Source of the DNA: Bradyrhizobium quebecense
GTDB taxonomy: Bacteria > Pseudomonadota > Alphaproteobacteria > Rhizobiales > Xanthobacteraceae
Assembly: GCF_013373795.3 (NCBI RefSeq)
Contig: NZ_CP088022.1
Coordinates: forward strand, 7,378,001-7,442,000
Length of the DNA: 64,000 nucleotides
Direction of reading: 5' to 3'
Shown: in pieces, positions 1-64,000 of the stretch
Position numbering within the stretch: the stretch's first letter is position 1
How the letters are laid out: the number at the start of each line of letters is the position of its first letter
Made by a program: the position numbers and the translations under genes
Notes under the pieces: generated by a model
The model's database searches: none
The model's input: only the letters and a program-made list of their open reading frames with translations
What the model was told of the DNA's origin: nothing

Positions 1-847
1 CCTGCCGGCGCTGATTCTTGGCATCCTGGTTTACGCCTTGCTCGAGGACAAGCCCGAGCGGGCCGCGTGGCTCTCGAAGGACGAGAAAGCCTTGCTCGAA
101 GACGCCTTCCGGCGCGATGAGAAAGACATCGCGAGCGAACCCTCGGGAACGTTCGGGCAGATGCTGAAGGACCCCAAGGTCTATGTGCTGTCGTTCGTCT
201 ATCTGCTCCTGCTCGGCGCGACCTATACGATGGTGTTCTGGATGCCGACCCTGATCCAGAGTTGGGGTGTCAAGGATCTGTTCCTTGTCGGCGTCTATGC
301 TGCGATCCCGAATGCCGCCGGCGTCATTGGCATGATCCTGATCGGCCGACACTCCGACAAGTGGCACGAGCGTCGCTGGCACTACGCCGCCTGCGTCGCG
401 ATCGCCGCTTTCGGCCTGTTCAGCACGACGATGCTGCAAGGCAACCTCGTCGGATCAATCCTTGCGCTGTCCTTTGCGGTGATCGGAATTGCGTCGGCGA
501 CGCCGCTGTTCTTCGCGCTGACCAGCGAATATCTTTCCACCGGCGCCGCCGCCGGAGGGCTTGCGCTGATCAGCAGTCTCGGCAACCTCGGCCCGGCGAT
601 CAGCCCTTCGATCAATGGACTGATCGTGCGAGGCACCGGCGACAACATCTACAGCATGTACTTCGTGATGGCGCTCTACGTGTTGTCGGGATTGCTGTTG
701 CTGCTGTCGATGCGGCACTGCTCCCAGTGCGCGGCTCGCGATGGCGTGACGACAATTCGAGCGGCCTGGTTCGTACGGAGCCGGGTCGCTCGACGCTCCG
801 TCGGAAAGCTGCCGGTGATCAAGCGAATATCGGGACACATGCGATGA
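1..847 (+). CDS. MFS transporter, C-terminal part (partial at window start)
   Basis: The reading frame is open from base 2, so the N-terminal half lies outside the window. The visible part has a hydrophilic loop, then about six hydrophobic segments and a glycine-rich turn (GVIGMILIGRHSDKWHERR) typical of the second half of major facilitator proteins, probably of the anion:cation symporter (phthalate/tartrate permease-like) type. The last transmembrane segment ends near base 710. The roughly 45 residues after it (from MRHCSQCAARDG on) are Cys/Arg-rich and unlike a normal MFS tail, which suggests a frameshift or eroded 3' end. The stop overlaps the adk start (ATGA), so the genes may be coupled. 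The substrate cannot be told. Confidence 0.8.
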   Translation, partial: LPALILGILVYALLEDKPERAAWLSKDEKALLEDAFRRDEKDIASEPSGTFGQMLKDPKVYVLSFVYLLLLGATYTMVFWMPTLIQSWGVKDLFLVGVYAAIPNAAGVIGMILIGRHSDKWHERRWHYAACVAIAAFGLFSTTMLQGNLVGSILALSFAVIGIASATPLFFALTSEYLSTGAAAGGLALISSLGNLGPAISPSINGLIVRGTGDNIYSMYFVMALYVLSGLLLLLSMRHCSQCAARDGVTTIRAAWFVRSRVARRSVGKLPVIKRISGHMR

Positions 848-1440
848 GGATCGTTCTGCTGGGGCCGCCCGGTGCGGGCAAGGGAACGCAGGCGAGGCGC
901 CTGGTCGAGGAGTACGACATACCGCACCTTTCGACAGGCGACATGCTGCGTGCTGCGGTCGACGCGGACACCGGCATCGGACGGAAGGTCAAGGATATCA
1001 TGGTGAGTGGCGGGCTCGTTCCGGATCAGCTCGTGATCGCCGCGGTGATCGAACGCATCTCGCAAGCGGATGCCGAGCGTGGCTTTGTGCTCGACGGTTT
1101 CCCGCGGACGATGGCACAGGCGGTCAGATTCGACGATCTGCTCGATACCGAAGGTCTTGCGATCGACCACGTCGTTGAGCTCCAGGCCGACGAGACGGCG
1201 TTGCTGGACCGGATCGAGGCGCGGGCCCGCGAGGCGCGAGAGCAGGGCGGCGCGGTGCGCGCCGACGACAATCACAAAACGCTCAAGCTGCGCATCGACG
1301 CCTACAACGAGCAGACCGCGCCGCTGGTCGACTACTATCGATCGCGGAACATCCTCAGAACCGTCGACGGGCTGCAGCCAGTCGAGGCCGTCGCCCTCGA
1401 CGTCGTCAGGGCGATCGGCCAAGATCGTTCGGTGACGTGA
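844..1440 (+). CDS. adk: Adenylate kinase, short-LID type
   Basis: The 198-residue protein interconverts ATP + AMP and 2 ADP in the cytoplasm. The P-loop GPPGAGKGTQ is at residues 7-16, the AMP-binding STGDMLR at 30-36, DGFPRT at 84-89, and the arginine-rich stretch with VRADD at 138-142 closes the site. The LID between residues 128 and 140 is only a short loop, with no zinc-finger cysteines. The house-keeping adk normally sits beside secY in the ribosomal-protein operon; here the gene is linked to an MFS permease and a dehydrogenase, so it is probably an accessory copy. ATG at 844 overlaps the MFS stop and the next ORF starts on the adk stop codon. Confidence 0.92.
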   Translation: MRIVLLGPPGAGKGTQARRLVEEYDIPHLSTGDMLRAAVDADTGIGRKVKDIMVSGGLVPDQLVIAAVIERISQADAERGFVLDGFPRTMAQAVRFDDLLDTEGLAIDHVVELQADETALLDRIEARAREAREQGGAVRADDNHKTLKLRIDAYNEQTAPLVDYYRSRNILRTVDGLQPVEAVALDVVRAIGQDRSVT

Positions 1441-1757
1441 TGCCGGCCACGCAAAGCCGCGATCCGCAGGCCCGACTGTCGGGCCATGTCGACCGGATCG
1501 AGGTGCTGGAGCCGTTGCGCAGGTCGCTTGGCGAGGTGAAGGAAACGGCCGATCAATTCGAGCAGGCCCAGGCGCTGCTGCGGGCGATCGAACGGTTCTC
1601 CCGCACATATGCTGCCGACCGGAAGTGCGCCGGCACGCCTGCCGGGCTGGCGCAGCGCGACGAACGTCGGCTGGCGCGGGGTCGGCTTGTTGCGCGCGCC
1701 GTTCGTGGATTGCGCAGAACCGTTCTGGCAGCGAAGGGAGGCGCCTCATGTCGGTGA
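1440..1757 (+). CDS. Hypothetical protein, 105 aa
   Basis: The ATG overlaps the adk stop by one base and the stop lies 10 bases inside the following dehydrogenase gene, so the frame sits exactly in the operon gap. Residues 15-60 look helical and may form a coiled coil (HVDRIEVLEPLRRSLGE); the rest is very rich in Arg and Ala. No family is recognised. The tight coupling supports a real gene, but the Arg-rich second half could be a fortuitous frame in GC-rich DNA. Confidence 0.5.
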   Translation: MPATQSRDPQARLSGHVDRIEVLEPLRRSLGEVKETADQFEQAQALLRAIERFSRTYAADRKCAGTPAGLAQRDERRLARGRLVARAVRGLRRTVLAAKGGASCR

Positions 1758-2545
1758 GCGGAGATGAAGGCCAATGCGCGCTGGTGACCGGCGCATCGGG
1801 CGGCATTGGGCTCGAGCTCGCGCGCGTGCTCGCGGCCAATCGCTTCAGCCTCGTGCTGCTCGCGCGCAGCCGCGACAAGCTGCAGGAGCTCGCCCGCGAG
1901 CTCAAGGCCGATCATGGCACCAAGGTGACCATCGTTGCCGCCGATCTGAGCGAGCCGGCGGCGCCGCAGGCGGTGTTCGATTCGCTGGAGGACGCCGGCG
2001 TGCGGGTCGACCTGCTTGCGAACAATGCCGGCCTTTTGCTCGAAGGACGCGTCGCCGCAATCGGCCTCGATGACCAGTTGCGGCTGCTGCAGGTCAATGT
2101 CGTAGCCATGACGGCATTGACTCGTCTCTTCCTCGCCCCGATGCTCGAGCGCAACAGTGGACGGATCCTGAACGTTGCGTCAGTCGCGGCGTTCATGCCG
2201 GTGCCAAACCTTGCGGTCTATGCCGCGTCAAAGGCCTATGTGCTGTCGTTCGGCGAGGCATTGTCCCAGGAGTTGAGCGGCAGCAAGATTACGCTGACGA
2301 CGTTGTGTCCTGGAGTGACGGACACCGGAATGGTCCATGGCACCAATCTCGGCAACATGCCGAGCATGATGATCATGGATGCGAAGACCGTCGCGCAGGA
2401 GGGCTACCGCGCCTGCATGGCGGGAAAGCCGGTACATGTCGCAGGACTTGCCAACGAACTGGCGGTCCAATGGATCAAGTATCAGCCGAGTTGGCTGTTG
2501 CGTGCCATCGGCGGGGTATTCGGAAAGGCCGCACCGCCGAACTGA
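1748..2545 (+). CDS. Short-chain dehydrogenase/reductase
   Basis: The 265-residue protein is a classical SDR. It has the NAD(P)-binding TGASGGIG at residues 14-21, NNAG at 92-95, and the catalytic Ser145, Tyr158 and Lys162 (YAASK). An Arg at position 40 after the second strand (LLARSR) favours NADPH. The substrate is unknown. It follows adk and the small ORF with overlap and precedes an alpha/beta hydrolase by 68 bases, so the four genes probably form one transcript. SDR plus hydrolase suggests ester or lipid-like substrates, but that is only inference. Confidence 0.88.
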   Translation: MSVSGDEGQCALVTGASGGIGLELARVLAANRFSLVLLARSRDKLQELARELKADHGTKVTIVAADLSEPAAPQAVFDSLEDAGVRVDLLANNAGLLLEGRVAAIGLDDQLRLLQVNVVAMTALTRLFLAPMLERNSGRILNVASVAAFMPVPNLAVYAASKAYVLSFGEALSQELSGSKITLTTLCPGVTDTGMVHGTNLGNMPSMMIMDAKTVAQEGYRACMAGKPVHVAGLANELAVQWIKYQPSWLLRAIGGVFGKAAPPN

Positions 2546-2613
2546 CGTCTCGTGCTCGCCGGGCGATGCACGGTTGCAGGGCTGTTCTTGACCATCAACA
2601 AGGGACGTTACTC

Positions 2614-3390
2614 ATGGGACGTGACGAGCAGACCGTCGAACCACCCTCGCTCGCGCTGCTTGCCGCGGAAGGGCGCGGCATTCTCGATATCCCGGCGCTT
2701 CTTGCCGTGGCGGCGCCGCTTCTGGCGACTGCGCCGCGCGGGCAGCGGCATCCGGTCATGGTTCTGCCCGGGTTGGGCGCCGATGATCGGTCGACATTGG
2801 CGATACGCTCATTCCTCGAGTTCCTCGGTTATCACGTTCATGGATGGGGCCGCGGCCGCAATGTGCGCGCGCCGGACGCGGACCTCTCCGCCGTAGCGGC
2901 TCGGGTCATCGAACTCGAAAAGCAGGGCGGCTCGAAGGTCAGTCTGGTCGGCTGGAGCCGCGGCGGCATCATTGCGCGCGAGGTTGCGCGGCAGATCCCC
3001 GCGGCGGTGCGGATGGTCATCACGCTCGGCAGTCCGTTCGCGGCTCCGGGTGCGAGCAATGTCCGCGCGATCTGGCGGCTTCTGACCGGCCAGAAATATG
3101 AGCCGCCGACCGCCGAGCGGATCAGTCGCCTCGCGCAACCGATTCCCGTGCCGACAACATCGATCTATACCCGCACCGATGGTGTGGTGGCGTGGCGCGC
3201 CTGCCTGGAGCAGGAGGGTGGGGAGCGCGAAAACGTCGAAGTGAACACGACGCATATAGGGCTTGGCTTTCACGCGCCGGCGCTGTGGGTGATTGCCGAT
3301 CGCCTCGCCCAGCCGACGGGCAGCTGGAAGCCGTTTCGACCGCCTCCGCAGGTCGCGATCTGGTTTCCGGCAACGACGCGTCGCGATTGA
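2614..3390 (+). CDS. Alpha/beta hydrolase (esterase/lipase-like)
   Basis: The 258-residue cytoplasmic protein has the oxyanion strand VMVLPGLGADD (residues 48-58) and the nucleophile elbow GWSRGG at 113-118 with Ser115. A later Asp (YTRTDGVV) and His (NTTHIGLGFH) can complete the triad. No signal peptide is visible. The arrangement resembles lipase-like or PGAP1-like hydrolases with a short cap. It is the last gene of the plus-strand group that begins with adk and converges on the LysR gene, whose end is 27 bases away. The substrate is not predictable. Confidence 0.82.
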   Translation: MGRDEQTVEPPSLALLAAEGRGILDIPALLAVAAPLLATAPRGQRHPVMVLPGLGADDRSTLAIRSFLEFLGYHVHGWGRGRNVRAPDADLSAVAARVIELEKQGGSKVSLVGWSRGGIIAREVARQIPAAVRMVITLGSPFAAPGASNVRAIWRLLTGQKYEPPTAERISRLAQPIPVPTTSIYTRTDGVVAWRACLEQEGGERENVEVNTTHIGLGFHAPALWVIADRLAQPTGSWKPFRPPPQVAIWFPATTRRD

Positions 3391-3417
3391 GGTCGCGAAG
3401 GCGCGGCCTGCCTCAGT

Positions 3418-4338
3418 CTACCGCGCACGGCTTCCCGGTGATCGCATCTCGCCGACCATCATCCGCAGCAGCTGCATCGCGGCGGGCGGCAACGTACGCC
3501 CGTGACGCGAGACCACGTGGGTGCGGCCACGATGCAGCAGCGCGTTCTTCATCGGCAGCGCCACCACCTTGGCGGCATCGGCCTCCGTCATCGCAAGGCG
3601 CGATGCCAGCGCATAGCCAAGTCCGGCAGTCACGTAATGGGCGAGCGCATCGAACGAGGCAGTCGTAAACGCGAAATTGAGGCGGACGCCTTCGCTGATC
3701 TCGGCGGCCTGGACATGCTGCCGCAAGCCGAAATTCGGATGCATTGCGGCGCCCGGGTAGGGCGCGAGGTCGGCGAGCTTGAGCGGCCGACCGAGCTGGG
3801 TCAGCGGATGCCCGCACGGCACCACGGCCCTGATCGGATGCGGCTGCGAATGATGCGAGCGCAGTCGATCGTCGCGAGGCGGATTGAACAGGACACCGAT
3901 ATGTGCACGTTCTCCGACGACTTGCTGCACGATCTCGTCGGTGCTCCCGATGTCGAGGCTGATCGTGATCTTCGGGTGGGTTTGCATGAAGCGGCACAGG
4001 CAGCTCCTGGCCAGCCAGTCGACATAACCTTCGCCCGTCACCAGATCGATATGACCCGACTCGACCTTGCGGATGCTGTCCATCTGCGCGAGCAGCGCCT
4101 GTCGTTCACCCAGCTGGCGGTGCAGGTAGGTGGCCAGCAGCTGGCCCGCGTCAGTCGGCGCAACGCCGCGGCCTCGCCGTTCGAGCAGGCGCGCGCCATA
4201 CTCCTTCTCGAGCAGGCCGAGTGCCCGGCTGACCGCCGAGGCATCCATGCCAAGCGCACCGGCGGCGCCGCGCACGGAGCCGCTATTGAGCACCTCCATG
4301 AAATAGTGCAGTCGACGCGGCTCCAGCTTGGCGCTCAT
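3418..4338 (-). CDS. LysR-family transcriptional regulator
   Basis: Residues 5-65 form the winged helix-turn-helix (LEPRRLHYFMEVLNSGSVRG, then SAVSRALGLLEKEYGARLLE), followed by the two-lobed substrate-binding domain to residue 306. ATG at 4338 is preferred because an AGGA lies about 12 bases upstream; in-frame starts at 4344 and 4356 are possible. LysR proteins usually control a divergent neighbour, but the DNA upstream holds only the relic of an ABC permease, so its original target may have been lost. The effector is unknown. Confidence 0.88.
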   Translation of the reverse strand: MSAKLEPRRLHYFMEVLNSGSVRGAAGALGMDASAVSRALGLLEKEYGARLLERRGRGVAPTDAGQLLATYLHRQLGERQALLAQMDSIRKVESGHIDLVTGEGYVDWLARSCLCRFMQTHPKITISLDIGSTDEIVQQVVGERAHIGVLFNPPRDDRLRSHHSQPHPIRAVVPCGHPLTQLGRPLKLADLAPYPGAAMHPNFGLRQHVQAAEISEGVRLNFAFTTASFDALAHYVTAGLGYALASRLAMTEADAAKVVALPMKNALLHRGRTHVVSRHGRTLPPAAMQLLRMMVGEMRSPGSRAR

Positions 4339-4454
4339 CAGCATGGTCCTGATCATTGCAAACAGTGCAACGAATATTCAATCGTGCGGCCATTTATGCA
4401 AGCGCGTCGGGGTGGGGTCGCGATAACGGCCAGGCATCGGGAGTTGGGTTCGCG

Positions 4455-4640
4455 ATGCGGTCGCGCATCATGGCATGCTCCCTGTTCGGCGCAGCCACCG
4501 CGCTGCAATTCCAGCTGTCGGCGTTCGGCATCGGCATTCCGAATGCCTTGCTGATCATGCTGCCGTACCTGCTGGCGCTGCTCGCCGTCGGCGGTCTGGT
4601 CAGCCGGCAGATAGCGCCGGCGAGGATCGGTTCGCGCAGC
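4455..4640 (+). pseudogene. Relic of a BMP/nucleoside-type ABC permease (C-terminal end only)
   Basis: The translated stretch (ATALQFQLSAFGIGIPNALL, then MLPYLLALLAVGGLV) has the pattern of the last two membrane segments of inner-membrane permeases of the simple sugar/nucleoside (YufP/YufQ) ABC family. It resembles the same region of the intact permease encoded at 13802-14719 (TILQLHAQGAGIGIPSQFM, then SLPYLATIIVLVLL). The earlier part of the gene is absent and the frame runs on into unrelated sequence. It is therefore a decayed fragment, probably left by rearrangement or deletion. Confidence 0.65.
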
Positions 4641-4721
4641 GAGCCGTTGCGGGCGCGACTTCGGCCGGACGGGCAGGCATCAGGCCGAAGTTGTCTGGGC
4701 GCGCCAGAGTCTGGAATTAGT

Positions 4722-4949
4722 CTAGTGTCCGGCCGGAGCCGAATAGCCGCCGGTGTAATAAGAGGAAACGGGGCTGTTTACCCTGGGTTGCTGCCAAGCC
4801 GCATAGGCGTCGGTCGGACGGGACTGCGATTGCTGAACCGGTGCAGCCTGTGGCTTGTGGTGGCGCTCTGAGGCCATGGCGCTTTGCAAGGTCGATCCGA
4901 GCAGCAGACCGGCTGTAACGGCGCAAACAACGCGAGTGTTTTTCTTCAT
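4722..4949 (-). CDS. Small secreted protein, 75 aa
   Basis: The ATG at 4949 is preceded by GGGAGAA at good spacing. The product starts with a lysine-rich head and a hydrophobic segment ending ...SAMASE, a typical Sec signal peptide of about 27 residues. The mature part is a short, low-complexity Gln/Pro/Ser/Tyr-rich chain ending SSYYTGGYSAPAGH. No domain is recognised. The longer in-frame extension to 5258 lacks features of a real protein. It is divergent from the next small secreted protein, with 199 bases between them. Confidence 0.65.
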   Translation of the reverse strand: MKKNTRVVCAVTAGLLLGSTLQSAMASERHHKPQAAPVQQSQSRPTDAYAAWQQPRVNSPVSSYYTGGYSAPAGH

Positions 4950-5148
4950 TGGGTTCTCCCTTGGGCTCCTGGCCGGAGGAATCGCTCGGCCTGGTTTTCC
5001 GCAAATAGTGCTTGCGGCAGCGTTGCTTAGCCCGGCGGCGATCACGAAGCGGTGCGCAAAATAATTGGGCGCGACTAAATTTTTGGCAGGGTCTATCGTT
5101 GGCGGGCTCCAATCACGCGCGCACACACCATCCGAGAACACACAGCCG

Positions 5149-5439
5149 ATGAAGACGAAAATCTTGTTAGTCATGCTGTTGGCCGCTTCGCCGGCGGCGG
5201 CCGAGACGCGGCCGGCGCCCAAAGCCGTTCCGAAAGCTGCGACCGTACCAGCAGACATTTGCGCGCCGATCGGCCGGACTGCGAAAGGCGAGCTGGTCTA
5301 TTCGATGAAATGCCAGGACGTGCCGGTCGCTGCAGCGCCAGCGGCCGAGTCCAAGGAAGCTGCGCCGCCGCCCGAACCGGAAACGCAGCGGACCGGATTA
5401 TTCGGTTTGTCCTACGACCGGCGGAAACCGGGGGACTAG
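5149..5439 (+). CDS. Small exported hypothetical protein, 96 aa
   Basis: Starting at ATG 5149, the product has a signal peptide (MKTKILLVMLLAASPAAAE) and a short mature chain with Cys in VPADICAPIGRTAKGELVY and SMKCQDV, two cysteines that could form a disulphide, followed by a Pro/Glu-rich tail. Such small periplasmic proteins are common in rhizobia; no function is recognised. Confidence 0.65.
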   Translation: MKTKILLVMLLAASPAAAETRPAPKAVPKAATVPADICAPIGRTAKGELVYSMKCQDVPVAAAPAAESKEAAPPPEPETQRTGLFGLSYDRRKPGD

Positions 5440-5531
5440 TGCATTGCAGCGTGCGGCGCATCGCGCGGAATGACCGTCCGGCGCGCCGCATGTCGAAGAG
5501 CCATCCATCGAATGGACCAGCGGACGAATTC

Positions 5532-6413
5532 ATGGCGACGTTGATCGATCTCAACAATGCGAGCCGAGACGACTTTGTCGCGGCCCTCGCCAATGTCTTC
5601 GAACATTCGCCGTGGGTTGCCGAACAGGTTGCGATGAAGCGGCCGTATGCCGGTATCGCTCAATTGTTCATGGCGATGAAGGCGGCGGTCGAGCAGGCAC
5701 CGTCCGAATTGCGACTGGCACTGATCAAGATGCATCCCGACCTCGCTGACAAGACGCAGCGTGCAGCGGGTCTCACCGATGATTCCTTCGCCGAGCAAAA
5801 TAGCGCCGGGCTCGATCGGCTGTCGGGTGCGGAATACGATGCGTTTCAGCGCGTCAACAATGCCTACCGCGCCAAGTTCGGATTTCCTTACATCGTCTGC
5901 GTGCGCCGCCACACCAAGGACTCCATTCTACGTGATTTCGAGCGACGCCTGCCGAATGACATCGCGGTCGAAATGCAGACCTCGGTGGAGGAGATCTGTC
6001 GCATCGCGGCCCTGAGGCTCGACCAGATCGTGATGGTTGACGACCGGCTGGCCGTTCACGGGCGTCTCTCGACCCACGTGCTCGATACCCACAGCGGCAA
6101 GCCCGCTGCCGGGATTGCGGTCGAACTGATCGAACTCGCAGGGCTGGGCACGAGCCGCCTGGTGACGCGCACCTTGACCAACGCCGACGGCCGGACGGAC
6201 CAGCCCTTGATTGGCGGCCGTCCCGTTCCGGCCGGGACATACGAGCTGCTGTTCAGCGTCGGCGACTATTTCGCCCGGCGCGGCGTGCCGTTGTCTGATC
6301 CACCGTTCCTTGACAGGATACCCCTGCGCTTTTCCGTCAGCGAACCCGAAGGGCATCTCCATGTGCCGCTGCTCGTGACGCCATGGAGCTACGCGACCTA
6401 TCGTGGCAGCTAG
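5532..6413 (+). CDS. Bifunctional OHCU decarboxylase / 5-hydroxyisourate hydrolase
   Basis: The 293-residue protein fuses two steps of urate breakdown. Residues 1-165 are 2-oxo-4-hydroxy-4-carboxy-5-ureidoimidazoline decarboxylase (UraD/PucL-N type), with catalytic-type HPDLA at 68-72, EQNSAGLDRL and FGFPYIVCVR at 116-125. Residues 178-293 are the transthyretin-like HIU hydrolase (UraH), with STHVLDTHSGKPA at 180-192, NADGRTD and the diagnostic C-terminal YRGS. Together with the uricase encoded 308 bases downstream it converts urate to S-allantoin. An upstream ATG at 5490 would add 14 residues. Fusions of these domains are known in bacteria and plants, usually in this same order. Confidence 0.93.
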   Translation: MATLIDLNNASRDDFVAALANVFEHSPWVAEQVAMKRPYAGIAQLFMAMKAAVEQAPSELRLALIKMHPDLADKTQRAAGLTDDSFAEQNSAGLDRLSGAEYDAFQRVNNAYRAKFGFPYIVCVRRHTKDSILRDFERRLPNDIAVEMQTSVEEICRIAALRLDQIVMVDDRLAVHGRLSTHVLDTHSGKPAAGIAVELIELAGLGTSRLVTRTLTNADGRTDQPLIGGRPVPAGTYELLFSVGDYFARRGVPLSDPPFLDRIPLRFSVSEPEGHLHVPLLVTPWSYATYRGS

Positions 6414-6414
6414 T

Positions 6415-6460
6415 GTTTCGAGCGAAGTGAGCTTGGGTTGGTAAAAAGAAAACGCGTCAA
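6415..6460 (-). repeat. Diverged copy of a rhizobial intergenic repeat
   Basis: Read on the minus strand, the segment contains TTGACGCGTTTTCTT, then CACTTCGCTCGAAA. Those two blocks also occur, in the same order, in the better preserved copies at 52752-52813 and 50566-50616. The middle has diverged. The element lies directly after the stop of the urate gene and may act in transcript end formation. Confidence 0.5.
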
Positions 6461-6721
6461 CCGGAATCCGGACCCCCGCCTTGATTCCACCGAAGCGGCC
6501 CAGGGTGCGGAAGCGGTGGACGGTTGCTGAAAGGTTCGGCAAGCATGGTGAAGATTCCGGCAGCGATAGCCGAGCTGCGGAGCAGCTCAATCCGGTGATC
6601 GGCATTCTTTATCCGTCCAGAGTGCGTGGCATGGGCTTGCCGATGGCACGAACGTTGCTCGATACTGGCTGCGAGAGGCGGCGGGCGTTGCCGGCCTGGT
6701 GCCATTGCTGGAGACTTTGAC
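6461..6721. other. Intergenic region upstream of uricase
   Basis: This is 261 bases between the repeat and the uricase start. A 79-codon frame (6481-6720) reaches the end of the gap, but its translation is low-complexity and unlike any known protein, so it is not called. The region presumably holds the uricase promoter; no clear -35/-10 pair stood out. Confidence 0.4.
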
Positions 6722-7564
6722 GTGTCGCTGATCAAGAACCGATATGGCAAGGGCCGGGTCCGCGTGATGCGGATTCACCGTGACGGAGAGCGGCAGGAGG
6801 TCAGTCAATTGAGCATCAGGGCGATGCTCGAAGGCGATTTCGCTCCCACCTTTACCCACGCCGACAACAGGATGACGGTCTCGACCGACACCATCAAGAA
6901 CATCGTCAACATCGTGGCGCGCGAAAACACCGGCCTTTGTGCCGAGGAGTTCTGCCAGGTGTTGGCGAGAAAATATCTCGACACCTATCAGCAGATTTCA
7001 TCCGTCGCGATTACTTCGCACGAGACCAGATGGACCCGCCTGAGTTTTGACGGCAAGCCACACCCGCACAGTTTCGTGCTCGACGCCAACGGTCGTCCGA
7101 CGGTTGAAGTCACGATGACGCGCACCGGCGGGCCGGCGCTGGCTTCGGGTATCGATGGGTTCGCATTCATGAAGTCGACCCAGTCGGGCTGGGAGAACTA
7201 TGTCAAGGATCGCTACACCACGATCCCGGAGACCGCAGATCGCATCTGCGCGACCAGCATGGTCGCGTCGTGGGCATGGTCCGCAAAGCCCGAAAGCTAT
7301 CCGGCAGTGAATTCACATATCCTCGATATCTTGCTGAAGGTCTTTTCGACAACCTACAGCAAGAGCGTGCAGGACAGTCTATACCGCATGGGAGAGGCGG
7401 CACTCGCAGCAGTACCCGAGATATCCGAGATCAGCATGGCTTGCCCGAACATGCACTTCATCCCGATGAATCTTTCGCCTTTCGGACTGGACAACAACAA
7501 CGACGTGTTCCTCCCCACCGACGAGCCGCATGGCCAGATCGAGTGTACGGTGGGGCGGAGATAG
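6722..7564 (+). CDS. Urate oxidase (cofactor-independent uricase)
   Basis: The 280-residue protein oxidises urate with O2 to 5-hydroxyisourate and H2O2. The N-terminal NRYGKGRVRVMRI supplies the conserved Lys (residue 10), and VSTDTIKNIVNIVAREN (residues 53-69) the Thr-Asp of the catalytic site. ISMACPNMHFIPMNLSPFG near the C terminus matches the second half of the tandem uricase fold. The frame is open upstream; GTG at 6722 is chosen because homologues begin just before NRYGK. It follows the UraD-UraH gene and converges with the xanthine dehydrogenase gene 15 bases away. Confidence 0.93.
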   Translation: MSLIKNRYGKGRVRVMRIHRDGERQEVSQLSIRAMLEGDFAPTFTHADNRMTVSTDTIKNIVNIVARENTGLCAEEFCQVLARKYLDTYQQISSVAITSHETRWTRLSFDGKPHPHSFVLDANGRPTVEVTMTRTGGPALASGIDGFAFMKSTQSGWENYVKDRYTTIPETADRICATSMVASWAWSAKPESYPAVNSHILDILLKVFSTTYSKSVQDSLYRMGEAALAAVPEISEISMACPNMHFIPMNLSPFGLDNNNDVFLPTDEPHGQIECTVGRR

Positions 7565-7579
7565 GGGCTGCCCGAGACA

Positions 7580-10300
7580 TTAGCCGAATTTCTTCAGCAG
7601 TTCCGGAAACAGCCGGTCAGGCTTGAAGGGAACGTCGGTAAAGCGGATGCCGGTGGCGTTGGCGATGGCGTTGCCGAGCGCGGCGGCGACGGGGTTGTAG
7701 GGGCTCTCGCTCATCGATTTCGCTCCCATCGGGCCGACGCTGTCGGATGTGTCGGCAAAATAGACGTCGGTGCGCGGCACGTCTGCGAAAGATGGCAAGT
7801 GATAGTCCCGGAAACTTGGATTGATCACGCGGCCGCCGCTGTCGATCACCAACTCCTCGTAGAGTGCCGCGCCCAGCGATTGCGCCACGCCGCCCTCGAC
7901 CTGACCGCGGCACTGCATCGGGTTGGCGATACGGCCGGCATCGGCGGCCTGCACGCTCCTCAGGATCTTCAGCGCGCCGGTGCCCTTGTTCACTGCGACG
8001 CGAAACCCCTGCACGTTGAATGCGACCGACCGCGGCGTTCCCTCCGACGTACCGCTGGCTTGCAGGACCTGGCCGCTGCCGCGCGCCGAGCGCGCAAGCT
8101 CGACATAGGACAGTTGCTGCCTGCCGCAGACAGCGTGTTCTGCCTCCAGCACGCAGGTGCCAGGATCACCTCCAGCCAGACGGCAGGCCAGCGCCTTCAG
8201 GTCGCCCGCCAGATTCTCGGCCGCGGCCTGAGTCGCGCTTCCGGCCACGAAAATCCCCGCGCTGCCATAGGCGCCGGTGTCGTGGCCGCCATGCGCGGTG
8301 TCGGATTGTCTCAGGCGGATACGATCGACTGATGTGGCGAGCACGGTGGCCGCGATCTGGCGATGCACCGTGCTGGTGCCGTTACCGAATTCCGCGGTGC
8401 CGACGGTCAGCTCGAAATGCCCGTCGTCGCAGAGCCTAATCCTGCAATCCGCGATGTGGCCGGCGGGTGGTACGGTATCGATCATGGTCAGCGCGATGCC
8501 GTCGCCGACCAGCCAGTCGGCGGAGAGCTGCGGTGTCGGGGTTTCCGCTGACATCGCGCGCTCAACCAGGTCGAGACACTGGTCGAGGCCGTAGGAGCCG
8601 TACGTCACGTCGTGATATTCGGAGCCGGGTGGCGAGAGCATCGGGTCGCCTGGCCTGACCACATTGCGACGGCGCATATCGAACGGCGAGATGCCGAGCT
8701 GTTTGGCGAGTTCGTCGATGGCCGCCTCGACGGCGATCAGCGTCTGCGGCAGACCATAGCCGCGGAAGGCGCCGGCCGGCAGCGTGTTCGTGTAGCAGGC
8801 AATCGCATCAACCTTCTTGTTCGGGCAGTTGTAGACGCTGATACATTCGCTGACCGCGTGGAAGAGCACGGGGCCTGCGTGATTGCCATAGGCACCCGTG
8901 TTCGAGAGCACGTCGAGCTGCAGGGCTGTCAGATTGCCGTCCTTGTCTGCCCCCGCCTTGACTGTCACCTGCATTGGATGCCGCGTCGAGGTCGCCGTGA
9001 ATTGCTCTTCGCGTGTGAATTCGAGCTTGACCGGCCGCCCCGTGCGGAGCGCAGCGAGCGCCAGGATGTCCTCGACGAGCATCTCCTGCTTGCCGCCGAA
9101 GCCGCCGCCGACACGCTCGCAGAATACCCGGACCTTGTCGGTCGGCAGCTTGAAAAGGCTGGCCAACGCGCGGCGGGTCAGGAATGGGACCTGCGTGCTG
9201 GAACGGACGTTGAGCACGCCCGAGGCGTCAAGCCATGCCAGCCCGCCATGGGTCTCCAGTGCGGCGTGCTGGACGCGCCGGGTCGTGAAGGTACCCTCAT
9301 AGGTGACAGCCGCCTCGGCGAATCCGCGTGTGACGTCGCCAAATTCGCCATGCGTTTCGGCGACAATGTTGCGCGCGGCATTGGCGACGCGATGCGCGGT
9401 CGTCTTGTCGGCATGAATGGCCGGAGCGCCTGCGGCGATAGATTCGGTCGGATCGAACACGGCGGGAAGTATCTCATACGCGACCTTGATCAGCCGGCAG
9501 GCATTTTCCGCGGCGGCTTCGCTGTCCGCCACGACAGCTGCGACCTTCTGACCGATGAAGCGGACGGTCGTGTCGAGCACCCTGGTGTCATCGGGATCCA
9601 TCCAGTCGCGCTCGTGGCGCGCGGTCGAGAACAGGCAATCAGGCGCGTCCTCATGCGTCAGCACCGCGTGGACGCCGGCGGCCTTCAGCGCATCCGTCTT
9701 GTCGATCGCGACTATTCTCGCGTGGGCATGAGGAGAACGCAGGAGCTTGATGTGCAGCAGGCCGTCGATCGTCGTGTCGAAGGTGTAGGGCGCTGCACCG
9801 CGCACGATCAGGGGGCCCGCGGGGGCGGGCAGGCTGCGGCCAAAGGCCGTGCCGGCCGTGGCATCCTCTATGTTGGTCTTGCCGTCGAGCGCGTCCTGGA
9901 TCGAACGGTAGCCGGTACAGCGGCAGATATTGCCCTTCAACGCCGCGTCCAGGTCCTGCCGTTGTGCCTGGTTCAGCGAGGCACAGGTCAGGATCATGCC
10001 GGCAGTGCAGAAGCCGCACTGAAATCCCTGCGCATCGAGAAACGCCTGCTGCAGCGGATGCGTGCCGGTGATGCCGGCAAAGCCCTCGATGGTGGTTATC
10101 GCATGGCCGTCGGCGCGGAATGCCGGGATCAGGCAGCTATGGACCGGCTCGCCGTCGAGCAGCACCGTGCAGGCGCCGCAGTCGCCGGCATCGCAGCCCT
10201 TCTTGACGCCGAAATGGCCGAGCTCGCGCAGGAACGTGCGCAGGCATTGTCCGGCACGCGGGTGGGTCGAGAACGTCTTGCCGTTGATCTCGAACGTCAT
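7580..10300 (-). CDS. Xanthine dehydrogenase-type oxidoreductase, fused [2Fe-2S] and molybdopterin subunits
   Basis: Residues 1-150 are the iron-sulphur subunit: Cys36, 41, 44 and 56 bind the plant-type cluster and Cys95, 98, 126 and 128 (QCGFC...NICRCTGY) the second. From about residue 165 the molybdenum-cofactor domains follow, with GGGFGGKQE, GAFRGYGLPQ (the substrate Arg) and a C-terminal GAKSMSESP bearing the catalytic Glu. The FAD subunit is encoded separately just upstream and overlaps by four bases (ATGA). Purine hydroxylation (hypoxanthine or xanthine to urate) fits the neighbouring uricase. FeS and Mo parts in one chain without the FAD part is an uncommon order; a related substrate cannot be excluded. 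Confidence 0.9.
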   Translation of the reverse strand: MTFEINGKTFSTHPRAGQCLRTFLRELGHFGVKKGCDAGDCGACTVLLDGEPVHSCLIPAFRADGHAITTIEGFAGITGTHPLQQAFLDAQGFQCGFCTAGMILTCASLNQAQRQDLDAALKGNICRCTGYRSIQDALDGKTNIEDATAGTAFGRSLPAPAGPLIVRGAAPYTFDTTIDGLLHIKLLRSPHAHARIVAIDKTDALKAAGVHAVLTHEDAPDCLFSTARHERDWMDPDDTRVLDTTVRFIGQKVAAVVADSEAAAENACRLIKVAYEILPAVFDPTESIAAGAPAIHADKTTAHRVANAARNIVAETHGEFGDVTRGFAEAAVTYEGTFTTRRVQHAALETHGGLAWLDASGVLNVRSSTQVPFLTRRALASLFKLPTDKVRVFCERVGGGFGGKQEMLVEDILALAALRTGRPVKLEFTREEQFTATSTRHPMQVTVKAGADKDGNLTALQLDVLSNTGAYGNHAGPVLFHAVSECISVYNCPNKKVDAIACYTNTLPAGAFRGYGLPQTLIAVEAAIDELAKQLGISPFDMRRRNVVRPGDPMLSPPGSEYHDVTYGSYGLDQCLDLVERAMSAETPTPQLSADWLVGDGIALTMIDTVPPAGHIADCRIRLCDDGHFELTVGTAEFGNGTSTVHRQIAATVLATSVDRIRLRQSDTAHGGHDTGAYGSAGIFVAGSATQAAAENLAGDLKALACRLAGGDPGTCVLEAEHAVCGRQQLSYVELARSARGSGQVLQASGTSEGTPRSVAFNVQGFRVAVNKGTGALKILRSVQAADAGRIANPMQCRGQVEGGVAQSLGAALYEELVIDSGGRVINPSFRDYHLPSFADVPRTDVYFADTSDSVGPMGAKSMSESPYNPVAAALGNAIANATGIRFTDVPFKPDRLFPELLKKFG

Positions 10301-11118
10301 GGGTGCGCCTGCAATTCGTCGCGGATCTCCTCGGCAAGCCGCAACGTCATGTGCTTGCGCCACAGCGGCCTGCCGTGGACGTCGGCGTGGTAGAGGCCTT
10401 CCGCAATGCGCCGCTGGATCGTGTCGCGGAGTTGGTCGGCACGAGGCATGGCAGGAAACGACAATTGCACCGGCCGCACCGTCGAGGCGGTGACGGTCAG
10501 TGTGAAGCTGCCGTTGTTGTCGACGCTGCCGATCAGCAGCGCGGCTGAGCGGCCGACCGGCGTCAGCGAAATCTGGCGGAATGCCGAGCGCCGCTTCAGG
10601 GCAGCGATCGGGATATCGATTTGCCGCAGCAGGTCACCGGGGGCCAGCACGTTTGCATGATCGCCGGTCACGAAGTCCATGACCGGGATGGTTCGCTCGC
10701 CGCCGCGGGCTGGCCAGATCGTGCACACGCCATCGAGCGCCGAGGTCAGTGAAATCATCGGTCCCGCCGGGAGCGACATGCAGATGTTGCCGCCGACGGT
10801 CGCGGTCTTCCAGATCTTGAACGAAGCGAGAAAAGCACGGCAGCACTGGTTGATCAGCGGCGCGGCCATCCAGTCCGGCGGGCAGGCCAAGGCATCGAGC
10901 TGCGCGACCGTACAGGTCGCCGCAATGCTCAGATGCGTGTCATCAATCGTGAGGGCCGGCCAATTCAGCTCAACGAGATCGATCAGGCGGATCAGATGCA
11001 CCTGGGGCTCCGAGAACAGCCAGGTCCCGCCCGCGAGCCAGGCATCGCCTGCCGCCCAAACGGGCAATTGCGCCCGCGACAGCGGACGGACGACCTCGGT
11101 AATGGTGTTCAGGTCCAT
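10297..11118 (-). CDS. FAD-binding subunit of xanthine dehydrogenase-type oxidoreductase
   Basis: The 273-residue protein belongs to the CoxM/XdhA FAD family. It has the AGDAWLAGGTWLFSE loop near the N terminus and TATVGGNICMSLPAGPM in the middle, the two FAD-contacting motifs, then the CO dehydrogenase flavoprotein C-terminal domain. It passes electrons from the two Fe-S clusters of the downstream-encoded subunit to FAD and NAD+. Its stop overlaps the next start by four bases. ATG 11118 is chosen by fit to the family; in-frame ATGs at 11148 and 11151 have a better AGGA upstream and would add 10-11 residues. Confidence 0.88.
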   Translation of the reverse strand: MDLNTITEVVRPLSRAQLPVWAAGDAWLAGGTWLFSEPQVHLIRLIDLVELNWPALTIDDTHLSIAATCTVAQLDALACPPDWMAAPLINQCCRAFLASFKIWKTATVGGNICMSLPAGPMISLTSALDGVCTIWPARGGERTIPVMDFVTGDHANVLAPGDLLRQIDIPIAALKRRSAFRQISLTPVGRSAALLIGSVDNNGSFTLTVTASTVRPVQLSFPAMPRADQLRDTIQRRIAEGLYHADVHGRPLWRKHMTLRLAEEIRDELQAHP

Positions 11119-11246
11119 GGATACGCCAGCGCTTTCAACCAGTTGCATCATTGACTATGAAGTCCTGCAAGAGCAACGCCAAGTCTCGCGGGACGTGGGA
11201 CGGTCCTTGCAGGTCAGGAATGGCGTTCGCCGGCTCGGGAGACGAA

Positions 11247-12599
11247 ATGATGAATCAAATGCAGGCAATCTGGATCAAGGATCCCCTGTCGATTCTGGCC
11301 AACGGAGCCGAACGCGGCGTTGTGGTCCATGGCGGCAAGATCGTCGAGTGCGTGGGCGCCGGGCATCAGCCGACGACGGCGAATGTTGCGGTCTACGATG
11401 CGAGCGCTCATGTCGTGCTGCCCGGGCTGATCAATACCCACCATCATTTCTATCAGACGCTGACGCGGGCGCTGCCGGCTGCGATGGATCGCGAGCTGTT
11501 TCCCTGGCTGCGGGCGCTGTATCCGGTGTGGGCGCGACTGACCCCGCAATCGCTCGAACTCGGCGTCAGCGTCGCGATGTCCGAGTTGCTGCTGTCTGGT
11601 TGTACCACGACCACCGATCACCACTACGTGTTTCCGGCGGGCCTCGAGGAGGCGATCGACATCGAGGTTGCAGTGGCAAGACGGCTGGGTGTCCGGGTGC
11701 TGCTCACGCGCGGTTCGATGAACCTCTCGCAGCGTGACGGTGGATTGCCGCCAGACAGTGTGGTGCAAGACGAGGATGCGATCCTTGCCGACAGCGCACG
11801 GCTGGTATCGAAGCATCATGAGCGCGGCCTGGACGCGATGGTGCAGATCGCCCTGGCGCCGTGTTCGCCATTTTCGGTGACGACGTCGTTGATGCGCGCA
11901 ACTGCCGATCTCGCCGATAGGCTCGATGTCCGGCTGCACACGCATCTTGCCGAGACCGAAGACGAGAGCAGGTTTTGTCAGCAGATGTATGGCTGCCGCC
12001 CGCTCGATTACCTCGAGCAGTGCGGATGGCTGAATGCCCGGACCTGGCTGGCTCACGGCGTCTTCTTCGATGCACAGGAGATGAAGCGGCTGGCCCGGGC
12101 CGGAACGACCATCAGCCATTGCGCCTGCAGCAACCAGATCCTGGCGTCCGGTTGCTGTCCGGTCTGCGAGATGGAGGAGGCTGGCGTGGTGATCGGGCTC
12201 GGTGTCGACGGCTCGGCGTCGAACGACGGATCCAACCTGATGCAGGAAGTCCGCGCCGCGTTCCTGCTGCAGCGTGCCCGTTACGGCGTAACGAAGGTCA
12301 GCCACAAGGATGCGTTGCGATGGGCGACCAGGGGCTCGGCCGCCTGCGTCGGCCGCCCGGAACTGGGCGAGATCGCCGTCGGCAAGGCGGCTGATCTTGC
12401 GCTGTTCAAGCTTGATGAGCTGCGCTTCTCCGGCTCTGGCGACCCACTTGCCGCGTTGGTGCTTTGCGGCGCACATCGTGCAGATCGGGTCATGGTCGGA
12501 GGGAGATGGGTCGTGATCGACGGAGCCATTCCCGGGCTCGATGTCCCGGACCTCATCCGACGTCACAGCGCAGCTGCGAATGCGATGCACGCGGGATAG
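11247..12599 (+). CDS. 8-oxoguanine deaminase / hydroxyatrazine hydrolase-type amidohydrolase
   Basis: The 450-residue member of the metal-dependent amidohydrolase superfamily has metal ligands in NTHHHF (residues 64-68), THLAETEDE, LAHGVFF and GLGVDGSASND. The length, the YQTLTRALPAAMD loop and the extra Cys-rich stretch CACSNQILASGCCPVC agree with the 8-oxoguanine deaminase/AtzB-like group, which turns 8-oxoguanine into urate. That would feed the uricase in the same island. ATG 11247 follows GGGAGACG; longer in-frame extensions upstream are less likely. It diverges from the FAD-subunit gene and converges with the BMP gene. Confidence 0.85.
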   Translation: MMNQMQAIWIKDPLSILANGAERGVVVHGGKIVECVGAGHQPTTANVAVYDASAHVVLPGLINTHHHFYQTLTRALPAAMDRELFPWLRALYPVWARLTPQSLELGVSVAMSELLLSGCTTTTDHHYVFPAGLEEAIDIEVAVARRLGVRVLLTRGSMNLSQRDGGLPPDSVVQDEDAILADSARLVSKHHERGLDAMVQIALAPCSPFSVTTSLMRATADLADRLDVRLHTHLAETEDESRFCQQMYGCRPLDYLEQCGWLNARTWLAHGVFFDAQEMKRLARAGTTISHCACSNQILASGCCPVCEMEEAGVVIGLGVDGSASNDGSNLMQEVRAAFLLQRARYGVTKVSHKDALRWATRGSAACVGRPELGEIAVGKAADLALFKLDELRFSGSGDPLAALVLCGAHRADRVMVGGRWVVIDGAIPGLDVPDLIRRHSAAANAMHAG

Positions 12600-12654
12600 C
12601 GCGCAAGGAGACTCGGGCCGGATCACCCGAGCCCGAGCCTGGTCGTGATCGGGT

Positions 12655-13731
12655 CTATTTCCCGGGGAGCTTGTCGTCGATCCCTTTGACGTAGAAATTC
12701 ATGCCCAGGATCTGAGTGTCCTCGAGGTGATCGCCGCCCTTGCATTCGACGTCCTTACCGTCCTGCGTGACGACGGGGCACTTGAATGGATGCAGCTTGC
12801 CGGAGGCGATAGCGGCCTGAGTGTCCTCCGCCATCTTCTTCACGTCGTCGGGCATGTTGGTGTAGGGAGCCATCTCGAACATCTTGCTTTCGAGGCCGCC
12901 CCAAGTGTCTTCGGATTTCCAGGTGCCGGCGAGCTCGGCCTTGACGCGCTCAATGTAGTAGGGCGCCCAGGTGTCGAGGATCGAGGTCAGCTGCGCCTTG
13001 GGACCAAACTTGATCATTTCAGAGTCCTGGCCGAATGCGAGCTTGCCGCGTTCGCTTGACACCTGCATTGCAGCCGGGCTGTCGGTGTGCTGCATGATCA
13101 TATCTGCGCCCTGGTCGAGCAGGGCCTTGGCGGCGTCGGCTTCCTTGCCGGGATCGAACCATGAGTTCACCCAGATGATCTTGACCTTGATGTTCGGGTT
13201 GATGGTCTGGGCGCCCAGCATCGTCGCGTTGATGCCTGACACGACCTCCGGAATCGGGAAGGAGCCGATGTAGCCGAGCACGCCGGCCCTCGACATCTTG
13301 GCCGCGATCTGACCCTGGATGTAGCGGCCCTGGTACCAGCGCGCCGAATAGGTCGACATGTTCTTGTCACGCTTGTATCCCGAGCAATGTTCGAAGTGCA
13401 CATTGGGATATTTCTTCGCAACCTTCAGCGTCGGATCCATGTAGCCGAAGGATGTGGTGAAGATCAGTTTGTTGCCGGCGCGCACGAGCTGTTCGATCGC
13501 GCGTTCGGCGTCCGGTCCTTCCGGCACGTTCTCGAGGAATGTCGTTTCGATCTTGTCGCCAAGTTCCTTCACAAGAGCCTGGCGCGCCAGTTCGTGCTGA
13601 TAGGTCCAGCCGAGGTCGCCGACCGGTCCGAGATAGATAAAGCCAACCTTCAGCTTGTCGGCGGCCCAGGCGCCGCTGTTGATGCATCCGGCCAGGAGAA
13701 TCGCTGCCGCCGCAAACAATGTTCTCTTCAT
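12655..13731 (-). CDS. BMP-family ABC transporter substrate-binding lipoprotein
   Basis: The 358-residue periplasmic-binding protein starts with a signal sequence ending in the lipobox-like LAGC at residues 13-16. KVGFIYLGPVGDLGWTYQHE and the NFYVKGIDDKLPGK end mark the basic membrane protein (PnrA/Med) family, whose studied members bind nucleosides. It begins an apparent transporter set with the two permease genes and the ATPase gene upstream on the same strand (70 bases after the nearest). In this purine island nucleosides or purine bases are the likely ligands. GGAGATTGAG precedes ATG 13731. Confidence 0.9.
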   Translation of the reverse strand: MKRTLFAAAAILLAGCINSGAWAADKLKVGFIYLGPVGDLGWTYQHELARQALVKELGDKIETTFLENVPEGPDAERAIEQLVRAGNKLIFTTSFGYMDPTLKVAKKYPNVHFEHCSGYKRDKNMSTYSARWYQGRYIQGQIAAKMSRAGVLGYIGSFPIPEVVSGINATMLGAQTINPNIKVKIIWVNSWFDPGKEADAAKALLDQGADMIMQHTDSPAAMQVSSERGKLAFGQDSEMIKFGPKAQLTSILDTWAPYYIERVKAELAGTWKSEDTWGGLESKMFEMAPYTNMPDDVKKMAEDTQAAIASGKLHPFKCPVVTQDGKDVECKGGDHLEDTQILGMNFYVKGIDDKLPGK

Positions 13732-13801
13732 CTCAATCTCCAAACGGGGAAACCATAGTACGGAACGTGGGCGCCCCATCGCGGCACGTACCGACATCAA
13801 G

Positions 13802-14719
13802 CTAGCGGTCCGGCACGAATACGGTTCCGAGCGCAGCGGGCGCCGTCGAGCCGCCGGTGCGCGCGCGCGAGAGCAGAACCAGAACGATGATGGTCGCGAG
13901 ATAGGGCAGCGACGACATGAACTGAGATGGAATTCCGATGCCGGCGCCTTGCGCGTGGAGCTGAAGAATGGTGACGGCGCCGAACAGGTAAGCTCCGACG
14001 ACCAGCCGGGCCGGCCGCCAGCTCGCGAAAACGGTCAGCGCCAGTGCGATCCAGCCGCGGCCCGCCGTCATGCCGGGAATGAAGAAGGGCGTGTAGGCGA
14101 GCGGCAGATAGGCGCCGGCGAGCCCGGCGCAGGCACCGCCGAACATCACCGCATAGAGCCGGATCCGGAGCACCGGATATCCCAACGCATGGGCGGAGAC
14201 GTGGTTGTCGCCGCAGGCGCGCAAGATCAGCCCGGCCCGCGTCCGATACAGGAACCACCAGACGCCGACCACCAGGGCGATCGAGAGATAGACAAATCCG
14301 TCCTCTCCAAACAGGATGCGCCCCGCCAGCGGAATGTCGCTGAGGTCCGGAATGCGGAGATGCGGCGCCGGCGTGATGCGTTCGCCGACGAAGCCGGCGC
14401 CGATCAGGCCGGACAATCCGATTCCGAGGATGGTCAGCGCGAGGCCGGTCGCGACCTGGTTGACCGCGAGCCCGAGCGCCATCAGCGCAAAGATCAGCGA
14501 CATCAGGGTGCCGGCGACCATGCCGCAGAGCGCGCCGACGACGATCGAACCGGAGAGCCACGCGCCGCCGAAGCCGCAGGCGGCGCCGACGATCATCATG
14601 CCTTCGACGCCGAGGTTGAGCACGCCTGAGCGCTCGGTCACGAGTTCGCCGGTGGCTGCGAGCAACAGCGGCGTGGAAGCCGCCAGCACCGACAGGATGA
14701 TGGCCTCAATGAGCCCCAC
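13802..14719 (-). CDS. ABC transporter permease, nucleoside/purine type (second)
   Basis: The 305-residue inner-membrane protein has about eight to ten hydrophobic segments and the conserved TERSGVLNLGVEGMMIVGA stretch near the N terminus that marks the BPD_transp_2 permeases paired with BMP binding proteins. Its start overlaps the end of the other permease gene by 14 bases. It forms the channel with that protein. The fragment at 4455-4640 is a relic of a relative of this gene. Confidence 0.9.
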   Translation of the reverse strand: MGLIEAIILSVLAASTPLLLAATGELVTERSGVLNLGVEGMMIVGAACGFGGAWLSGSIVVGALCGMVAGTLMSLIFALMALGLAVNQVATGLALTILGIGLSGLIGAGFVGERITPAPHLRIPDLSDIPLAGRILFGEDGFVYLSIALVVGVWWFLYRTRAGLILRACGDNHVSAHALGYPVLRIRLYAVMFGGACAGLAGAYLPLAYTPFFIPGMTAGRGWIALALTVFASWRPARLVVGAYLFGAVTILQLHAQGAGIGIPSQFMSSLPYLATIIVLVLLSRARTGGSTAPAALGTVFVPDR

Positions 14720-15797
14720 TTTGCACCTTTGGCGATGACGAAATAAGCCGAAAGCGGTAGAGGATCAGGGAATCGCAGGCGAGCACGTAGAACAGCAGGA
14801 TGCCCTGGAACACCTTGGTGACGTCCAACGGGATTTTCATCGCGATCTGGGCCTGCTCGCCGCCGATAAAGGTCAATGCGAGGAACAGTCCTGCAATTAA
14901 TATTCCAATCGGGTTCAGTCGCCCGAGGAAGGCGACGATGATCGCAGTGAAGCCATAACCTGGCGAAATGCCGGGCTGCAGATGGCCGACCGGGCCGGCC
15001 ACCTCGATGATGCCGGCGAGCCCGGCCAGCGCGCCGGAGATTGCAAAGGTCAGCAGCACCAACTGATTGGCGTTGAACCCGCCGAACCGCGCTGCCCGCG
15101 GCGCGGCGCCGACGACCCGGATCTCGAAGCCTTTGATGGTCCTGCCGAGCAGCACCGCGCCGGCGGCCACCACGAACAGTGCGATGATCGAGCCAAGATG
15201 CAGCCGGCCGCCTTCGATCAGCGTCGGCACGGTCGCCACCGGATCGAACTCAGCCGTGGTCGGAAAGTTGAAGCCTTGCGGATCACGCCAGGGACCGCGC
15301 ACGAGATAGTCCAGCAGGAGGTCGGCGACATAGACCAGCATCAGCGAGGTCAGGATCTCGCTGGCGCCGAACCGCACCTTGCAGATCGCCGGAATCAGTG
15401 CGTAGAGCGCGCCCGCGGCCGCGCCGAGCACGAGCATCGCCGGCAGCACCCAGTGGCCGGCATCGGTGCCCTGGCTCTTCACCGCGAGCCAACTCCCGGC
15501 CACCGCGCCGATCAGGAATTGGCCTTCGGCACCGATATTCCAGGCGTTGGCGAGATAGCACAACGACAGGCCGATCGCGATCATGACCAGCGGCGTCGCT
15601 TTGACCGCGATTTCCTGCAGGGAGTAGCCGTCGGTCAGAGGATCGATGAAGTAGACGGCGAGCGCGGCAATCGGATTCTTGCCGAGCAATGTGAACACGA
15701 TGCACAAGGTGGCGATCGTGAGTCCGATTGCGATCAGCGGCGAGATGAGCGCGATCGTGGCCGAGCGCTCGGCGCGCTTCTCAAGCACGAGTTGCAT
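14706..15797 (-). CDS. ABC transporter permease, nucleoside/purine type (first)
   Basis: The 363-residue membrane protein carries the family signature ATPLVMIAIGLSLCYLANAW with NIGAEGQFLIGAVAGS near residues 65-100 and about ten hydrophobic segments. It is the larger of the two permeases of the BMP-type importer. It overlaps the upstream ATPase gene by 17 bases and the downstream permease by 14, so translation is probably coupled. Confidence 0.9.
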   Translation of the reverse strand: MQLVLEKRAERSATIALISPLIAIGLTIATLCIVFTLLGKNPIAALAVYFIDPLTDGYSLQEIAVKATPLVMIAIGLSLCYLANAWNIGAEGQFLIGAVAGSWLAVKSQGTDAGHWVLPAMLVLGAAAGALYALIPAICKVRFGASEILTSLMLVYVADLLLDYLVRGPWRDPQGFNFPTTAEFDPVATVPTLIEGGRLHLGSIIALFVVAAGAVLLGRTIKGFEIRVVGAAPRAARFGGFNANQLVLLTFAISGALAGLAGIIEVAGPVGHLQPGISPGYGFTAIIVAFLGRLNPIGILIAGLFLALTFIGGEQAQIAMKIPLDVTKVFQGILLFYVLACDSLILYRFRLISSSPKVQSGAH

Positions 15798-17352
15798 GAG
15801 GTGCCTCCGGAGCTTCGATGCTGCTGCCGCCCATCAGCAGGCCGAGTGTCTCGCGGCTGGCTTCGGCGGTTGGCACGGGGGCCGACAGCCGGCCATGGAA
15901 CATCACGGCGATGCGGTCGGTGATTTCGGCAAGTTCGTCGAGGTCCTGGCTCGTCACCAGCACCGCGGCGCCGCCTGCGGCAAGATCGAGCAGGGCCTGC
16001 CGGATCACGGCGGCCGCACCCGCGTCGACGCCCCAGGTCGGCTGGTTCACGATCAGCACGACGGGATCGCGGAGGATTTCGCGGCCGACGATGAATTTCT
16101 GCAGGTTGCCGCCCGACAGGCTCGCCGCCTCCGGGTCGCGCTTGGCTTTGCGCACGTCGAAAGTCTCGGTCGTGCGGTCGACGGTCTTCAGGGTTGCGGC
16201 CGTGTTCACGAAGCCATGAAGCACCATATTGCCGATGGCGTGGCCGGTCAGGAGGGCGTTTTCCGAGAGCCGCATGCGCGGCGCCGTGCCGTGGCCGAGC
16301 CTTTCCTCCGGGATGAAGGCCGCACCCAGCTTGCGGCGCTTGGTGATCGACAGGTGCCCCGCCGCGTGTCCGTCGATCACGATCGTGCCCGGGTCTTTCG
16401 CCAGCCGCTCGCCGGAAAGGGCTGCGAACAGTTCGTCCTGCCCGTTACCGGCGACACCCGCGATGCCTAGAATTTCACCACCCCGGAGCTCGAACGAGAT
16501 GTGCTCGAGCCGTACGCCGTGTGGATCGTCGGGTGTGAGGCTGAGATCGTTGACCAGCAGGCGAGGCACGGTGATCTGCCGGCTCGCCGCAGCCTTCACT
16601 TCCATGATCTCGCCGCCGACCATCATGCGCGCAAGTGATGCCGCGGTCTCAGCCCTGGGATTGCAGGTCTCGACCTTCCGTCCGCCGCGCAGGATCGTTG
16701 CGGTGTCGCAGAGCCGCTTCACTTCGTCCAGCTTGTGGCTGATGTAGAGAATCGCGCGGCCTTCGGCCTTGAGGCGATTGAGCACGATGAAGAGCTGATC
16801 GGCCTCCTGAGGTGTCAGCACGGCTGTCGGCTCGTCGAGGATCAGGAATTGTGGATTCTGCATCAGCGCGCGCACGATCTCGATACGCTGCCGCTCGCCA
16901 ACCGAAAGCTGCCAGACCTCCCGCTTCGGATCGAGTGGAAGTCCGTATGTACGCGACACCTGCTCGAGACGCGCCGACATGTCCTTGAACGGCTCCTTGC
17001 CGTCGAGGCCGAGCGCAACATTCTCGGCGACCGTCAGATTGTCGAACAGCGAGAAATGCTGGAACACCATGCCGATTCCATGTGCGCGCGCATCCGATGG
17101 CCCAGACAGCACGATCGTCCTGCCCTGCCAGCGGATCTCGCCCTCGCTCGGCTGGATCAGGCCGTAGATCGTCTTGACCAGGGTGGATTTTCCGGCGCCG
17201 TTCTCGCCGAGCAACGCATGGATCTCTTGCGGCCGAATATCGAGATCGATCTTGTCGTTGGCGAGAAACGAACCGTAGCGCTTGGTCAAGCCGACCGTCT
17301 GCAGAAGCGGCGTGGCACCTGTGTGCTGCACGGCAGATGTCGTGTCTGGCAT
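15781..17352 (-). CDS. ABC transporter ATP-binding protein with two nucleotide-binding domains
   Basis: The 523-residue protein has two ABC domains in one chain, as in sugar and nucleoside importers. The first has Walker A GENGAGKST, signature LSVGERQ and Walker B FLILDEPT. The second is degenerate, with GVAGNGQDE in place of Walker A, LSGGNLQ, and VLIVNQPTWGVD where Asp-Glu is expected. The family typically hydrolyses ATP at the first site. ATG 17352 (PDTTSAVQH) is chosen; ATG 17367 or an upstream start to 17445 are possible. It is the first gene of the four-gene importer operon. Confidence 0.9.
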   Translation of the reverse strand: MPDTTSAVQHTGATPLLQTVGLTKRYGSFLANDKIDLDIRPQEIHALLGENGAGKSTLVKTIYGLIQPSEGEIRWQGRTIVLSGPSDARAHGIGMVFQHFSLFDNLTVAENVALGLDGKEPFKDMSARLEQVSRTYGLPLDPKREVWQLSVGERQRIEIVRALMQNPQFLILDEPTAVLTPQEADQLFIVLNRLKAEGRAILYISHKLDEVKRLCDTATILRGGRKVETCNPRAETAASLARMMVGGEIMEVKAAASRQITVPRLLVNDLSLTPDDPHGVRLEHISFELRGGEILGIAGVAGNGQDELFAALSGERLAKDPGTIVIDGHAAGHLSITKRRKLGAAFIPEERLGHGTAPRMRLSENALLTGHAIGNMVLHGFVNTAATLKTVDRTTETFDVRKAKRDPEAASLSGGNLQKFIVGREILRDPVVLIVNQPTWGVDAGAAAVIRQALLDLAAGGAAVLVTSQDLDELAEITDRIAVMFHGRLSAPVPTAEASRETLGLLMGGSSIEAPEAPHATRA

Positions 17353-17894
17353 CCCGGGATATCGCATGCGTGGAGAGAGGAGCCGCAATAGTGGGCCAGT
17401 TTTCACGCACGCGTAAGTAGGGAAAAAGCGCCATTGCTTGCTCAAGGCTTCGGCAGGATCGAATCGTTCCGTAAATTTGGGGGGCGGCTGTCACTCGGCC
17501 TCGCTTCGGCGTCCGCGGAAGTTGTTGCAGAAATGTGACTGTCGATCCAATTCGAAAGTGGAGCGGTCAACGATGACGCAAAGTTGAGCAGCGTGTCGCT
17601 GCATGATTCCAGCCGATTTCCCGCGCCCCGGCGGTACGTCCCCGCGCTGTGCGCAAATGTCGCGGAAGTCGAGCAATGATGGGCATAATTTGAAAAATCC
17701 CGAATTCCGTCGAAGCGAATTTTGCGGCCGTCAACCGCTACAGGACTGGCCCAACCAAACTGATCTCGCTGAGGTTGCTGATCAAACACGCGTCAGCGCG
17801 TGGAGAAACTTCGGGCTTCCCGTTCGCCCCGAAGCTGCGCCACGCTCCCGCATCAGCACGAATTCGTTGCGTTCACTCCTGGGGGTCTTTCACA
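17353..17894. other. Divergent intergenic region between the importer operon and the outer-membrane channel gene
   Basis: These 542 bases contain no convincing gene. They presumably hold the promoters of the purine importer (minus strand) and the Tsx-like porin (plus strand). A short AT-rich stretch (GGGCATAATTTGAAA, near 17680) could be part of a -10 element for the porin, with a long leader after it. GGGGGT lies just upstream of the porin ATG. Confidence 0.4.
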
Positions 17895-18989
17895 ATGTTC
17901 AACATCCGCCGAACCTTGTCGGCCGCGGCACTATCATTGGGGTTGATGCCGGTCGCTAACCTTGCAAGCGCCGCAGATCTGCCAGTCAAGGCACCCAAGC
18001 CGGCAGCTGATCTGCCATTCTTCCTGGTCATCGACGACCGCGTGACCTACTCCTACATTTTCTCCGGCACGGATCCGGGCGTATTCTCCGTCCGCCCTGA
18101 CGGCAGCATCAACGGAAAGACCGCCAAGCAGGTCTACTCGTTCACGCACTTCGATATCTGGGCCTATGGCCAGAACTTCTTCACGATCTCGATGTACAAG
18201 TCGGATCATAACGACCCGGCATCACCGTGCTCGAATGTCGGTGTGACCATCACGGGAGCTCCAGCAACCTGCGCCGGCGCGACCGAGATCTACGGCCTGT
18301 TCCGCTCGACCTTCGGCTGGAATCAGATCTTCAACACGAAAGCGTTCAGCATGGGGCCGCTGAACAACATCTCGTTCCAAGTCGGCATGGACGCCAACAC
18401 GGAAAACAACTTCCTGGCGCCCGCCAAGCGGGACGTCGTCGCCGGTCTCCAGTTCGAGTTCAACCTTCCCTACAAGGGTTACATCAACGTGTCGCCGTTG
18501 ATGTACTACGAGTTCTCCAATCACAACGCGTTCGACCAGTGCGGGCTGTTCGGCCCGGGCGTGCCCGGGGTGACCTGCCTCACCGACGGCAATACAAAGT
18601 TCAACCCGACCTGGGCCGTCGAAGTAAACTACTACATGGATCTCGGCTTCCTGCCCGAGAGCATGCAGTATTTCTCGATCAGTGGTCGCGCCGGCTGGTA
18701 CGGCAAGAAAGGCACCGAGAACGAACCGATGGCGTTCAATCCGGTCACCAACATCAGTACGGCGGTCGAGCTCAACTCCGAACCGATCCGTCTGACCTTT
18801 GACGCGAGCAAGGCGCTCTGGGGTCCGAAGTATTCACATTTCGTGGACGTCTGGGTGGCCTACCGGTATTGGCAGAACAAGTTCGGCCTCGATCACGCCA
18901 AGAGCGTCGTCTGCAATGTCTCGCCCGGCGTCAGCAACAATTCCTGTACCGAAGAATCGCTCTACTCCGGTATCTCCGTGAAGTTCTGA
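17895..18989 (+). CDS. Outer-membrane channel, Tsx-like (nucleoside-specific) family
   Basis: The 364-residue protein has a signal peptide ending ASAADLPVK and ends in Phe (SGISVKF), as outer-membrane beta-barrels do. FTHFDIWAYGQNFFTISMYK followed by SDHND resembles the nucleoside-specific channel (Tsx) pattern, and the alternating strands and paired cysteines fit a 12-14-stranded barrel. Placement directly divergent from a BMP-type nucleoside ABC importer supports a role in letting nucleosides or purines through the outer membrane. The porin call is firm; the substrate is inferred. Confidence 0.78.
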   Translation: MFNIRRTLSAAALSLGLMPVANLASAADLPVKAPKPAADLPFFLVIDDRVTYSYIFSGTDPGVFSVRPDGSINGKTAKQVYSFTHFDIWAYGQNFFTISMYKSDHNDPASPCSNVGVTITGAPATCAGATEIYGLFRSTFGWNQIFNTKAFSMGPLNNISFQVGMDANTENNFLAPAKRDVVAGLQFEFNLPYKGYINVSPLMYYEFSNHNAFDQCGLFGPGVPGVTCLTDGNTKFNPTWAVEVNYYMDLGFLPESMQYFSISGRAGWYGKKGTENEPMAFNPVTNISTAVELNSEPIRLTFDASKALWGPKYSHFVDVWVAYRYWQNKFGLDHAKSVVCNVSPGVSNNSCTEESLYSGISVKF

Positions 18990-19020
18990 TCCACCCGATC
19001 CGTTCCACGGGTGGCTCCTG

Positions 19021-19048
19021 GTGGCGCCGCGACACACCGCGGCGCCAC
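19021..19048 (+). terminator. Hairpin after the outer-membrane channel gene
   Basis: GTGGCGCCGCG and CGCGGCGCCAC are perfect 11-base arms with a six-base loop, 32 bases after the porin stop, followed by a short TTT. It probably ends transcription between this gene and the convergent deaminase gene. Confidence 0.7.
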
Positions 19049-19095
19049 TTTCACGTCCGCGCGCAGAGGCATTCAGCTGAGGGGTCACCGCGCGA

Positions 19096-19596
19096 CTATC
19101 GCGCCCAGATACCCTCGTGCACGACCGTGGCCTCGTCTTCAAGCAACGGGCCGACCACCATTGTCTTCCGTTGACCGCTATCGAACACATTGCGGCAGGG
19201 CAGATCGAGCGTCGGATTCTCGGGGTGATTGCCTGTCAGTTCGCGCAAGCGGTGTTCGCTCAGTCCGTAGACCACGCGGCCGATGCCCGCCCAATAGATC
19301 GCGCCGGCGCACATCGCGCAGGGCTCGGCGGATGAATAGAGCGTCGCAGCCGCCAGCACTTCCGCGGACAGCGTCGTGCATGCCATGGTCGCCAGTAGTC
19401 GCTCGGCGTGGGCCGTGCTGTCGCGCGACGGCATGAAGCCGTTCTCGACCTCAAGCAGGACGCTGCCTTCGCGATTCACGAGAACGGCGCCGAAGGGATG
19501 ATTGCCATGGCTGATCGCGCGGCGCGCAACCGCGAACGAGTGCCGCAGAAAGCTCTCGTCGTCGAGCAGGTGGTTCGAGTTGTTCGCGTCGCTCAT
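19096..19596 (-). CDS. Nucleoside/guanine deaminase-like zinc deaminase
   Basis: The 166-residue protein is a cytidine/deoxycytidylate deaminase-fold enzyme. HAERLL supplies the zinc His and catalytic Glu, and EPCAMCAGAIYWAGIGRVVY the PCxxC cysteines. The length and the GNHPFGAVLV segment fit the bacterial guanine deaminase/nucleoside deaminase group; guanine to xanthine would match the island. It lies 182 bases downstream of the Pot-type permease genes on the same strand. Cytosine or another base is an alternative substrate. Confidence 0.85.
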   Translation of the reverse strand: MSDANNSNHLLDDESFLRHSFAVARRAISHGNHPFGAVLVNREGSVLLEVENGFMPSRDSTAHAERLLATMACTTLSAEVLAAATLYSSAEPCAMCAGAIYWAGIGRVVYGLSEHRLRELTGNHPENPTLDLPCRNVFDSGQRKTMVVGPLLEDEATVVHEGIWAR

Positions 19597-19778
19597 GAAC
19601 GATCTCCTTGCCAGTCACATCTGCGCGGCGGCTACGAATTGCCGGCCGGCGCCTTCCTTGCCCGAAATCGTGATGACGGCAATCTCGGCTCTCACGGCTG
19701 CAATGGCCACTGGCCCGGCCATTCTCTCCCGGTCAAGGCGGCGGTGCCGTGCGACGATCCGGATGCGTGTGAGGGATT

Positions 19779-20657
19779 TTACACCAGTCCCTTGCCCGCG
19801 TCCGATCCATGACGTCTCTGCCGGGCCTGAAGCACAAGAATGACAACCAGCGCCAGAAAGATGACGAGAAAGGAAACGGCGCTCGTCAATGTTCCGAGCG
19901 CATAGATATCTGGCTTCGTGACGGTGGTCGTCAGGCCCTGCAGGTCAAGGGGCAGTGTATTGACAGGGCCGATGGTCTGGCTCGAGCGCGCGAGTTCGTC
20001 CCAGGACAAGGTGAACCCAAACAGGCCGATACCGACGACCGATGGCAATATGATCGGCAGCACAACATGCCGAAATGTCTGCCACGGCGTGGCGCCCAGG
20101 TCGCGTGCCGCTTCTTCAAGCCGGCTATCGAACCTGTTGAAGATCGCAAACATGATCAGGAGACCAAAAGGCAAGGTCCAGGTCAGATGTGCACCAAGGC
20201 CCGATGTAAAAAGCCCCATTGCCGTTGTCCAATCCGTGGCGCCGCTTTTGATGATGAAGTCGTCAAGCAGCCGGAATTCCAGGGCGATGCCGAGCGAGGT
20301 AATAATCGATGGCATGATCAGGCTGGCAATGGCCACGTAGAATAGCAAGGTCGCGCCGCGGAACGATCTGCGGAAGGCCAGGCCTGCCGAAACCGAGAGG
20401 ACGACCGTAAGCACCATGACGACGAGGCCGAGCTGAAGCGACCGCTTGAAAGCCGCGGCGATGTCGACGATGCCTGAGCCGGAGAACACCTTGCCGAACC
20501 ACACCAGGGACACCCCATTCATGGGGAATGTCAGGCCGCCATCCGGCCCCTGAAACGACAGGATGTAGATCGCGAACATCGGGCCGTATAAAAACAGGAC
20601 GTAAGCGGTGAAGAATGCGGCGAGAAGATAGAAGGATCGCGATCGCTTCTCGTTCAT
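19779..20657 (-). CDS. ABC transporter permease, spermidine/putrescine (PotC) type
   Basis: The 292-residue inner-membrane protein has six hydrophobic segments and the EAARDLGATPWQTFRHVVLP coupling motif that contacts the ATPase. ATG 20657 follows AAGGAGCTGTGAG one base after the upstream permease stop. With the PotB-type permease it forms the membrane channel. The real substrate is unknown; the linked amidohydrolase and upp genes suggest a nitrogen heterocycle rather than a polyamine. Confidence 0.88.
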   Translation of the reverse strand: MNEKRSRSFYLLAAFFTAYVLFLYGPMFAIYILSFQGPDGGLTFPMNGVSLVWFGKVFSGSGIVDIAAAFKRSLQLGLVVMVLTVVLSVSAGLAFRRSFRGATLLFYVAIASLIMPSIITSLGIALEFRLLDDFIIKSGATDWTTAMGLFTSGLGAHLTWTLPFGLLIMFAIFNRFDSRLEEAARDLGATPWQTFRHVVLPIILPSVVGIGLFGFTLSWDELARSSQTIGPVNTLPLDLQGLTTTVTKPDIYALGTLTSAVSFLVIFLALVVILVLQARQRRHGSDAGKGLV

Positions 20658-20658
20658 C

Positions 20659-21540
20659 TCACAGCTCCTTGCGAACATCGACGATTCGGGTCAGCGCCGA
20701 AATGATCAGGATCGTGATGCCGAGCAGGATGACCGCATTGGCCGCAGCGGCCGGGAATTGCAGCGCATTCAGGCGCGTCTCGATGATCTTGCCTGCAGAT
20801 GCAATCTGTTGGCCGCCCATCACGCCTATCGTGACAAAATCGCCCATTACGATCGTGATCACGAAGATCGACCCAATGACGATTCCGGGTTTTGCCAGCG
20901 GAATAACGACATTGACCAGGGTCTGCCATCCGGTGGCTCCGGCGTCATAGGCGGCTTCGATCAGACGCTTGTCGATGCGAATCATCGAGTTGAAGATCGG
21001 CACCACCATGAAGAATGTGAAGAGGTGAACGAGGGCAAGTACGACGGAGAACTCTGAGAACAAGAGCCACTCCAGCGGTTGCCGGATCAATCCCACGCCC
21101 TCGAGCCCCCTGTTGACCAACCCGTTCCGGCCAAGCAGCGGAATCCATGCGATCATGCGGATCACATTCGACGTCCAGAACGGGATGGTGCAAAGCAAGG
21201 TAAGTACGATCTGCCAGGTTTTGGACCGGACGTGGAACGCGAGAAAATAGGCGACGGTGAAGCCGATCAGAAGGGTCAGGCTCCAGGTCAGCAGACACAG
21301 TTTCAGCGTCTTCAGATAGGTCTTCAAGATGGTGCAGAGGTTGGGCAGATCGGCGATGCATCCCTCGAACGTGTCGCTGTAGCCACGCAGGCTAAAGGCC
21401 GGGATCATTTCATACTCGTTGTAGTCCCACGCGCTGACAATCGTCACAAGAAGCAGCGGCAAGAGGAAGAACACCGAGAAAACGAGCATCATCGGTGCAG
21501 CCTGAAGCCAGGCAACGAAGGTCTTGCGGTCTTGCATCAT
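20659..21540 (-). CDS. ABC transporter permease, spermidine/putrescine (PotB) type
   Basis: The 293-residue protein has six hydrophobic segments and the coupling motif EAAYDAGATGWQTLVNVVIP. It sits between the binding protein and the PotC-type gene on the minus strand. Two adjacent ATGs (21540, 21537) are possible starts. Confidence 0.88.
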   Translation of the reverse strand: MMQDRKTFVAWLQAAPMMLVFSVFFLLPLLLVTIVSAWDYNEYEMIPAFSLRGYSDTFEGCIADLPNLCTILKTYLKTLKLCLLTWSLTLLIGFTVAYFLAFHVRSKTWQIVLTLLCTIPFWTSNVIRMIAWIPLLGRNGLVNRGLEGVGLIRQPLEWLLFSEFSVVLALVHLFTFFMVVPIFNSMIRIDKRLIEAAYDAGATGWQTLVNVVIPLAKPGIVIGSIFVITIVMGDFVTIGVMGGQQIASAGKIIETRLNALQFPAAAANAVILLGITILIISALTRIVDVRKEL

Positions 21541-21606
21541 CGAACGGTGAATCGCGGTGATGGCGCAGCAGGACTTGTCAAACGCCTTGTCCTCCTTTGG
21601 ATTGCA

Positions 21607-22899
21607 TCAGGCGGCGATGAATTCATTCCACTTGCGCACCATGTAATCGTTCTCGTCCATAACGGCGTTCCAGCAGGCGACCGCGCCCATACGGTCTTCG
21701 TAGGATCCCCCGTCGCGCCTGGTGCCGGCCTTCTCGAGAATCGTGCCGTCGGGTGCCTTGATGTCGCTGACGGCGACCTTGCCTTCCATCCAGTAGCCCC
21801 ACTCGTCCGCCGTCATGTTGGCCTTCGCAGTGGACAGCACAGCCGAATAGTAACCCTGGCGGTTGAGATAGGCGCCGGCCCAACCCGACAAGTACCAGTT
21901 CACGAATTCATAGGCCCAGTCGAGCTTTGGCCCCGTAACCGCCTTCGATACGCAGAACCCCGACGCCCATGAGCGATAGCCTTCCTTGAGCGGCTGGAAT
22001 GTGCAGGCGATCCCCATCGAGCGCACCTTGGTGACCGCAGGTGACCACATCGACTGGATGACGGTTTCACCCGAGGCCATCAGGTTGACGGATTCGTTGA
22101 AATCCTTCCAGAACGCGCGGAACTGGCCGGCCTTCTTGGCTTCCGTCATGATCTTCATGGTGAGATCAATCTCGGCCTTCGTCATGTTGCCCTTGTCGGC
22201 ATAGGTGTGCTGACCGCTGGCTTCGACCACCATCGCGGCATCCATGATTCCGATCGACGGAATGTTGAGAATCGAGGCTTTGCCCTTGAATTCGGGATTG
22301 AGCAATTCGGTCCACGATGAAATTGGCCGTTTGATCAGATCCGGCCGGATGCCGAGCGTATCGGCATTGTAGACCGTCGGGATCAGCGTCACGAATTCGG
22401 TCGGCGTTTTTGAGAACGTCTTGGAGTTTGCACCCTCAAGATAAAGCACTTTCCACGGCGCGGTGCCCTGATCGCCGATCTTCTTGCCGTTCGGCAGCTG
22501 ACCCTTGGTGAACACCGGGGTGATGTTGTCGAATTCCTTGATCTTCTTGGCGTCCAGCGCAAAAATATTACCCGACGGCACCAGCTTCCTCAGCGAGAAA
22601 TATTCGGTATCGAGCACATCAAACGAGTTCGGTTGGGTGATCACGCGTTTGGTCACGTCGTCGGTGGTTGCCGTGATGTATTCGATCTTGATTCCGGTAT
22701 CTTCCAGACACTTCTTTGAGATCTCGTCACCTTCGTTCACCGCCGTTCCGAGATAACGCAGAACCTTCGGATCGGCTGAATGGACGTAGGGAAATCCGGT
22801 AATTGCGCCCGAACCCGCCGCAAGGCCGACCGCTCCGGCCGCGCCCTTCAGCATGGTGCGACGGCTGACGCGACGATCGAATTTCGAGGATTTGCTCAT
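21607..22899 (-). CDS. ABC transporter substrate-binding protein, PotD-like, Tat-exported
   Basis: The 430-residue protein begins with a Tat signal (RRVSRRTMLKGAAGAVGLAA) and then the bacterial extracellular solute-binding fold of the spermidine/putrescine group. AAGGAGACAATC precedes ATG 22899. It follows the ATPase gene by 17 bases. The ligand is not predictable from sequence; genomic context points to a pyrimidine, barbiturate or triazine-like compound as one hypothesis. Confidence 0.88.
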   Translation of the reverse strand: MSKSSKFDRRVSRRTMLKGAAGAVGLAAGSGAITGFPYVHSADPKVLRYLGTAVNEGDEISKKCLEDTGIKIEYITATTDDVTKRVITQPNSFDVLDTEYFSLRKLVPSGNIFALDAKKIKEFDNITPVFTKGQLPNGKKIGDQGTAPWKVLYLEGANSKTFSKTPTEFVTLIPTVYNADTLGIRPDLIKRPISSWTELLNPEFKGKASILNIPSIGIMDAAMVVEASGQHTYADKGNMTKAEIDLTMKIMTEAKKAGQFRAFWKDFNESVNLMASGETVIQSMWSPAVTKVRSMGIACTFQPLKEGYRSWASGFCVSKAVTGPKLDWAYEFVNWYLSGWAGAYLNRQGYYSAVLSTAKANMTADEWGYWMEGKVAVSDIKAPDGTILEKAGTRRDGGSYEDRMGAVACWNAVMDENDYMVRKWNEFIAA

Positions 22900-22916
22900 G
22901 ATTGTCTCCTTGGGTG

Positions 22917-23960
22917 TCACGCCGCCCTTTCGGGCGACCGGGCGATTACAGGACTCGTGGTTTTAAGAAGGCTGGCCAGCGTCGGGTCCCATGTGGCGAG
23001 AACGCGCTCGCCTACGGTGTGCCTGGCCGCGTCGAATTGGGTTTCCGTGACTTGGGCCGAGATCTCGGAGCCACCCTCGGCGGCAATGACAACGCGGACA
23101 TAGGTTCCCTGGTATTCGACCTCGCTGATGGTGCCTGCAACGGATGGACCAGCGACAGCTTCGCTCGGTCGCTTCAGCATCAGCCGGTCAACCCGAACGG
23201 CGAAGGTCTCGGGACCCACAGCAATAACATTGTGGCCGCCGATGAATTTCGCCGTGAATTCGGTTCGAGGGTGGTTGAAGAGTTCACGCGGCGAACCCTG
23301 CTGCTCGATCCGGCCCGCGTTCATGAGAACCACGATATCAGCCAGAGCCATCGCCTCGTCCTGGCCATGCGTCACATGGATGAAGGTAAGCCCGAGCTCG
23401 CGCTGCAGCTTCTTCAACTCGGCTCTCATCCGCAGCCGCAAGAACGGATCGAGCGCCGACAGCGGCTCGTCGAGGAGCAGGATTTGAGGAGAGGTGATCA
23501 GCGCGCGCGCGAGCGCGACTCGCTGCTGCTGGCCTCCGGAAAGCTGGCCTGGCAGCCTTGCCGCATAGGGCTGCATGTCGACGAGCTCCAGCAACTTGTT
23601 GGCCTCGGCATGGCGTGCAGCCTTGCCGACGCCTTTCATTTTCAAGGCGAACGCAACGTTGTCGATGACCGAGAGATGAGGGAACAGGGCGTAAGACTGG
23701 AACATCATCGCCGTGCTTCGATCGGCAGGGGGCAGGTCGGTTACATTCTTCGGCCCGACCAGGATGTCGCCTGAAGTGACCGATTCGTGGCCGGCCACCA
23801 TGCGCAGCGTCGATGTCTTGCCGCAGCCGGACGGCCCGAGCAGGCAGCAATAGGAGCCGGGGGGAATCTTGAGGTTGATCGCGTCAACGGCGGTGACGCC
23901 ACCGTACATCTTGGTCAACTGTACGAGTTCGAGCGCCGCCGTCGTCGTCATCCGCACCAT
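22917..23960 (-). CDS. ABC transporter ATP-binding protein, PotA type
   Basis: The 347-residue ATPase has Walker A GPSGCGKTST, signature LSGGQQQRVALARAL, Walker B ILLLDEPLSALD and a C-terminal TOBE domain (GTISEVEYQGTYVRV), the usual layout of the polyamine/iron/opine importers. ATG 23960 or 23951 is the start. The open frame runs further upstream, but that part has no ABC features. It heads the operon ATPase - binding protein - permease - permease - deaminase. Confidence 0.9.
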   Translation of the reverse strand: MVRMTTTAALELVQLTKMYGGVTAVDAINLKIPPGSYCCLLGPSGCGKTSTLRMVAGHESVTSGDILVGPKNVTDLPPADRSTAMMFQSYALFPHLSVIDNVAFALKMKGVGKAARHAEANKLLELVDMQPYAARLPGQLSGGQQQRVALARALITSPQILLLDEPLSALDPFLRLRMRAELKKLQRELGLTFIHVTHGQDEAMALADIVVLMNAGRIEQQGSPRELFNHPRTEFTAKFIGGHNVIAVGPETFAVRVDRLMLKRPSEAVAGPSVAGTISEVEYQGTYVRVVIAAEGGSEISAQVTETQFDAARHTVGERVLATWDPTLASLLKTTSPVIARSPERAA

Positions 23961-24312
23961 TCCGCATAGTCTTGCCAGGGATCTTGAGCAACACTGTCGC
24001 CCCGGCCCGCGATCCGGAGTTCGATGCAACAGATGTGCCAAATCTTGCGACAGACCAGACAAAAATTGGGCAGATTCCGCCGGCCGACGAGGTCGGCCGC
24101 GCCGCTGCGACCGAGATCGGAGGTCAGTTGCCAGGTACGCTGTCTGCGAAGCTTGAGTTCCGGACGTAGGCGATCGAGGCGATGTTGAAGGTAGATGGCT
24201 TTGCCAAAGCCATCTCGATCCGATCAAAACCGGTACCGTGCCCGCGGGCGCCGGGAGACGTTTTGGCTTGCCATATCTTTTTGCGAGCCCGAAGATATCC
24301 GAGGGGAAGAGC
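23961..24312. promoter_or_regulatory. Divergent control region between the Pot-type operon and the amidohydrolase gene
   Basis: These 352 bases hold no gene that can be supported and must carry both divergent promoters. The notable element is the perfect inverted repeat at 24193-24215, listed separately. GAGGGGAAGAG is the ribosome-binding site of the amidohydrolase. Confidence 0.55.
24193..24215. promoter_or_regulatory. Perfect 23-base inverted repeat, candidate operator
   Basis: AGATGGCTTT and AAAGCCATCT are perfect ten-base arms around GCC. It lies 97 bases before the amidohydrolase ATG and 232 bases before the ATPase ATG, a good place for a regulator that controls both directions. As RNA it would also form a hairpin. 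No regulator gene is next to it. Confidence 0.55.
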
Positions 24313-25446
24313 ATGCGCACAAAATCGGTCGACGTCGTTCGTATTTCCACCAAGGGCCCCGGTGACGTCTCTGGTCTGCTGAGCCTGATCGAGCAAGGCA
24401 GGATCGATCCAAAGTCGATCGTTGCGATCTTGGGGAAGACTGAGGGCAATGGAGGCGTCAACGATTTCACGCGTGAGTTCGCCGTTTCAGCTCTCCGTAC
24501 GACCCTGGCGCCTTATCTAGATCTGCCGCCGCATCGCGTTGAGCAACGGATTGCGTTCGTGATGTCGGGTGGGACGGAAGGTGTGCTTAGTCCACATATC
24601 ACCGTGTTTACGCGTGACGGTGCCGCCAATCACGATTCAGGTATCTCAGGGAAACGCCTTAGCATCGGGATGGCACAGACGCGGGATTTTCTGCCCGAGG
24701 AGATCGGTCGCGACGTGCAGATCAGGGAAACCGCAAGGGCGGTGGCTGCCGCCATGGCCGACGCTGGGATCGTCGATCCGCAGGACGTCCATTTTGTGCA
24801 GATCAAGTGCCCGCTTCTGACCAGCGACCGCATCGAGGCAGCGGTGGCGCGGGGTCATGAGACCGTGACCAACAGCGCATACGGTTCGATGGCGTATTCA
24901 CGTGGCGCGTCGGCGCTGGGCGTGGCCGTCGCGCTTGGCGAGGTTGAAAGCGAGATTGACGACGAACACGTTCTCCGGCGGTTCGATCTGTTTTCGTCGG
25001 TCGCCTCCACGTCGGCGGGCATCGAACTGATGCATAACGTGGTCATTGTGCTGGGCAATACGACGTCGTCGTCGGCTCCATTCGAGATCGGACACGCCGT
25101 GATGAACGACGCCATTGATTCGACAGCGGTGATCGATGCGTTGAAAAGCGTGGGGCTGCACATCGACGACGCCTCCAAGCCGCCGACGGCGTCGCGGCAG
25201 CTCGTCAATATCTTTGCCAAGGCGGAAGCCGCGCCGAACGGGAGCATCCGCGGATTTCGTCACATCATGCTTGAGGATACTGACATCAGCTCAACCCGGC
25301 ACGCTCGCGCTGCTGTCGGCGGATTGATCAGCGGCTTGTCGGGAACCAGCGCTGTGTATGTTTCGGGTGGAGCCGAACATCAGGGACCCCCAGGTGGCGG
25401 GCCGGTTGCCGTAATCGCTCGACTGTTGGCAAATGGGTCCGACTGA
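24313..25446 (+). CDS. Ring-opening amidohydrolase (cyanuric acid hydrolase/barbiturase family)
   Basis: The 377-residue protein has the three-fold repeated fold unique to the AtzD/TrzD/barbiturase family. Each repeat contributes a Lys and a Ser: Lys42 with Ser85 (GKTEGNG, VMSGGTEG), Lys165 with Ser234 (IKCPLLT, STSAGIEL), and Lys303 with Ser351 (VSGGAEHQGPPGGGP). GHAVMNDAID and DISSTRHARAAVGG are also family marks. These enzymes hydrolyse the rings of cyanuric acid or barbituric acid. The neighbouring upp and deaminase genes favour pyrimidine catabolism (barbiturate), but sequence alone does not separate the two activities. ATG 24313 has GAGGGGAAGAG upstream. Confidence 0.92.
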   Translation: MRTKSVDVVRISTKGPGDVSGLLSLIEQGRIDPKSIVAILGKTEGNGGVNDFTREFAVSALRTTLAPYLDLPPHRVEQRIAFVMSGGTEGVLSPHITVFTRDGAANHDSGISGKRLSIGMAQTRDFLPEEIGRDVQIRETARAVAAAMADAGIVDPQDVHFVQIKCPLLTSDRIEAAVARGHETVTNSAYGSMAYSRGASALGVAVALGEVESEIDDEHVLRRFDLFSSVASTSAGIELMHNVVIVLGNTTSSSAPFEIGHAVMNDAIDSTAVIDALKSVGLHIDDASKPPTASRQLVNIFAKAEAAPNGSIRGFRHIMLEDTDISSTRHARAAVGGLISGLSGTSAVYVSGGAEHQGPPGGGPVAVIARLLANGSD

Positions 25447-25461
25447 GCATCGGGCGTCGTG

Positions 25462-25478
25462 TGCCGTTGCGAACGGCA
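25462..25478. terminator. Short hairpin between convergent genes
   Basis: TGCCGTT and AACGGCA are perfect seven-base arms with a GCG loop, between the convergent amidohydrolase and upp genes. There is no U-run, so its role as a terminator is only suggested by position. Confidence 0.35.
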
Positions 25479-25515
25479 TCTGTTCACGCTTCAGCACGAA
25501 AGCGCCGCCGACGGC

Positions 25516-26148
25516 TCACCTTGTGCCGAACATTCTGTCTCCTGCATCGCCCAAGCCTGGCACGATATACCTGTGATCATTCAGTCTTTCGTCGATAGCA
25601 GCGGTCCAGATCGGAACGTCCGGACACTCATCCTGGAATCGGGCAATTCCTTCGGGGGCTGCGAGCAGGCAGACGAACCGAATGTCTTGCGCGCCTCGCG
25701 ATTTGAGCAGGCGGGCCGCCGCGCTGGCCGAATTTCCCGTAGCAAGCATTGGATCCAGCAAGATCACGATGCGCTCCGAAACATCCTGCGGCGCCTTGAA
25801 GAAGTACTCGACGGCTTGAAGTGTTTCCGGATTCCGGTAAAGGCCGATGTGCGCGACGCGTGCTGATGGGACGAGCGCCAACATTCCGTCGAGAAACCCG
25901 ACACCCGCCCGCAAGATCGGAGCGAATGTGAGTTTCTTGCCCGCAATTTTGGGTGTCCTCATTGCAGCGAGCGGCGTATCGATGTCGACCATCTCCAGGG
26001 GTAAATCCCGGGTGACCTCATAGCAGAGAAGCATTCCAATCTCGTTCAGTAGCTCGCGAAACCCTTTGGTGGAACGATCCTTGTCGCGCATCAGCGAGAG
26101 CTTGTGCTGGACGAGGGGATGGCTGACGAGGTTCACGTTCTTGGTCAT
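25516..26148 (-). CDS. upp: Uracil phosphoribosyltransferase
   Basis: The 210-residue protein converts uracil + PRPP to UMP. It has the full family length, [14 protein letters not shown] at residues 10-23, the PRPP loop [15 protein letters not shown] and the uracil-binding C-terminal [13 protein letters not shown]. It converges with the amidohydrolase gene. The linkage suggests that pyrimidine salvage and degradation are handled together here. Confidence 0.95.
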
Positions 26149-26379
26149 GATATCGCTTTCTCAATTAAGGGGGCGCGTGCGAGTTCGTCCAAGTCGTCGC
26201 GTGTGCAAGTAGCGTGCCCCGCTTCTTCTGACTGTCGAGCGCGGCCTCATTCATTGGGCGGAAGGGCCATTCTTCAGGGCGATCCACACGGCTCCTTCAT
26301 CGCTTGACTCGTTGTTCGTGTTTTGCGGAACACGATCATGGCCCATTCGGAGGATAGGGAATCTGCTCGTCGAAAACCG

Positions 26380-26811
26380 ATGCATTACTGCGCCGTGCTG
26401 AAGCCCGCCGGCCTCGAGAACGCCAGGGACATCATCACCGCAAGTTACAGCAAGGACCCCGCGGATGCGGCCTGCAAGGATGACCCCGGCTTGAAGAGAT
26501 TCTCCGATTTCATGGCCGAGCACATGCCGGGCGAGGATCGAGACAATTCCTACGTGGTCTATGGATACAACGCCGCGCAGGCGCTGGTTGAGGTGCTCAG
26601 GCAATGCGGGGATGACCTGACGCGCGCCAACGTCATGAGGCAGGCCGAGGCTTTGAACGGGGCGCACCTCGACATGCTGCTTCCGGATATCGCGTTGACG
26701 ACATCGCCAAGCGACCACTATCCGATCGAACGAATGCAACTACAGAAGTTCGATGGGCGGAACTGGGTGCGATTTGGCGCCGGCGTTGAAGGCGCGCTGG
26801 ACAAGAAGTGA
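26380..26811 (+). pseudogene. 3' fragment of a branched-chain amino acid-type ABC binding protein
   Basis: The translation (VLKPAGLENARDIITASYSK, DDPGLKRFSDFMAEHMP, YGYNAAQALVEVLRQCGDDL, LLPDIALTTSPSDHYPIER) corresponds to the C-terminal third, about 140 residues, of a LivK-like (Peripla_BP_6) protein of roughly 400 residues. The signal peptide and the first two thirds are missing, and upstream DNA encodes nothing related. It is a decayed remnant. Confidence 0.78.
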
Positions 26812-27023
26812 AGGGCCATTGGCGGAGGATCCTGTCGGTAGGTAAAACTGTATTTCCGGCAATGGCTCAAATGGTGGGTTCCCGGCAGCTCGACAATTGC
26901 GTTGTCTTTCAACGAGCTTGCCGAGCCCTTTCTACGCCGCCGATATGCGCTCCCTGAACTGCGATTAACCCTTGCTTAGGCGTGGCTAACTGCCTTGCAA
27001 GCAAAGATTGCAAGGACCAACGA

Positions 27024-29288
27024 ATGTCACTTTTTGAGAACGCGCCGGATCGCACGCTTCCGGAGGTATCGTGTTCTGCCGATGATACGCGCCTGCTGCC
27101 GGTCCTCAGCGTGGCGACGCTGTTCGTATCCGCGCTGCTGCTGTTCCTGATTCAGCCGATGTTCGCGAAAATGGTGCTGCCGAAGCTTGGCGGCGCGCCC
27201 TCGGTCTGGTCGGTGGCGATGGTGTTCTTCCAGGCCGTCCTGCTCGCCGGCTATGCCTATGCGCATCTGCTCGGCCGGTTGTTCGGGCCGCAGCGCGCGG
27301 GCCTCGTCCATCTGCTCCTGCTCGTGGTCACGGCCATGACCTTGCCAATCGCGATCGCGCCCAATTGGGGTGCGCCACCCGCCGATGGGACCGCGCTCTA
27401 GCTGTTCGGGCTGTTCGCTGCGTCAATCGGCCTGCCGTTCTTCGCGTTGTCGGCCAGCGCCCCCTTGCTGCAGAGCTGGTTCGCCGGAAGCGGCCATCGC
27501 GATGCCAGCAATCCCTACGTGCTCTATGCCGCGTCGAATCTTGGCTCGTTCGCGGCTCTGTTTGCCTATCCTGTCGTTGTCGAGCCACTGCTGGCGCTGA
27601 ATATGCAGGCGAGCATCTGGTCGTTCGGCTTTGCGGTCCTCGCGCTGCTCGTCGCGGCGGTTGCCTTCGTGCTCGGACGAGGCAATGGCGCCGTGAAGGC
27701 GACGCCGTCGCCGGAGACATCGGTCATCAGCGCGGCCGACAGGCTGCAATGGATCGCGCTTGCGGCCATTCCGTCCGGGTTGGTCATCGCGGTGACCGGG
27801 TATCTGACGACCGACGTCGCGGCCGCGCCCTTTCTCTGGGTTATTCCGCTGGCGCTCTATCTGTTCACCTTCGTTGTCGTGTTCCGCGACCGGCCGTGGA
27901 TCAGCCACGCGACCGTGGTGCGCCTCGTTCCGTTCGCCGTGGCCCCGCTTGCGATCAGTCTGGTTGGCGCCAAGATGTTCTGGTTCACGACGATCGTGCT
28001 CCATCTCGTCGTGTTCGCGCTGTTGGCGCTGCTCTGTCATGGCGAGCTTTATGCCCGGCGCCCGCACCCGCAGCGGCTGACGGAGTTCTTCCTGTGCACC
28101 TCGCTCGGCGGTGTGCTGGGCGGCGCCTTCGCGGGGCTGCTGGCGCCGCAGATATTTTCCGGCAATTACGAATATCCGATCCTGATCGCACTCGCATTGC
28201 TGGCACTGCCCGGCATGTTCGCAGGCGGTGCGCGCCAGGCGCTGATGAAGGCGTCGCCATGGCTGGCGGTGGCGATCGCGCTTGCCACGGTCTGGTACGT
28301 GACCCAACTGCAGCTTCCGGCCTCCTTCGAGCTGCCGTTCCGGGCCTTGCTGGTCCTGCTGGCGGCCGGCATGATATTTTTGCGCCAGCGGCCGGTGTCA
28401 TTCGCCGGATTGGCGATCGCCGGCCTGATGCTGACGACGTTCTGGCGTCCGGGCATGGCCCCGATCGAGACCGCGCGCAGCTTCTTCGGGATCCATACCG
28501 TGGTCGACCTCGCAGATGGCCGCGCGCGGCTGCTGTTCCACGGCAACACGATGCATGGCGCAGAGCGGTTGCGCAACGACGACGGCACGCCGGTCGAGGG
28601 AGCGCCTCAGCCTCAGAGCTACTACTATCTGGGCAGCCCGCTAGCCGAAGGGGTTGCGGCGATACGCAGCGCCCGGAGCGGCTTCGGACGGGTTGCGGTC
28701 GTCGGTCTCGGTACCGGCACGCTCGCTTGCCTCCGTCGCGGCGCCGAGAACTGGACGTTCTTCGAGATCGATCCCGAGGTGATCCGGATCGCGAGCAATC
28801 CAACCCTCTTCACGTTCCTGTCGCGCTGCGCGCCGAAGGCCAGCCTCGTGCTCGGCGATGCGCGTCTCACACTGCAGGCCTCACTTGATCGCTACGACCT
28901 GATCGTGCTGGACGCCTTCTCGTCCGATAGCATTCCGGTCCACCTGCTGACGCGTGAAGCGATCGCCGGCTATGTGTCGAAGCTGGCGCCGCACGGGGTC
29001 ATCCTCGTGCACATCTCCAACCGTCATCTCGATCTCGCGCCGATCATGGCGAATATCGCGCAGTCCCAGGGGTTGATCGCACTCTTCAAGGAAGGACATC
29101 CCGTCGGCGACGTCATGACCACGCTGAGGACGGCGTCCCGGGTGGTGATGCTTGCGCGCACGCCTGACGATGTCGGCAAGGCGGCCCGGCATTGGGCCGC
29201 CACGTCGCCGGATCCGGCCAGCGCACTCTGGACGGACGACTACTCGAATCTCCTTGGCCCCATGCTGCGGGCGAAGCTCGGCTCCTGA
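27024..29288 (+). pseudogene. Spermidine synthase-like protein with membrane N-terminus, interrupted by an amber codon
   Basis: Codons 1-125 encode a membrane region starting FVSALLLFLIQPMFAKMVLP. A TAG stands at 27399-27401, and the same frame continues without another stop to 29288, as if one Trp codon (TGG) had become TAG: homologous proteins carry a hydrophobic segment through this site. Codons 127-480 are further membrane segments. The C-terminal third is a spermidine-synthase-like methyltransferase fold with GLGTGTLAC and VLDAFSSDSIPVHLLTREA. The intact product would be 754 residues. The gene is either freshly inactivated, a sequencing error, or read through. Other sequence is well preserved, so the change is recent. 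Confidence 0.8.
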
Positions 29289-29479
29289 GCGCGCGTAGAA
29301 CTGCGCGTGGCCAACTTCTACGGTCATGTTTGCTGCGGTACGACAGAGGATCGGACAGCCCGGATTGGCTAAAGGAGTGTTAAGAGCCATGTCCGATTTT
29401 CGTCGATCGCGCAGAACTGACATTAAATTGTCATGCTGTAGGAATCGGAGAAGCTTGCCACAAGCGGCGTGAGGACAAC

Positions 29480-30790
29480 ATGACGGCCTTCATCACTTGG
29501 AAGGCGGAAGTTGGAATATCCTCGCAAATGAGGTCGGCACCGGATGAGTGCCAAGCGTGCCCGGATGGTCTCCTGAAGCGCTTTGCGCGCGACCAGTCCG
29601 GCAGCTACGCGATTATCATCGCCTTGCTGATGCCAGTCCTGGTGGGAACCGCAGGACTCGGTACCGAGGTCGCGTGGTGGTTCTACAAGCACAAGAATAT
29701 GATGAGCGCGGCCGACTCCGCGGCGGTCAGTGCAGCCACCGCCGGCACCAATTTTGCGACCGAAGCCAACGCCATCACGACGTTCTACGGCTACGCGAAC
29801 GGGATCGGCAACGTCACCGTCACCGTGAACCAGCCGCCGTCCACGGGAAGCTTCACTTCCAGCTCCCAGGCGGTCGAAGTCATCATCACCCAGCCGCAAG
29901 CGCGGCTCATGTCGGCGTTGTTTGGCTCGGGAGCGGTGCCAGTCACGGCCCGTGCCGTCGCACTGGGCAATGTCGGCACAGGTTGCGTGCTGGCGCTCGA
30001 CCCGACCGCCAATCCCGCCGTGACGGTGAAGGGCAACACCCAGCTCAACCTGATCAACTGCAACCTCTATGACAACTCCAACGGCGGCTCGGCGCTCAAT
30101 GTCAGCGGGACGGCAACGATATCCGCAGCCATGGTTGGCGTCGTCGGCGGGGTTTCCGGCACGAGCAGCATCACGGCGACCAACGGCATTCGGACCGGCA
30201 TCAGGGCGATCGCGGATCCCTATGCCAATGTCACGCCCACGATGCCGACATGGTGCGACTACTCGAACAAGTTCAACGTGAAGGGGACGACGACCCTCAG
30301 TCCGGGGAGCTATTGCGGTGACATTTCGGTGGCCGCGGGTGCCACGCTGACATTCAATCCGGGAATTTACTATTTCAACGGCGCGAACCTGTCGGTGGCC
30401 GGCAACGCTACGATCACGGGAACGGGCGTCACCTTGGTGTTTACCGGCTCGGGCGGCAACTGGGGCTCGGCGACGATCGGGAGCAACGCCAATGTCAGCC
30501 TCACGGCGCCGACGAGCGGAACGACCGCTGGAATCGCAATCTATGGCGACCGGAGGATGCCGGTGGGTACCAGCTTCAACTTGACGGGCGGCGGTACACA
30601 GAATCTGCAGGGAGCGGTCTACCTCCCGAAAGGGGCGCTGAGCTTCAGTGGCGGCAATGGCACGAGCACGACATGTACGCAAATCATCGCCGACACGATC
30701 TCGATCGTCGGAAATTCCAATGTCCAGGTCAATTGCGCTGCGATGGGCGGCAATGCCATCGGTACGGCGACAGCGCAGCTTGTCGAGTAA
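29480..30790 (+). CDS. Tad-type pilus assembly protein (TadG-like)
   Basis: The 436-residue protein has a positively charged head, then QSGSYAIIIALLMPVLVGTA, a single membrane segment of the TadE/TadG type, followed by GTEVAWWFYKHKNMMSAADS AAVSAA. The rest is a large Gly/Asn/Thr/Ser-rich extracytoplasmic domain with repeated beta-strand patterns (TVKGNTQLNLINCNLYDNS, FNPGIYYFNGANLSVAGNAT). It is probably exposed on the cell surface or part of a pilus. Two TadE-like genes follow, but no Tad secretion ATPase is in the window. Confidence 0.75.
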   Translation: MTAFITWKAEVGISSQMRSAPDECQACPDGLLKRFARDQSGSYAIIIALLMPVLVGTAGLGTEVAWWFYKHKNMMSAADSAAVSAATAGTNFATEANAITTFYGYANGIGNVTVTVNQPPSTGSFTSSSQAVEVIITQPQARLMSALFGSGAVPVTARAVALGNVGTGCVLALDPTANPAVTVKGNTQLNLINCNLYDNSNGGSALNVSGTATISAAMVGVVGGVSGTSSITATNGIRTGIRAIADPYANVTPTMPTWCDYSNKFNVKGTTTLSPGSYCGDISVAAGATLTFNPGIYYFNGANLSVAGNATITGTGVTLVFTGSGGNWGSATIGSNANVSLTAPTSGTTAGIAIYGDRRMPVGTSFNLTGGGTQNLQGAVYLPKGALSFSGGNGTSTTCTQIIADTISIVGNSNVQVNCAAMGGNAIGTATAQLVE

Positions 30791-30804
30791 GCTGGAGGAA
30801 TGAG

Positions 30805-31302
30805 ATGGAAACGGGCACGATAGGTAGTGAGCGCCGTTCTCGACGACGCTGCATCCTTTTCCGTCGCAGGTTCGGAAATGACACGCGCGGTGTCGCCGCG
30901 ATTGAATTCGGCGTCCTGGTTCCGCTGCTTTCGCTGATGGTCGTTTCGGTGACCGATATCGGCCTTGCGATCTACCGCAAGATGCAGGTGGAGGGTTCGT
31001 CGCAGGCAGGCGTCGAATATGCCATCGCACATGGCTTCGACGCCAATGCGATTTCGACCGCCGTGGCAGCTGCGACGAATTCCAATGTGATCAGCGCTTC
31101 GCCGGCTCCGATCAAATTTTGCGGGTGTGCGACCGCCTCGGGCGTCAGCAGCATGACCTGCGGCGCAACGTGTCCCGGAGGTGGAACGGCGGGCACGTAC
31201 ACCATCGTCTCCGCGCAAGGCAGCTACTCGACCATCATCAACTATCAGGTCGTTCCGAACAGCTATGTCATCAGCACCCAGTCGACGGCGAGGCTGCAGT
31301 GA
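30805..31302 (+). CDS. TadE-like pseudopilin
   Basis: The 165-residue protein has an Arg-rich head then GVAAIEFGVLVPLLSLMVVS, the Glu-containing TadE hydrophobic segment, and an extracytoplasmic tail with a CGCATASGVSSMTCGATCPG cysteine cluster. GGAGGAATGAG precedes ATG 30805, 14 bases after the previous stop. It probably acts with its neighbours in a Tad pilus. Confidence 0.82.
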   Translation: METGTIGSERRSRRRCILFRRRFGNDTRGVAAIEFGVLVPLLSLMVVSVTDIGLAIYRKMQVEGSSQAGVEYAIAHGFDANAISTAVAAATNSNVISASPAPIKFCGCATASGVSSMTCGATCPGGGTAGTYTIVSAQGSYSTIINYQVVPNSYVISTQSTARLQ

Positions 31303-31679
31303 AACGCGCATTCTGGCCCGACCGGAGCGGGGCGTCGGCACTCGAATTCGGCCTGATCGCGCCGTTCTTCTTCGCGTTCCTGTTCGGCGTCATCGAGTTC
31401 GGGCTGTTGATGTGGACGCAGGTGGGAATGCAGCACGCAGTGGCGGTCACGGCGCGATGCGCCAGCGTCAACGCCACGCTTTGTCCGACCGGCAACCCGA
31501 GCGCGATCGCCACCTACGCAACCCAGCAGGCGTTTGGACTGAGCTTGCCGTCCTCGACATTCACCTACAGTGCCGCAGCGTGCGGCAGCCAGGTGAGCGC
31601 AAACTATCAATTCCAGTTTCCCCAGATCCTCAATCTGGCGCCGTTCACGCTGACGGCCGCGGCCTGCTTCCCGGCCTGA
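31299..31679 (+). CDS. TadE-like pseudopilin, second
   Basis: The 126-residue protein starts at GTG 31299, overlapping the previous stop (GTGA). SGASALEFGLIAPFFFAFLF is the TadE-type segment with its conserved Glu, followed by a small extracytoplasmic domain with four cysteines. Coupled translation with the upstream gene is likely. Confidence 0.8.
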   Translation: MKRAFWPDRSGASALEFGLIAPFFFAFLFGVIEFGLLMWTQVGMQHAVAVTARCASVNATLCPTGNPSAIATYATQQAFGLSLPSSTFTYSAAACGSQVSANYQFQFPQILNLAPFTLTAAACFPA

Positions 31680-31709
31680 AAGTTCGCCTCTTGAGGCGCG
31701 CCGCAAAGA

Positions 31710-31739
31710 TATCGGCGCCCCGTGCCCGGGGCGCCGATA
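31710..31739 (+). terminator. Strong hairpin after the Tad gene group
   Basis: TATCGGCGCCCC and GGGGCGCCGATA are perfect 12-base arms with a six-base loop, 30 bases after the last Tad gene and before the convergent phosphodiesterase gene. It may serve both strands. Confidence 0.75.
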
Positions 31740-31773
31740 AATAGGCCATTCGGTGCGTTGCTCCCTTTGCGCT

Positions 31774-33432
31774 TTACTTCAGCTTCAAGGCCTCGACACC
31801 TTCGTCACGAACCGCCTGGAGGCTGCGCGGGTTGAGGTCGAGCGCATGGAGGATCGTCGGCGCGATCTGGGTGGTGAAGGTCGTCTCATCGACGACCCTC
31901 GCATGCTTGATGCGCGGCGAAGAGACCAGCAGCAGCACGTTGCGATCGTCGTTGGAGAAGCCGCCGTGCTCGGCGAGCTTGCTGCCGCCGGTGCAGATGA
32001 CGCCATGATCGGTGATGGCGATGAAGTCCGGCACCCGGCTGTTGTGGAACGGATCCTCATAGAGCTTGGTCAGTTCGTCGCGGTCGAGCAGCTTCTGGAT
32101 ATGCAGATCGGCGGCGTGGGCGAGGATGTAAGCCTTGGCATCTGCGTAGTAGGGATGGCCGGTCGCCGGATTGGTCGCTTGCTGCAGCTCCGGCGACAAC
32201 CAGACCAGCGCCTCGTCATCGCAGATCTCGAAGCCGTTGGTGCCGAAGCCGGGCGCCTTGCTGTACAGCGCATCGGAGATCGCCACGCGGTCCTTGACGT
32301 CGATTGGTGACTGGCCGTGCTTGGCGCTGACGATGATCAGCGTCGAATCGTAGAGGTTTTGCGCCTTGAGTTCATTGACGAACTTGCCGAGCGCGTCGTC
32401 CACGAACTGGAATTGCAGCGTGAGCGCATTGCCGGGCGTTGCCTTGCCGTCGGCATAGCCGCCGACGAGCGACTTGTCGGCATCGGCATGGCCGGCCTTG
32501 GCGAGCTTCTGGCCGACGCTGACCGCCTGGAAGTTCATGCCGAAGATCGCGGGCACCGGCTGACGCTGGCTGCGCGTGCCGTCATAGCCGTCGATCCAGT
32601 TCAACACCGCCTTCACTTTCAGCGAGTCGTAGGAGCGGACGCCGGTGTAGCTCGTGGTGTAGTCGTCGCCGGGCTGGGCGCCGGCGTCGATGGTGTCCTG
32701 CGAATTGATTTCCGGCGTGAAGAGCTCGTCGAGGCCCTTGCCCGACGGGCCCGCAAGGTCCTCATAGGCTGGATGCTTGTCGGACCAGGCCGTGCGCATT
32801 CCGGCCTCCTTGATGACTTCGAAGATCGTGTTGGTGCGCACGTAATCATGCGGATAGACCGGCACGCACTGGCCGTTCACGAGCTTGCGCTGCATGTGAT
32901 CCGGATCGAGCTGGGTGTAGACCTGACCCAGCGTGCCGCCGGCGGTGTAATCGGCGACCAGCCCGCTGGAGTAATTGTAGGTCCTGTCGAGCGCTTCGAA
33001 GTTGGTGAGTTCGGTTCCTGCCGGGCCCACGCAGCCGGGGTCCGCAAGACCCTGGCTGGTGTAGAAGGCCTTCGCCGGATATTCGGTGCGGTCATAGCTG
33101 TCGTCATAGAACAGGCCGCCGCCCTTCGGCGTGGCGCCCGTGACCTGCGCGAGCATGCCGGGAAAGCTGTCGGATGGCGCGGTGGTATAGGCGTTCGGAT
33201 AGACCACGCCCTTTCCGGTGAGCTGGGCGAAGTTGCCGCCGGGGCGGCTTTCGACCCAACGCTTCAAATCGACGGCGTGCATGCCGTCGACGCTGATCAG
33301 CAGGACGTGCTTGTAGCCATGTCGCTGCGAATGGTCATTGTCGTCGTCCGCTTGCGCGACGGCGACGCCGCAAGCCAGCATGGCTGCCGCTATCGCGGCC
33401 GTTGACAAGAAATAGTCACGAAAGCCACTCAT
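31774..33432 (-). CDS. Exported alkaline phosphatase-superfamily phosphodiesterase
   Basis: The 552-residue protein has a signal peptide ending GVAVAQADDD, then HVLLISVDGMHAVDLKRW with the first metal Asp and TTAPSDSFPGML with the nucleophile region of nucleotide pyrophosphatase/phosphodiesterase enzymes. IIVSAKHGQSP, ITDHGVICTGG and EHGGFSNDDRN supply later metal ligands. It probably acts in the periplasm on phosphodiesters or nucleotides. ATG 33432 follows AGAGGGG. An in-frame upstream extension to 33642 is disfavoured, since the signal peptide begins here. Confidence 0.85.
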   Translation of the reverse strand: MSGFRDYFLSTAAIAAAMLACGVAVAQADDDNDHSQRHGYKHVLLISVDGMHAVDLKRWVESRPGGNFAQLTGKGVVYPNAYTTAPSDSFPGMLAQVTGATPKGGGLFYDDSYDRTEYPAKAFYTSQGLADPGCVGPAGTELTNFEALDRTYNYSSGLVADYTAGGTLGQVYTQLDPDHMQRKLVNGQCVPVYPHDYVRTNTIFEVIKEAGMRTAWSDKHPAYEDLAGPSGKGLDELFTPEINSQDTIDAGAQPGDDYTTSYTGVRSYDSLKVKAVLNWIDGYDGTRSQRQPVPAIFGMNFQAVSVGQKLAKAGHADADKSLVGGYADGKATPGNALTLQFQFVDDALGKFVNELKAQNLYDSTLIIVSAKHGQSPIDVKDRVAISDALYSKAPGFGTNGFEICDDEALVWLSPELQQATNPATGHPYYADAKAYILAHAADLHIQKLLDRDELTKLYEDPFHNSRVPDFIAITDHGVICTGGSKLAEHGGFSNDDRNVLLLVSSPRIKHARVVDETTFTTQIAPTILHALDLNPRSLQAVRDEGVEALKLK

Positions 33433-33722
33433 GAGTTCGCCCCTCTTTGATTTCGGTGAGTTTGGAATCGCCTGCGCTGGCCGCGACAACTTGTCGCGGT
33501 CAATTGACGGCGGCATGACGCTTTCATGCGAGTTCGATGACCGTGGTCGGGGCTGACCGGCATCCGATGATTGCAGGATTGGCCCAATCTGGGCGACGCT
33601 CCGGCCGGGCGACGCCGCGCAACGGCAAGCTTTGCCGTTCAAACGCGGACATCGCGTCTCTGACGTCTTACGCTGGACTGCGCGACACTGCCGGCTCTAT
33701 GAGAGCATGAGGGGGAACGCGC
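33433..33722. other. Divergent intergenic region
   Basis: These 290 bases lie between the phosphodiesterase and TctC-like genes. No gene or clear repeat is seen; it should contain both promoters. Confidence 0.4.
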
Positions 33723-34709
33723 ATGCCCAACATGTCTCGCCGGCCATTCCTGCAACTCGCGCTCGGCGCGGCGACGCTGCCGGTTGCTTCCCGCGGCACG
33801 CGCGCGGAAACGCTTGCGCGCCCCATCACGATGATCGTGCCGTTCGCCGCCGGTGGGCCGACCGACGTGCTGGCGCGGATCCTCACCGAATATATGCGCA
33901 ATTCGCTCGGCCATCCCGTCATTATCGAGAATGTCACGGGCGCCTCCGGCACTGTCGCGGGCCTGCGCGCCTCGCGCGCGGCGCCGGACGGCACCACGAT
34001 CACGATCGGGCATTGGGGCACGCATTGCCTCAATGGCGCGATCTATCAGCTGCAATATGACGTGCGCGAATTCGCGCCGATTGCGCTGCTCGCGAGCGGA
34101 CCGCAGCTCATCATCGGACGGCCCGATCTGCCGGCGAAGAATCTGAAGGAGCTGATCGCCTGGCTCAAGACCAATGGCGACAAGGCGACCGCCGGCACCG
34201 CGGGCCCGGGTTCGGGCGCGCATGTCGCGGGCGTGTTCTTCCAGCAGCTGACGGCTACCCACTTCTCATTCGTGCCGTATCGCGGCGCCGGCCCTGCGCT
34301 GAACGATCTGATGGCCGGGCATATCGACATCATGTTCGATCAGGCCTCCAACTCGCTGCCGCAGGTGAAGAGCGGAACCGTGAAGGCTTTTGCGGTGACC
34401 GCATCATCGCGGCTCGCATCGGCACCCGAGATTCCGACCGTCGACGAGGCCGGACTGCTGGGACTCTATATCGCCTATTGGCACGGCATCTGGGCGCCGA
34501 AGGGCACGGGCCCCGATATCGTTTCGACGCTGTCGAAGGCGGTGATGTCGGCGCTCGCCGAGCCCGTCGTTCGGCAACGCTTCGCCGAGCTCGGGCAGGA
34601 GATCCCGTCACCGGACAAGCAGACCCCCGCCGCGCTGCGCGACCATCAGGCCGCCGAGGTCGAGAAATGGTGGCCGATCGTCAAGTCGGCCAACATCAAG
34701 GCGGAATAG
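33723..34709 (+). CDS. Tripartite tricarboxylate transporter binding protein (Bug/TctC family)
   Basis: The 328-residue protein begins with a twin-Arg-like signal (SRRPFLQLALGAATLPVA). The Bug family marks are ITMIVPFAAGGPTDVLARIL, ENVTGASGTVAG and PAKNLKELIAWLK. It binds carboxylates or similar small molecules in the periplasm. The TctA/TctB membrane genes are not in the window; orphan Bug proteins are common in related bacteria. A TetR gene follows by 110 bases. Confidence 0.88.
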   Translation: MPNMSRRPFLQLALGAATLPVASRGTRAETLARPITMIVPFAAGGPTDVLARILTEYMRNSLGHPVIIENVTGASGTVAGLRASRAAPDGTTITIGHWGTHCLNGAIYQLQYDVREFAPIALLASGPQLIIGRPDLPAKNLKELIAWLKTNGDKATAGTAGPGSGAHVAGVFFQQLTATHFSFVPYRGAGPALNDLMAGHIDIMFDQASNSLPQVKSGTVKAFAVTASSRLASAPEIPTVDEAGLLGLYIAYWHGIWAPKGTGPDIVSTLSKAVMSALAEPVVRQRFAELGQEIPSPDKQTPAALRDHQAAEVEKWWPIVKSANIKAE

Positions 34710-34725
34710 ACGCAATCATCTGATT

Positions 34726-34740
34726 CAAAAAGTGTTTTTG
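34726..34740 (+). terminator. Short hairpin after the TctC-like gene
   Basis: CAAAAA and TTTTTG surround a GTG loop, 17 bases after the stop. It is weak and AT-only; it could help to separate the TctC transcript from the TetR gene. Confidence 0.3.
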
Positions 34741-34788
34741 ACCGGCCCCGATCCGAGCTCGTTGCCTTGAAAAGATGGTCCATACTCC

Positions 34789-34810
34789 TATATGTTCACT
34801 CGTACATATA
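34789..34810. promoter_or_regulatory. Inverted repeat, probable TetR operator
   Basis: TATATGT and ACATATA are perfect seven-base arms around eight bases, and one more symmetric C/G pair lies inside. The 22-base site ends nine bases before the TetR ATG, so a bound regulator would block its own gene. Size and spacing fit TetR-family operators. Confidence 0.7.
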
Positions 34811-34819
34811 AGAGCGACG

Positions 34820-35536
34820 ATGACTGATCCGAGTAAATTGGTGGCGGCGCAGGCCTCCCGGCCCAAGGGACGTCGCAGCAAGGACATGCCCGACGGCCGC
34901 CAGGCGCTGCTGATCGCGGCGACCGAGGCCTTTGCGAGTCTCGGTTTCGACGGCGCCGACCTGCGCAGCGTCGCGGCGGCGGCGGGTGTCGCGCCGAATC
35001 TCGTGCGCGTCCATTTCGGCAACAAGGCCGCGCTGTGGGAGGCCTGCCTCGACCGCATCGTTACACTTGCGGAGCCTGTGATGGCCGAGGTGCACACCAT
35101 CGCCACGGACACGCGCCGTTCGCTGGCTGACCGGCTGCGCGATCTCATCATCCGCGTCGCCACGTTCTATGCCGCGCATCCGCAAGTGAGGGACTTCGTG
35201 GTTCGCCACGGCGCGGAAGCGCCGGAGCGCTCCGCAATGGTGACCGAAAAGCTGCTGCGTCCGGCCTATGAGAGCGCGCGCGAGCTCTTCGAGGCCGGCA
35301 TCGCGGCGGGCATCATCCGCAGCAGCCATCCGGCGCTGTTCTTTGCGTTGCTCAACGCGGCGCTCAACCAGCCGCCGGCGTTTCCGATGCTGCTCGGCCG
35401 GTTTGCGCCCGAGATCGATCCCGAGACAGCGCGGACGCAGCTGCTCGATACGACGATCGCAACGCTTCTGCATCTTCCGCCGTCGCAAGCCGACGCCGAA
35501 CCCGCCGCCGGCAACGGCCTCACGCCGCTGTCGTGA
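34820..35536 (+). CDS. TetR-family transcriptional regulator
   Basis: The 238-residue protein has an N-terminal helix-turn-helix at about residues 28-75 (DGRQALLIAATEAFASLGFD, then VAAAAGVAPNLVRVHFGNKA) and a helical ligand domain. The perfect inverted repeat immediately upstream suggests autorepression. Its other target may be the TctC-like gene, but the site lies after that gene and not in front of it. The inducer is unknown. Confidence 0.88.
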   Translation: MTDPSKLVAAQASRPKGRRSKDMPDGRQALLIAATEAFASLGFDGADLRSVAAAAGVAPNLVRVHFGNKAALWEACLDRIVTLAEPVMAEVHTIATDTRRSLADRLRDLIIRVATFYAAHPQVRDFVVRHGAEAPERSAMVTEKLLRPAYESARELFEAGIAAGIIRSSHPALFFALLNAALNQPPAFPMLLGRFAPEIDPETARTQLLDTTIATLLHLPPSQADAEPAAGNGLTPLS

Positions 35537-35583
35537 CATCCAGTCTCGACCAACACTTCAAACTGTCAGTGAGAGAGTGAACC

Positions 35584-35835
35584 ATGAAACTTCGTCTTGC
35601 CCTCGTGCTTCTCGGCGCAACCATCGCGCCCGCGTTGGCCCAGTCCGGACTGAACGAATCGATGCAGCGTCAAGCCTGCATGGGTGACGCGGTCCGCCTG
35701 TGCGGCGCCTACATTCCGGATCGCGGCCGGATCAGGGATTGCATGGCGGCGCAGGTCGAGCAGCTCAGCCCATCATGCCGCGCGGTGTTCGATGCATCGG
35801 TGCAGGCCGAGCGATCGCCGTCGTCGCGGCGGTGA
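35584..35835 (+). CDS. Small exported cysteine-rich protein
   Basis: The 83-residue protein has a signal peptide ending ALAQSG. Its mature part (QACMGDAVRLCGAYIPDRGR, then IRDCMAAQVEQLSPSCRAVF) matches one unit of the cysteine-rich GLG1-type repeat: four cysteines spaced as C-x7-C-x12-C-x11-C, with LSPSC. It is a periplasmic protein of unknown function. The gene starts 47 bases after the TetR gene. Confidence 0.72.
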   Translation: MKLRLALVLLGATIAPALAQSGLNESMQRQACMGDAVRLCGAYIPDRGRIRDCMAAQVEQLSPSCRAVFDASVQAERSPSSRR

Positions 35836-36004
35836 TCCGCGCCGCCGGTCCCAGAATCATGCGTCCAGGCAACAGGTCGCAGCCAACAGCGGTTGCCGGA
35901 GGAGCAGTCCTCGCAAATCCGTGAAAACACCTCCTTCCGTTAACCTTTGATTAACCATGCGGTCCGATTGTTAACCATTCGACAAGAGAACCGAGTCAGA
36001 GGCG

Positions 36005-36721
36005 ATGGACGCAACTCAACAGGTGGCACGTCAGCAGGTCCGCATGCGCGGCCGTTCCTATGTTGCGTTCGTTTTCTCGCCCGTCGTGCCCGTGGTGTCC
36101 TGGCTCGCCGAGATCGACGCGACGCTGGGGAAGTCGCCGGGCTTCTTCGCCGGCAAGCCTGTGGTGCTCGACCTCTCGGCGGTCGACCTCAGCCAGGCCG
36201 CGATCGCGCATCTGGTCGGCAGCCTCGCTGAGCGCAATATCCGCATTCTCGGCATCGAAGGTGTCGACGAATCCAAGCTCGGCGCCAACCTGCCGCCGCT
36301 TCTGACCGGCGGCCGGGCCTGCGCAATTACTCATGTCGAGCCGAAGACGCCGCCGGCGCAGGAAGAGAACAAAGACAAGGACAAGACCAAGCTGCCGTCG
36401 CTGCTGCTGGAGAGCCCGGTGCGTTCCGGCCAGTCGATCGTGTTCGCCGAGGGCGATGTCACCGTGCTCGGCTCGGTCGGCTCCGGCGCCGAGATCGTCG
36501 CCGGCGGCTCGATCCATGTCTACGGCACGCTGCGCGGCCGCGCGATGGCCGGCATCAACGGCAATTCGGCGGCGCGGATCTTCTGCCAGAAGATCGAGGC
36601 CGAACTGCTCGCCATCGACGGCTACTACCAGACCGCAGATGAAATCGCCGACAGCTTGCGCAACCGGCCCGCCCAGGCGTGGCTCGAGGGCGAAATGCTG
36701 CGCATCACAGCTTTGAACTGA
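36005..36721 (+). CDS. minC: Septum site-determining protein MinC
   Basis: The 238-residue protein inhibits FtsZ assembly away from mid-cell. The N-terminal domain (residues 10-105) is followed by a charged linker (EENKDKDKTK) and the C-terminal beta-helix SGQSIVFAEGDVTVLGSVGS, GGSIHVYGTLRGRAMAG, which binds MinD. minD and minE follow on the same strand. Confidence 0.95.
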   Translation: MDATQQVARQQVRMRGRSYVAFVFSPVVPVVSWLAEIDATLGKSPGFFAGKPVVLDLSAVDLSQAAIAHLVGSLAERNIRILGIEGVDESKLGANLPPLLTGGRACAITHVEPKTPPAQEENKDKDKTKLPSLLLESPVRSGQSIVFAEGDVTVLGSVGSGAEIVAGGSIHVYGTLRGRAMAGINGNSAARIFCQKIEAELLAIDGYYQTADEIADSLRNRPAQAWLEGEMLRITALN

Positions 36722-36742
36722 TCGACCACAAGGAGAGAGAGA

Positions 36743-37558
36743 ATGGCCAAGGTATTGGTCGTGACGTCTGGGAAGGGCGGGGTCGGCAAGACGACCTCCA
36801 CCGCCGCGCTTGGCGCGGCGCTCGCGCAAATGGGCCAGAACGTCGTCGTCATCGATTTCGACGTCGGCCTGCGTAACCTCGATTTGGTGATGGGCGCGGA
36901 GCGGCGGGTCGTGTTCGACCTCATCAATGTGGTGCAGGGCGTCGCCAAGCTGCCGCAGGCGCTGATCCGCGACAAGCGGCTGGAAAATCTCTGGCTGCTG
37001 CCGGCGTCGCAGACCCGCGACAAGGACGCGCTGACCGAGGAAGGCGTCAAGCGCGTGATCGCCGACCTCAAGACCAAGTTCGACTGGATCCTGTGCGACA
37101 GCCCGGCCGGCATCGAACGCGGCGCGACGCTCGCGATGCGCTACGCCGACGAGGCCATCATCGTCACCAATCCGGAAGTTTCGTCGGTACGCGATTCCGA
37201 CCGCATCATCGGCATGCTGGATTCCAAGACCGCCCGCGCCGAGCGTGGCGAGCGGGTCGAGAAGCATCTGCTGGTCACCCGCTACGACAGCGCGCGTGCC
37301 GCGCGCGGCGAGATGCTGTCGATCGACGATATCCTGGAAATCCTTGCCACACCGCTGCTCGGCATCGTCCCGGAAAGCCAGGACGTGTTGCGCGCCTCCA
37401 ATGTCGGCTGCCCGGTCACGCTGAACGCTGCGAGCAGCGCGCCGGCGCGGGCCTATACCGACGCGGTGCGGCGCCTGATGGGCGAAGCGGTGGAGATGAC
37501 CGTGCCGGTCGAGCGCAAGGGGCTGATGGACCGGTTGCTGCGACGGAGGGCGGCATGA
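36743..37558 (+). CDS. minD: Septum site-determining protein MinD, membrane ATPase
   Basis: The 271-residue ATPase has the deviant Walker A GKGGVGKTTS at residues 10-19, DFDVGLRNLDLVMG and the C-terminal amphipathic membrane helix KGLMDRLLRRRA. It recruits MinC to the membrane and is cycled by MinE. AAGGAGAGAGA precedes ATG 36743, and its stop overlaps the minE start. Confidence 0.97.
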   Translation: MAKVLVVTSGKGGVGKTTSTAALGAALAQMGQNVVVIDFDVGLRNLDLVMGAERRVVFDLINVVQGVAKLPQALIRDKRLENLWLLPASQTRDKDALTEEGVKRVIADLKTKFDWILCDSPAGIERGATLAMRYADEAIIVTNPEVSSVRDSDRIIGMLDSKTARAERGERVEKHLLVTRYDSARAARGEMLSIDDILEILATPLLGIVPESQDVLRASNVGCPVTLNAASSAPARAYTDAVRRLMGEAVEMTVPVERKGLMDRLLRRRAA

Positions 37559-37836
37559 TGAACGTAATGCGGCTGTTCGGCGGCCGCTCTGCATCGGCGC
37601 CCGTCGCGCGGGAGCGGTTGCAGATCCTGCTTTCGCATGAGCGCGGCCGGACCGGCACGCCGGACCTTCTGGAGATGCTCCGCTCGGAAATCCTGGGCGT
37701 GGTCTCCAAGCATATCGACGTCGATCCCGACAAGGTCGTGGTCCGGATGGACCGGGGCAAGTTCGTCTCGATGCTGGAAGTCGACATCGAGGTTCCCAAC
37801 GGCGTGCAACGATCAAAGATGGTGGCGGCCACATGA
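37555..37836 (+). CDS. minE: Cell division topological specificity factor MinE
   Basis: The 93-residue protein has the N-terminal MinD-activating helix region (ARERLQILLSHERG) and the C-terminal dimer domain (DPDKVVVRMDRGKFVSMLEV DIEVP). ATG 37555 overlaps the minD stop; ATG 37558 is equally possible. The stop overlaps the start of the next small gene. Confidence 0.95.
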   Translation: MMNVMRLFGGRSASAPVARERLQILLSHERGRTGTPDLLEMLRSEILGVVSKHIDVDPDKVVVRMDRGKFVSMLEVDIEVPNGVQRSKMVAAT

Positions 37837-38129
37837 CAGCAGACAGCAACAGTCACATTGCCTGGCAGCGCGCGCAGCTGAAGAAGCTGCGTGCGGCGTT
37901 GAAGGCGATCGAGGTCGATCAGCTCGGCAAGGCCAATTGCGGCCGCGCGACGCAGATGACGATCGACGAATTGCAGCGCAAGATCGGCGAATCCGGGCGC
38001 TGCATCGCGGAGTACGAGCGCCGCACGCGTCGTCCGTTGGCAACGGACCGGGGTAGCCTCGCCAGCGTCACCTGGACGCACTGGAACGCCAACATGCCGA
38101 TGGCCAAGTCGCAGCGCCATCGCGCGTGA
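37833..38129 (+). CDS. Small hypothetical protein coupled to minE
   Basis: The 98-residue protein starts with ATG 37833 inside the minE stop (ATGA). The first 65 residues are helical and probably coiled (WQRAQLKKLRAALKAIEVDQ, TIDELQRKIGESGRCIAEYE); the tail is basic. No family is recognised. Coupling to minE suggests co-expression with the division machinery. Confidence 0.65.
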   Translation: MTADSNSHIAWQRAQLKKLRAALKAIEVDQLGKANCGRATQMTIDELQRKIGESGRCIAEYERRTRRPLATDRGSLASVTWTHWNANMPMAKSQRHRA

Positions 38130-38147
38130 CGGGATAGTTTATCCCGT

Positions 38148-38234
38148 CGTCATTGCGAGCGAAGCGAAGCAATCTATTTCTCCGCATATGCGGAACGATG
38201 GGTTGCTTCGTCGCTGTCGCTCCTCGCAATGACG
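38148..38234. repeat. Palindromic intergenic repeat
   Basis: CGTCATTGCGAG at the left end and CTCGCAATGACG at the right end are exact reverse complements, and GCGAAGCAATC/GGTTGCTTCG lie inside. This is the widespread rhizobial extragenic palindrome type. It lies between the small minE-coupled gene and the convergent sirtuin gene and may end transcription from both sides. Confidence 0.85.
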
Positions 38235-38250
38235 TGGAGCGTGCGGCGCC

Positions 38251-39054
38251 CTACAGCAAAAACGCCAGCGCCGCCTCGCACTGGTCCTCGATCTTGAGCG
38301 TGAGCAACTCGTCGGCGCGGGTGCGGCCGAGATTGACGGCGGCGATCGGCAAGCCGCGCTGCTCCGCCATCCGGACGAAGCGAAAGCCGGAATAGACCAT
38401 CAGCGAGGAGCCGACGATCAACAGAGCGTCGGCCTGTTCGAGATGCGCCTGCGCCGACGCGACGGTATCGCGCGGCACGTTCTCGCCGAAGAACACCACG
38501 TCGGGTTTCAGCACGCCGCCGCAGGCCTCGCAGGCCGGCACCACGAACGACGAAAAATCCTGCTCGAGATCGGCATCGCCGTCAGGGGCATCGCCGGCAT
38601 CGAGCGTGAGCCAGGCGGGATTCAGCCGCGCCAGCTCGCTCTGAAACTGCTCGCGGGGCGTCGTCGCGCCGCAGCCGAGGCAGCGCACCACATCGAGCCG
38701 GCCGTGCAGGTCGATCACGCGCTGGCTGCCTGCGGCCTGGTGCAGCCGGTCGACATTCTGCGTCAAGAGCAGCTCGCAGCGGCCTTGTTGTTCGAGCTTC
38801 GCCAGTGCGCGATGCGCGCCGTTTGGCGCCGCGCGGCCGAACCGCCGCCAGCCGACCATGCTGCGCGCCCAGTAGCGCTGCCGCGTCGCCGCCTCACCCA
38901 GGAATGCCTGGATCGTGACCGGCCGCGTCCGCTTCCAGTTGCCGTCGCTGTCGCGATAGTCGGGAATGCCGGAATTGGTGCTGCAGCCGGCCCCGGTCAG
39001 GACAAACAGGCGCTGGTGACCGGTGACGAAATCCTCAAGGGCGGGGTGCTGCAT
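38251..39054 (-). CDS. NAD-dependent protein deacylase (sirtuin)
   Basis: The 267-residue protein has GAGCSTNSGIPDYRDSDG at residues 21-38, TQNVDRLHQAAGS with the catalytic-type His in DLHGRL, and four zinc cysteines in RCLGCG and CEACGG. FGENVP and IVGSSLMVYSGF complete the Sir2 core. It removes acyl groups from lysines using NAD. ATG 39054 gives the normal family start; a longer frame upstream is not supported. Confidence 0.92.
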   Translation of the reverse strand: MQHPALEDFVTGHQRLFVLTGAGCSTNSGIPDYRDSDGNWKRTRPVTIQAFLGEAATRQRYWARSMVGWRRFGRAAPNGAHRALAKLEQQGRCELLLTQNVDRLHQAAGSQRVIDLHGRLDVVRCLGCGATTPREQFQSELARLNPAWLTLDAGDAPDGDADLEQDFSSFVVPACEACGGVLKPDVVFFGENVPRDTVASAQAHLEQADALLIVGSSLMVYSGFRFVRMAEQRGLPIAAVNLGRTRADELLTLKIEDQCEAALAFLL

Positions 39055-39205
39055 GGCAGCACATCTAGTGTGGCGGGCATGCCTGCGCCAGATGTGGGGC
39101 CTGCCAGATGAGGACCTTTCGCGTGGCCTCTGCGTTGACGGCATGGCGGCCGGGGCAGGGTGTTGCAAACTGTCTTGCTTAGCGCAATTGCCGAGGAAGA
39201 GACTG

Positions 39206-39586
39206 ATGCGGCCGGGATTCATTGTCGTCGTTTGCGGGCTGATGTCCCTGCCGCTGTCACCGTCCCATGGCCAGGATGCGGGCGTGTCCGGCGAGCAGGC
39301 ATTCAACAATTCCTGCCGCACCTGCCACACCGTCAAGGACGGCGATAACCGCGTCGGCCCGAACCTGCACAACATCATCGGCCGCAAGGCCGGATCGGTC
39401 GCGAACTTTCCGTATTCGGAGGCGATGAAATCATCCGACATCGTCTGGGATGAGCGCACGCTGCTGCACTTCATCGAGGATCCGGAAGCCGTGGTGTCCG
39501 GCAACGGCATGAAGCCGTATACCGGCGTTCGCTCGGCGGAGGATCGCGCCAAGATCGTGGCCTTCCTGAAACCCTCCGGCAAGTGA
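39206..39586 (+). CDS. Small periplasmic c-type cytochrome
   Basis: The 126-residue protein has a signal peptide ending SHGQDA, haem motif CRTCH with KDGDNRVGPNLHNIIGRKAG after it and a later Met (GNGMKPY) as the sixth ligand. This is the class I (cytochrome c2/c550-like) pattern. GAGGAAGAG precedes ATG 39206. It is divergent from the sirtuin gene; an electron-transfer partner is not in the neighbourhood. Confidence 0.92.
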   Translation: MRPGFIVVVCGLMSLPLSPSHGQDAGVSGEQAFNNSCRTCHTVKDGDNRVGPNLHNIIGRKAGSVANFPYSEAMKSSDIVWDERTLLHFIEDPEAVVSGNGMKPYTGVRSAEDRAKIVAFLKPSGK

Positions 39587-39606
39587 GCGTTGGCGGAATG
39601 CCGGCC

Positions 39607-40734
39607 TCAACGAGCCGGCAGGACGAACACCTGGCCGGGATAGATCAAATTGGGATTGCGGATCTGCTGCATGTTGGCGCGATAGATCACCGCGTAGCGC
39701 TGCCCGGCACCCAATGCGCGCTGGCTGATCCGCCACAGGCTGTCGCCGCGGGCCACGGTGGTCGTGGTGATCTTCGGCACGACCACCGCGGAAGGTGAGC
39801 TCAATGCGGTGGTGGTTGCCGCCGCGAGTTGCGGCGTGGTCACACCCGTACGGCCGGACGCCGCCGCAGATGTCGTGATCGATGCGGTCGTCGTGGTGTC
39901 CGGAACGTTGAACGGCACCTCGGCGCGCGCGCGGACCTTGCCGGAGCCAAGGTCGACGTCGTCAAGCCGGATCCGATAGTCGCCGGTCATTACGCCCTTG
40001 TTGATCGTGACCGAGAGGTGCCCCGCCGCGTCGGCCGTCGCGGATGTGATCAAGCTGTCGTTGAGATAGAGCTTGACCGTCGCGCCGGGAGTTGCCTGAG
40101 CGCTGACATGGAGCTTGCCGCCCGGATCGGTCTCGACGGCCTCGACAGCCACCTTCCCGTGCGTCGCCGCCGCAGGTTGCGACAGCACGCGGATCGGCCT
40201 GTCCGGCGCCATCAGCGCCACCATCGGCCGCTCGCTGGCCGCAGCGTCGAGCGCCACTGCCACGCTCTGCTTGGAGGTCACTGGCTTGCCGTCATGCGTG
40301 ATGCGCAGGGTGAGGTCATAGTTTCCCGGCGGAAGCGGGCGCGGCACCATGACGAACTGGCCGGACTTGTCTGCGACGGCGCGATCGTGCACCTCGCCAT
40401 TGCGCAGCAATTCCACCGTCGCGCCAGGGAGCGCCCGGCCGGCGACAACGGTCTCGCCGGTCGGCTCGATGTTGACGACGTCGAACTCCGGCACCGCGTT
40501 GCCGCCCGGCGTTGGCGACGGTCCTGCCAACACGTTGGCCAGCGCCGCGGTCTCGGTCTGCGCCTTTGCCAGCGCAGTCTTGTCCTGGTCCTGCGCGGGA
40601 GCCGCTGGCGCCATCAAGCGCGTGTTCACGCCCAGGATCTGCTGGGTTTGGTGGATGCCGAAGATGAACGCAGCTGTGCCGCCGGCCGCAAGTGCCAGCA
40701 ACGGTATGGCCAGTCTCATCGCCGTGACGTTCAT
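39607..40734 (-). CDS. LysM domain protein with membrane anchor
   Basis: The 375-residue protein has an N-terminal membrane segment (RLAIPLLALAAGGTAAFIFG), a Pro/Ala-rich region, repeated Ig-like/carboxypeptidase-regulatory-like strands (GRALPGATVELLRNGEV; AQATPGATVKLYLND) and a C-terminal LysM (VARGDSLWRISQRALG to IYPGQVFVLPAR). It probably binds peptidoglycan in the periplasm. ATG 40734 has GGGGA upstream; ATG 40743 and 40767 are alternatives. Confidence 0.88.
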   Translation of the reverse strand: MNVTAMRLAIPLLALAAGGTAAFIFGIHQTQQILGVNTRLMAPAAPAQDQDKTALAKAQTETAALANVLAGPSPTPGGNAVPEFDVVNIEPTGETVVAGRALPGATVELLRNGEVHDRAVADKSGQFVMVPRPLPPGNYDLTLRITHDGKPVTSKQSVAVALDAAASERPMVALMAPDRPIRVLSQPAAATHGKVAVEAVETDPGGKLHVSAQATPGATVKLYLNDSLITSATADAAGHLSVTINKGVMTGDYRIRLDDVDLGSGKVRARAEVPFNVPDTTTTASITTSAAASGRTGVTTPQLAAATTTALSSPSAVVVPKITTTTVARGDSLWRISQRALGAGQRYAVIYRANMQQIRNPNLIYPGQVFVLPAR

Positions 40735-41060
40735 GACTGTCATCCCCGGATGAATCGACCCGCGCATCCGCGCGCGACCCTGCGGCCCTGTGGGGAGTCC
40801 AGGAGAGACTGCGCCGATTTGCGCGGCCCATCAAGCCGAATGAAAGGACTACTCCTCTCGGGCAGGCTGGCCGACGCAGCAGCTGTTGGGGATCGCGTCT
40901 GGCTCAGAACTCCGGCGCCGCATGGTCCGCCACCGGTGCGCGCGCAACAACCGTGGCCGGGTTGATTTCCTGCTCAGACTTACAGGTAAATCTTCGCTGG
41001 ACGCTCGCTCGCGGTCCGCGGCAGATGGCCTGCGCCGATCTTCGACGGCGGCGCCGTTGC
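40735..41060. other. Intergenic region without recognised gene
   Basis: These 326 bases contain a 79-codon plus-strand frame (40886-41125) that overlaps the next gene in antisense and resembles no protein. Only the LysM gene promoter is expected here. Confidence 0.4.
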
Positions 41061-41267
41061 CTATTGCGAATACGACAGCTGTTCTTCCGTCACCACGCGC
41101 TCGATATTGCCTGCCTTGCTTCTGATCCGGTACCGAAGCCGCCCGTCGGCTTCAATCGGCATGCGTTGAATGATAGTGTAGACCGCCGGCTCATCGGCCT
41201 CGGCACGACCTTGCGGCCCCTGGGCCCGGTGGTGAACGTCTTCATTCAGCTTGTAGGCATATGACAT
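41061..41267 (-). CDS. Small conserved-type hypothetical protein, 68 aa
   Basis: ATG 41267 follows GAGGTGGACAG. The product contains the two compact strands VYTIIQRMPIEADGRLRYRI and RSKAGNIERVVTEEQL, resembling a small beta-rich domain seen in many rhizobia. No function is known. Longer in-frame starts (to 41321) are less likely. Confidence 0.7.
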   Translation of the reverse strand: MSYAYKLNEDVHHRAQGPQGRAEADEPAVYTIIQRMPIEADGRLRYRIRSKAGNIERVVTEEQLSYSQ

Positions 41268-41562
41268 CTGTCCACCTCTGCAGTTGGGGGTGCTCTCACG
41301 CAGGACTGTGCTGTGACGCAATGGAGCTGTGGCTTCCCGTATGGACGCGACTTGCTGCTTCGATGGCCGCGTCAGGCCTCTCCGGAGTCCGCAGGAGCAC
41401 GTTGGCTACATTGACCGAATACGCCGCAAATAGCCACCGAATACTCGCCTTCGACCAAGGATGGGTGAGAGCGCTGGGTGGGTTCCCGGCCGTTTGCGGC
41501 CTCAATTGCCATTTGATCTCCGCAGGCAGATGCTGCCAGCCAATGGTACAAGGGAGAGCAAC

Positions 41563-41805
41563 ATGAGCAAGGCAGGTCTCGACCACCGGCATCCCAACAA
41601 GGATGGCGAAATCAGCGGCAAGCACGGAAACACGCTGCTCCGCACCTTGCGTAAGGTTTACGGGCCAGGTTTCGCGGCGGGTTATCCCGAAACCGAGAAG
41701 CTGAGCGATGTCCTGGCTGCGTTGAACGAGACCTCGCTGAGCCAACTCCGCAGAGACCATCAGACCGGCCATCTCGCGCACAAGATTGCCAAAGCTTCGA
41801 AGTAG
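41563..41805 (+). CDS. Small hypothetical protein, 80 aa
   Basis: ATG 41563 has AGGGAGAGCAAC upstream. The polar product (HRHPNKDGEISGKHGNTLLR, then KVYGPGFAAGYPETEKLSDV) is probably helical and has no membrane segment or signal. It resembles small proteins common in rhizobia, but I do not know its role. It converges with the acdR gene. Confidence 0.68.
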   Translation: MSKAGLDHRHPNKDGEISGKHGNTLLRTLRKVYGPGFAAGYPETEKLSDVLAALNETSLSQLRRDHQTGHLAHKIAKASK

Positions 41806-41825
41806 GTGCCGAGCGGAGCCGCAGC

Positions 41826-42290
41826 TCAGAATTCGAGCTCCGCATTGTCTACCACCTCCTTCATCACGAAGAAGGTGCGGGTCTGCCGCACACCGGGCAG
41901 CGCGATCAGCTGGTCGCCATGGATGCGGTTGAAGTCCTCCATGTCGCCGACGCGGATCTTGAGGAAATAATCGAAGTCGCCGGCGACGAGGTGACAGTCG
42001 AGCACGAACTTCAGCTTCGCCACCGCCTGCTCGAAGCTCGCAAAGCTCTCCGGCGTCGAGCGGTCGAGCACGACGCCGACCATCACCAGCGCGCCCTTGC
42101 CGACCTTGCGCGGCGCCACCATGGCGCGGACGCCGCTGAGAAAGCCCTCGTCGAACAGTACCTGGGTCCGGCGATGGCAGGTGGCGGGGCTGACGCCGAC
42201 CTGATCGGCCAGCTCGGCGTTGCTGAGCCGGCCGTTCTTTTGCAGCAATCTCAATATCTTGAGGTCGATGCGGTCGAGCCGGGCGGACAT
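41826..42290 (-). CDS. acdR: Lrp/AsnC-family regulator of ACC deaminase
   Basis: The 154-residue protein has an N-terminal helix-turn-helix (DLKILRLLQKNGRLSNAELA, then VGVSPATCHRR) and a C-terminal RAM ligand/oligomer domain. It is divergent from acdS with 161 bases between them, the usual place of AcdR, which activates acdS. The in-frame ATG 42305 is an alternative start. The name rests on that arrangement. Confidence 0.85.
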   Translation of the reverse strand: MSARLDRIDLKILRLLQKNGRLSNAELADQVGVSPATCHRRTQVLFDEGFLSGVRAMVAPRKVGKGALVMVGVVLDRSTPESFASFEQAVAKLKFVLDCHLVAGDFDYFLKIRVGDMEDFNRIHGDQLIALPGVRQTRTFFVMKEVVDNAELEF

Positions 42291-42305
42291 GGAAGAATCT
42301 CTCAT

Positions 42306-42451
42306 TGCTAGCCGGTAATGTGAGAGAAAACATATCATCTGGTGCGAATTCGGCAATCTTCGACGATCAGGCGGCCTGACTTAGAGAGCACCTTTCGCGG
42401 CTGTAGTGATAGTTCTGGCCGCCGTTCCAGACCACCAAAGAGGATGCCAGT
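42306..42451. promoter_or_regulatory. acdR-acdS divergent promoter region
   Basis: The 146 bases between the two genes must contain both promoters and the Lrp-type binding site. A short AT-rich part (GAGAAAACATATCATCTGG, about 42324) is the likeliest regulator site. AGAGGATGCC is the acdS ribosome-binding site. No exact operator consensus could be tested. Confidence 0.5.
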
Positions 42452-43465
42452 ATGCTGGAGAAGTTCGCACGCTACCCGCTCACCTTCGGGCCGACCGCCA
42501 TCGAGAAGCTCGATCGGTTGTCAAAGCACCTCGGCGGCAAGGTCGAGCTCTATGCCAAGCGCGAAGATTGCAATTCCGGGCTCGCCTTTGGCGGCAACAA
42601 GCTGCGCAAGCTCGAATACATCATCCCCGACGCGATCGCCTCCAACGCCGACACGCTGGTCTCGATCGGCGGCGTGCAATCCAACCACACCCGCATGGTA
42701 GCAGCGGTCGCGGCCAAGATCGGCATGAAGTGCCGGCTGGTGCAGGAAAGCTGGGTGCCGCATGAGGACGCAGTCTATGACCGCGTCGGCAACATCCTGC
42801 TCTCCCGCGTGATGGGCGCGGATGTGCGCCTGGTCGACGAAGGTTTTGACATCGGCATTCGCAAGAGCTGGGAGCAGGCGCTCGAGGAAGTGAAGGCGGC
42901 GGGCGGCAAGCCCTACGCGATCCCGGCCGGCGCCTCCGTGCACAAATATGGCGGGCTCGGCTATGTCGGCTTCGCCGAAGAGGTGCGCGCGCAGGAGCGT
43001 CAGCTCGGCGTCAAGTTCGACTACATCATCGTCTGCACGGTGACCGGCTCGACCCATGCCGGCATGCTGGTCGGCTTCGCCGCCGACGGGCGCGCGCGCA
43101 ACGTGATCGGCATCGATGGTTCGTTCACGCCGGCGCAGACCAAGGCACAGGTGCTGTCGATCGCGCAGAACACCGCGAAGCTGGTCGAACTCGGCCGCGA
43201 CATCGTCGAGGATGATGTCGTGCTGATCGAGGACTACGCCTATCCCGCCTATGGCGTGCCGTCGGAGGAGACCAAGGCGGCGATCCGGCTCAGCGCACGG
43301 CTGGAAGGCATGATCACCGACCCCGTCTACGAGGGGAAATCGATGCAGGGCATGATCGATCTGGTGCAGAAGGGTTTCTTCCCGGCCGGGTCGAAGGTGC
43401 TCTACGCCCATCTCGGCGGCGCGCCGGCGCTCAACGGCTACGCCTACGCATTCAGGAATGGCTGA
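42452..43465 (+). CDS. acdS: 1-Aminocyclopropane-1-carboxylate (ACC) deaminase
   Basis: The 337-residue PLP enzyme splits ACC, the precursor of plant ethylene, into 2-oxobutyrate and ammonia. The PLP lysine is Lys50 ([10 protein letters not shown]). Tyr267, Tyr293, Glu294 and Leu321 match, one number lower, the residues (Glu295, Leu322) that separate true ACC deaminases from D-cysteine desulfhydrase. The full family length is kept. In rhizobia and plant-associated bacteria it lowers root ethylene. A Lrp-type regulator gene is divergent upstream. Confidence 0.96.
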
Positions 43466-43487
43466 GGCGACCAGAGTTTTCGATTTC

Positions 43488-43520
43488 GTAGCCCGGATGG
43501 AACCCCTGCATCCGGGCTAC
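43488..43520. terminator. Hairpin after acdS
   Basis: GTAGCCCGGATG and CATCCGGGCTAC are perfect 12-base arms with a nine-base loop, 22 bases after acdS. The same arm sequence is a widespread extragenic palindrome in rhizobia. It can end the acdS transcript. Confidence 0.75.
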
Positions 43521-43607
43521 AGGTCCCGCCCGTCCTGCGTCAGGTCGGCGTCAGCTTCTCCCGATATCCTGTCCAGGCCGGGCGAGTCGGGAGACCTTCG
43601 CGTGAGG

Positions 43608-43853
43608 ATGATGAATGCGGCCAGCCGAGCCATCGCCGCGCTCGGCGTCGGCATCGTCGCGGTGGGGCATTGGTTTTGGGTTTACCAGAGCCATGGTCAT
43701 GCGCCGCACTCTCGCCTGCTGGCGATGAACAGCGAGATCGAGCTCTATGCCGGCATCTTCCTGATCGGCGTCGGCGTGCATGCCTTCGCATCCCGCTACT
43801 GGTTCAGCAATCCAAATCCGCCGGCGGAGTCCTCGGTTCGGGAGCCGCAATAG
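43608..43853 (+). CDS. Small membrane protein, 81 aa
   Basis: From ATG 43608 the product has a hydrophobic segment near the start (AAIAALGVGIVAVGHWFWV-like region) and a second one (ELYAGIFLIGVGVHAFASRY), so it is probably a two-pass inner-membrane protein. No family is recognised. The frame is open further upstream to 43458, but that part overlaps the acdS end and the hairpin. Confidence 0.55.
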   Translation: MMNAASRAIAALGVGIVAVGHWFWVYQSHGHAPHSRLLAMNSEIELYAGIFLIGVGVHAFASRYWFSNPNPPAESSVREPQ

Positions 43854-44058
43854 CGTCCGCCTGGCACGTCGGCTGGGCTATGTCCAGGTTGACATCTTCG
43901 GAACATAATAGGAACATTCCATCTGTAACCTGAGGGTGTGGCGATCGCCTCATCCGCGGCGGTATTGCGTGGCCGCTGGAGCAAAGGCCAAGCCGCGCAC
44001 CACTTGCGGATGAATTTCTCCGCCTCCTATAAGGGGTTGTGGCTGGGGAGTGGATGTC

Positions 44059-45324
44059 ATGAGAGTTGCGATCTGGGCGGCCGTTGTGGCCGTATGGCTG
44101 TTTGCGTCCGCAACTCCATCGAGCGCCCGCGGTCCCTACGGTTCGATCACGGTCGGCAATTGGAAGGGCGGCGCCTTTACCGACGACAAGAGCGGTGCGT
44201 TCACGCATTGCTCGGCGGGGAGCACATACCAGAGCGGCATCTTCTTCATGGTGGCGATCGGCAACAACGGCAGCTGGCGGCTCGGCTTTGCCCATGAGAG
44301 CTGGCGCCTGACGCCGGGCGAAGCCTTTCCGCTTGCGCTGACCTTTGACGGCCAGCCCGCGTTCAATGTCTACGGCATGCCGCTCGGCGAGAAGCTCGTG
44401 AATGTCGAGATGCCGGTGAATTCGGCGCTGATCAATCAGTTCCGCAAGGCGCGCCAGATGACGGCGTTCGCGCAGGGGCAACTGTTTCAGTTCAATCTCA
44501 ATCAGACCGCGCAATTGCTGCCGGCGCTGCTCAACTGCGTGGTCTCTGTGAAGAAGAACGGCGTCTCCAACGCCGGCGAGTTCGCGGTCGCGACAAAGCC
44601 TGCGGCTGCGCCGCCGCAGCAGGCTGCTGCACCCAACGCGCCGCCCGCGAAGCAGGCGAGATCAGGCACCGGCACCGGCTTCGTCGTCAGCGATAGCGGC
44701 CACGTCGTCACCAACCATCATGTCGTCGATGGTTGCAGCGAGATCACGGGCAATCTGAGCGGTGCGGCGGCGGTCAAATTGCGGTTAGTGTCCGACGACG
44801 AGACCAACGATCTCGCGCTGCTGCAGGCGCCGTCCCCGTTCAAGGATGTCGCGAGCATCCGGCAGAACTCGATTAGGGTTGGCGACGGAGTCGTGGCGAT
44901 CGGCTACCCCTATCATGGCCTGCTGACATCCGATTTCACCGTGACCACGGGCATCGTTTCGTCGCTGAGCGGCATCCTCAACGACACGCGTCATCTGCAG
45001 ATCAGCGCCGCGGTACAGCCCGGCAACAGCGGTGGGCCGCTGTTCGATCTCGGCGGCGCCGTGGTCGGCGTGGTGGCCGCGAAGCTCGACGCGGTCAGGA
45101 TGGCGCGGGCCACGGGATCGATCCCGGAAAACATCAACTTCGCCATCAAGACCGGCGCGCTGCGCGACTTCCTTGACAACAGCGCGGTGATGTACCGGAC
45201 CGCCGAATGGCGCGACGGGACCAAGAAGGAGACATCCGATATCGCCAAGGATGCGCGCGGCTACACCCTGTTGATCACCTGCACGGTGAACGAGCAGAGC
45301 GCGAGCGCGAAGAAGGGCAATTGA
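44059..45324 (+). CDS. Exported trypsin-like (Deg/HtrA-type) serine protease
   Basis: The 421-residue protein has a signal peptide ending PSSARGPYG. An N-terminal domain of about 170 residues and an Ala/Pro linker lead to the protease domain, with the triad in NHHVVDG (His), ETNDLALLQ (Asp) and QPGNSGGPLFD (Ser). There is no PDZ domain, and the extra N-terminal domain has no name that I can give. GGGGAGTGGATGTC precedes ATG 44059. It probably acts in the periplasm on damaged or specific proteins. Confidence 0.85.
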   Translation: MRVAIWAAVVAVWLFASATPSSARGPYGSITVGNWKGGAFTDDKSGAFTHCSAGSTYQSGIFFMVAIGNNGSWRLGFAHESWRLTPGEAFPLALTFDGQPAFNVYGMPLGEKLVNVEMPVNSALINQFRKARQMTAFAQGQLFQFNLNQTAQLLPALLNCVVSVKKNGVSNAGEFAVATKPAAAPPQQAAAPNAPPAKQARSGTGTGFVVSDSGHVVTNHHVVDGCSEITGNLSGAAAVKLRLVSDDETNDLALLQAPSPFKDVASIRQNSIRVGDGVVAIGYPYHGLLTSDFTVTTGIVSSLSGILNDTRHLQISAAVQPGNSGGPLFDLGGAVVGVVAAKLDAVRMARATGSIPENINFAIKTGALRDFLDNSAVMYRTAEWRDGTKKETSDIAKDARGYTLLITCTVNEQSASAKKGN

Positions 45325-45478
45325 GACCTCCGCTACTCCCTCTCCCCATCCTTACGGCAGGGCGATCGCATATCGGCCACACGTCATTCCCTGCGAAAGT
45401 CTGGGCAGCCGCCGGCTACTTTGCATGGGGTTGTTTTCGATATTTTGGCCGTGCGCGCCTGCGACGTACGGGCGCGTA

Positions 45479-46420
45479 TCAGCCGAGCCGGCGCAGCGTA
45501 TGCACCGTGATCTCGGCCGGGCAGTTCAGCCGCACCGGCGCAAGGCTGGTGCCGGCGCCGGCCGATGTGTAGCCGGCAAGTTCACCGAACCGCCAGGCGC
45601 CCCGGCCCATCCTGCGCGGCAGCCGCGCCTCGAGCTTGATGGCGATGCCGCCGGGCAGGCAGAGCTGGCCGCCATGGGTATGGCCGCTCAGCATCAGGTC
45701 GAAGCCGGCGGCGGCCGCCGCGCGATAGGATTCCGGCGTATGCGCGAGCAGGATCGAGAACGCATCGCGCGGGATCGCCGCGGCAGACTTTGCAATGTCG
45801 TCGGTGCGATAGAAATGCGCATCGTCGATGCCGGCGAGATGGATCGTCGCGCCATCGCGCGTGATCGGCTCCTGCTCGTTGAACAGCATTCTGATGCCCA
45901 TCGCTTCCAGCGCCGGCGTCATGCGGATGCTGTCATGATTGCCGAGGATGCCGTAGAGCGGCAGCTTGATCCGCGCGCAGAGATCTTTCATCAGCGCGAG
46001 GCTGGTCTCGAACGGGCCAGACGTCTTGCCGCGATAATCGCCGGTCAGGACGCAGATGTCGCAGGCGACATAGCGGACGATGTCCGCCAGATGCCGCATC
46101 GCACCTTGGCTGATGTCGGCGTGGAGATCGCTGAGCTGAAGGATGGTGAAGCCGTCAAACGCCGCCGGCAGACGCGTCGATGTCACCAGATTGCGCCGGA
46201 TCTCGACCCGGTCGGCGTTGCGGCGCGCGCGGCCATGGAGGCCGGCCAGCTTGAGCGCAGTCTCGACGACCCATGGCGCCAGCTTCCAGTTCTCGACGTT
46301 GAACACGAGTGTGCCCTGGCCGAACAGCTGCCTCTCATGCGCGGCCTCGATTCCAAGCCGGCGCACGACGTGATCCGCGCCGATCCGCTCGACCAATCCC
46401 TGCAATGCCGTGTCGGCCAT
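45479..46420 (-). CDS. Metallophosphoesterase
   Basis: The 313-residue protein has the calcineurin-like motifs LSDLHADIS, LTGDYRGK, GILGNHDS and LSGHTHGGQLCLPG in order. The family resembles YaeI-type phosphodiesterases, but no signal or membrane segment is visible. The substrate is unknown. It is convergent with the Deg-like protease gene and 83 bases downstream of the monooxygenase gene. Confidence 0.9.
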   Translation of the reverse strand: MADTALQGLVERIGADHVVRRLGIEAAHERQLFGQGTLVFNVENWKLAPWVVETALKLAGLHGRARRNADRVEIRRNLVTSTRLPAAFDGFTILQLSDLHADISQGAMRHLADIVRYVACDICVLTGDYRGKTSGPFETSLALMKDLCARIKLPLYGILGNHDSIRMTPALEAMGIRMLFNEQEPITRDGATIHLAGIDDAHFYRTDDIAKSAAAIPRDAFSILLAHTPESYRAAAAAGFDLMLSGHTHGGQLCLPGGIAIKLEARLPRRMGRGAWRFGELAGYTSAGAGTSLAPVRLNCPAEITVHTLRRLG

Positions 46421-46503
46421 CGTCCCCCGTGCGGCCCGCGATGCGAAACGCGGGGCGGCAACGACACTATCATGCGCAATCCCGGCGGCGATACGGCTGA
46501 GGT

Positions 46504-48252
<1,749 letters not shown>

Positions 48253-48523
48253 GGCCCGTCTCTTCCCTATATCTTGTCGTTAAGTCTCGGCCGCGCCTCG
48301 TTGGACGCGACGACCGAAAGATTAGGGCGAGGGCGGCGCTGCCCGCAAGCGCATGCATTGCCCCGCCGGGTATGGCTCCTATGCCTGGGCGCCGATCGCT
48401 GCGGTATCCGGAGCAGGTTGGGACGATGCAGCCGAGGATTGCGTGGAGGTGCTCGGCCCCTGCGGAGCTTGCGACCGTAGTCAATGCAGTACGCTTATAC
48501 TGATTTAAGGCTAGGCGCGAAGT
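48253..48523. other. Intergenic region between recQ and the monooxygenase gene
   Basis: These 271 bases hold no gene or repeat that I can support. Both flanking genes are on the minus strand, so it holds the monooxygenase promoter. Confidence 0.4.
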
Positions 48524-50392
48524 TCAGCCGTCGTTGGCCTTCACGATCCGGATCAGCTCGTCGCCGTAATGCTCGAGCTTCTTGTCGCCGATCCCGGCGA
48601 TGTTGCGCAGTTCGCCCAGCGTGTCCGGACGCATCGCGGCGATGCCGTCGATGGTCGAATCGTGCAGCACCACATAGGCCGGCACGCCGCGCTGGCGTGC
48701 GACTTCCGAGCGCCAGGCGCGCAGGGCGGCATGCAACGCCGGGCTGACGGCCCCGCCGGGACTGTCGGCCGCGGGCGCGAGTTCGCCGCGGCGCGACTTG
48801 CCGCGGACCGCGCGGTTGCGCGCGCCTTCCGGTTGCTCACGCAGCATCACCGCGGTCTCGCCCTTCAGCACGCCGCGGGCGCTGTCGGTCAGCTTCAGCG
48901 CGCCGAAGGCGTCGCTGTCGGCGCGGAGATGGCCCATCGCCACCAACTGGCGCAGCACCGCGCGCCATTGCTTCTCGTTGAGCTCGCGGCCGATGCCGAA
49001 CACCGACAATTGGTCGTGGTTGAACTGCTTGACGCGTTCGGTCAGCCGCCCGATCAGCACGTCGATCAGGTGCATGGCGCCAAAGCGCTGCCCGGTGCGA
49101 TAGACGCAGGACAATAGCTTCTGCGCCGGCACTTTGCCGTCGCGGACACGCGGCGGCGTCAGGCAGTTGTCACAATTGCCGCAGCTTTCATCCGAGCGGG
49201 TCTCGCCGAAATAGCCGAGCAGGCGCTGCCGCCGGCAATGCACGGTCTCGGCGAGCGCAACCAGCGCGTCAAGCTTGCCGATCGAGACGCGCTTGAAGGC
49301 GTCGGAGCCGGTCGATTCGTCGATCATGCGGCGCTGCTGCACGATGTCGGAGAGGCCATAGGCCATCCACGCGGCCGACGGCTTGCCGTCGCGGCCGGCG
49401 CGTCCGGTCTCCTGGTAATAGGCCTCGATGCTCTTCGGCAAATCGAGATGCGCAACGAAGCGCACGTCGGGCTTGTCGATGCCCATGCCGAACGCAATCG
49501 TGGCGACGATCACGATGCCGTCCTCATTGAGGAAGCGGTCCTGATGCCGGGCCCGCACGCTGGCGTCGAGCCCGGCGTGATAGGGCAGCGCGGGAATGCC
49601 GGCCTCGCTCAGCGATGCCGCGACATCCTCGACCTTGGCGCGCGACAGGCAATAGACTACGCCGGCGTCGCCGGCATGCCGCTCCTTGATGAAGGATTTC
49701 AGCTGCGTGGTGGCGTTCTGCTTGTCGACGATCTCGTAGCGGATGTTGGGGCGGTCGAAGCTTGCGACGAACTCCGGCGCGTCGGTGAGTGACAGCCGCT
49801 CGGCGATCTCCTTTCGCGTCAACGCGTCCGCGGTTGCCGTCAGCGCGATGCGCGGCACTTTCGGGAAGCGCTCGGCGAGTGCGGACAGGCCGATATATTC
49901 CGGGCGGAAGTCATGGCCCCATTGCGAGACGCAATGCGCCTCGTCGATCGCAAACAGCGCGATCTGCGCCTGGCCGAGCAGATTGAGGCAGCGCGGCGTC
50001 AGAAGCCGTTCCGGCGCGACATAGAGCAAATCGAGATCGCCAGCGAGCAGCCGGCGCTCGACCTCGGAGGCTTCCTGATAGGACAGCGTCGAGTTCAGCA
50101 CCGCGGCGTTGACGCCGGCCTCGGAGAGGCCCGCGACCTGGTCACGCATCAGCGCAATCAAGGGCGACACCACGATGCCGCAGCCGTCGCGCAGCAGCGA
50201 CGGCAGCTGGTAGCACAACGACTTGCCACCGCCGGTCGGCATCAGCACCAGGCAATTGCCGCCATTGGTGACGTGGCGGACGATCTTTTCCTGCGCGCCG
50301 CGGAAGCCCGACAGGCCGAATACGGAACTGAGCACGGACCGCGCGTCGCGAGGCGAAGCGGATGCATGATCGAGGGCTGGTTGGGCGGTCAT
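48524..50392 (-). CDS. recQ: ATP-dependent DNA helicase RecQ
   Basis: The 622-residue protein has helicase motifs Walker A MPTGGGKS, DEAHC, ALTATAD and ETGRAGRDG, the zinc-binding cysteines in DESCGNCDNC, the RQC winged helix and a C-terminal HRDC domain (TLGELRNIAGIGDKKLEHYG). It unwinds DNA in recombination and repair. ATG 50392 follows AGGGATC. The longer open frame to 50545 is not part of the family. Confidence 0.96.
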   Translation of the reverse strand: MTAQPALDHASASPRDARSVLSSVFGLSGFRGAQEKIVRHVTNGGNCLVLMPTGGGKSLCYQLPSLLRDGCGIVVSPLIALMRDQVAGLSEAGVNAAVLNSTLSYQEASEVERRLLAGDLDLLYVAPERLLTPRCLNLLGQAQIALFAIDEAHCVSQWGHDFRPEYIGLSALAERFPKVPRIALTATADALTRKEIAERLSLTDAPEFVASFDRPNIRYEIVDKQNATTQLKSFIKERHAGDAGVVYCLSRAKVEDVAASLSEAGIPALPYHAGLDASVRARHQDRFLNEDGIVIVATIAFGMGIDKPDVRFVAHLDLPKSIEAYYQETGRAGRDGKPSAAWMAYGLSDIVQQRRMIDESTGSDAFKRVSIGKLDALVALAETVHCRRQRLLGYFGETRSDESCGNCDNCLTPPRVRDGKVPAQKLLSCVYRTGQRFGAMHLIDVLIGRLTERVKQFNHDQLSVFGIGRELNEKQWRAVLRQLVAMGHLRADSDAFGALKLTDSARGVLKGETAVMLREQPEGARNRAVRGKSRRGELAPAADSPGGAVSPALHAALRAWRSEVARQRGVPAYVVLHDSTIDGIAAMRPDTLGELRNIAGIGDKKLEHYGDELIRIVKANDG

Positions 50393-50565
50393 GATCCCTG
50401 AGAGGGCGATTCGGGTTCCCGGATCGAACGATTCCGGAACGAAACGTGTTAATACACCGTCCTGCGATAAACTCAATTGAGGCAATGGCTGCCGGCCATC
50501 GCGCGCGCCGATGCGGTCGGCTGAGCTCAACCGCACGCAGATCAAGCTTGCCGATCGATGCGCAA

Positions 50566-50616
50566 AGCGCTTTCGAGCGAAGTGGATGCCGCTTCCCGTG
50601 AAGAAAAGCGCCTCAA
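50566..50616 (-). repeat. Copy of the rhizobial intergenic repeat, reversed
   Basis: On the minus strand it reads GGCGCTTTTCTTCACGGGAA, then GCATCCACTTCGCTCGAAAG. The same two blocks form the copy at 52752-52813 on the plus strand. It lies in the gap between recQ and the DUF2235 gene. A third, more diverged copy is at 6415-6460. Confidence 0.7.
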
Positions 50617-50636
50617 GATAGGGAACTCCGACGCCG

Positions 50637-51857
50637 TCAGGCCGTCGGAGCGGGCGGCGCCGGTGGCGGCGTCATTGGCTCGACCTTGTAGGTCTTCGGC
50701 AGGTTGATCGGCCGGTAGGCCGAATCCTTCTCCATGCGCTCCAGTACCGAGGCGTGGATGGCCGCCCCTTCCGGTATCGGCCGCGGCTCGCCGCGCGGCA
50801 GATAGAAGCCGAGGAAGGATTTCCGCTCCGGCCATTCCTTCCATTTGTCGCTCTTCGGAATCCATTCCAGGATTTCCCAGGCGGCGGTAAGCGAATTGTG
50901 CAGCGGGGCCGTCGCGCTCGGCGGCACATAGTCGTGCTTGTGCGGCGGCAGCGGCATCCCCCAGGCGAGATGGTCGATCAGCGCCTGATCCATGTGCAGC
51001 CCGGCGGCCCCGGCCTGCGCGAGCATCCAGATCAGCGGAAATTTTGACGGCCCGCTCTGGTCCTCGGGATAGCCGCCGCCGACGTCTGAGTGCACGCCGG
51101 CGAACCAGACCTGGCGAATGTCCTGTTCCACCTCCGTCGCCGGATTGAACGGATCGGAACGGAACTTCTGCGGCTCAATCCAGCGGTTGAGGCGGAACAT
51201 GCGCCTGCGTTCGTCGATCGAGATCGCCTGGCGAAATCGCCTGACACTGGAATTGGTGCGGGTGAACAGCAGCGTCTGGATGTCGAACAGGAAGTTGTCC
51301 TGCCGCGGCACGATGATCGAGGCCACGGTGTCCCAGACTCCGACGAACTCGATGTCGATGTTGCGTCCGCCGGCGATCTGGCTGAAGTGCCAGACTTCCT
51401 TCAACGGGGCAGGGTCAAACGTCCCGTCGGACTTCTGGGCATCGGAGCTGGCCTTCTTGTAGGTGCCGAAGGCGTAGCCGGCGAGGTCGAGCTGGTCGAC
51501 CGGCAACAGGCCCATCACATGGACGAAGGCCGCCAGCGTGCGCACGGTATAGGCGCCGCGGCTGAAACCGAACATCCAGACCCGGTCGCCGGGCTCCCAG
51601 AGCCGGCACAAAAACCGGTAGGCGCCAAGCGTGTCCTCGTCGAGACCGGCGCCAAAGGCCAGCCCGAAAAGGCCGCGCACCTCCTGCTTGAAGTGGCCCC
51701 AGCTGTTCTGCAGGCCGATCGTGCCGAGACCCGGATGATAGTAGATCCGCTGCCGGTCATCCTTGTCGGCGACGCGAAACAGCTTCAGGACGTTGGAAAT
51801 ATTGGCGCCGATCTCGTTGCCGGTGCCGTCGCAACAAATCACAATATCCTTCGGCAT
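50637..51857 (-). CDS. DUF2235 alpha/beta hydrolase
   Basis: The 406-residue protein starts DIVICCDGTGNEIG, has the nucleophile elbow FGFSRGAYTVR at about residue 97, VWDTVASI for the acidic residue and GVHSDVGGGYPED for the His. This is the DUF2235 fold, which includes type VI secretion phospholipase effectors (Tle1) and cytoplasmic lipase-like enzymes. No secretion genes are next to it, so a metabolic role is equally possible. Repeat copies flank it and the next gene. Confidence 0.88.
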   Translation of the reverse strand: MPKDIVICCDGTGNEIGANISNVLKLFRVADKDDRQRIYYHPGLGTIGLQNSWGHFKQEVRGLFGLAFGAGLDEDTLGAYRFLCRLWEPGDRVWMFGFSRGAYTVRTLAAFVHVMGLLPVDQLDLAGYAFGTYKKASSDAQKSDGTFDPAPLKEVWHFSQIAGGRNIDIEFVGVWDTVASIIVPRQDNFLFDIQTLLFTRTNSSVRRFRQAISIDERRRMFRLNRWIEPQKFRSDPFNPATEVEQDIRQVWFAGVHSDVGGGYPEDQSGPSKFPLIWMLAQAGAAGLHMDQALIDHLAWGMPLPPHKHDYVPPSATAPLHNSLTAAWEILEWIPKSDKWKEWPERKSFLGFYLPRGEPRPIPEGAAIHASVLERMEKDSAYRPINLPKTYKVEPMTPPPAPPAPTA

Positions 51858-52190
51858 CCGTTGCCCCCGCGGCCGCCGTGAAAATTCGCGACCTCAATGT
51901 ACGGCAGAACACGGGGACGATTCAATCTCCAATTGAAGACGGTTCTGTGTACGCGGTGTGACCGCCGACCGTCCTTCTGGAGTCTGCGGCCGGCATCGGG
52001 CGCGCGTGCGCGCACTCCACAGCGGTCAGCAGAATTCAATTGCAACACTCTGGAAAAGGTGGGAATCTCATCGCCAGACATTGCGATATTGCGTCGATAT
52101 TTTTCTCCCCTTCAGGATTTCGCCGGTGCGCGCGATCATCTTGCCTGCTGCTTTCCGCAGCTTCCTCAGCCTGGACGGGAATGGATCGGA
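51858..52190. other. Divergent intergenic region
   Basis: These 333 bases lie between the DUF2235 and membrane protein genes. No gene is supported; both promoters should lie here. Confidence 0.4.
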
Positions 52191-52718
52191 ATGAGCCACC
52201 AAGCTCTCGTGACGGTCATTCTCGCGGGATTGGTGGTGATAGCGTTCGGACTGTTCTGGTGGGTCGGCAGCTACTCCGATCGCGTATTCGCCAACAGATT
52301 TCGGACCCGCTTTCCGGAGAAGACGCTGAGTTACACCGGCGATCAGCTCGGCGAGCTGGTGCAATCCGATCTCCGGATGAAATATGTCTTCCCGATTCTG
52401 TTCCCGCTCGATCTTATCGTCATGCTGGCGCTGGCGGGCGCGATGGGCGCGGCGTCATCATACTGGCTCAACCCGATCTATCCGACTGCAGCGTGGCTCG
52501 GCCTGGTCGTGCCGGCGGTGTATCTGCTCAGCGACCTGATCGAGGATTGCTTGCTGGCCTGGTTGTTGCTGCACGGCGACCCGCATGCGGCGGCACGTTC
52601 CGTCTCGATCCTGAAGGCGATCACGACGATCAAGCTCGTCAGCATCTTTGCCTCGATCGCGCTGACGCTGGTTGCGTTCGTCGGATGGCAATTTCACAGC
52701 GACTCGCTTCGCCTCTAA
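52191..52718 (+). CDS. Membrane protein of unknown function, 175 aa
   Basis: ATG 52191 follows GGATCGGA. There are four hydrophobic segments: ALVTVILAGLVVIAFGLFWW, FPILFPLDLIVMLALAGAMG, AWLGLVVPAVYLLSDLIED and LVSIFASIALTLVAFVGWQF. The loop after the first is charged. No family is recognised. A strong hairpin follows immediately. Confidence 0.72.
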   Translation: MSHQALVTVILAGLVVIAFGLFWWVGSYSDRVFANRFRTRFPEKTLSYTGDQLGELVQSDLRMKYVFPILFPLDLIVMLALAGAMGAASSYWLNPIYPTAAWLGLVVPAVYLLSDLIEDCLLAWLLLHGDPHAAARSVSILKAITTIKLVSIFASIALTLVAFVGWQFHSDSLRL

Positions 52719-52751
52719 AGCTTCGGTTCTGATTGAATCAGAACCGAAGCT
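52719..52751. terminator. Near-perfect terminator between convergent genes
   Basis: AGCTTCGGTTCTGATT and AATCAGAACCGAAGCT are perfect 16-base arms with a single G between them (in RNA, about 14 pairs and a five-base loop). On the plus strand TTTTTG follows a few bases on. It starts at the stop of the membrane protein gene and ends transcription from there. Confidence 0.85.
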
Positions 52752-52813
52752 CTAGATTTTTGTTTGACGCGTTTTCCTCACGCGAACCGGTGTCCACTTC
52801 GCTCGAAAACGCT
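52752..52813 (+). repeat. Rhizobial intergenic repeat, well preserved copy
   Basis: TTTGACGCGTTTTCCTCACG, GAACCGGTGTCCACTTCG and CTCGAAAACGCT in order; the same blocks recur reversed at 50566-50616 and, diverged, at 6415-6460. The type is familiar from Bradyrhizobium genomes, where it stands in many gene ends. Confidence 0.75.
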
Positions 52814-52829
52814 CTGAAGCGCTGGCGGT

Positions 52830-54206
52830 CTACTGATAGGTCGCCACGATGTCGGAGACGGCGCGCTCGAGCTGCTGCGCGGTCGCGCACTGTCGCACCA
52901 CGGTGCAGAAGGTTGCGTAGCGCGGCATCTCGGAATCGCCAAAACCCCAGACCATGCGGCCTTCGGGGTTGAGCCATACCAACCGCTTTGAACGCTCGCC
53001 GATGCGGCGCAAGATGTCGGCGCGCGGATCGAGATTGTTGCTGCGGGCGTCGCCGAGCACGATCACCGTGGTCTGCGGCGTGATCGCGCTCATCCAATTG
53101 TCCTCGAAATCGGCCAAGGAATTGCCGTAGTCGGACGAGCCGAAACCGACCCTGGACATGATCTCCTTCATCGCCTCTTCCGGCGATTTCGATTCCAGGA
53201 TGTCGCTGACCTCGATCAAATGGCCCGAGAAGGCGAAGGAGCGGACGTCGTCGACGACCTCGTGCAGGCTGTGGATCAGGAGCAGGAAGAAGTCCGAGAC
53301 GCGGGCGACGGAGCCGGAGACGTCGCACAAGGCGACGATCTTCGGCCGGTCGCGATGCTTGCGCTTCCACGCGGTGAGGAACGGCACGCCGCCCCAGGCC
53401 GCGTTCCGGCGCAGCGTGCGGCGGACGTCGAGATGGCCGCGGCGCTGACGCTTGCGCGGCTTGGAATAGCGCTCGCGCAGCCGGCGCGCGATCTGGCGGA
53501 TCAGTGCGCGCATCTGCTCGACCTGGCGCGGCTCGATCCGTGCCAGCGGGGCGTTGCGCAGGATCTCGTTGCGCAAATTTTCGGTCTCTTCGCGCCCGTA
53601 GAGCAGCAGAGCTTGCGAGACCGTGTCGCGAACCGTGCCACGCAGGCCGTTGAGCGCCTCCTGCAGCCGCTCGGCGAGCGCCGGATTGCGCGTGGTCTGC
53701 TCGTCGATATCGTCGCGCAGGCGCTGGATGCCCATCGCATCGAGGATGCGGGTCTGGAAGATGCCGCGCTGGGTGAAGTAGCGGATGTCGGGCAGCGAGG
53801 CGGCGCCGGAGGCATTGGCGATCGCCGTCGATATCGCGGCGCGATCCTGCGATAGCAGCATCTGCGCCAGCGGTCCGACATTCTCGCTGGCGGCGTCGCC
53901 CGCCGCATCGCCATGCTCGTCGGCCGGCGGGTTGGCGCCGGATTCGCTGCTGTCGTCGGTCTTGTTCTGCTCGGCGGTCTCCTGCTGCGGCTCGGGCTGG
54001 CTGAAGAACAGATCAAAGCATTCGCCGAGCGAGCGCTTCTCGTCCTGGGTCTTGGCAAGCGTCAGCAGAAAGGTGTCGCGCAGGATGTCGCGGTCGGCAA
54101 AGCCGACCTGGGCGACCGCCCGCATCGCATCGATGCTTTCCGCGGGCGAGACCCGGACCCCGGCTCCCCGCGCCGCACGAAAGAAGCGATGCAGGTTCTC
54201 GCGCAT
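52830..54206 (-). CDS. VWA-domain protein, CoxE-like
   Basis: The 458-residue protein has a helical N-terminal part, an acidic/Gln-rich linker (SQPEPQQETAEQNK) and a C-terminal von Willebrand A domain with MIDAS residues in CDVSGSVARVSD and GDARSNNLDP. It follows the MoxR-type ATPase gene by six bases. MoxR-VWA pairs work as chaperones that insert or remodel metal cofactors; CoxD/CoxE do so for CO dehydrogenase. No cox structural genes are in the window. Confidence 0.88.
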   Translation of the reverse strand: MRENLHRFFRAARGAGVRVSPAESIDAMRAVAQVGFADRDILRDTFLLTLAKTQDEKRSLGECFDLFFSQPEPQQETAEQNKTDDSSESGANPPADEHGDAAGDAASENVGPLAQMLLSQDRAAISTAIANASGAASLPDIRYFTQRGIFQTRILDAMGIQRLRDDIDEQTTRNPALAERLQEALNGLRGTVRDTVSQALLLYGREETENLRNEILRNAPLARIEPRQVEQMRALIRQIARRLRERYSKPRKRQRRGHLDVRRTLRRNAAWGGVPFLTAWKRKHRDRPKIVALCDVSGSVARVSDFFLLLIHSLHEVVDDVRSFAFSGHLIEVSDILESKSPEEAMKEIMSRVGFGSSDYGNSLADFEDNWMSAITPQTTVIVLGDARSNNLDPRADILRRIGERSKRLVWLNPEGRMVWGFGDSEMPRYATFCTVVRQCATAQQLERAVSDIVATYQ

Positions 54207-54212
54207 CTTGGT

Positions 54213-55160
54213 CTAGCTGAACACGCCTTGGCGCGACGCCTTGGCGATGAAGGACGAAATCTGCGGCGTCGCGGCCTCGATGTCGGCCTCGTATTTCAGG
54301 AGCACGTTGAGCGTGTCCTTGACGATCTCGGTGTCGAGCTCGCTGGCTTGCAGCAGCACCAGCACGCGCGCCCAGTCGATTGCCTCGCTGACCGAGGGCA
54401 GCTTCTTCAGGTCCAGCGAGCGGATCTCGTGGATGAAGCCGACCATCTGCTTGCGCAGCGTCTGCGAGATGCCGGGCACCCGGCTCTCGACGATGCGCTC
54501 TTCCAGCTTCTGCTCGGGAAAGCCGATATGCAGATGCAGGCAGCGCCGCTTCAAGGCATCGCCGAGATCGCGCTCGCTGTTCGAGGTCAGGATCACGGTC
54601 GGCGGCGCCACCGCGGAGACGGTGCCGAGCTCGGGGATCGTGACCTGGAAGTCCGAGAGGATCTCCAGCAGCAGCGATTCGAATTCGGCGTCCGACTTGT
54701 CGATCTCGTCGATCAGGAGCACGCAGCCGGCGGGCTGCTCCAGCGCCTGCAACAGCGGTCGCGGCTCGACGAATTCCTTGGAGAAGAACACGTCGCCGAA
54801 GGTGTGGAGCTGGTCGAGCGCGGCAGCCAGCGTCTGCGCGCCGCCGAGCACCTCGCCGAGCTTGTCCTTCAGGATCTGGGTGTAGAGCAGCTGCTTGGCA
54901 TATTTCCACTCATACAGCGCCTTGGCCTCGTCGAGGCCCTCATAGCACTGCAGACGGATCATCTTCAGGCCGCGCCAGGCGGCGATCGCCTTCGCAAGCT
55001 CGGTCTTGCCGACGCCGGCAGGGCCCTCGACCAGGATCGGTTTCTCGATCTGCTGCGACAGGTAGACCGCAGTCGCGATCTGCCGGCTCGCAATATAGCC
55101 TTGCGCGGCGAGGCCGCTTTCCACGGCCTCGATCGAGGCGGTTGGCCTGGTGTCAGCCAC
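54213..55160 (-). CDS. MoxR-family AAA+ ATPase, CoxD-like
   Basis: The 315-residue ATPase has Walker A VEGPAGVGKTELAKA, Walker B VLLIDEIDKSDAEFE and LTSNSERDLGDALKRRCLHL, as in the MoxR family. GTG 55160 (ADTRPTASIEAV) fits the family start better than ATG 55223, but the latter cannot be excluded. It is paired with the VWA gene. Confidence 0.88.
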   Translation of the reverse strand: MADTRPTASIEAVESGLAAQGYIASRQIATAVYLSQQIEKPILVEGPAGVGKTELAKAIAAWRGLKMIRLQCYEGLDEAKALYEWKYAKQLLYTQILKDKLGEVLGGAQTLAAALDQLHTFGDVFFSKEFVEPRPLLQALEQPAGCVLLIDEIDKSDAEFESLLLEILSDFQVTIPELGTVSAVAPPTVILTSNSERDLGDALKRRCLHLHIGFPEQKLEERIVESRVPGISQTLRKQMVGFIHEIRSLDLKKLPSVSEAIDWARVLVLLQASELDTEIVKDTLNVLLKYEADIEAATPQISSFIAKASRQGVFS

Positions 55161-55309
55161 GAGGATCAGCTCCGAATTTGCCTTGAACTCGGACCTGTTC
55201 TGCTCCCGTTGCGGGCAAAGCACAAGGCTCGTTTGGCCCGCAAAGGCATGGGCTTAGCGCATGGTTCCGGGGTATTCCGCCGAGCGCAATACGGAGGAGG
55301 CGGCAGCTT

Positions 55310-55633
55310 TTAGCCCGCGCAGCTCTTCACGAAATCCTTGCGCTGCGGGCCGACGATCTTCTGGTCGATCGCCTGCTTCAGGCAGTCGAGATGCGCCTGC
55401 GCCATGCAGAGCTGCATCTGGTCGTGCCGGTCTTGACCCTTCAGCGCCTTCGCCGCGCTCTGGCAGGCCGCGCGCTTCGCGCCAGGCACGGGCACCGCCG
55501 CCGACGTGCTCTCTTGCGCGGGAGCCGCCGCCGGCGCTGCTGCCGGTGCGGGGGGTGAGGTTGATTGCGCGAACGCTGCGACCGCGACCAGCAGCGAACC
55601 AGCCGAGACCATGGCGACGACGAGACGTTTCAT
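55310..55633 (-). CDS. Small exported PsiF-like protein
   Basis: The 107-residue protein has a signal peptide ending AAFAQSTS, an Ala/Pro spacer, and AACQSAAKALKGQDRHDQMQ followed by LCM, which resembles the PsiF repeat (phosphate-starvation-inducible, C...K.LKG..R...M..C). Four cysteines lie in the mature part. The role is unknown. Confidence 0.68.
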   Translation of the reverse strand: MKRLVVAMVSAGSLLVAVAAFAQSTSPPAPAAAPAAAPAQESTSAAVPVPGAKRAACQSAAKALKGQDRHDQMQLCMAQAHLDCLKQAIDQKIVGPQRKDFVKSCAG

Positions 55634-55808
55634 GGGGTGTGCCTCCGCGGGCATGATCCGGAGAAGTGAACGTCGGCTTTCCGGAAACGTCATGCTCAGA
55701 CCAGGAATGGGATCACGATGCGATTTCACGGTCGCGCCGTGACCCAAGGGGAGGCTGAGAACTAGCGACTGCCGCCTGAATGCGGAGTGAATATGCGGCA
55801 GGGCCGCT

Positions 55809-56441
55809 TCACCTCAGCGTGAGGCCGGTCGCAGCTTCGAGCTCGGAGATCGCCTGCGCGGCGTTCGCGACCTTGATCGTGGTCATGCCCATCTCGCGCG
55901 CCGGCTTCAGGTTGACGCCGAGATCGTCGAGATAGACGCAGTGCTTCGGGTTCACCAGCAGCGTCTCCACCATCATCTGGTAGATGCGGGGGTTCGGCTT
56001 GCGCAGGCCGATCTTCGCGGACTCGATGACGTGGTCGAACAGCGACATCACCTCGGCAACGTAGAGCGTGCGTCCGCTGTGGCTGCCGATTGCGTTCGAC
56101 GGCAGATTGTTGGTGATGCAGCCGGTCTTGAATTCCGCCTTGATGCGCTTCAGCGCCTCGACCATTTCCGGGCGCAGGTCGCCGGAGAGCAGCGGCAGCA
56201 CGTCCTTGCCGCGCACCTCGGCGCCGAGCGCCTTCGATTCCGCGGCGAACAGCTCGTCGAATGCATCGATACCGATCTCGGCGCGTTCGAACTTGGCCCA
56301 CGCGTTTTCCAGATGGTTGGCGGCGTTGGTGCGGCGGATGATGTCGATCGGCAGGCCGCGCTCAGTCTCGTAGCGCGCGAAGGCCTCGAACGGCGAGGTG
56401 GTCAAGACACCGCCGAAATCCCAGATCACTGCCTCGATCAT
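55809..56441 (-). CDS. HAD-superfamily hydrolase
   Basis: The 210-residue protein has VIWDFGGVLTTSP (the nucleophile Asp), ITNNLPSN (motif II), the Lys of GLRKPNPRIYQ (motif III) and VYLDDLGVNLKPAREMGM (motif IV). The helical cap between motifs I and II fits the epoxide-hydrolase-N/acyl-CoA dehydrogenase-linked HAD group. It is a phosphatase or dehalogenase of unknown substrate. Confidence 0.9.
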   Translation of the reverse strand: MIEAVIWDFGGVLTTSPFEAFARYETERGLPIDIIRRTNAANHLENAWAKFERAEIGIDAFDELFAAESKALGAEVRGKDVLPLLSGDLRPEMVEALKRIKAEFKTGCITNNLPSNAIGSHSGRTLYVAEVMSLFDHVIESAKIGLRKPNPRIYQMMVETLLVNPKHCVYLDDLGVNLKPAREMGMTTIKVANAAQAISELEAATGLTLR

Positions 56442-56596
56442 CAATGTCCTGCCCGTTGCAAAGCGGCGGCTTCGCCTCGGGTCGTCCGGCCGTTTTGGCC
56501 GAAGACAGGGAAACGCGCGTTCAGCCTTCTTTATTGGAATTGCCGCCAATCAGGCAAGCCGCCAGTTCGCGGCAAACTCCGCCACGCGGAACGGGC

Positions 56597-57283
56597 TCAC
56601 CAGACCATCGGAACCAGGCGGTAACGCACGCGCCCGAGATATTCGGCATAGCCGTCGAGCTCGGCAGTGAGCATCCGCTCCTCCATCATGGATCTCAGGC
56701 CGAGCAGCGCCGCCATGACCGGCACGATGCCAAGGCCCCACCAGGATCCGAGCAGCAGCGGCGTGCCGACATAGGTCAACAGGCCGCTGGCATAGATCGG
56801 GTGGCGCACATAGGCGTACGGCCCCGTGGTCACCGCAGCATGCCCGCGCTCGCGCTGGATCTTCACGACGGGGGCGGCGTAGCTGTTTTCGCGGTAGGTC
56901 CGATAGACGATGTAGAACGATGCGGCGATCATCACCGCGCCGGCGCATTGCAGCCAGAACGGGACGAACGATGTCCGGTAGCGCACCGCGTCGAGCGCCA
57001 TCAGCGGCAGCCATGTCAGCCACAACAGCGGCATGATCGTCGTGATGACGCGATCCCACCCGGCCTGGCCGCGCGCGGTGCGGCGCTCCGCCAGTAGCCC
57101 CGGATCATGTCTTGCGAGCCATGCCTCCGTGATCAGTCCGCCGATCGTGATCTCGAGCAGGAACATCCAGGCGCCGGCCCATCGCATGGTGCCGGCCGCT
57201 AGAAACAGGAGCGTCCCAAGGCCCACAAACGTGCATGCGGCGCGGCGCAGATTGATGCGAGGAGGATTGCCGTTCTGGTTCAT
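56597..57283 (-). CDS. Isoprenylcysteine carboxyl methyltransferase-like membrane enzyme
   Basis: The 228-residue protein has several hydrophobic segments and ends with the ICMT/PEMT motif TTGPYAYVRHPIYASGLLTY with EERMLTAELDGYAEYLGRVR after it, which binds S-adenosylmethionine. GGAGAGAGAC precedes ATG 57283. It lies downstream of the small genes of the subtilase locus on the same strand, 99 bases after them, so it may be part of that transcript. The substrate is unknown. Confidence 0.82.
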   Translation of the reverse strand: MNQNGNPPRINLRRAACTFVGLGTLLFLAAGTMRWAGAWMFLLEITIGGLITEAWLARHDPGLLAERRTARGQAGWDRVITTIMPLLWLTWLPLMALDAVRYRTSFVPFWLQCAGAVMIAASFYIVYRTYRENSYAAPVVKIQRERGHAAVTTGPYAYVRHPIYASGLLTYVGTPLLLGSWWGLGIVPVMAALLGLRSMMEERMLTAELDGYAEYLGRVRYRLVPMVW

Positions 57284-57382
57284 GTCTCTCTCCGACGAGC
57301 GGCAACGGCCGCGCCGCCGGACCGGGCGGGCCGTTGCATGTCCGGGTAACGGATCGAAGCGCCGTTCAATGCGTGGACCTGA

Positions 57383-57721
57383 TTACGGTCTGCGGGTCCA
57401 GTTTCGTGCCTGTCCGGAATAGACCTTGCTCGGCAGCGCGCGGGCCGTTGGATCGAGCAGGATCTTCATCGCGGTGTTGAGCCGCGCCTCCGAACGCGGC
57501 GAGCCGTCATGGCGCATCTGCTGCGGAGCACCGGGGCCCTGCGGCGGCGCCATGTAGGCCGACGTTGTCGGCGGGGCGGGCGTGGTGGCGATCTTCGGAC
57601 GGGCAACAACGGCCGCCTCCAACGGGCGCCGCGCGTCGGCGAGGCTTGACGCTGCGGATGCTTCCGCGGGCGGCGGAGAGGCGGCGCTGTCGGATCCGGA
57701 TTTGCGGGGCGGTTTTGCCAT
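57383..57721 (-). CDS. Hypothetical protein, 112 aa, downstream of the subtilase locus
   Basis: ATG 57721 follows GGAGCCGATGCC. The first two thirds are low-complexity Ala/Pro/Ser-rich, the last third (RSEARLNTAMKILLDPTARA) is helical. No signal peptide, no family recognised. It lies 36 bases after the 59-residue gene, so it is probably co-transcribed with it. Confidence 0.6.
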   Translation of the reverse strand: MAKPPRKSGSDSAASPPPAEASAASSLADARRPLEAAVVARPKIATTPAPPTTSAYMAPPQGPGAPQQMRHDGSPRSEARLNTAMKILLDPTARALPSKVYSGQARNWTRRP

Positions 57722-57757
57722 GGCATCGGCTCCATAGGTTCGGTGATGACGACGACG

Positions 57758-57937
57758 TCAGGATTTGTCTTCGTCGGATGTGGTGCGTTTGGCGATGATC
57801 GGGTTGCGGTCGCTGATCGCGGCGAGCAGCGAGGCGTGGCTCACGACTGACGACACGACGATCTTTCCGGACGGCTCCATCCGGCGACCGTTCTGCTGCT
57901 GTTGCTGTGGGCTCCTGGCGGTGGATTTCTGCATCAT
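57758..57937 (-). CDS. Small protein, 59 aa, candidate substrate of the subtilase locus
   Basis: The start ATG 57937 (or 57934) has a strong GAGGAGG ribosome-binding site. The product has a Gln-run head (SPQQQQQNGRR), a hydrophobic Val/Ser/Ala stretch (SGKIVVSSVVSHASLLAAIS) and a charged end (TTSDEDKS). It matches no family I know. Position and size would suit a precursor peptide, but no recognition motif is known. Confidence 0.6.
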   Translation of the reverse strand: MMQKSTARSPQQQQQNGRRMEPSGKIVVSSVVSHASLLAAISDRNPIIAKRTTSDEDKS

Positions 57938-57995
57938 GTCGGCCTCCTCGAGGGCAGGGGTGGGGCCCGACAGCGCCGGGCCCCGAGTTTGGCGA

Positions 57996-58187
57996 TCAGA
58001 TGCCGAAAGCACCGAGGACGCCCGGCAGCGCCTGCACGGCCGTACCGAGGATGTCCTGCCAACCCTGCGGGTTGACCGACCCGTTGGTCGCCACTTCGGC
58101 AATCCGCTTCGGACCGCGCTCGATGCCCTCACACTGGATCGGGCTACGCACGCTGCCGAAGGTCTCAAAGTCGTTCCTTGCGTACAT
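57996..58187 (-). CDS. Small protein, 63 aa, candidate precursor peptide
   Basis: ATG 58187 has AAGGAGCTGAAC upstream, one of the best ribosome-binding sites in this part. The product has a charged N-terminal half with one Cys (SPIQCEGIERGPKR) and a hydrophobic, amphipathic C terminus (GTAVQALPGVLGAFGI). That charge-to-hydrophobic layout is common for leader plus core in ribosomal peptide products. No cyanobactin recognition sequence is visible. It is the first small gene after the PatG-like gene. Confidence 0.6.
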   Translation of the reverse strand: MYARNDFETFGSVRSPIQCEGIERGPKRIAEVATNGSVNPQGWQDILGTAVQALPGVLGAFGI

Positions 58188-58361
58188 GTTCAGCTCCTTC
58201 TTTCGGTTTGAATTGACGGCAACTACGGGAGGTGGGCACCGACCGGGGCAGCCGTCGCTGGACGTCGCCCAAGGGATCGCTCATCGCGTCGATCCCCTGG
58301 ACCACGTGACGCTAATTCGCGCCACGTTCTGATCTCCTCCGGACGCAGAGGAGCAATCGCG

Positions 58362-59594
58362 TCAATAGACCTGCCACTGCCGCAGCGGCCCGACCGCCAC
58401 CGGCACCACGTCGCTCACGTCGATCGTGTACTGATAGACTTCGCGCGCTTGGGTCAGGACCTGCGTCGGGTTGAAGAAGCGGTAGGTCACGTCGTGGCAT
58501 TCCGAGTCCGGCCGGCAGATGACGCTCTGGTCGACTTCGACGGTGTCGAGCCGCAGGCCCTTCTTGGCAGCGTCAATGAAGATCTTCCGCGTGTTGTAGG
58601 CATTCATCGCGGAATAGTTCAGCGCGCGGTCCTGCGGGGAGAGACCGACATTGCGGAACTCGTTGTAGATCCGCTCGAGGAAGCCTTCTGCGCCGTCCGG
58701 CCAGGGGAGCGGCCCGAACAGCGTGTAGAGATCCCACTGGTAGAAGCCGCGCCAATCGGTCACCAGCGTCGGCACGACGGTGCCATTGAGCAGCTTGGTC
58801 GTGTTGGTGCTGTCGACCCAGCCAGCCATCGAGACCCGCGCAACGCCGCCGGGCGGCGGGAATGCCGGGCGCGTCGCTGGTGGCTCGCCGCCGGCGGGGG
58901 CCGACATCGTCGCGATCGCCACGGTGCGGGTCGTCGCGGGATCGTCGTGCGAAACTTCCTGATGCCACAGTGCCAGGATCAGCGCGGCGAAGAACCCGAG
59001 ACCGAACACGTCGAGCGGCTTGATCGCATAGATCGGGATCGAATCGATCGTCATCGTCCAGGTGATGGCGTCGGCGTCCGGGAAGTTGTTGCCGGCCCCG
59101 GCCGGCGTCGCGGTCTCGCCTTCGGCCTGATTCAGCAGATAGCGCGCCATGATCGCCGGATTGTATGGCGCCGAGGTATCGCCGGAGTGGTCGCGCTCGG
59201 GCCCGAAGGCCGGATCGCCGCGGCCGATCAGGCTGTCGCGCCAGTTGGCGATCGCCTGCACGAAGTAGTCGAGGCGCGCTTCCTTGCCGAAATCGTAGAA
59301 CAGCCGGCCGATCGGGAAGGCGAGCTGTCCGGTGGACTCTGCCGTAGCGCCCCGCGGACGCATGCCGCCGCCACAGCCGCAGCTCTTCTCGCTGGTTCGA
59401 ACCGCGGGGGCTTCGTACATCGGCAGCGCCTGGGGCATTGCGACGGGAAGCGCATTGCTCGGCATCAGCGCGTGCAGCTGCTGCGGTTGCAGCCAGGTTT
59501 GCTGCGGCATCATGCCGGCCGTTGGCATCGCCATCTGCGGCATCATCATCGGCGGCATCACCATCTGGGGTGCCGGTGCCGGCATCCAGACCAT
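58362..59594 (-). CDS. PatG-type C-terminal domain protein (second part of the subtilase)
   Basis: The 410-residue frame opens with a Met/Pro/Gln-rich linker, then has QLAFPIGRLFYDFGKEARLD, a membrane-like segment (LGFFAALILALWHQE), LYTLFGPLPWPDGAEGFLER, CRPDSECHDVTYRFFNP and a C-terminal YQYTIDVSDVVPVAVGPLRQ. These resemble the C-terminal region of the PatA/PatG family of cyanobactin maturation proteases. The start ATG has no ribosome-binding site and lies in the end of the subtilase gene in another frame. One extra base in the run at 59609-59613 would join both parts. It may therefore be the second half of one broken or frameshifted gene. Confidence 0.78.
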   Translation of the reverse strand: MVWMPAPAPQMVMPPMMMPQMAMPTAGMMPQQTWLQPQQLHALMPSNALPVAMPQALPMYEAPAVRTSEKSCGCGGGMRPRGATAESTGQLAFPIGRLFYDFGKEARLDYFVQAIANWRDSLIGRGDPAFGPERDHSGDTSAPYNPAIMARYLLNQAEGETATPAGAGNNFPDADAITWTMTIDSIPIYAIKPLDVFGLGFFAALILALWHQEVSHDDPATTRTVAIATMSAPAGGEPPATRPAFPPPGGVARVSMAGWVDSTNTTKLLNGTVVPTLVTDWRGFYQWDLYTLFGPLPWPDGAEGFLERIYNEFRNVGLSPQDRALNYSAMNAYNTRKIFIDAAKKGLRLDTVEVDQSVICRPDSECHDVTYRFFNPTQVLTQAREVYQYTIDVSDVVPVAVGPLRQWQVY

Positions 59595-60817
59595 GTCGCC
59601 GCCCGCATGGGGGCGTGATACGGATAAGGCGCGGGTGCGGCGATCGGCGCGGCGACGACGCCGTGATCAACGGGGACGGCCATGGCCGCAGGTGCCGCCG
59701 GCGCGGCAGGCTGCGCCTCGCTTGGCATGATCCCGGCGTTGCTTCGCAGGACCGAGCCGTCCGGCCCGAATATGCGTGGAGCCGATGGTGCAGACATTGC
59801 TGATAGATCTCCCATGGAACCCTCTCTGGTTGCAGTTGGCTGAGCGGCGGATGACGGTTGGACGAAAGGGCGCGCGGACACTCCCCAGAAGCGGGGAGGC
59901 GCGGCCGTGGCACCCGACGGCATGACGGCGTCCGCCTGCTCGCCAAGCAGGGCGGCGACAGCCGCGGGAATATCGAGCCGTCCGGCGAGACAGCGCGAGG
60001 CGCTGCCGTCGTTGCGGCAGGGCACCGCGCTTTCGAGCAGCGCAGCATGGACGGCTTGCGGATCGGCCTTGCGTCCGTTCTGGCGCAGGCATGAGAGCAG
60101 CAGCGCGACGACACCGGTGACGATCGGCGCCGCGTAGCTCGTTCCGGAACGGAGGCTGACGTTGCGGACCGGCGAGGCGCCGGCGATGTTCTCGCCCGGT
60201 GCCAGGATGCCGTTTTCGAGATAGGCGTCGCCGAAATTGCTGAACGGCAGCGGGTTGCCGGCCAGATCGCATGCGCCGACCGCAAGCACCGAAGCGAGGC
60301 TGCCCGGCACCTGGACGCAGCGGCAGCCATCATTGCCGGCGGCGGCGACGATCAGCTTGCCGGCGCGTTCGCAGGCGCGCACCGCGTCGACCAGAATGCG
60401 ATCGGCCTGTCCCGTCGCGGATTGCTGACCGCTGCTGATGTTGATGATGTCGGCGCCCATCGCTAACGCCTGGTTGATCGCGAGCGCCAATGTGCTTTGC
60501 GAGGACGGCTCGATCTGCCCGGCGGCATTCTCGCGATAGATCGAGAACACGGTTGCGCTGCAGTTCGGCGCGACGCCGAGCACCGGGCTGCCGGGTGTCC
60601 CCATCAGCACGCTCGTGACATGCGTGCCGTGCTCGGACTGGATGATCGATGAAGACGGCGCGACGAATTCGCCGCCCATGGCGACACGGGCCTGCCTGAG
60701 CGAGGGATGATTGAGAGCGACGGGACCGTCGATGATCGCGATCTTCACCGCGGGGTCGCCACCCGACGTTCTCTGCCACAAGGCAGCTAGACCAGCGATG
60801 TCGGCAACTGGATTCAT
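59558..60817 (-). CDS. S8 subtilase of the PatA/PatG (cyanobactin maturation) type
   Basis: The 419-residue frame starts NPVADIAGLAALWQRTSGG, typical of PatA/PatG proteases, and has the subtilisin triad: Asp30 (IAIIDGPV), His63 (SEHGTHVTSV) and Ser227 (RSGTSYAAP), with the oxyanion Asn162 (AAGNDG). There is no signal peptide or prodomain. After residue 330 it becomes Pro/Ala-rich and then ends abruptly with a Trp/Arg/His-rich tail (TWSGCRHRHPRW) that looks out of frame. In cyanobactin pathways PatA removes the leader and PatG cleaves and closes the ring. ATG 60817 is preferred to 60910. Confidence 0.88.
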   Translation of the reverse strand: MNPVADIAGLAALWQRTSGGDPAVKIAIIDGPVALNHPSLRQARVAMGGEFVAPSSSIIQSEHGTHVTSVLMGTPGSPVLGVAPNCSATVFSIYRENAAGQIEPSSQSTLALAINQALAMGADIINISSGQQSATGQADRILVDAVRACERAGKLIVAAAGNDGCRCVQVPGSLASVLAVGACDLAGNPLPFSNFGDAYLENGILAPGENIAGASPVRNVSLRSGTSYAAPIVTGVVALLLSCLRQNGRKADPQAVHAALLESAVPCRNDGSASRCLAGRLDIPAAVAALLGEQADAVMPSGATAAPPRFWGVSARPFVQPSSAAQPTATREGSMGDLSAMSAPSAPRIFGPDGSVLRSNAGIMPSEAQPAAPAAPAAMAVPVDHGVVAAPIAAPAPYPYHAPMRAATWSGCRHRHPRW

Positions 60818-61169
60818 GAAATCGATCCTGGCCGATCTGCTGCGAATTCGTGCAGCCGATCCGTCTTCCACGGCAATCTGCAACCGCGCAGCGAACGAAA
60901 AGAGCGGCATGTCGCTGCGTTGGTGCTGTTGTGGCAGGTGTGCCGCGAAAGGCCTATTCGCCGCGGTGGATCAGAAAGGATCGAGCCGATGATACGGATC
61001 AACCGATCCGTGAGATCGATCCCGCGCCTCGAAAGATCGATCAAAGGGTTTAGTCGGGATCGGTCTCACGGCGTGATGCGGCGCGCATGCGTGCAAAGCC
61101 GCGCCGCATCTGCGCACCAATGCGTGCACGCGCTGCGGTCAGTCGAATACGGAATTCAGGTCGCTGGTG
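60818..61169. other. Intergenic region upstream of the subtilase gene
   Basis: These 352 bases hold the presumed promoter of the subtilase locus. CGGATC and GATCCG, separated by AACC, form a short perfect hairpin near 60997-61012, followed by GATCGAT repeats. No gene is supported. Confidence 0.45.
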
Positions 61170-61604
61170 TCAGTCGAGCTCGCGGCGACGATCGAGAGCC
61201 GGCGCAGATGATGCGATCCATGGCGCTTCGCGAACCCGCCGCATCGCCTGCGCCCGGCGCGGCAGGCCGAGCTTTTGCAGCACGTGATGGACGTGATGCT
61301 TGACGGTGGCAAGACTGAGATTGAGATCGCGTGCGATCTCCTTGTTCGACATGCCCTGCCCGATGAGCTTGAGGACCTCGCCTTCGCGGCGCGTCAGGCC
61401 CTGGTCGGTATCGATCGTATCCGCCTGACGTTCCATGCAAAACAACGCGCGCAGCAGTCCGCCGGAAATCTCGGCGCTGCAGGCAAGCCGCCCCGATGCC
61501 ACGTCCGACAGTGCGCGGCACAGCTCGTCGAAGCTGGCATTCCGGGAAATGTAGCCGCTGAACCCGGCTCGGCCGCAGCGGACCACGTCGCGCCCGAAAC
61601 TCAA
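61170..61604 (-). pseudogene. NarL/LuxR-type response regulator, N-terminally truncated
   Basis: The frame encodes only the last third of a receiver domain (RDVVRCGRAGFSGYISRNAS) and an intact LuxR-type helix-turn-helix (LTRREGEVLKLIGQGMSNKE, NLSLATVKHHVHHVLQKLG). The phospho-acceptor Asp and the first two thirds of the receiver are missing: the frame closes upstream with TGA, and neither other frame continues it. TTG 61604 has no ribosome-binding site. The stump might still bind DNA, but it is most likely a decayed regulator, perhaps once of the nearby subtilase locus. Confidence 0.7.
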
Positions 61605-62024
61605 CGAAATGGCGGATGAAAAGCCGTCTGCAGGTCGACGGCACCGGCATCCAGAAAGTCATGAAGGTAAGTATGCGGTATGCTGCCAGAGGTTGTATTA
61701 TATTATCAGGTCGAAATTACGGCTCTGATACGCGCGGGATCAAGAGATACAGTTCACATTCGAGCGTCGTGCCGGCAGCACGACGCAGGATACGAAGTGA
61801 TGGAGAGCGCGGCAAGGTGGCGACACGCAGCGCGTGTGTACCGTGGGGCTGCAGGAATCTCGTGGTGACTTCAACGCGGTAGTCATCGACGCCTAGATAT
61901 TTAGATAATTGACGCGTGTGGGTGCGGGTGCTCTGTACAAGATTACGTGTTCTTCGGCCGAGTGTGAGCGACGCAATGCCGCGCCTCGGATGTGCTCAAT
62001 CCAGATGCAGATCGACAGGATTCC
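61605..62024. other. AT-richer intergenic region
   Basis: These 420 bases separate the regulator remnant from the protease gene. An unusually AT-rich part (GTATTATATTATCAGG, near 61698) stands out from the surrounding DNA and could be a promoter or a scar of an earlier insertion. No gene is supported. Confidence 0.45.
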
Positions 62025-62786
62025 ATGACGAGCGTGATTCGAGCGACAGCCTTTCTGACCCTGTTGACGGCAACGCCGGCCTTCGCGATCGTCGGTGGTG
62101 GCGCGTCGTCGACCGATGGCGTCGCGCGCGCCGTCGTCACCATCGTCGGCTCGCGTGGCAATTTCTGCACCGGCGCGCTGATCGCGCCGAAGGTGGTGCT
62201 GACCGCGGCGCATTGCGTGCAGCCCGGTGCCGACTACAAGATCGTCGATTATGGGCCGGACCGGCAGCCGAAGCTGCAGAACGTCAAAACGGTCGCGATC
62301 CATCCCGGCTTTCGGATGCAGGCGATGACCAATCATGTCGCGACCGCCGATATCGCGCTGCTGCAGCTTGCGGACCCAGCCGCAGGCAAGGCGCCAGCCG
62401 TGCTCGGCATGCCCAACATTCCGATCCAGGTCGGCGGCCGTTTCACGGTCGCGGGCGTCGGTGTCACCGCGCGCGGCGACGGCAAGAGCGGCGGCAGCAT
62501 TCGCGTCGCCGGCCTGATCGCGAGCGGCAAGCCCGGCACCCTGCAGATTCGTCTGGTCGATCCGGTCGGGCAGGGCGTGCGCGACGGGCTCGGCGCCTGC
62601 ACCGGCGATTCCGGTGCGCCCGTGTTCGAGGACAAACCAGGCGGGCCTGTCATCGTCGGTGTGGTGAGCTGGTCCACCGGCCCGAGCGGCACCGCCGGCT
62701 GCGGCGGCATCACCGGGGTGACGCCGCTCACGCTCTATCGCGACTGGGTGATGCAGACCGCGCGCCAGTGGGGTGCGAGCTTCTGA
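62025..62786 (+). CDS. Exported trypsin-like serine protease (S1)
   Basis: The 253-residue protein has a signal peptide ending TPAFAIVGGG, and IVGGG resembles the activation site of chymotrypsin-fold proteases. The triad is in LTAAHCV (His), TADIALLQL (Asp) and GACTGDSGAPVF (Ser). The cysteines pair as in trypsins (NFC...AAHC; GAC...AGC). It is probably periplasmic or secreted. Its stop is 31 bases from the end of a transposase gene, so an IS has inserted right behind it. Confidence 0.9.
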   Translation: MTSVIRATAFLTLLTATPAFAIVGGGASSTDGVARAVVTIVGSRGNFCTGALIAPKVVLTAAHCVQPGADYKIVDYGPDRQPKLQNVKTVAIHPGFRMQAMTNHVATADIALLQLADPAAGKAPAVLGMPNIPIQVGGRFTVAGVGVTARGDGKSGGSIRVAGLIASGKPGTLQIRLVDPVGQGVRDGLGACTGDSGAPVFEDKPGGPVIVGVVSWSTGPSGTAGCGGITGVTPLTLYRDWVMQTARQWGASF

Positions 62787-62817
62787 AGTTACCTCGCCCC
62801 GCTTGCGGCTATCAGAT

Positions 62818-64000
62818 TCACACATTCTGAAGCCTTAGATTGGCGCCGTATTTGATGGCGTGGAACTTGGCAAGGCCGATGCGGATGACTTTGGGACCCG
62901 GCTTGCCGTAGTAGCCGGTCCAGCCGCCGAGGCGTGCGATGACCCAAGCGACAAAGGCCAGGGATCCCTTCGGGTGCGGATTGCGTTGCCGCTCGGTCTT
63001 GCCTTCGAGCCGGGCGGAGACGGCTTCGAGGATGGGTTGGTCGTCCGGCTCGAAGGCATCGCTCAGGAGCTGATCCGTGTTGCCGTCGCGGGCCTGGACG
63101 AGTTGCTTGATGGTGATGGCCGCAACGGCTGCAGCAGCGACGAAGTTGATCATGGCCTGCGGGTCGCCGATATCGGCTTCCTCTATATCGAAGCCTGCCG
63201 TCTTGAGCGTACGGAAGAACTCCTCGATCACCCAACGCGTCCGGTAGAAGCCGACCACTTGACGCGCGTCGTTCAATGTAGCGACAGCGTGGGTAGTCAA
63301 AAGCCGCCAATGCACAGGTGCGCTACCGTCTTTCGGCTCCGATACCTCGCGGACATCGACCAGCGTCAGGTGAACCGTCTCGGGCAACGTCGGATCGGCT
63401 CCATGGAGCGGCCGGCATACGGCCACCGGCGCGAAGCGCACTGCGAACTCGGTATCGCGCGCGCGCCGTCCTGGTGCGGCGGGGACCGTCATGGCAACGC
63501 GCCCTTGTTCGGCCTGGGCGTCGATGAAGGTGAACAGCAAATCCGGGTCTTCTTCGGACCCCTCGATCCGCCGATTCTGGCAGGCCCTCACAACCAATTC
63601 GACGTTTTGCGGACGCTTCACGAACAGTTCGTAAAAGTCGCTTTCGCGGTCCGATACCATCGTGACGCTGGCCGCCGCAGCCAGTACCTCACCCGCCCGT
63701 TCGCTGCTCTCGATCCATCGTTGCGATTCCTTAGCCGCCGTCGCCCGCTTGCGCCGTGGTGCCAACTCCTCTCGGTTACGGTTCCAGACCTGCATCGAGA
63801 CCAGACCGAGCAACCCTTGCGTCTCGGCCTCTACCGCCAGTGCCACATGCAGCAACAAACCCGCGGCATTGCCTTTGGCGACCGGTCCGTAGCATTGTCG
63901 CGACCGCCGGCCGCCCAAGATCAATTCCGACGTGTCCTGTGCGACAACAACATGCCGACCAGCCGCTCGCTGCCCGGTGAGGTCTCCGGCATGCCGTGAC
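62818..64000 (-). mobile_element. IS4-family transposase, cut by the window end
   Basis: The frame is open to the window edge, so the N terminus lies outside. The catalytic DDE residues are visible: the first Asp in AQDTSELILG, the second in MVSDRESDFYE, and the third as Glu in the YREK motif FYRTRWVIEEFFRTLK (Y-x2-R-x3-E-x6-K), which marks the IS4 family. About 393 residues are in the window. The IS end must lie between 62787 and 62817, but the terminal inverted repeat cannot be identified without the other end. Confidence 0.88.

What the first reader, a model, noticed from the sequence alone, without database searches (positions are those of the whole stretch)
57383..60817. PatA/PatG-type peptide-maturation locus outside cyanobacteria
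An S8 subtilase with the PatA/PatG N-terminal pattern and intact Asp-His-Ser triad is followed by a PatG-like C-terminal domain, and then by three short genes with good ribosome-binding sites, all on one strand. A membrane methyltransferase follows. In cyanobacteria such proteases cut and close ribosomally made peptides. No heterocyclase or prenyltransferase is here, and no known recognition sequence appears in the small proteins, so this could be a distinct, undescribed peptide pathway.
Basis: partly seen in the sequence, partly recalled or inferred. Interest (0 to 1): 0.85.

Follow-up and report, generated by a model that had tools for sequence, protein, structure and literature searches.

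The report
PatA-type peptide-maturation cassette in Bradyrhizobium
A soil bacterium carries a compact gene cassette in which a cutting enzyme known from cyanobacterial peptide natural products sits beside a short gene that looks like the precursor of a released peptide, and the same pairing, with a shared start-of-protein tag, turns up in several other bacterial phyla.

Summary
The locus is real. In 21 other Bradyrhizobium loci the subtilase and the "PatG-like second protein" are one intact protein (S8 + linker + PatG_D/PatG_C); in the window one base is missing from a C-run in the linker, giving two ORFs. By sequence it is PatA-type (leader-removing), not a PatG macrocyclase. The three short genes follow it in 22 of 22 Bradyrhizobium loci and, partly more weakly, in four distant alphaproteobacterial loci. 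The first, sm1, has leader/core architecture: a conserved block RSPIQCEGIERG...GSVNPQ, then a variable tail. The block is a variant of an N-terminal motif, [RNK]xPxQ[SAC]xx[VI]xR, often followed by an RSII-like [VIL]xP[SQA] site, found beside PatA-type proteases in 24 of 27 non-Bradyrhizobium loci (seven phyla by record title) and present in a true cyanobactin precursor and in PatB. So "no known recognition sequence" is wrong; "cut and close" is unsupported. Regulator, protease, sm1-3 and methyltransferase form a 5.4-5.9 kb cassette between two genes otherwise 54-135 bp apart. The window's copy has two lesions. Best reading: a heterocyclase-free, PatA-type peptide-maturation cassette releasing a linear hydrophobic peptide; cleavage and product are inferred, not shown.

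The parts
56550..61991 (.). Cassette: the stretch between the HAD and trypsin-like genes
   Evidence: The two flanking genes lie 5442 bp apart here and 5721-5852 bp in G004, G010, G019, but 54-135 bp apart in 32 of 38 genus genomes where both were found on one contig.
61170..61604 (-). LuxR/NarL-type regulator, N-terminally truncated in this copy
   Evidence: GerE domain 2.1e-18; only the part after residue 90-101 of relatives is found in window 60501-62500.
59558..60817 (-). PatA-type S8 protease part (start MNP at 60817), with most of the linker
   Evidence: PF00082 1.4e-31; TIGR03895 positions 1-241, 2.4e-80; start conserved in relatives.
59609..59613 (.). C-run (G-run on +) where the window lacks one base against relatives, splitting the protease
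   Evidence: 19 of 19 relatives compared have one base more at or beside the run.
58362..59594 (-). C-terminal part of the protease: PatG_D and PatG_C (the 'cyanobactin DUF')
   Evidence: PF18065 3.2e-33, PF18047 1.2e-7.
57996..58187 (-). sm1, 63 aa, proposed precursor; leader about 58065-58187, proposed core about 57999-58064
   Evidence: 54-sequence alignment with fixed block and variable C-terminus; conservation 0.86 vs 0.54; pN/pS 0.19 vs 0.50; follows the protease in 22 of 22 Bradyrhizobium loci.
57758..57937 (-). sm2, 58-59 aa, conserved partner of unknown role
   Evidence: 22 of 22 Bradyrhizobium loci, L049 2.2e-18, L059 0.0017, weak in L052 0.41 and L050 0.7.
57383..57721 (-). sm3, 112 aa, conserved C-terminal part ...LxDPxARxxxSxxYSGQxRxW; unknown role
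   Evidence: 22 of 22 Bradyrhizobium loci, L049 8.3e-33, L052 1.5e-23, L050 9e-22.
56597..57283 (-). ICMT/PEMT-type membrane methyltransferase, part of the cassette in Bradyrhizobium only
   Evidence: PF04191 2.2e-11, PF04140 2.1e-8; 72% or more identical only in the 4 cassette genomes of 40; absent from the 27 other loci at E<=1.

Best explanation
A RiPP-type peptide-maturation cassette inherited as a unit. The PatA-type protease (S8 domain, linker, DUF) recognises the conserved block of the sm1 precursor, cuts after the RSII-like [VIL]xP[SQA] site (here GSVNPQ), and releases a linear C-terminal peptide: in Bradyrhizobium a Cys-free hydrophobic one of about 22 residues, in most loci of other phyla a Cys-rich, probably disulfide-bonded one. 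sm2 and sm3 are conserved partners of unknown role; the methyltransferase and the LuxR regulator are Bradyrhizobium additions. Shown by sequence: protease family and subtype, synteny, leader/core pattern, sharing of the block, insertion of the cassette. Inferred: recognition, cleavage, cut site, linear product, export and function. In the window itself the protease is split and the regulator shortened, so this copy may not work; 21 other Bradyrhizobium loci have the protease intact.
For: PatA-type by profile against solved structures and over the TIGR03895 cut-off when intact. sm1 leader/core architecture, several copies on some contigs as judged by equal contig lengths, two copies in L050 and L052. 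Order protease-sm1-sm2-sm3 in 22 of 22 Bradyrhizobium loci and in L049, L050, L052, partly weak for sm2. Motif at the N-terminus of 41 ORFs, all on the protease strand, in 24 of 27 other loci; 19 ORFs in 22 follow-up loci against 0.1 by resampling. Same block in a TIGR03678 precursor. RSII-like site in 23 of 45 non-PatB ORFs against 3.3 by shuffling. Cassette with empty sites.
Against: No chemistry was seen. Only 1 of 45 ORFs has the strict RSII consensus and 22 of 45 lack even the relaxed one. L063 and L065 have no motif ORF; of 5 new non-cyanobacterial loci only L124 matched strictly, L120 by near-misses, and L121-L123 show another motif. PatB bears the motif but is reported as non-essential and is not known as a precursor, so the tag need not mean precursor. 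sm1 residues 1-13 are also variable (0.56). No transporter was found among the proteins scanned in the cassette.
Confidence: 0.7

Rival explanations
1. One reading: the protease both cuts and closes the peptide into a ring, PatG-fashion.
For: Family resemblance; the PatG macrocyclase domain is the next-best structural relative (246-251 bits).
Against: PatA-type proteases score 382-405 bits; one protease only; no AYDG/SYDG-like signal at the end of sm1, whereas the L137 precursor has SYDG repeats.
Confidence: 0.08
2. sm1 and its motif-bearing relatives are not precursors but partner or regulatory proteins that dock to the protease, as PatB might; the variable tails have another role.
For: PatB carries the same N-terminal block and is described as non-essential with unknown function (PMC4259220, PMC4663559). 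sm2 and sm3 show that conserved small non-precursor proteins do belong to the unit.
Against: Hypervariable tails behind a fixed block, paralogues, and an even number of Cys in 35 of 37 Cys-rich ORFs fit processed peptides better; the block also sits in a true cyanobactin precursor.
Confidence: 0.15
3. The window's copy is a decaying remnant with no function in this strain.
For: One-base deletion in the protease and loss of the N-terminal part of the regulator, the stretch being 279 bp shorter than in G004.
Against: The deletion is in a homopolymer and may be an assembly error; it falls in the linker, and loci exist where S8 and DUF are separate ORFs (L121-L123, L141); sm1-sm3 and the methyltransferase are open.
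Confidence: 0.4
4. A generic subtilase next to unrelated small genes.
For: Other S8 proteases are common in the genus.
Against: TIGR03895/PF18065 specificity; conserved order in 22 of 22 Bradyrhizobium loci.
Confidence: 0.02

Closest known systems
Cyanobactin pathways of the patellamide type (PatA-PatG, precursor PatE)
   Same: PatA-type S8 protease with C-terminal DUF; short precursor with an N-terminal block (L137: LPHQGKPVLR) and an RSII-like site before a variable core; a cluster can hold several precursor genes (PMC4663559, passages).
   Different: No PatG macrocyclase, no RSI or RSIII in sm1, no YcaO heterocyclase or prenyltransferase in the cassette, no PatB or PatC match; different host phylum; core hydrophobic and Cys-free.
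PatB/AcyB/McaB family (TIGR04220)
   Same: Same N-terminal block MRLPxxSPPVKR, beside a PatA-type protease.
   Different: sm1 does not match TIGR04220 at E<=1; sm2 and sm3 give 0.1-0.2% probability against PatB.
Non-cyanobacterial 'cyanobactin' genes reported in Saccharopolyspora sp. NFXS83 (PMC10145562) and Roseomonas oryzae (PMC8776678)
   Same: Cyanobactin-type genes outside cyanobacteria; L071 bears the title Saccharopolyspora sp. NFXS83.
   Different: The passages I read describe no precursor family, N-terminal block or cross-phylum pattern.
NHLP/Nif11-type precursor families
   Same: Conserved leader, hypervariable core.
   Different: According to PMC4603692 (passages) these lack PatA/G-like proteases and belong to clusters with a cyclodehydratase; no such model was hit by sm1.

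Membership tests
PatA/PatG-family maturation protease (TIGR03895) | Whole-protein score above the curated cut-off | tested here: met
   Intact relative L031 458.8 bits, P0006 460.1, against 421.05; the two window halves alone 271 and 209.
PatA/PatG-family maturation protease (TIGR03895) | Asp-His-Ser triad and C-terminal DUF | tested here: met
   Asp69, His104 and Ser265 (L033 numbering) at least 90% conserved in 29 sequences (assignment as triad recalled); PF18047 and PF18065 over their cut-offs; DUF matches 4uvq with 189 bits.
Cyanobactin pathway | A PatG-type macrocyclase protease beside the PatA type | tested here: not met
   TIGR03895 search of the own genome: apart from the two halves of this gene only weak S8 hits elsewhere (E 5e-21 and 3e-15), none over the cut-off.
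Cyanobactin pathway | Precursor with RSI, RSII and RSIII | tested here: not met
   RSI and RSIII not seen in sm1; RSII only as a diverged GSVNPQ. Precursor models not hit by sm1 at E<=1.
Cyanobactin pathway | PatB and PatC short proteins | tested here: not met
   sm1-sm3: no NCBIfam match over a cut-off; sm2/sm3 against PatB 0.1-0.2%. PatC was not compared by profile.
Cyanobactin pathway | Heterocyclase and/or prenyltransferase (optional) | tested here: not met
   Not among the nine proteins scanned in and beside the cassette; the rest of the genome was not searched for them.
RiPP | Leader/core precursor with conserved leader and variable core beside a maturation enzyme | tested here: met
RiPP | Precursor is ribosomally made, cut (and modified) to a mature peptide | not testable with these tools
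   Needs an enzyme assay or mass spectrometry.

The most novel reading that the evidence does not exclude
The N-terminal block [RNK]xPxQ[SAGC]xx[VI]xR plus a [VIL]xP[SQA] cut site defines an unnamed, cross-phylum superfamily of protease-only RiPPs, mostly disulfide-rich, served by PatA-type S8-DUF proteases. Cyanobactins are one elaborated branch of it, and PatB is a relic or partner that bears the same tag. The proteases carry copies of the cut site in their own linker (at least one in 46 of 78 proteins parsed), which suggests self-processing that frees the enigmatic DUF, or a built-in pseudo-substrate.
Probability: 0.45. Interest if true: 0.85.

Novelty: new variant of a known kind. Interest (0 to 1): 0.74.

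Why it matters
It would take the PatA/DUF protease out of the cyanobactin niche and make it a general peptide-release enzyme. It gives a sequence tag for finding unannotated precursor genes: of the 11 tag-bearing ORFs that I submitted and that are neither PatB nor PatE, none matched an NCBIfam model above its cut-off. It makes two open questions testable: what the DUF kept in all characterised patellamide-like pathways does (PMC4259220), and what PatB is for. The Bradyrhizobium cassette, at one insertion site with cassette-free sister genomes, is a tractable place to test it.

Tried and rejected
sm3 or sm2 as PatB homologues: hhalign probability 0.1-0.2%, rejected. Methyltransferase as a general part of the system: no hit at E<=1 in the 27 non-Bradyrhizobium loci; kept as a Bradyrhizobium addition. 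HAD hydrolase and trypsin-like gene as parts: rejected, they are the flanks. A natural two-gene protease: rejected for Bradyrhizobium. A TGA reported inside the G010 match lies upstream of the real start. The core as a strongly cationic amphipathic helix: not supported, net charges -1 to +1 and mostly modest moments (seven cores typed). Pfam and PHROGs gave no significant family for the short genes. PADLOC, Rfam and structure prediction were not used. The whole genome was not searched for YcaO proteins; in other phyla I only looked at large ORFs of six loci by eye and scanned two of them. Literature: eight paper searches that ran; no listed paper appeared, from title and abstract start, to be about this motif or pairing, and I looked inside seven papers; most subscription journals and all preprints are missing from the library. 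The motif, RSII-like and linker patterns were written after seeing sequences, and the sequences are related, so shuffle and resampling counts overstate independence. The names PatA, PagA, PatG and PatG-DUF for the structure entries, the RSI consensus and the triad assignment are recalled.
Full report
1. What is there. On the minus strand the order is LuxR-type regulator (61170-61604), S8 subtilase (start MNP at 60817), an ORF with PatG_D and PatG_C (58362-59594), sm1 (57996-58187), sm2 (57758-57937), sm3 (57383-57721) and an ICMT/PEMT-type membrane methyltransferase (56597-57283). Shine-Dalgarno-like sequences stand before sm1, sm2 and the methyltransferase, a weaker one before sm3, none evident before the first ATG of the DUF ORF.

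2. The protease is one protein, split here. In 21 of 21 other Bradyrhizobium loci, and in L049, L050 and L052, S8 and DUF lie in one open frame. At the split, 19 of 19 relatives compared have one base more at or beside a C-run (two Bradyrhizobium loci, L033 and L034, were not in that comparison). The best match, B. altum Pear77 (L042), is 99% identical over 141 columns. An intact relative scores 458.8 bits with TIGR03895 (cut-off 421.05), the two halves of the window 271 and 209. A homopolymer indel may be an assembly error; I cannot tell. The regulator is short too: only the part after residue 90-101 of relatives is found, and the cassette is 279 bp shorter than in G004. So this copy has two lesions while the small genes are open.

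3. It is PatA-type. A profile of 29 relatives finds first 4h6w, 'N-terminal cyanobactin protease' (405 bits), and 4h6v/3zxx/3zxy (382-388), then 4h6x/4aks/4akt (246-251) and 4uvq (189), then ordinary subtilisins (129 and below among the 60 shown). I recall these as PagA, PatA, the PatG macrocyclase and the PatG-DUF. PatA-like enzymes cut after G(L/V)E(A/P)S, PatG-like ones before AYDG with macrocyclisation (PMC10885120, passages).

4. sm1 looks like a precursor. 53 proteins match it. In the alignment of 54 the block VRxPIQCEGIERGxxRxAEVAVSGSVNPQ is nearly fixed and the C-terminus hypervariable. Mean top-residue frequency is 0.56 in positions 1-13, 0.86 in 14-41 and 0.54 in 42-63. Judged by equal longest-contig lengths, five contigs seem to carry two or three members, three of them with a protease hit as well. 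In 22 Bradyrhizobium loci pN/pS is 0.19 for the leader and 0.50 for the core; sm2 0.29, sm3 0.35 (21 loci), methyltransferase 0.25. sm1 follows the protease in 22 of 22 Bradyrhizobium loci and in L049, L050 (twice), L052 (twice) and L059. sm2 and sm3 follow in the same order: 22 of 22; L049 clear for both; L050 and L052 clear for sm3 but weak for sm2 (0.7, 0.41); L059 sm2 0.0017, its contig ending there.

5. The same block in other phyla. The genome scan gave 45 loci, 18 titled Bradyrhizobium and 27 others. A strict N-terminal pattern, written after looking at these loci, occurs in 24 of the 27: 41 ORFs, all on the protease strand, and none in the 22 Bradyrhizobium sources, where sm1 has an N-terminal extension. 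The three without are L049 (it has the N-extended sm1), L063 and L065. By record title the 24 span seven phyla: Alphaproteobacteria, Bacteroidetes, Clostridia, Planctomycetes, Cyanobacteria, Actinobacteria, Acidobacteriota. Examples: MRLPIQSKPVARG...GIHPS (Mesorhizobium L056), MRLPVQSQPVQR...GGVLPS (Acidobacteriota L075), MNLPIQSQPVFR...GGINPS (L055), MRLPSQSPPVHR...GVEPS (Mesorhizobium L060, exact RSII consensus). L052 MRKPIQSPGVERG bridges to the Bradyrhizobium form RSPIQCEGIERG.

6. Follow-up test. PF18065 was then sought in more genomes: 2 of 385 in the class and 2 of 398 in the phylum (own genome counted in both, the other hits being contigs already seen), 5 of 294 in the phylum of G443 (Planctomycetes by the title of L078), 2 of 296 in that of G444 (L074) and 13 of 146 in that of G446 (L070), each including the centre genome. 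With the pattern fixed, 22 follow-up loci gave 19 ORFs against 0.1 from first-order Markov resampling, ten rounds. L118 and L119 were dropped beforehand because their contig lengths equal those of L052 and L060. Five of the 22 come from genomes already seen (L137-L141); the 17 new ones (L120-L136) gave 14 ORFs in 11 loci, seven of these loci through PatB. Against: of the 5 new non-cyanobacterial loci only L124 matched strictly. L120 has three near-misses (MKLPNLTPASRR, MKLPKQTVNRDRG, MRLPKFSMNVASR), and L121-L123 have S8 and DUF on separate ORFs with another motif, PGFTAExSLYK-like. L126 has a PatB just outside the pattern; L136 has nothing evident.

7. Link to cyanobactins. Two motif ORFs submitted, from L070 and L071, match PatB (TIGR04220, 4.5e-37; 7.3e-8, the latter below the cut-off), and the alignment of 11 such ORFs shows the same protein. 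A true patellamide-type precursor in L137 (TIGR03678, 1.9e-21) reads MDKKNILPHQGKPVLR...GVDAS-VCAPCVC-SYDG, so the block sits in true precursors too. Weak TIGR03678 hits of a Mesorhizobium and a cyanobacterial Cys-rich ORF (0.042, 0.019) fall on this block. The relaxed RSII-like site lies in 23 of 45 non-PatB ORFs against 3.3 by shuffling, the strict one in 1. 37 of the 45 have four or more Cys, and 35 of these 37 an even number, which suggests disulfides rather than azoles; relatedness makes the naive p-value (1e-8) too small.

8. Sites in the protease itself. In 29 aligned proteases the linker between S8 and DUF holds 48 G[VILMA]xPS sites (23 of 29 have one or more) against 2.8 by shuffling; S8 has 4, DUF 0. 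A wider, cruder parse of 78 proteins gave 46 with a site, 82 sites against 6.6, S8 10, DUF 0. Among the 17 more distant ones 5 have it; the other 12 read SVTPSEGC or similar just before the DUF. I read this as a possible self-cutting or pseudo-substrate element. It is a hypothesis: the pattern was chosen after seeing the sequences, and 32 of 78 lack it.

9. A cassette. The HAD gene below and the trypsin-like gene above lie 54-135 bp apart in 32 of the 38 genus genomes where both were found on one contig, and 5442-5852 bp apart in the four with the cassette (G000, G004, G010, G019); exceptions are G025 (1135 bp) and G015 (far apart). A methyltransferase of 72% identity or more occurs only in those four of 40; the best others are at most 54% identical. 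So regulator, protease, sm1-sm3 and methyltransferase came or went together. In the own genome sm1 has one strong match; the next is E 0.07.

10. Mechanism. Shown: family and subtype, synteny, leader/core architecture, shared block, insertion. Inferred: the protease reads the block, cuts after [VIL]xP[SQA], and frees a linear hydrophobic peptide of about 22 residues (window: GWQDILGTAVQALPGVLGAFGI, net charge -1, modest moment). Export, target and the roles of sm2, sm3 and the methyltransferase are unknown; a bacteriocin-like or membrane-active role is my guess. Against recognition by the DUF: isolated PatG-DUF did not bind PatE' by NMR (PMC4259220, three of four parts read); no PatA-DUF binding test was in the parts I read.

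11. Novelty. PMC4663559 (2015, passages) states that cyanobactin clusters were identified only in cyanobacteria; PMC10145562 (passages) and PMC8776678 (passage) report cyanobactin-type genes in Saccharopolyspora and Roseomonas. In eight searches I found no description of the motif, of the pairing across phyla, or of a Bradyrhizobium example. Relatives of the protease already carry the source name 'cyanobactin maturation PatA/PatG family protease', so the protease is known by name; the precursor family and the pattern are what looks new.

Noticed in passing
L121, L122, L123, L141: Loci with S8 and PatG_C on separate ORFs, a 42-72 aa ORF between them in some, and short, often Cys-rich ORFs, several copies in L121, starting with another N-terminal motif (M..MPGFTAExSLYK or similar); two submitted to NCBIfam had no hit. 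Possibly a second leader type of the same protease family.
   Followed up: partly
L078:15843-16337: A 165-aa ORF with the N-terminal block and an RSII-like site, followed by a phospholipase A2-like stretch (2.6e-4, below Pfam's cut-off): the tag may also sit on small folded proteins.
   Followed up: no
window 62818-63924: A DDE_Tnp_1 transposase ORF (3.3e-6) next to the trypsin-like flank gene; no match in L031-L033.
   Followed up: no
G025:C1:2733077-2734211: In this genus genome the HAD and trypsin-like genes are 1135 bp apart, so the site may hold other DNA there.
   Followed up: no
L058:12252-12497 and L061:6051-6275: Block-bearing ORFs with Asp/Glu/Gly-rich tails and no core Cys, unlike the Cys-rich neighbours.
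   Followed up: no
P0093 and P0100: PatG_C proteins of 1060 and 1232 aa whose listed Pfam domains include aminotransferase-type (PF00266, PF01212) and nitroreductase-type (PF00881) families (family names recalled).
   Followed up: no
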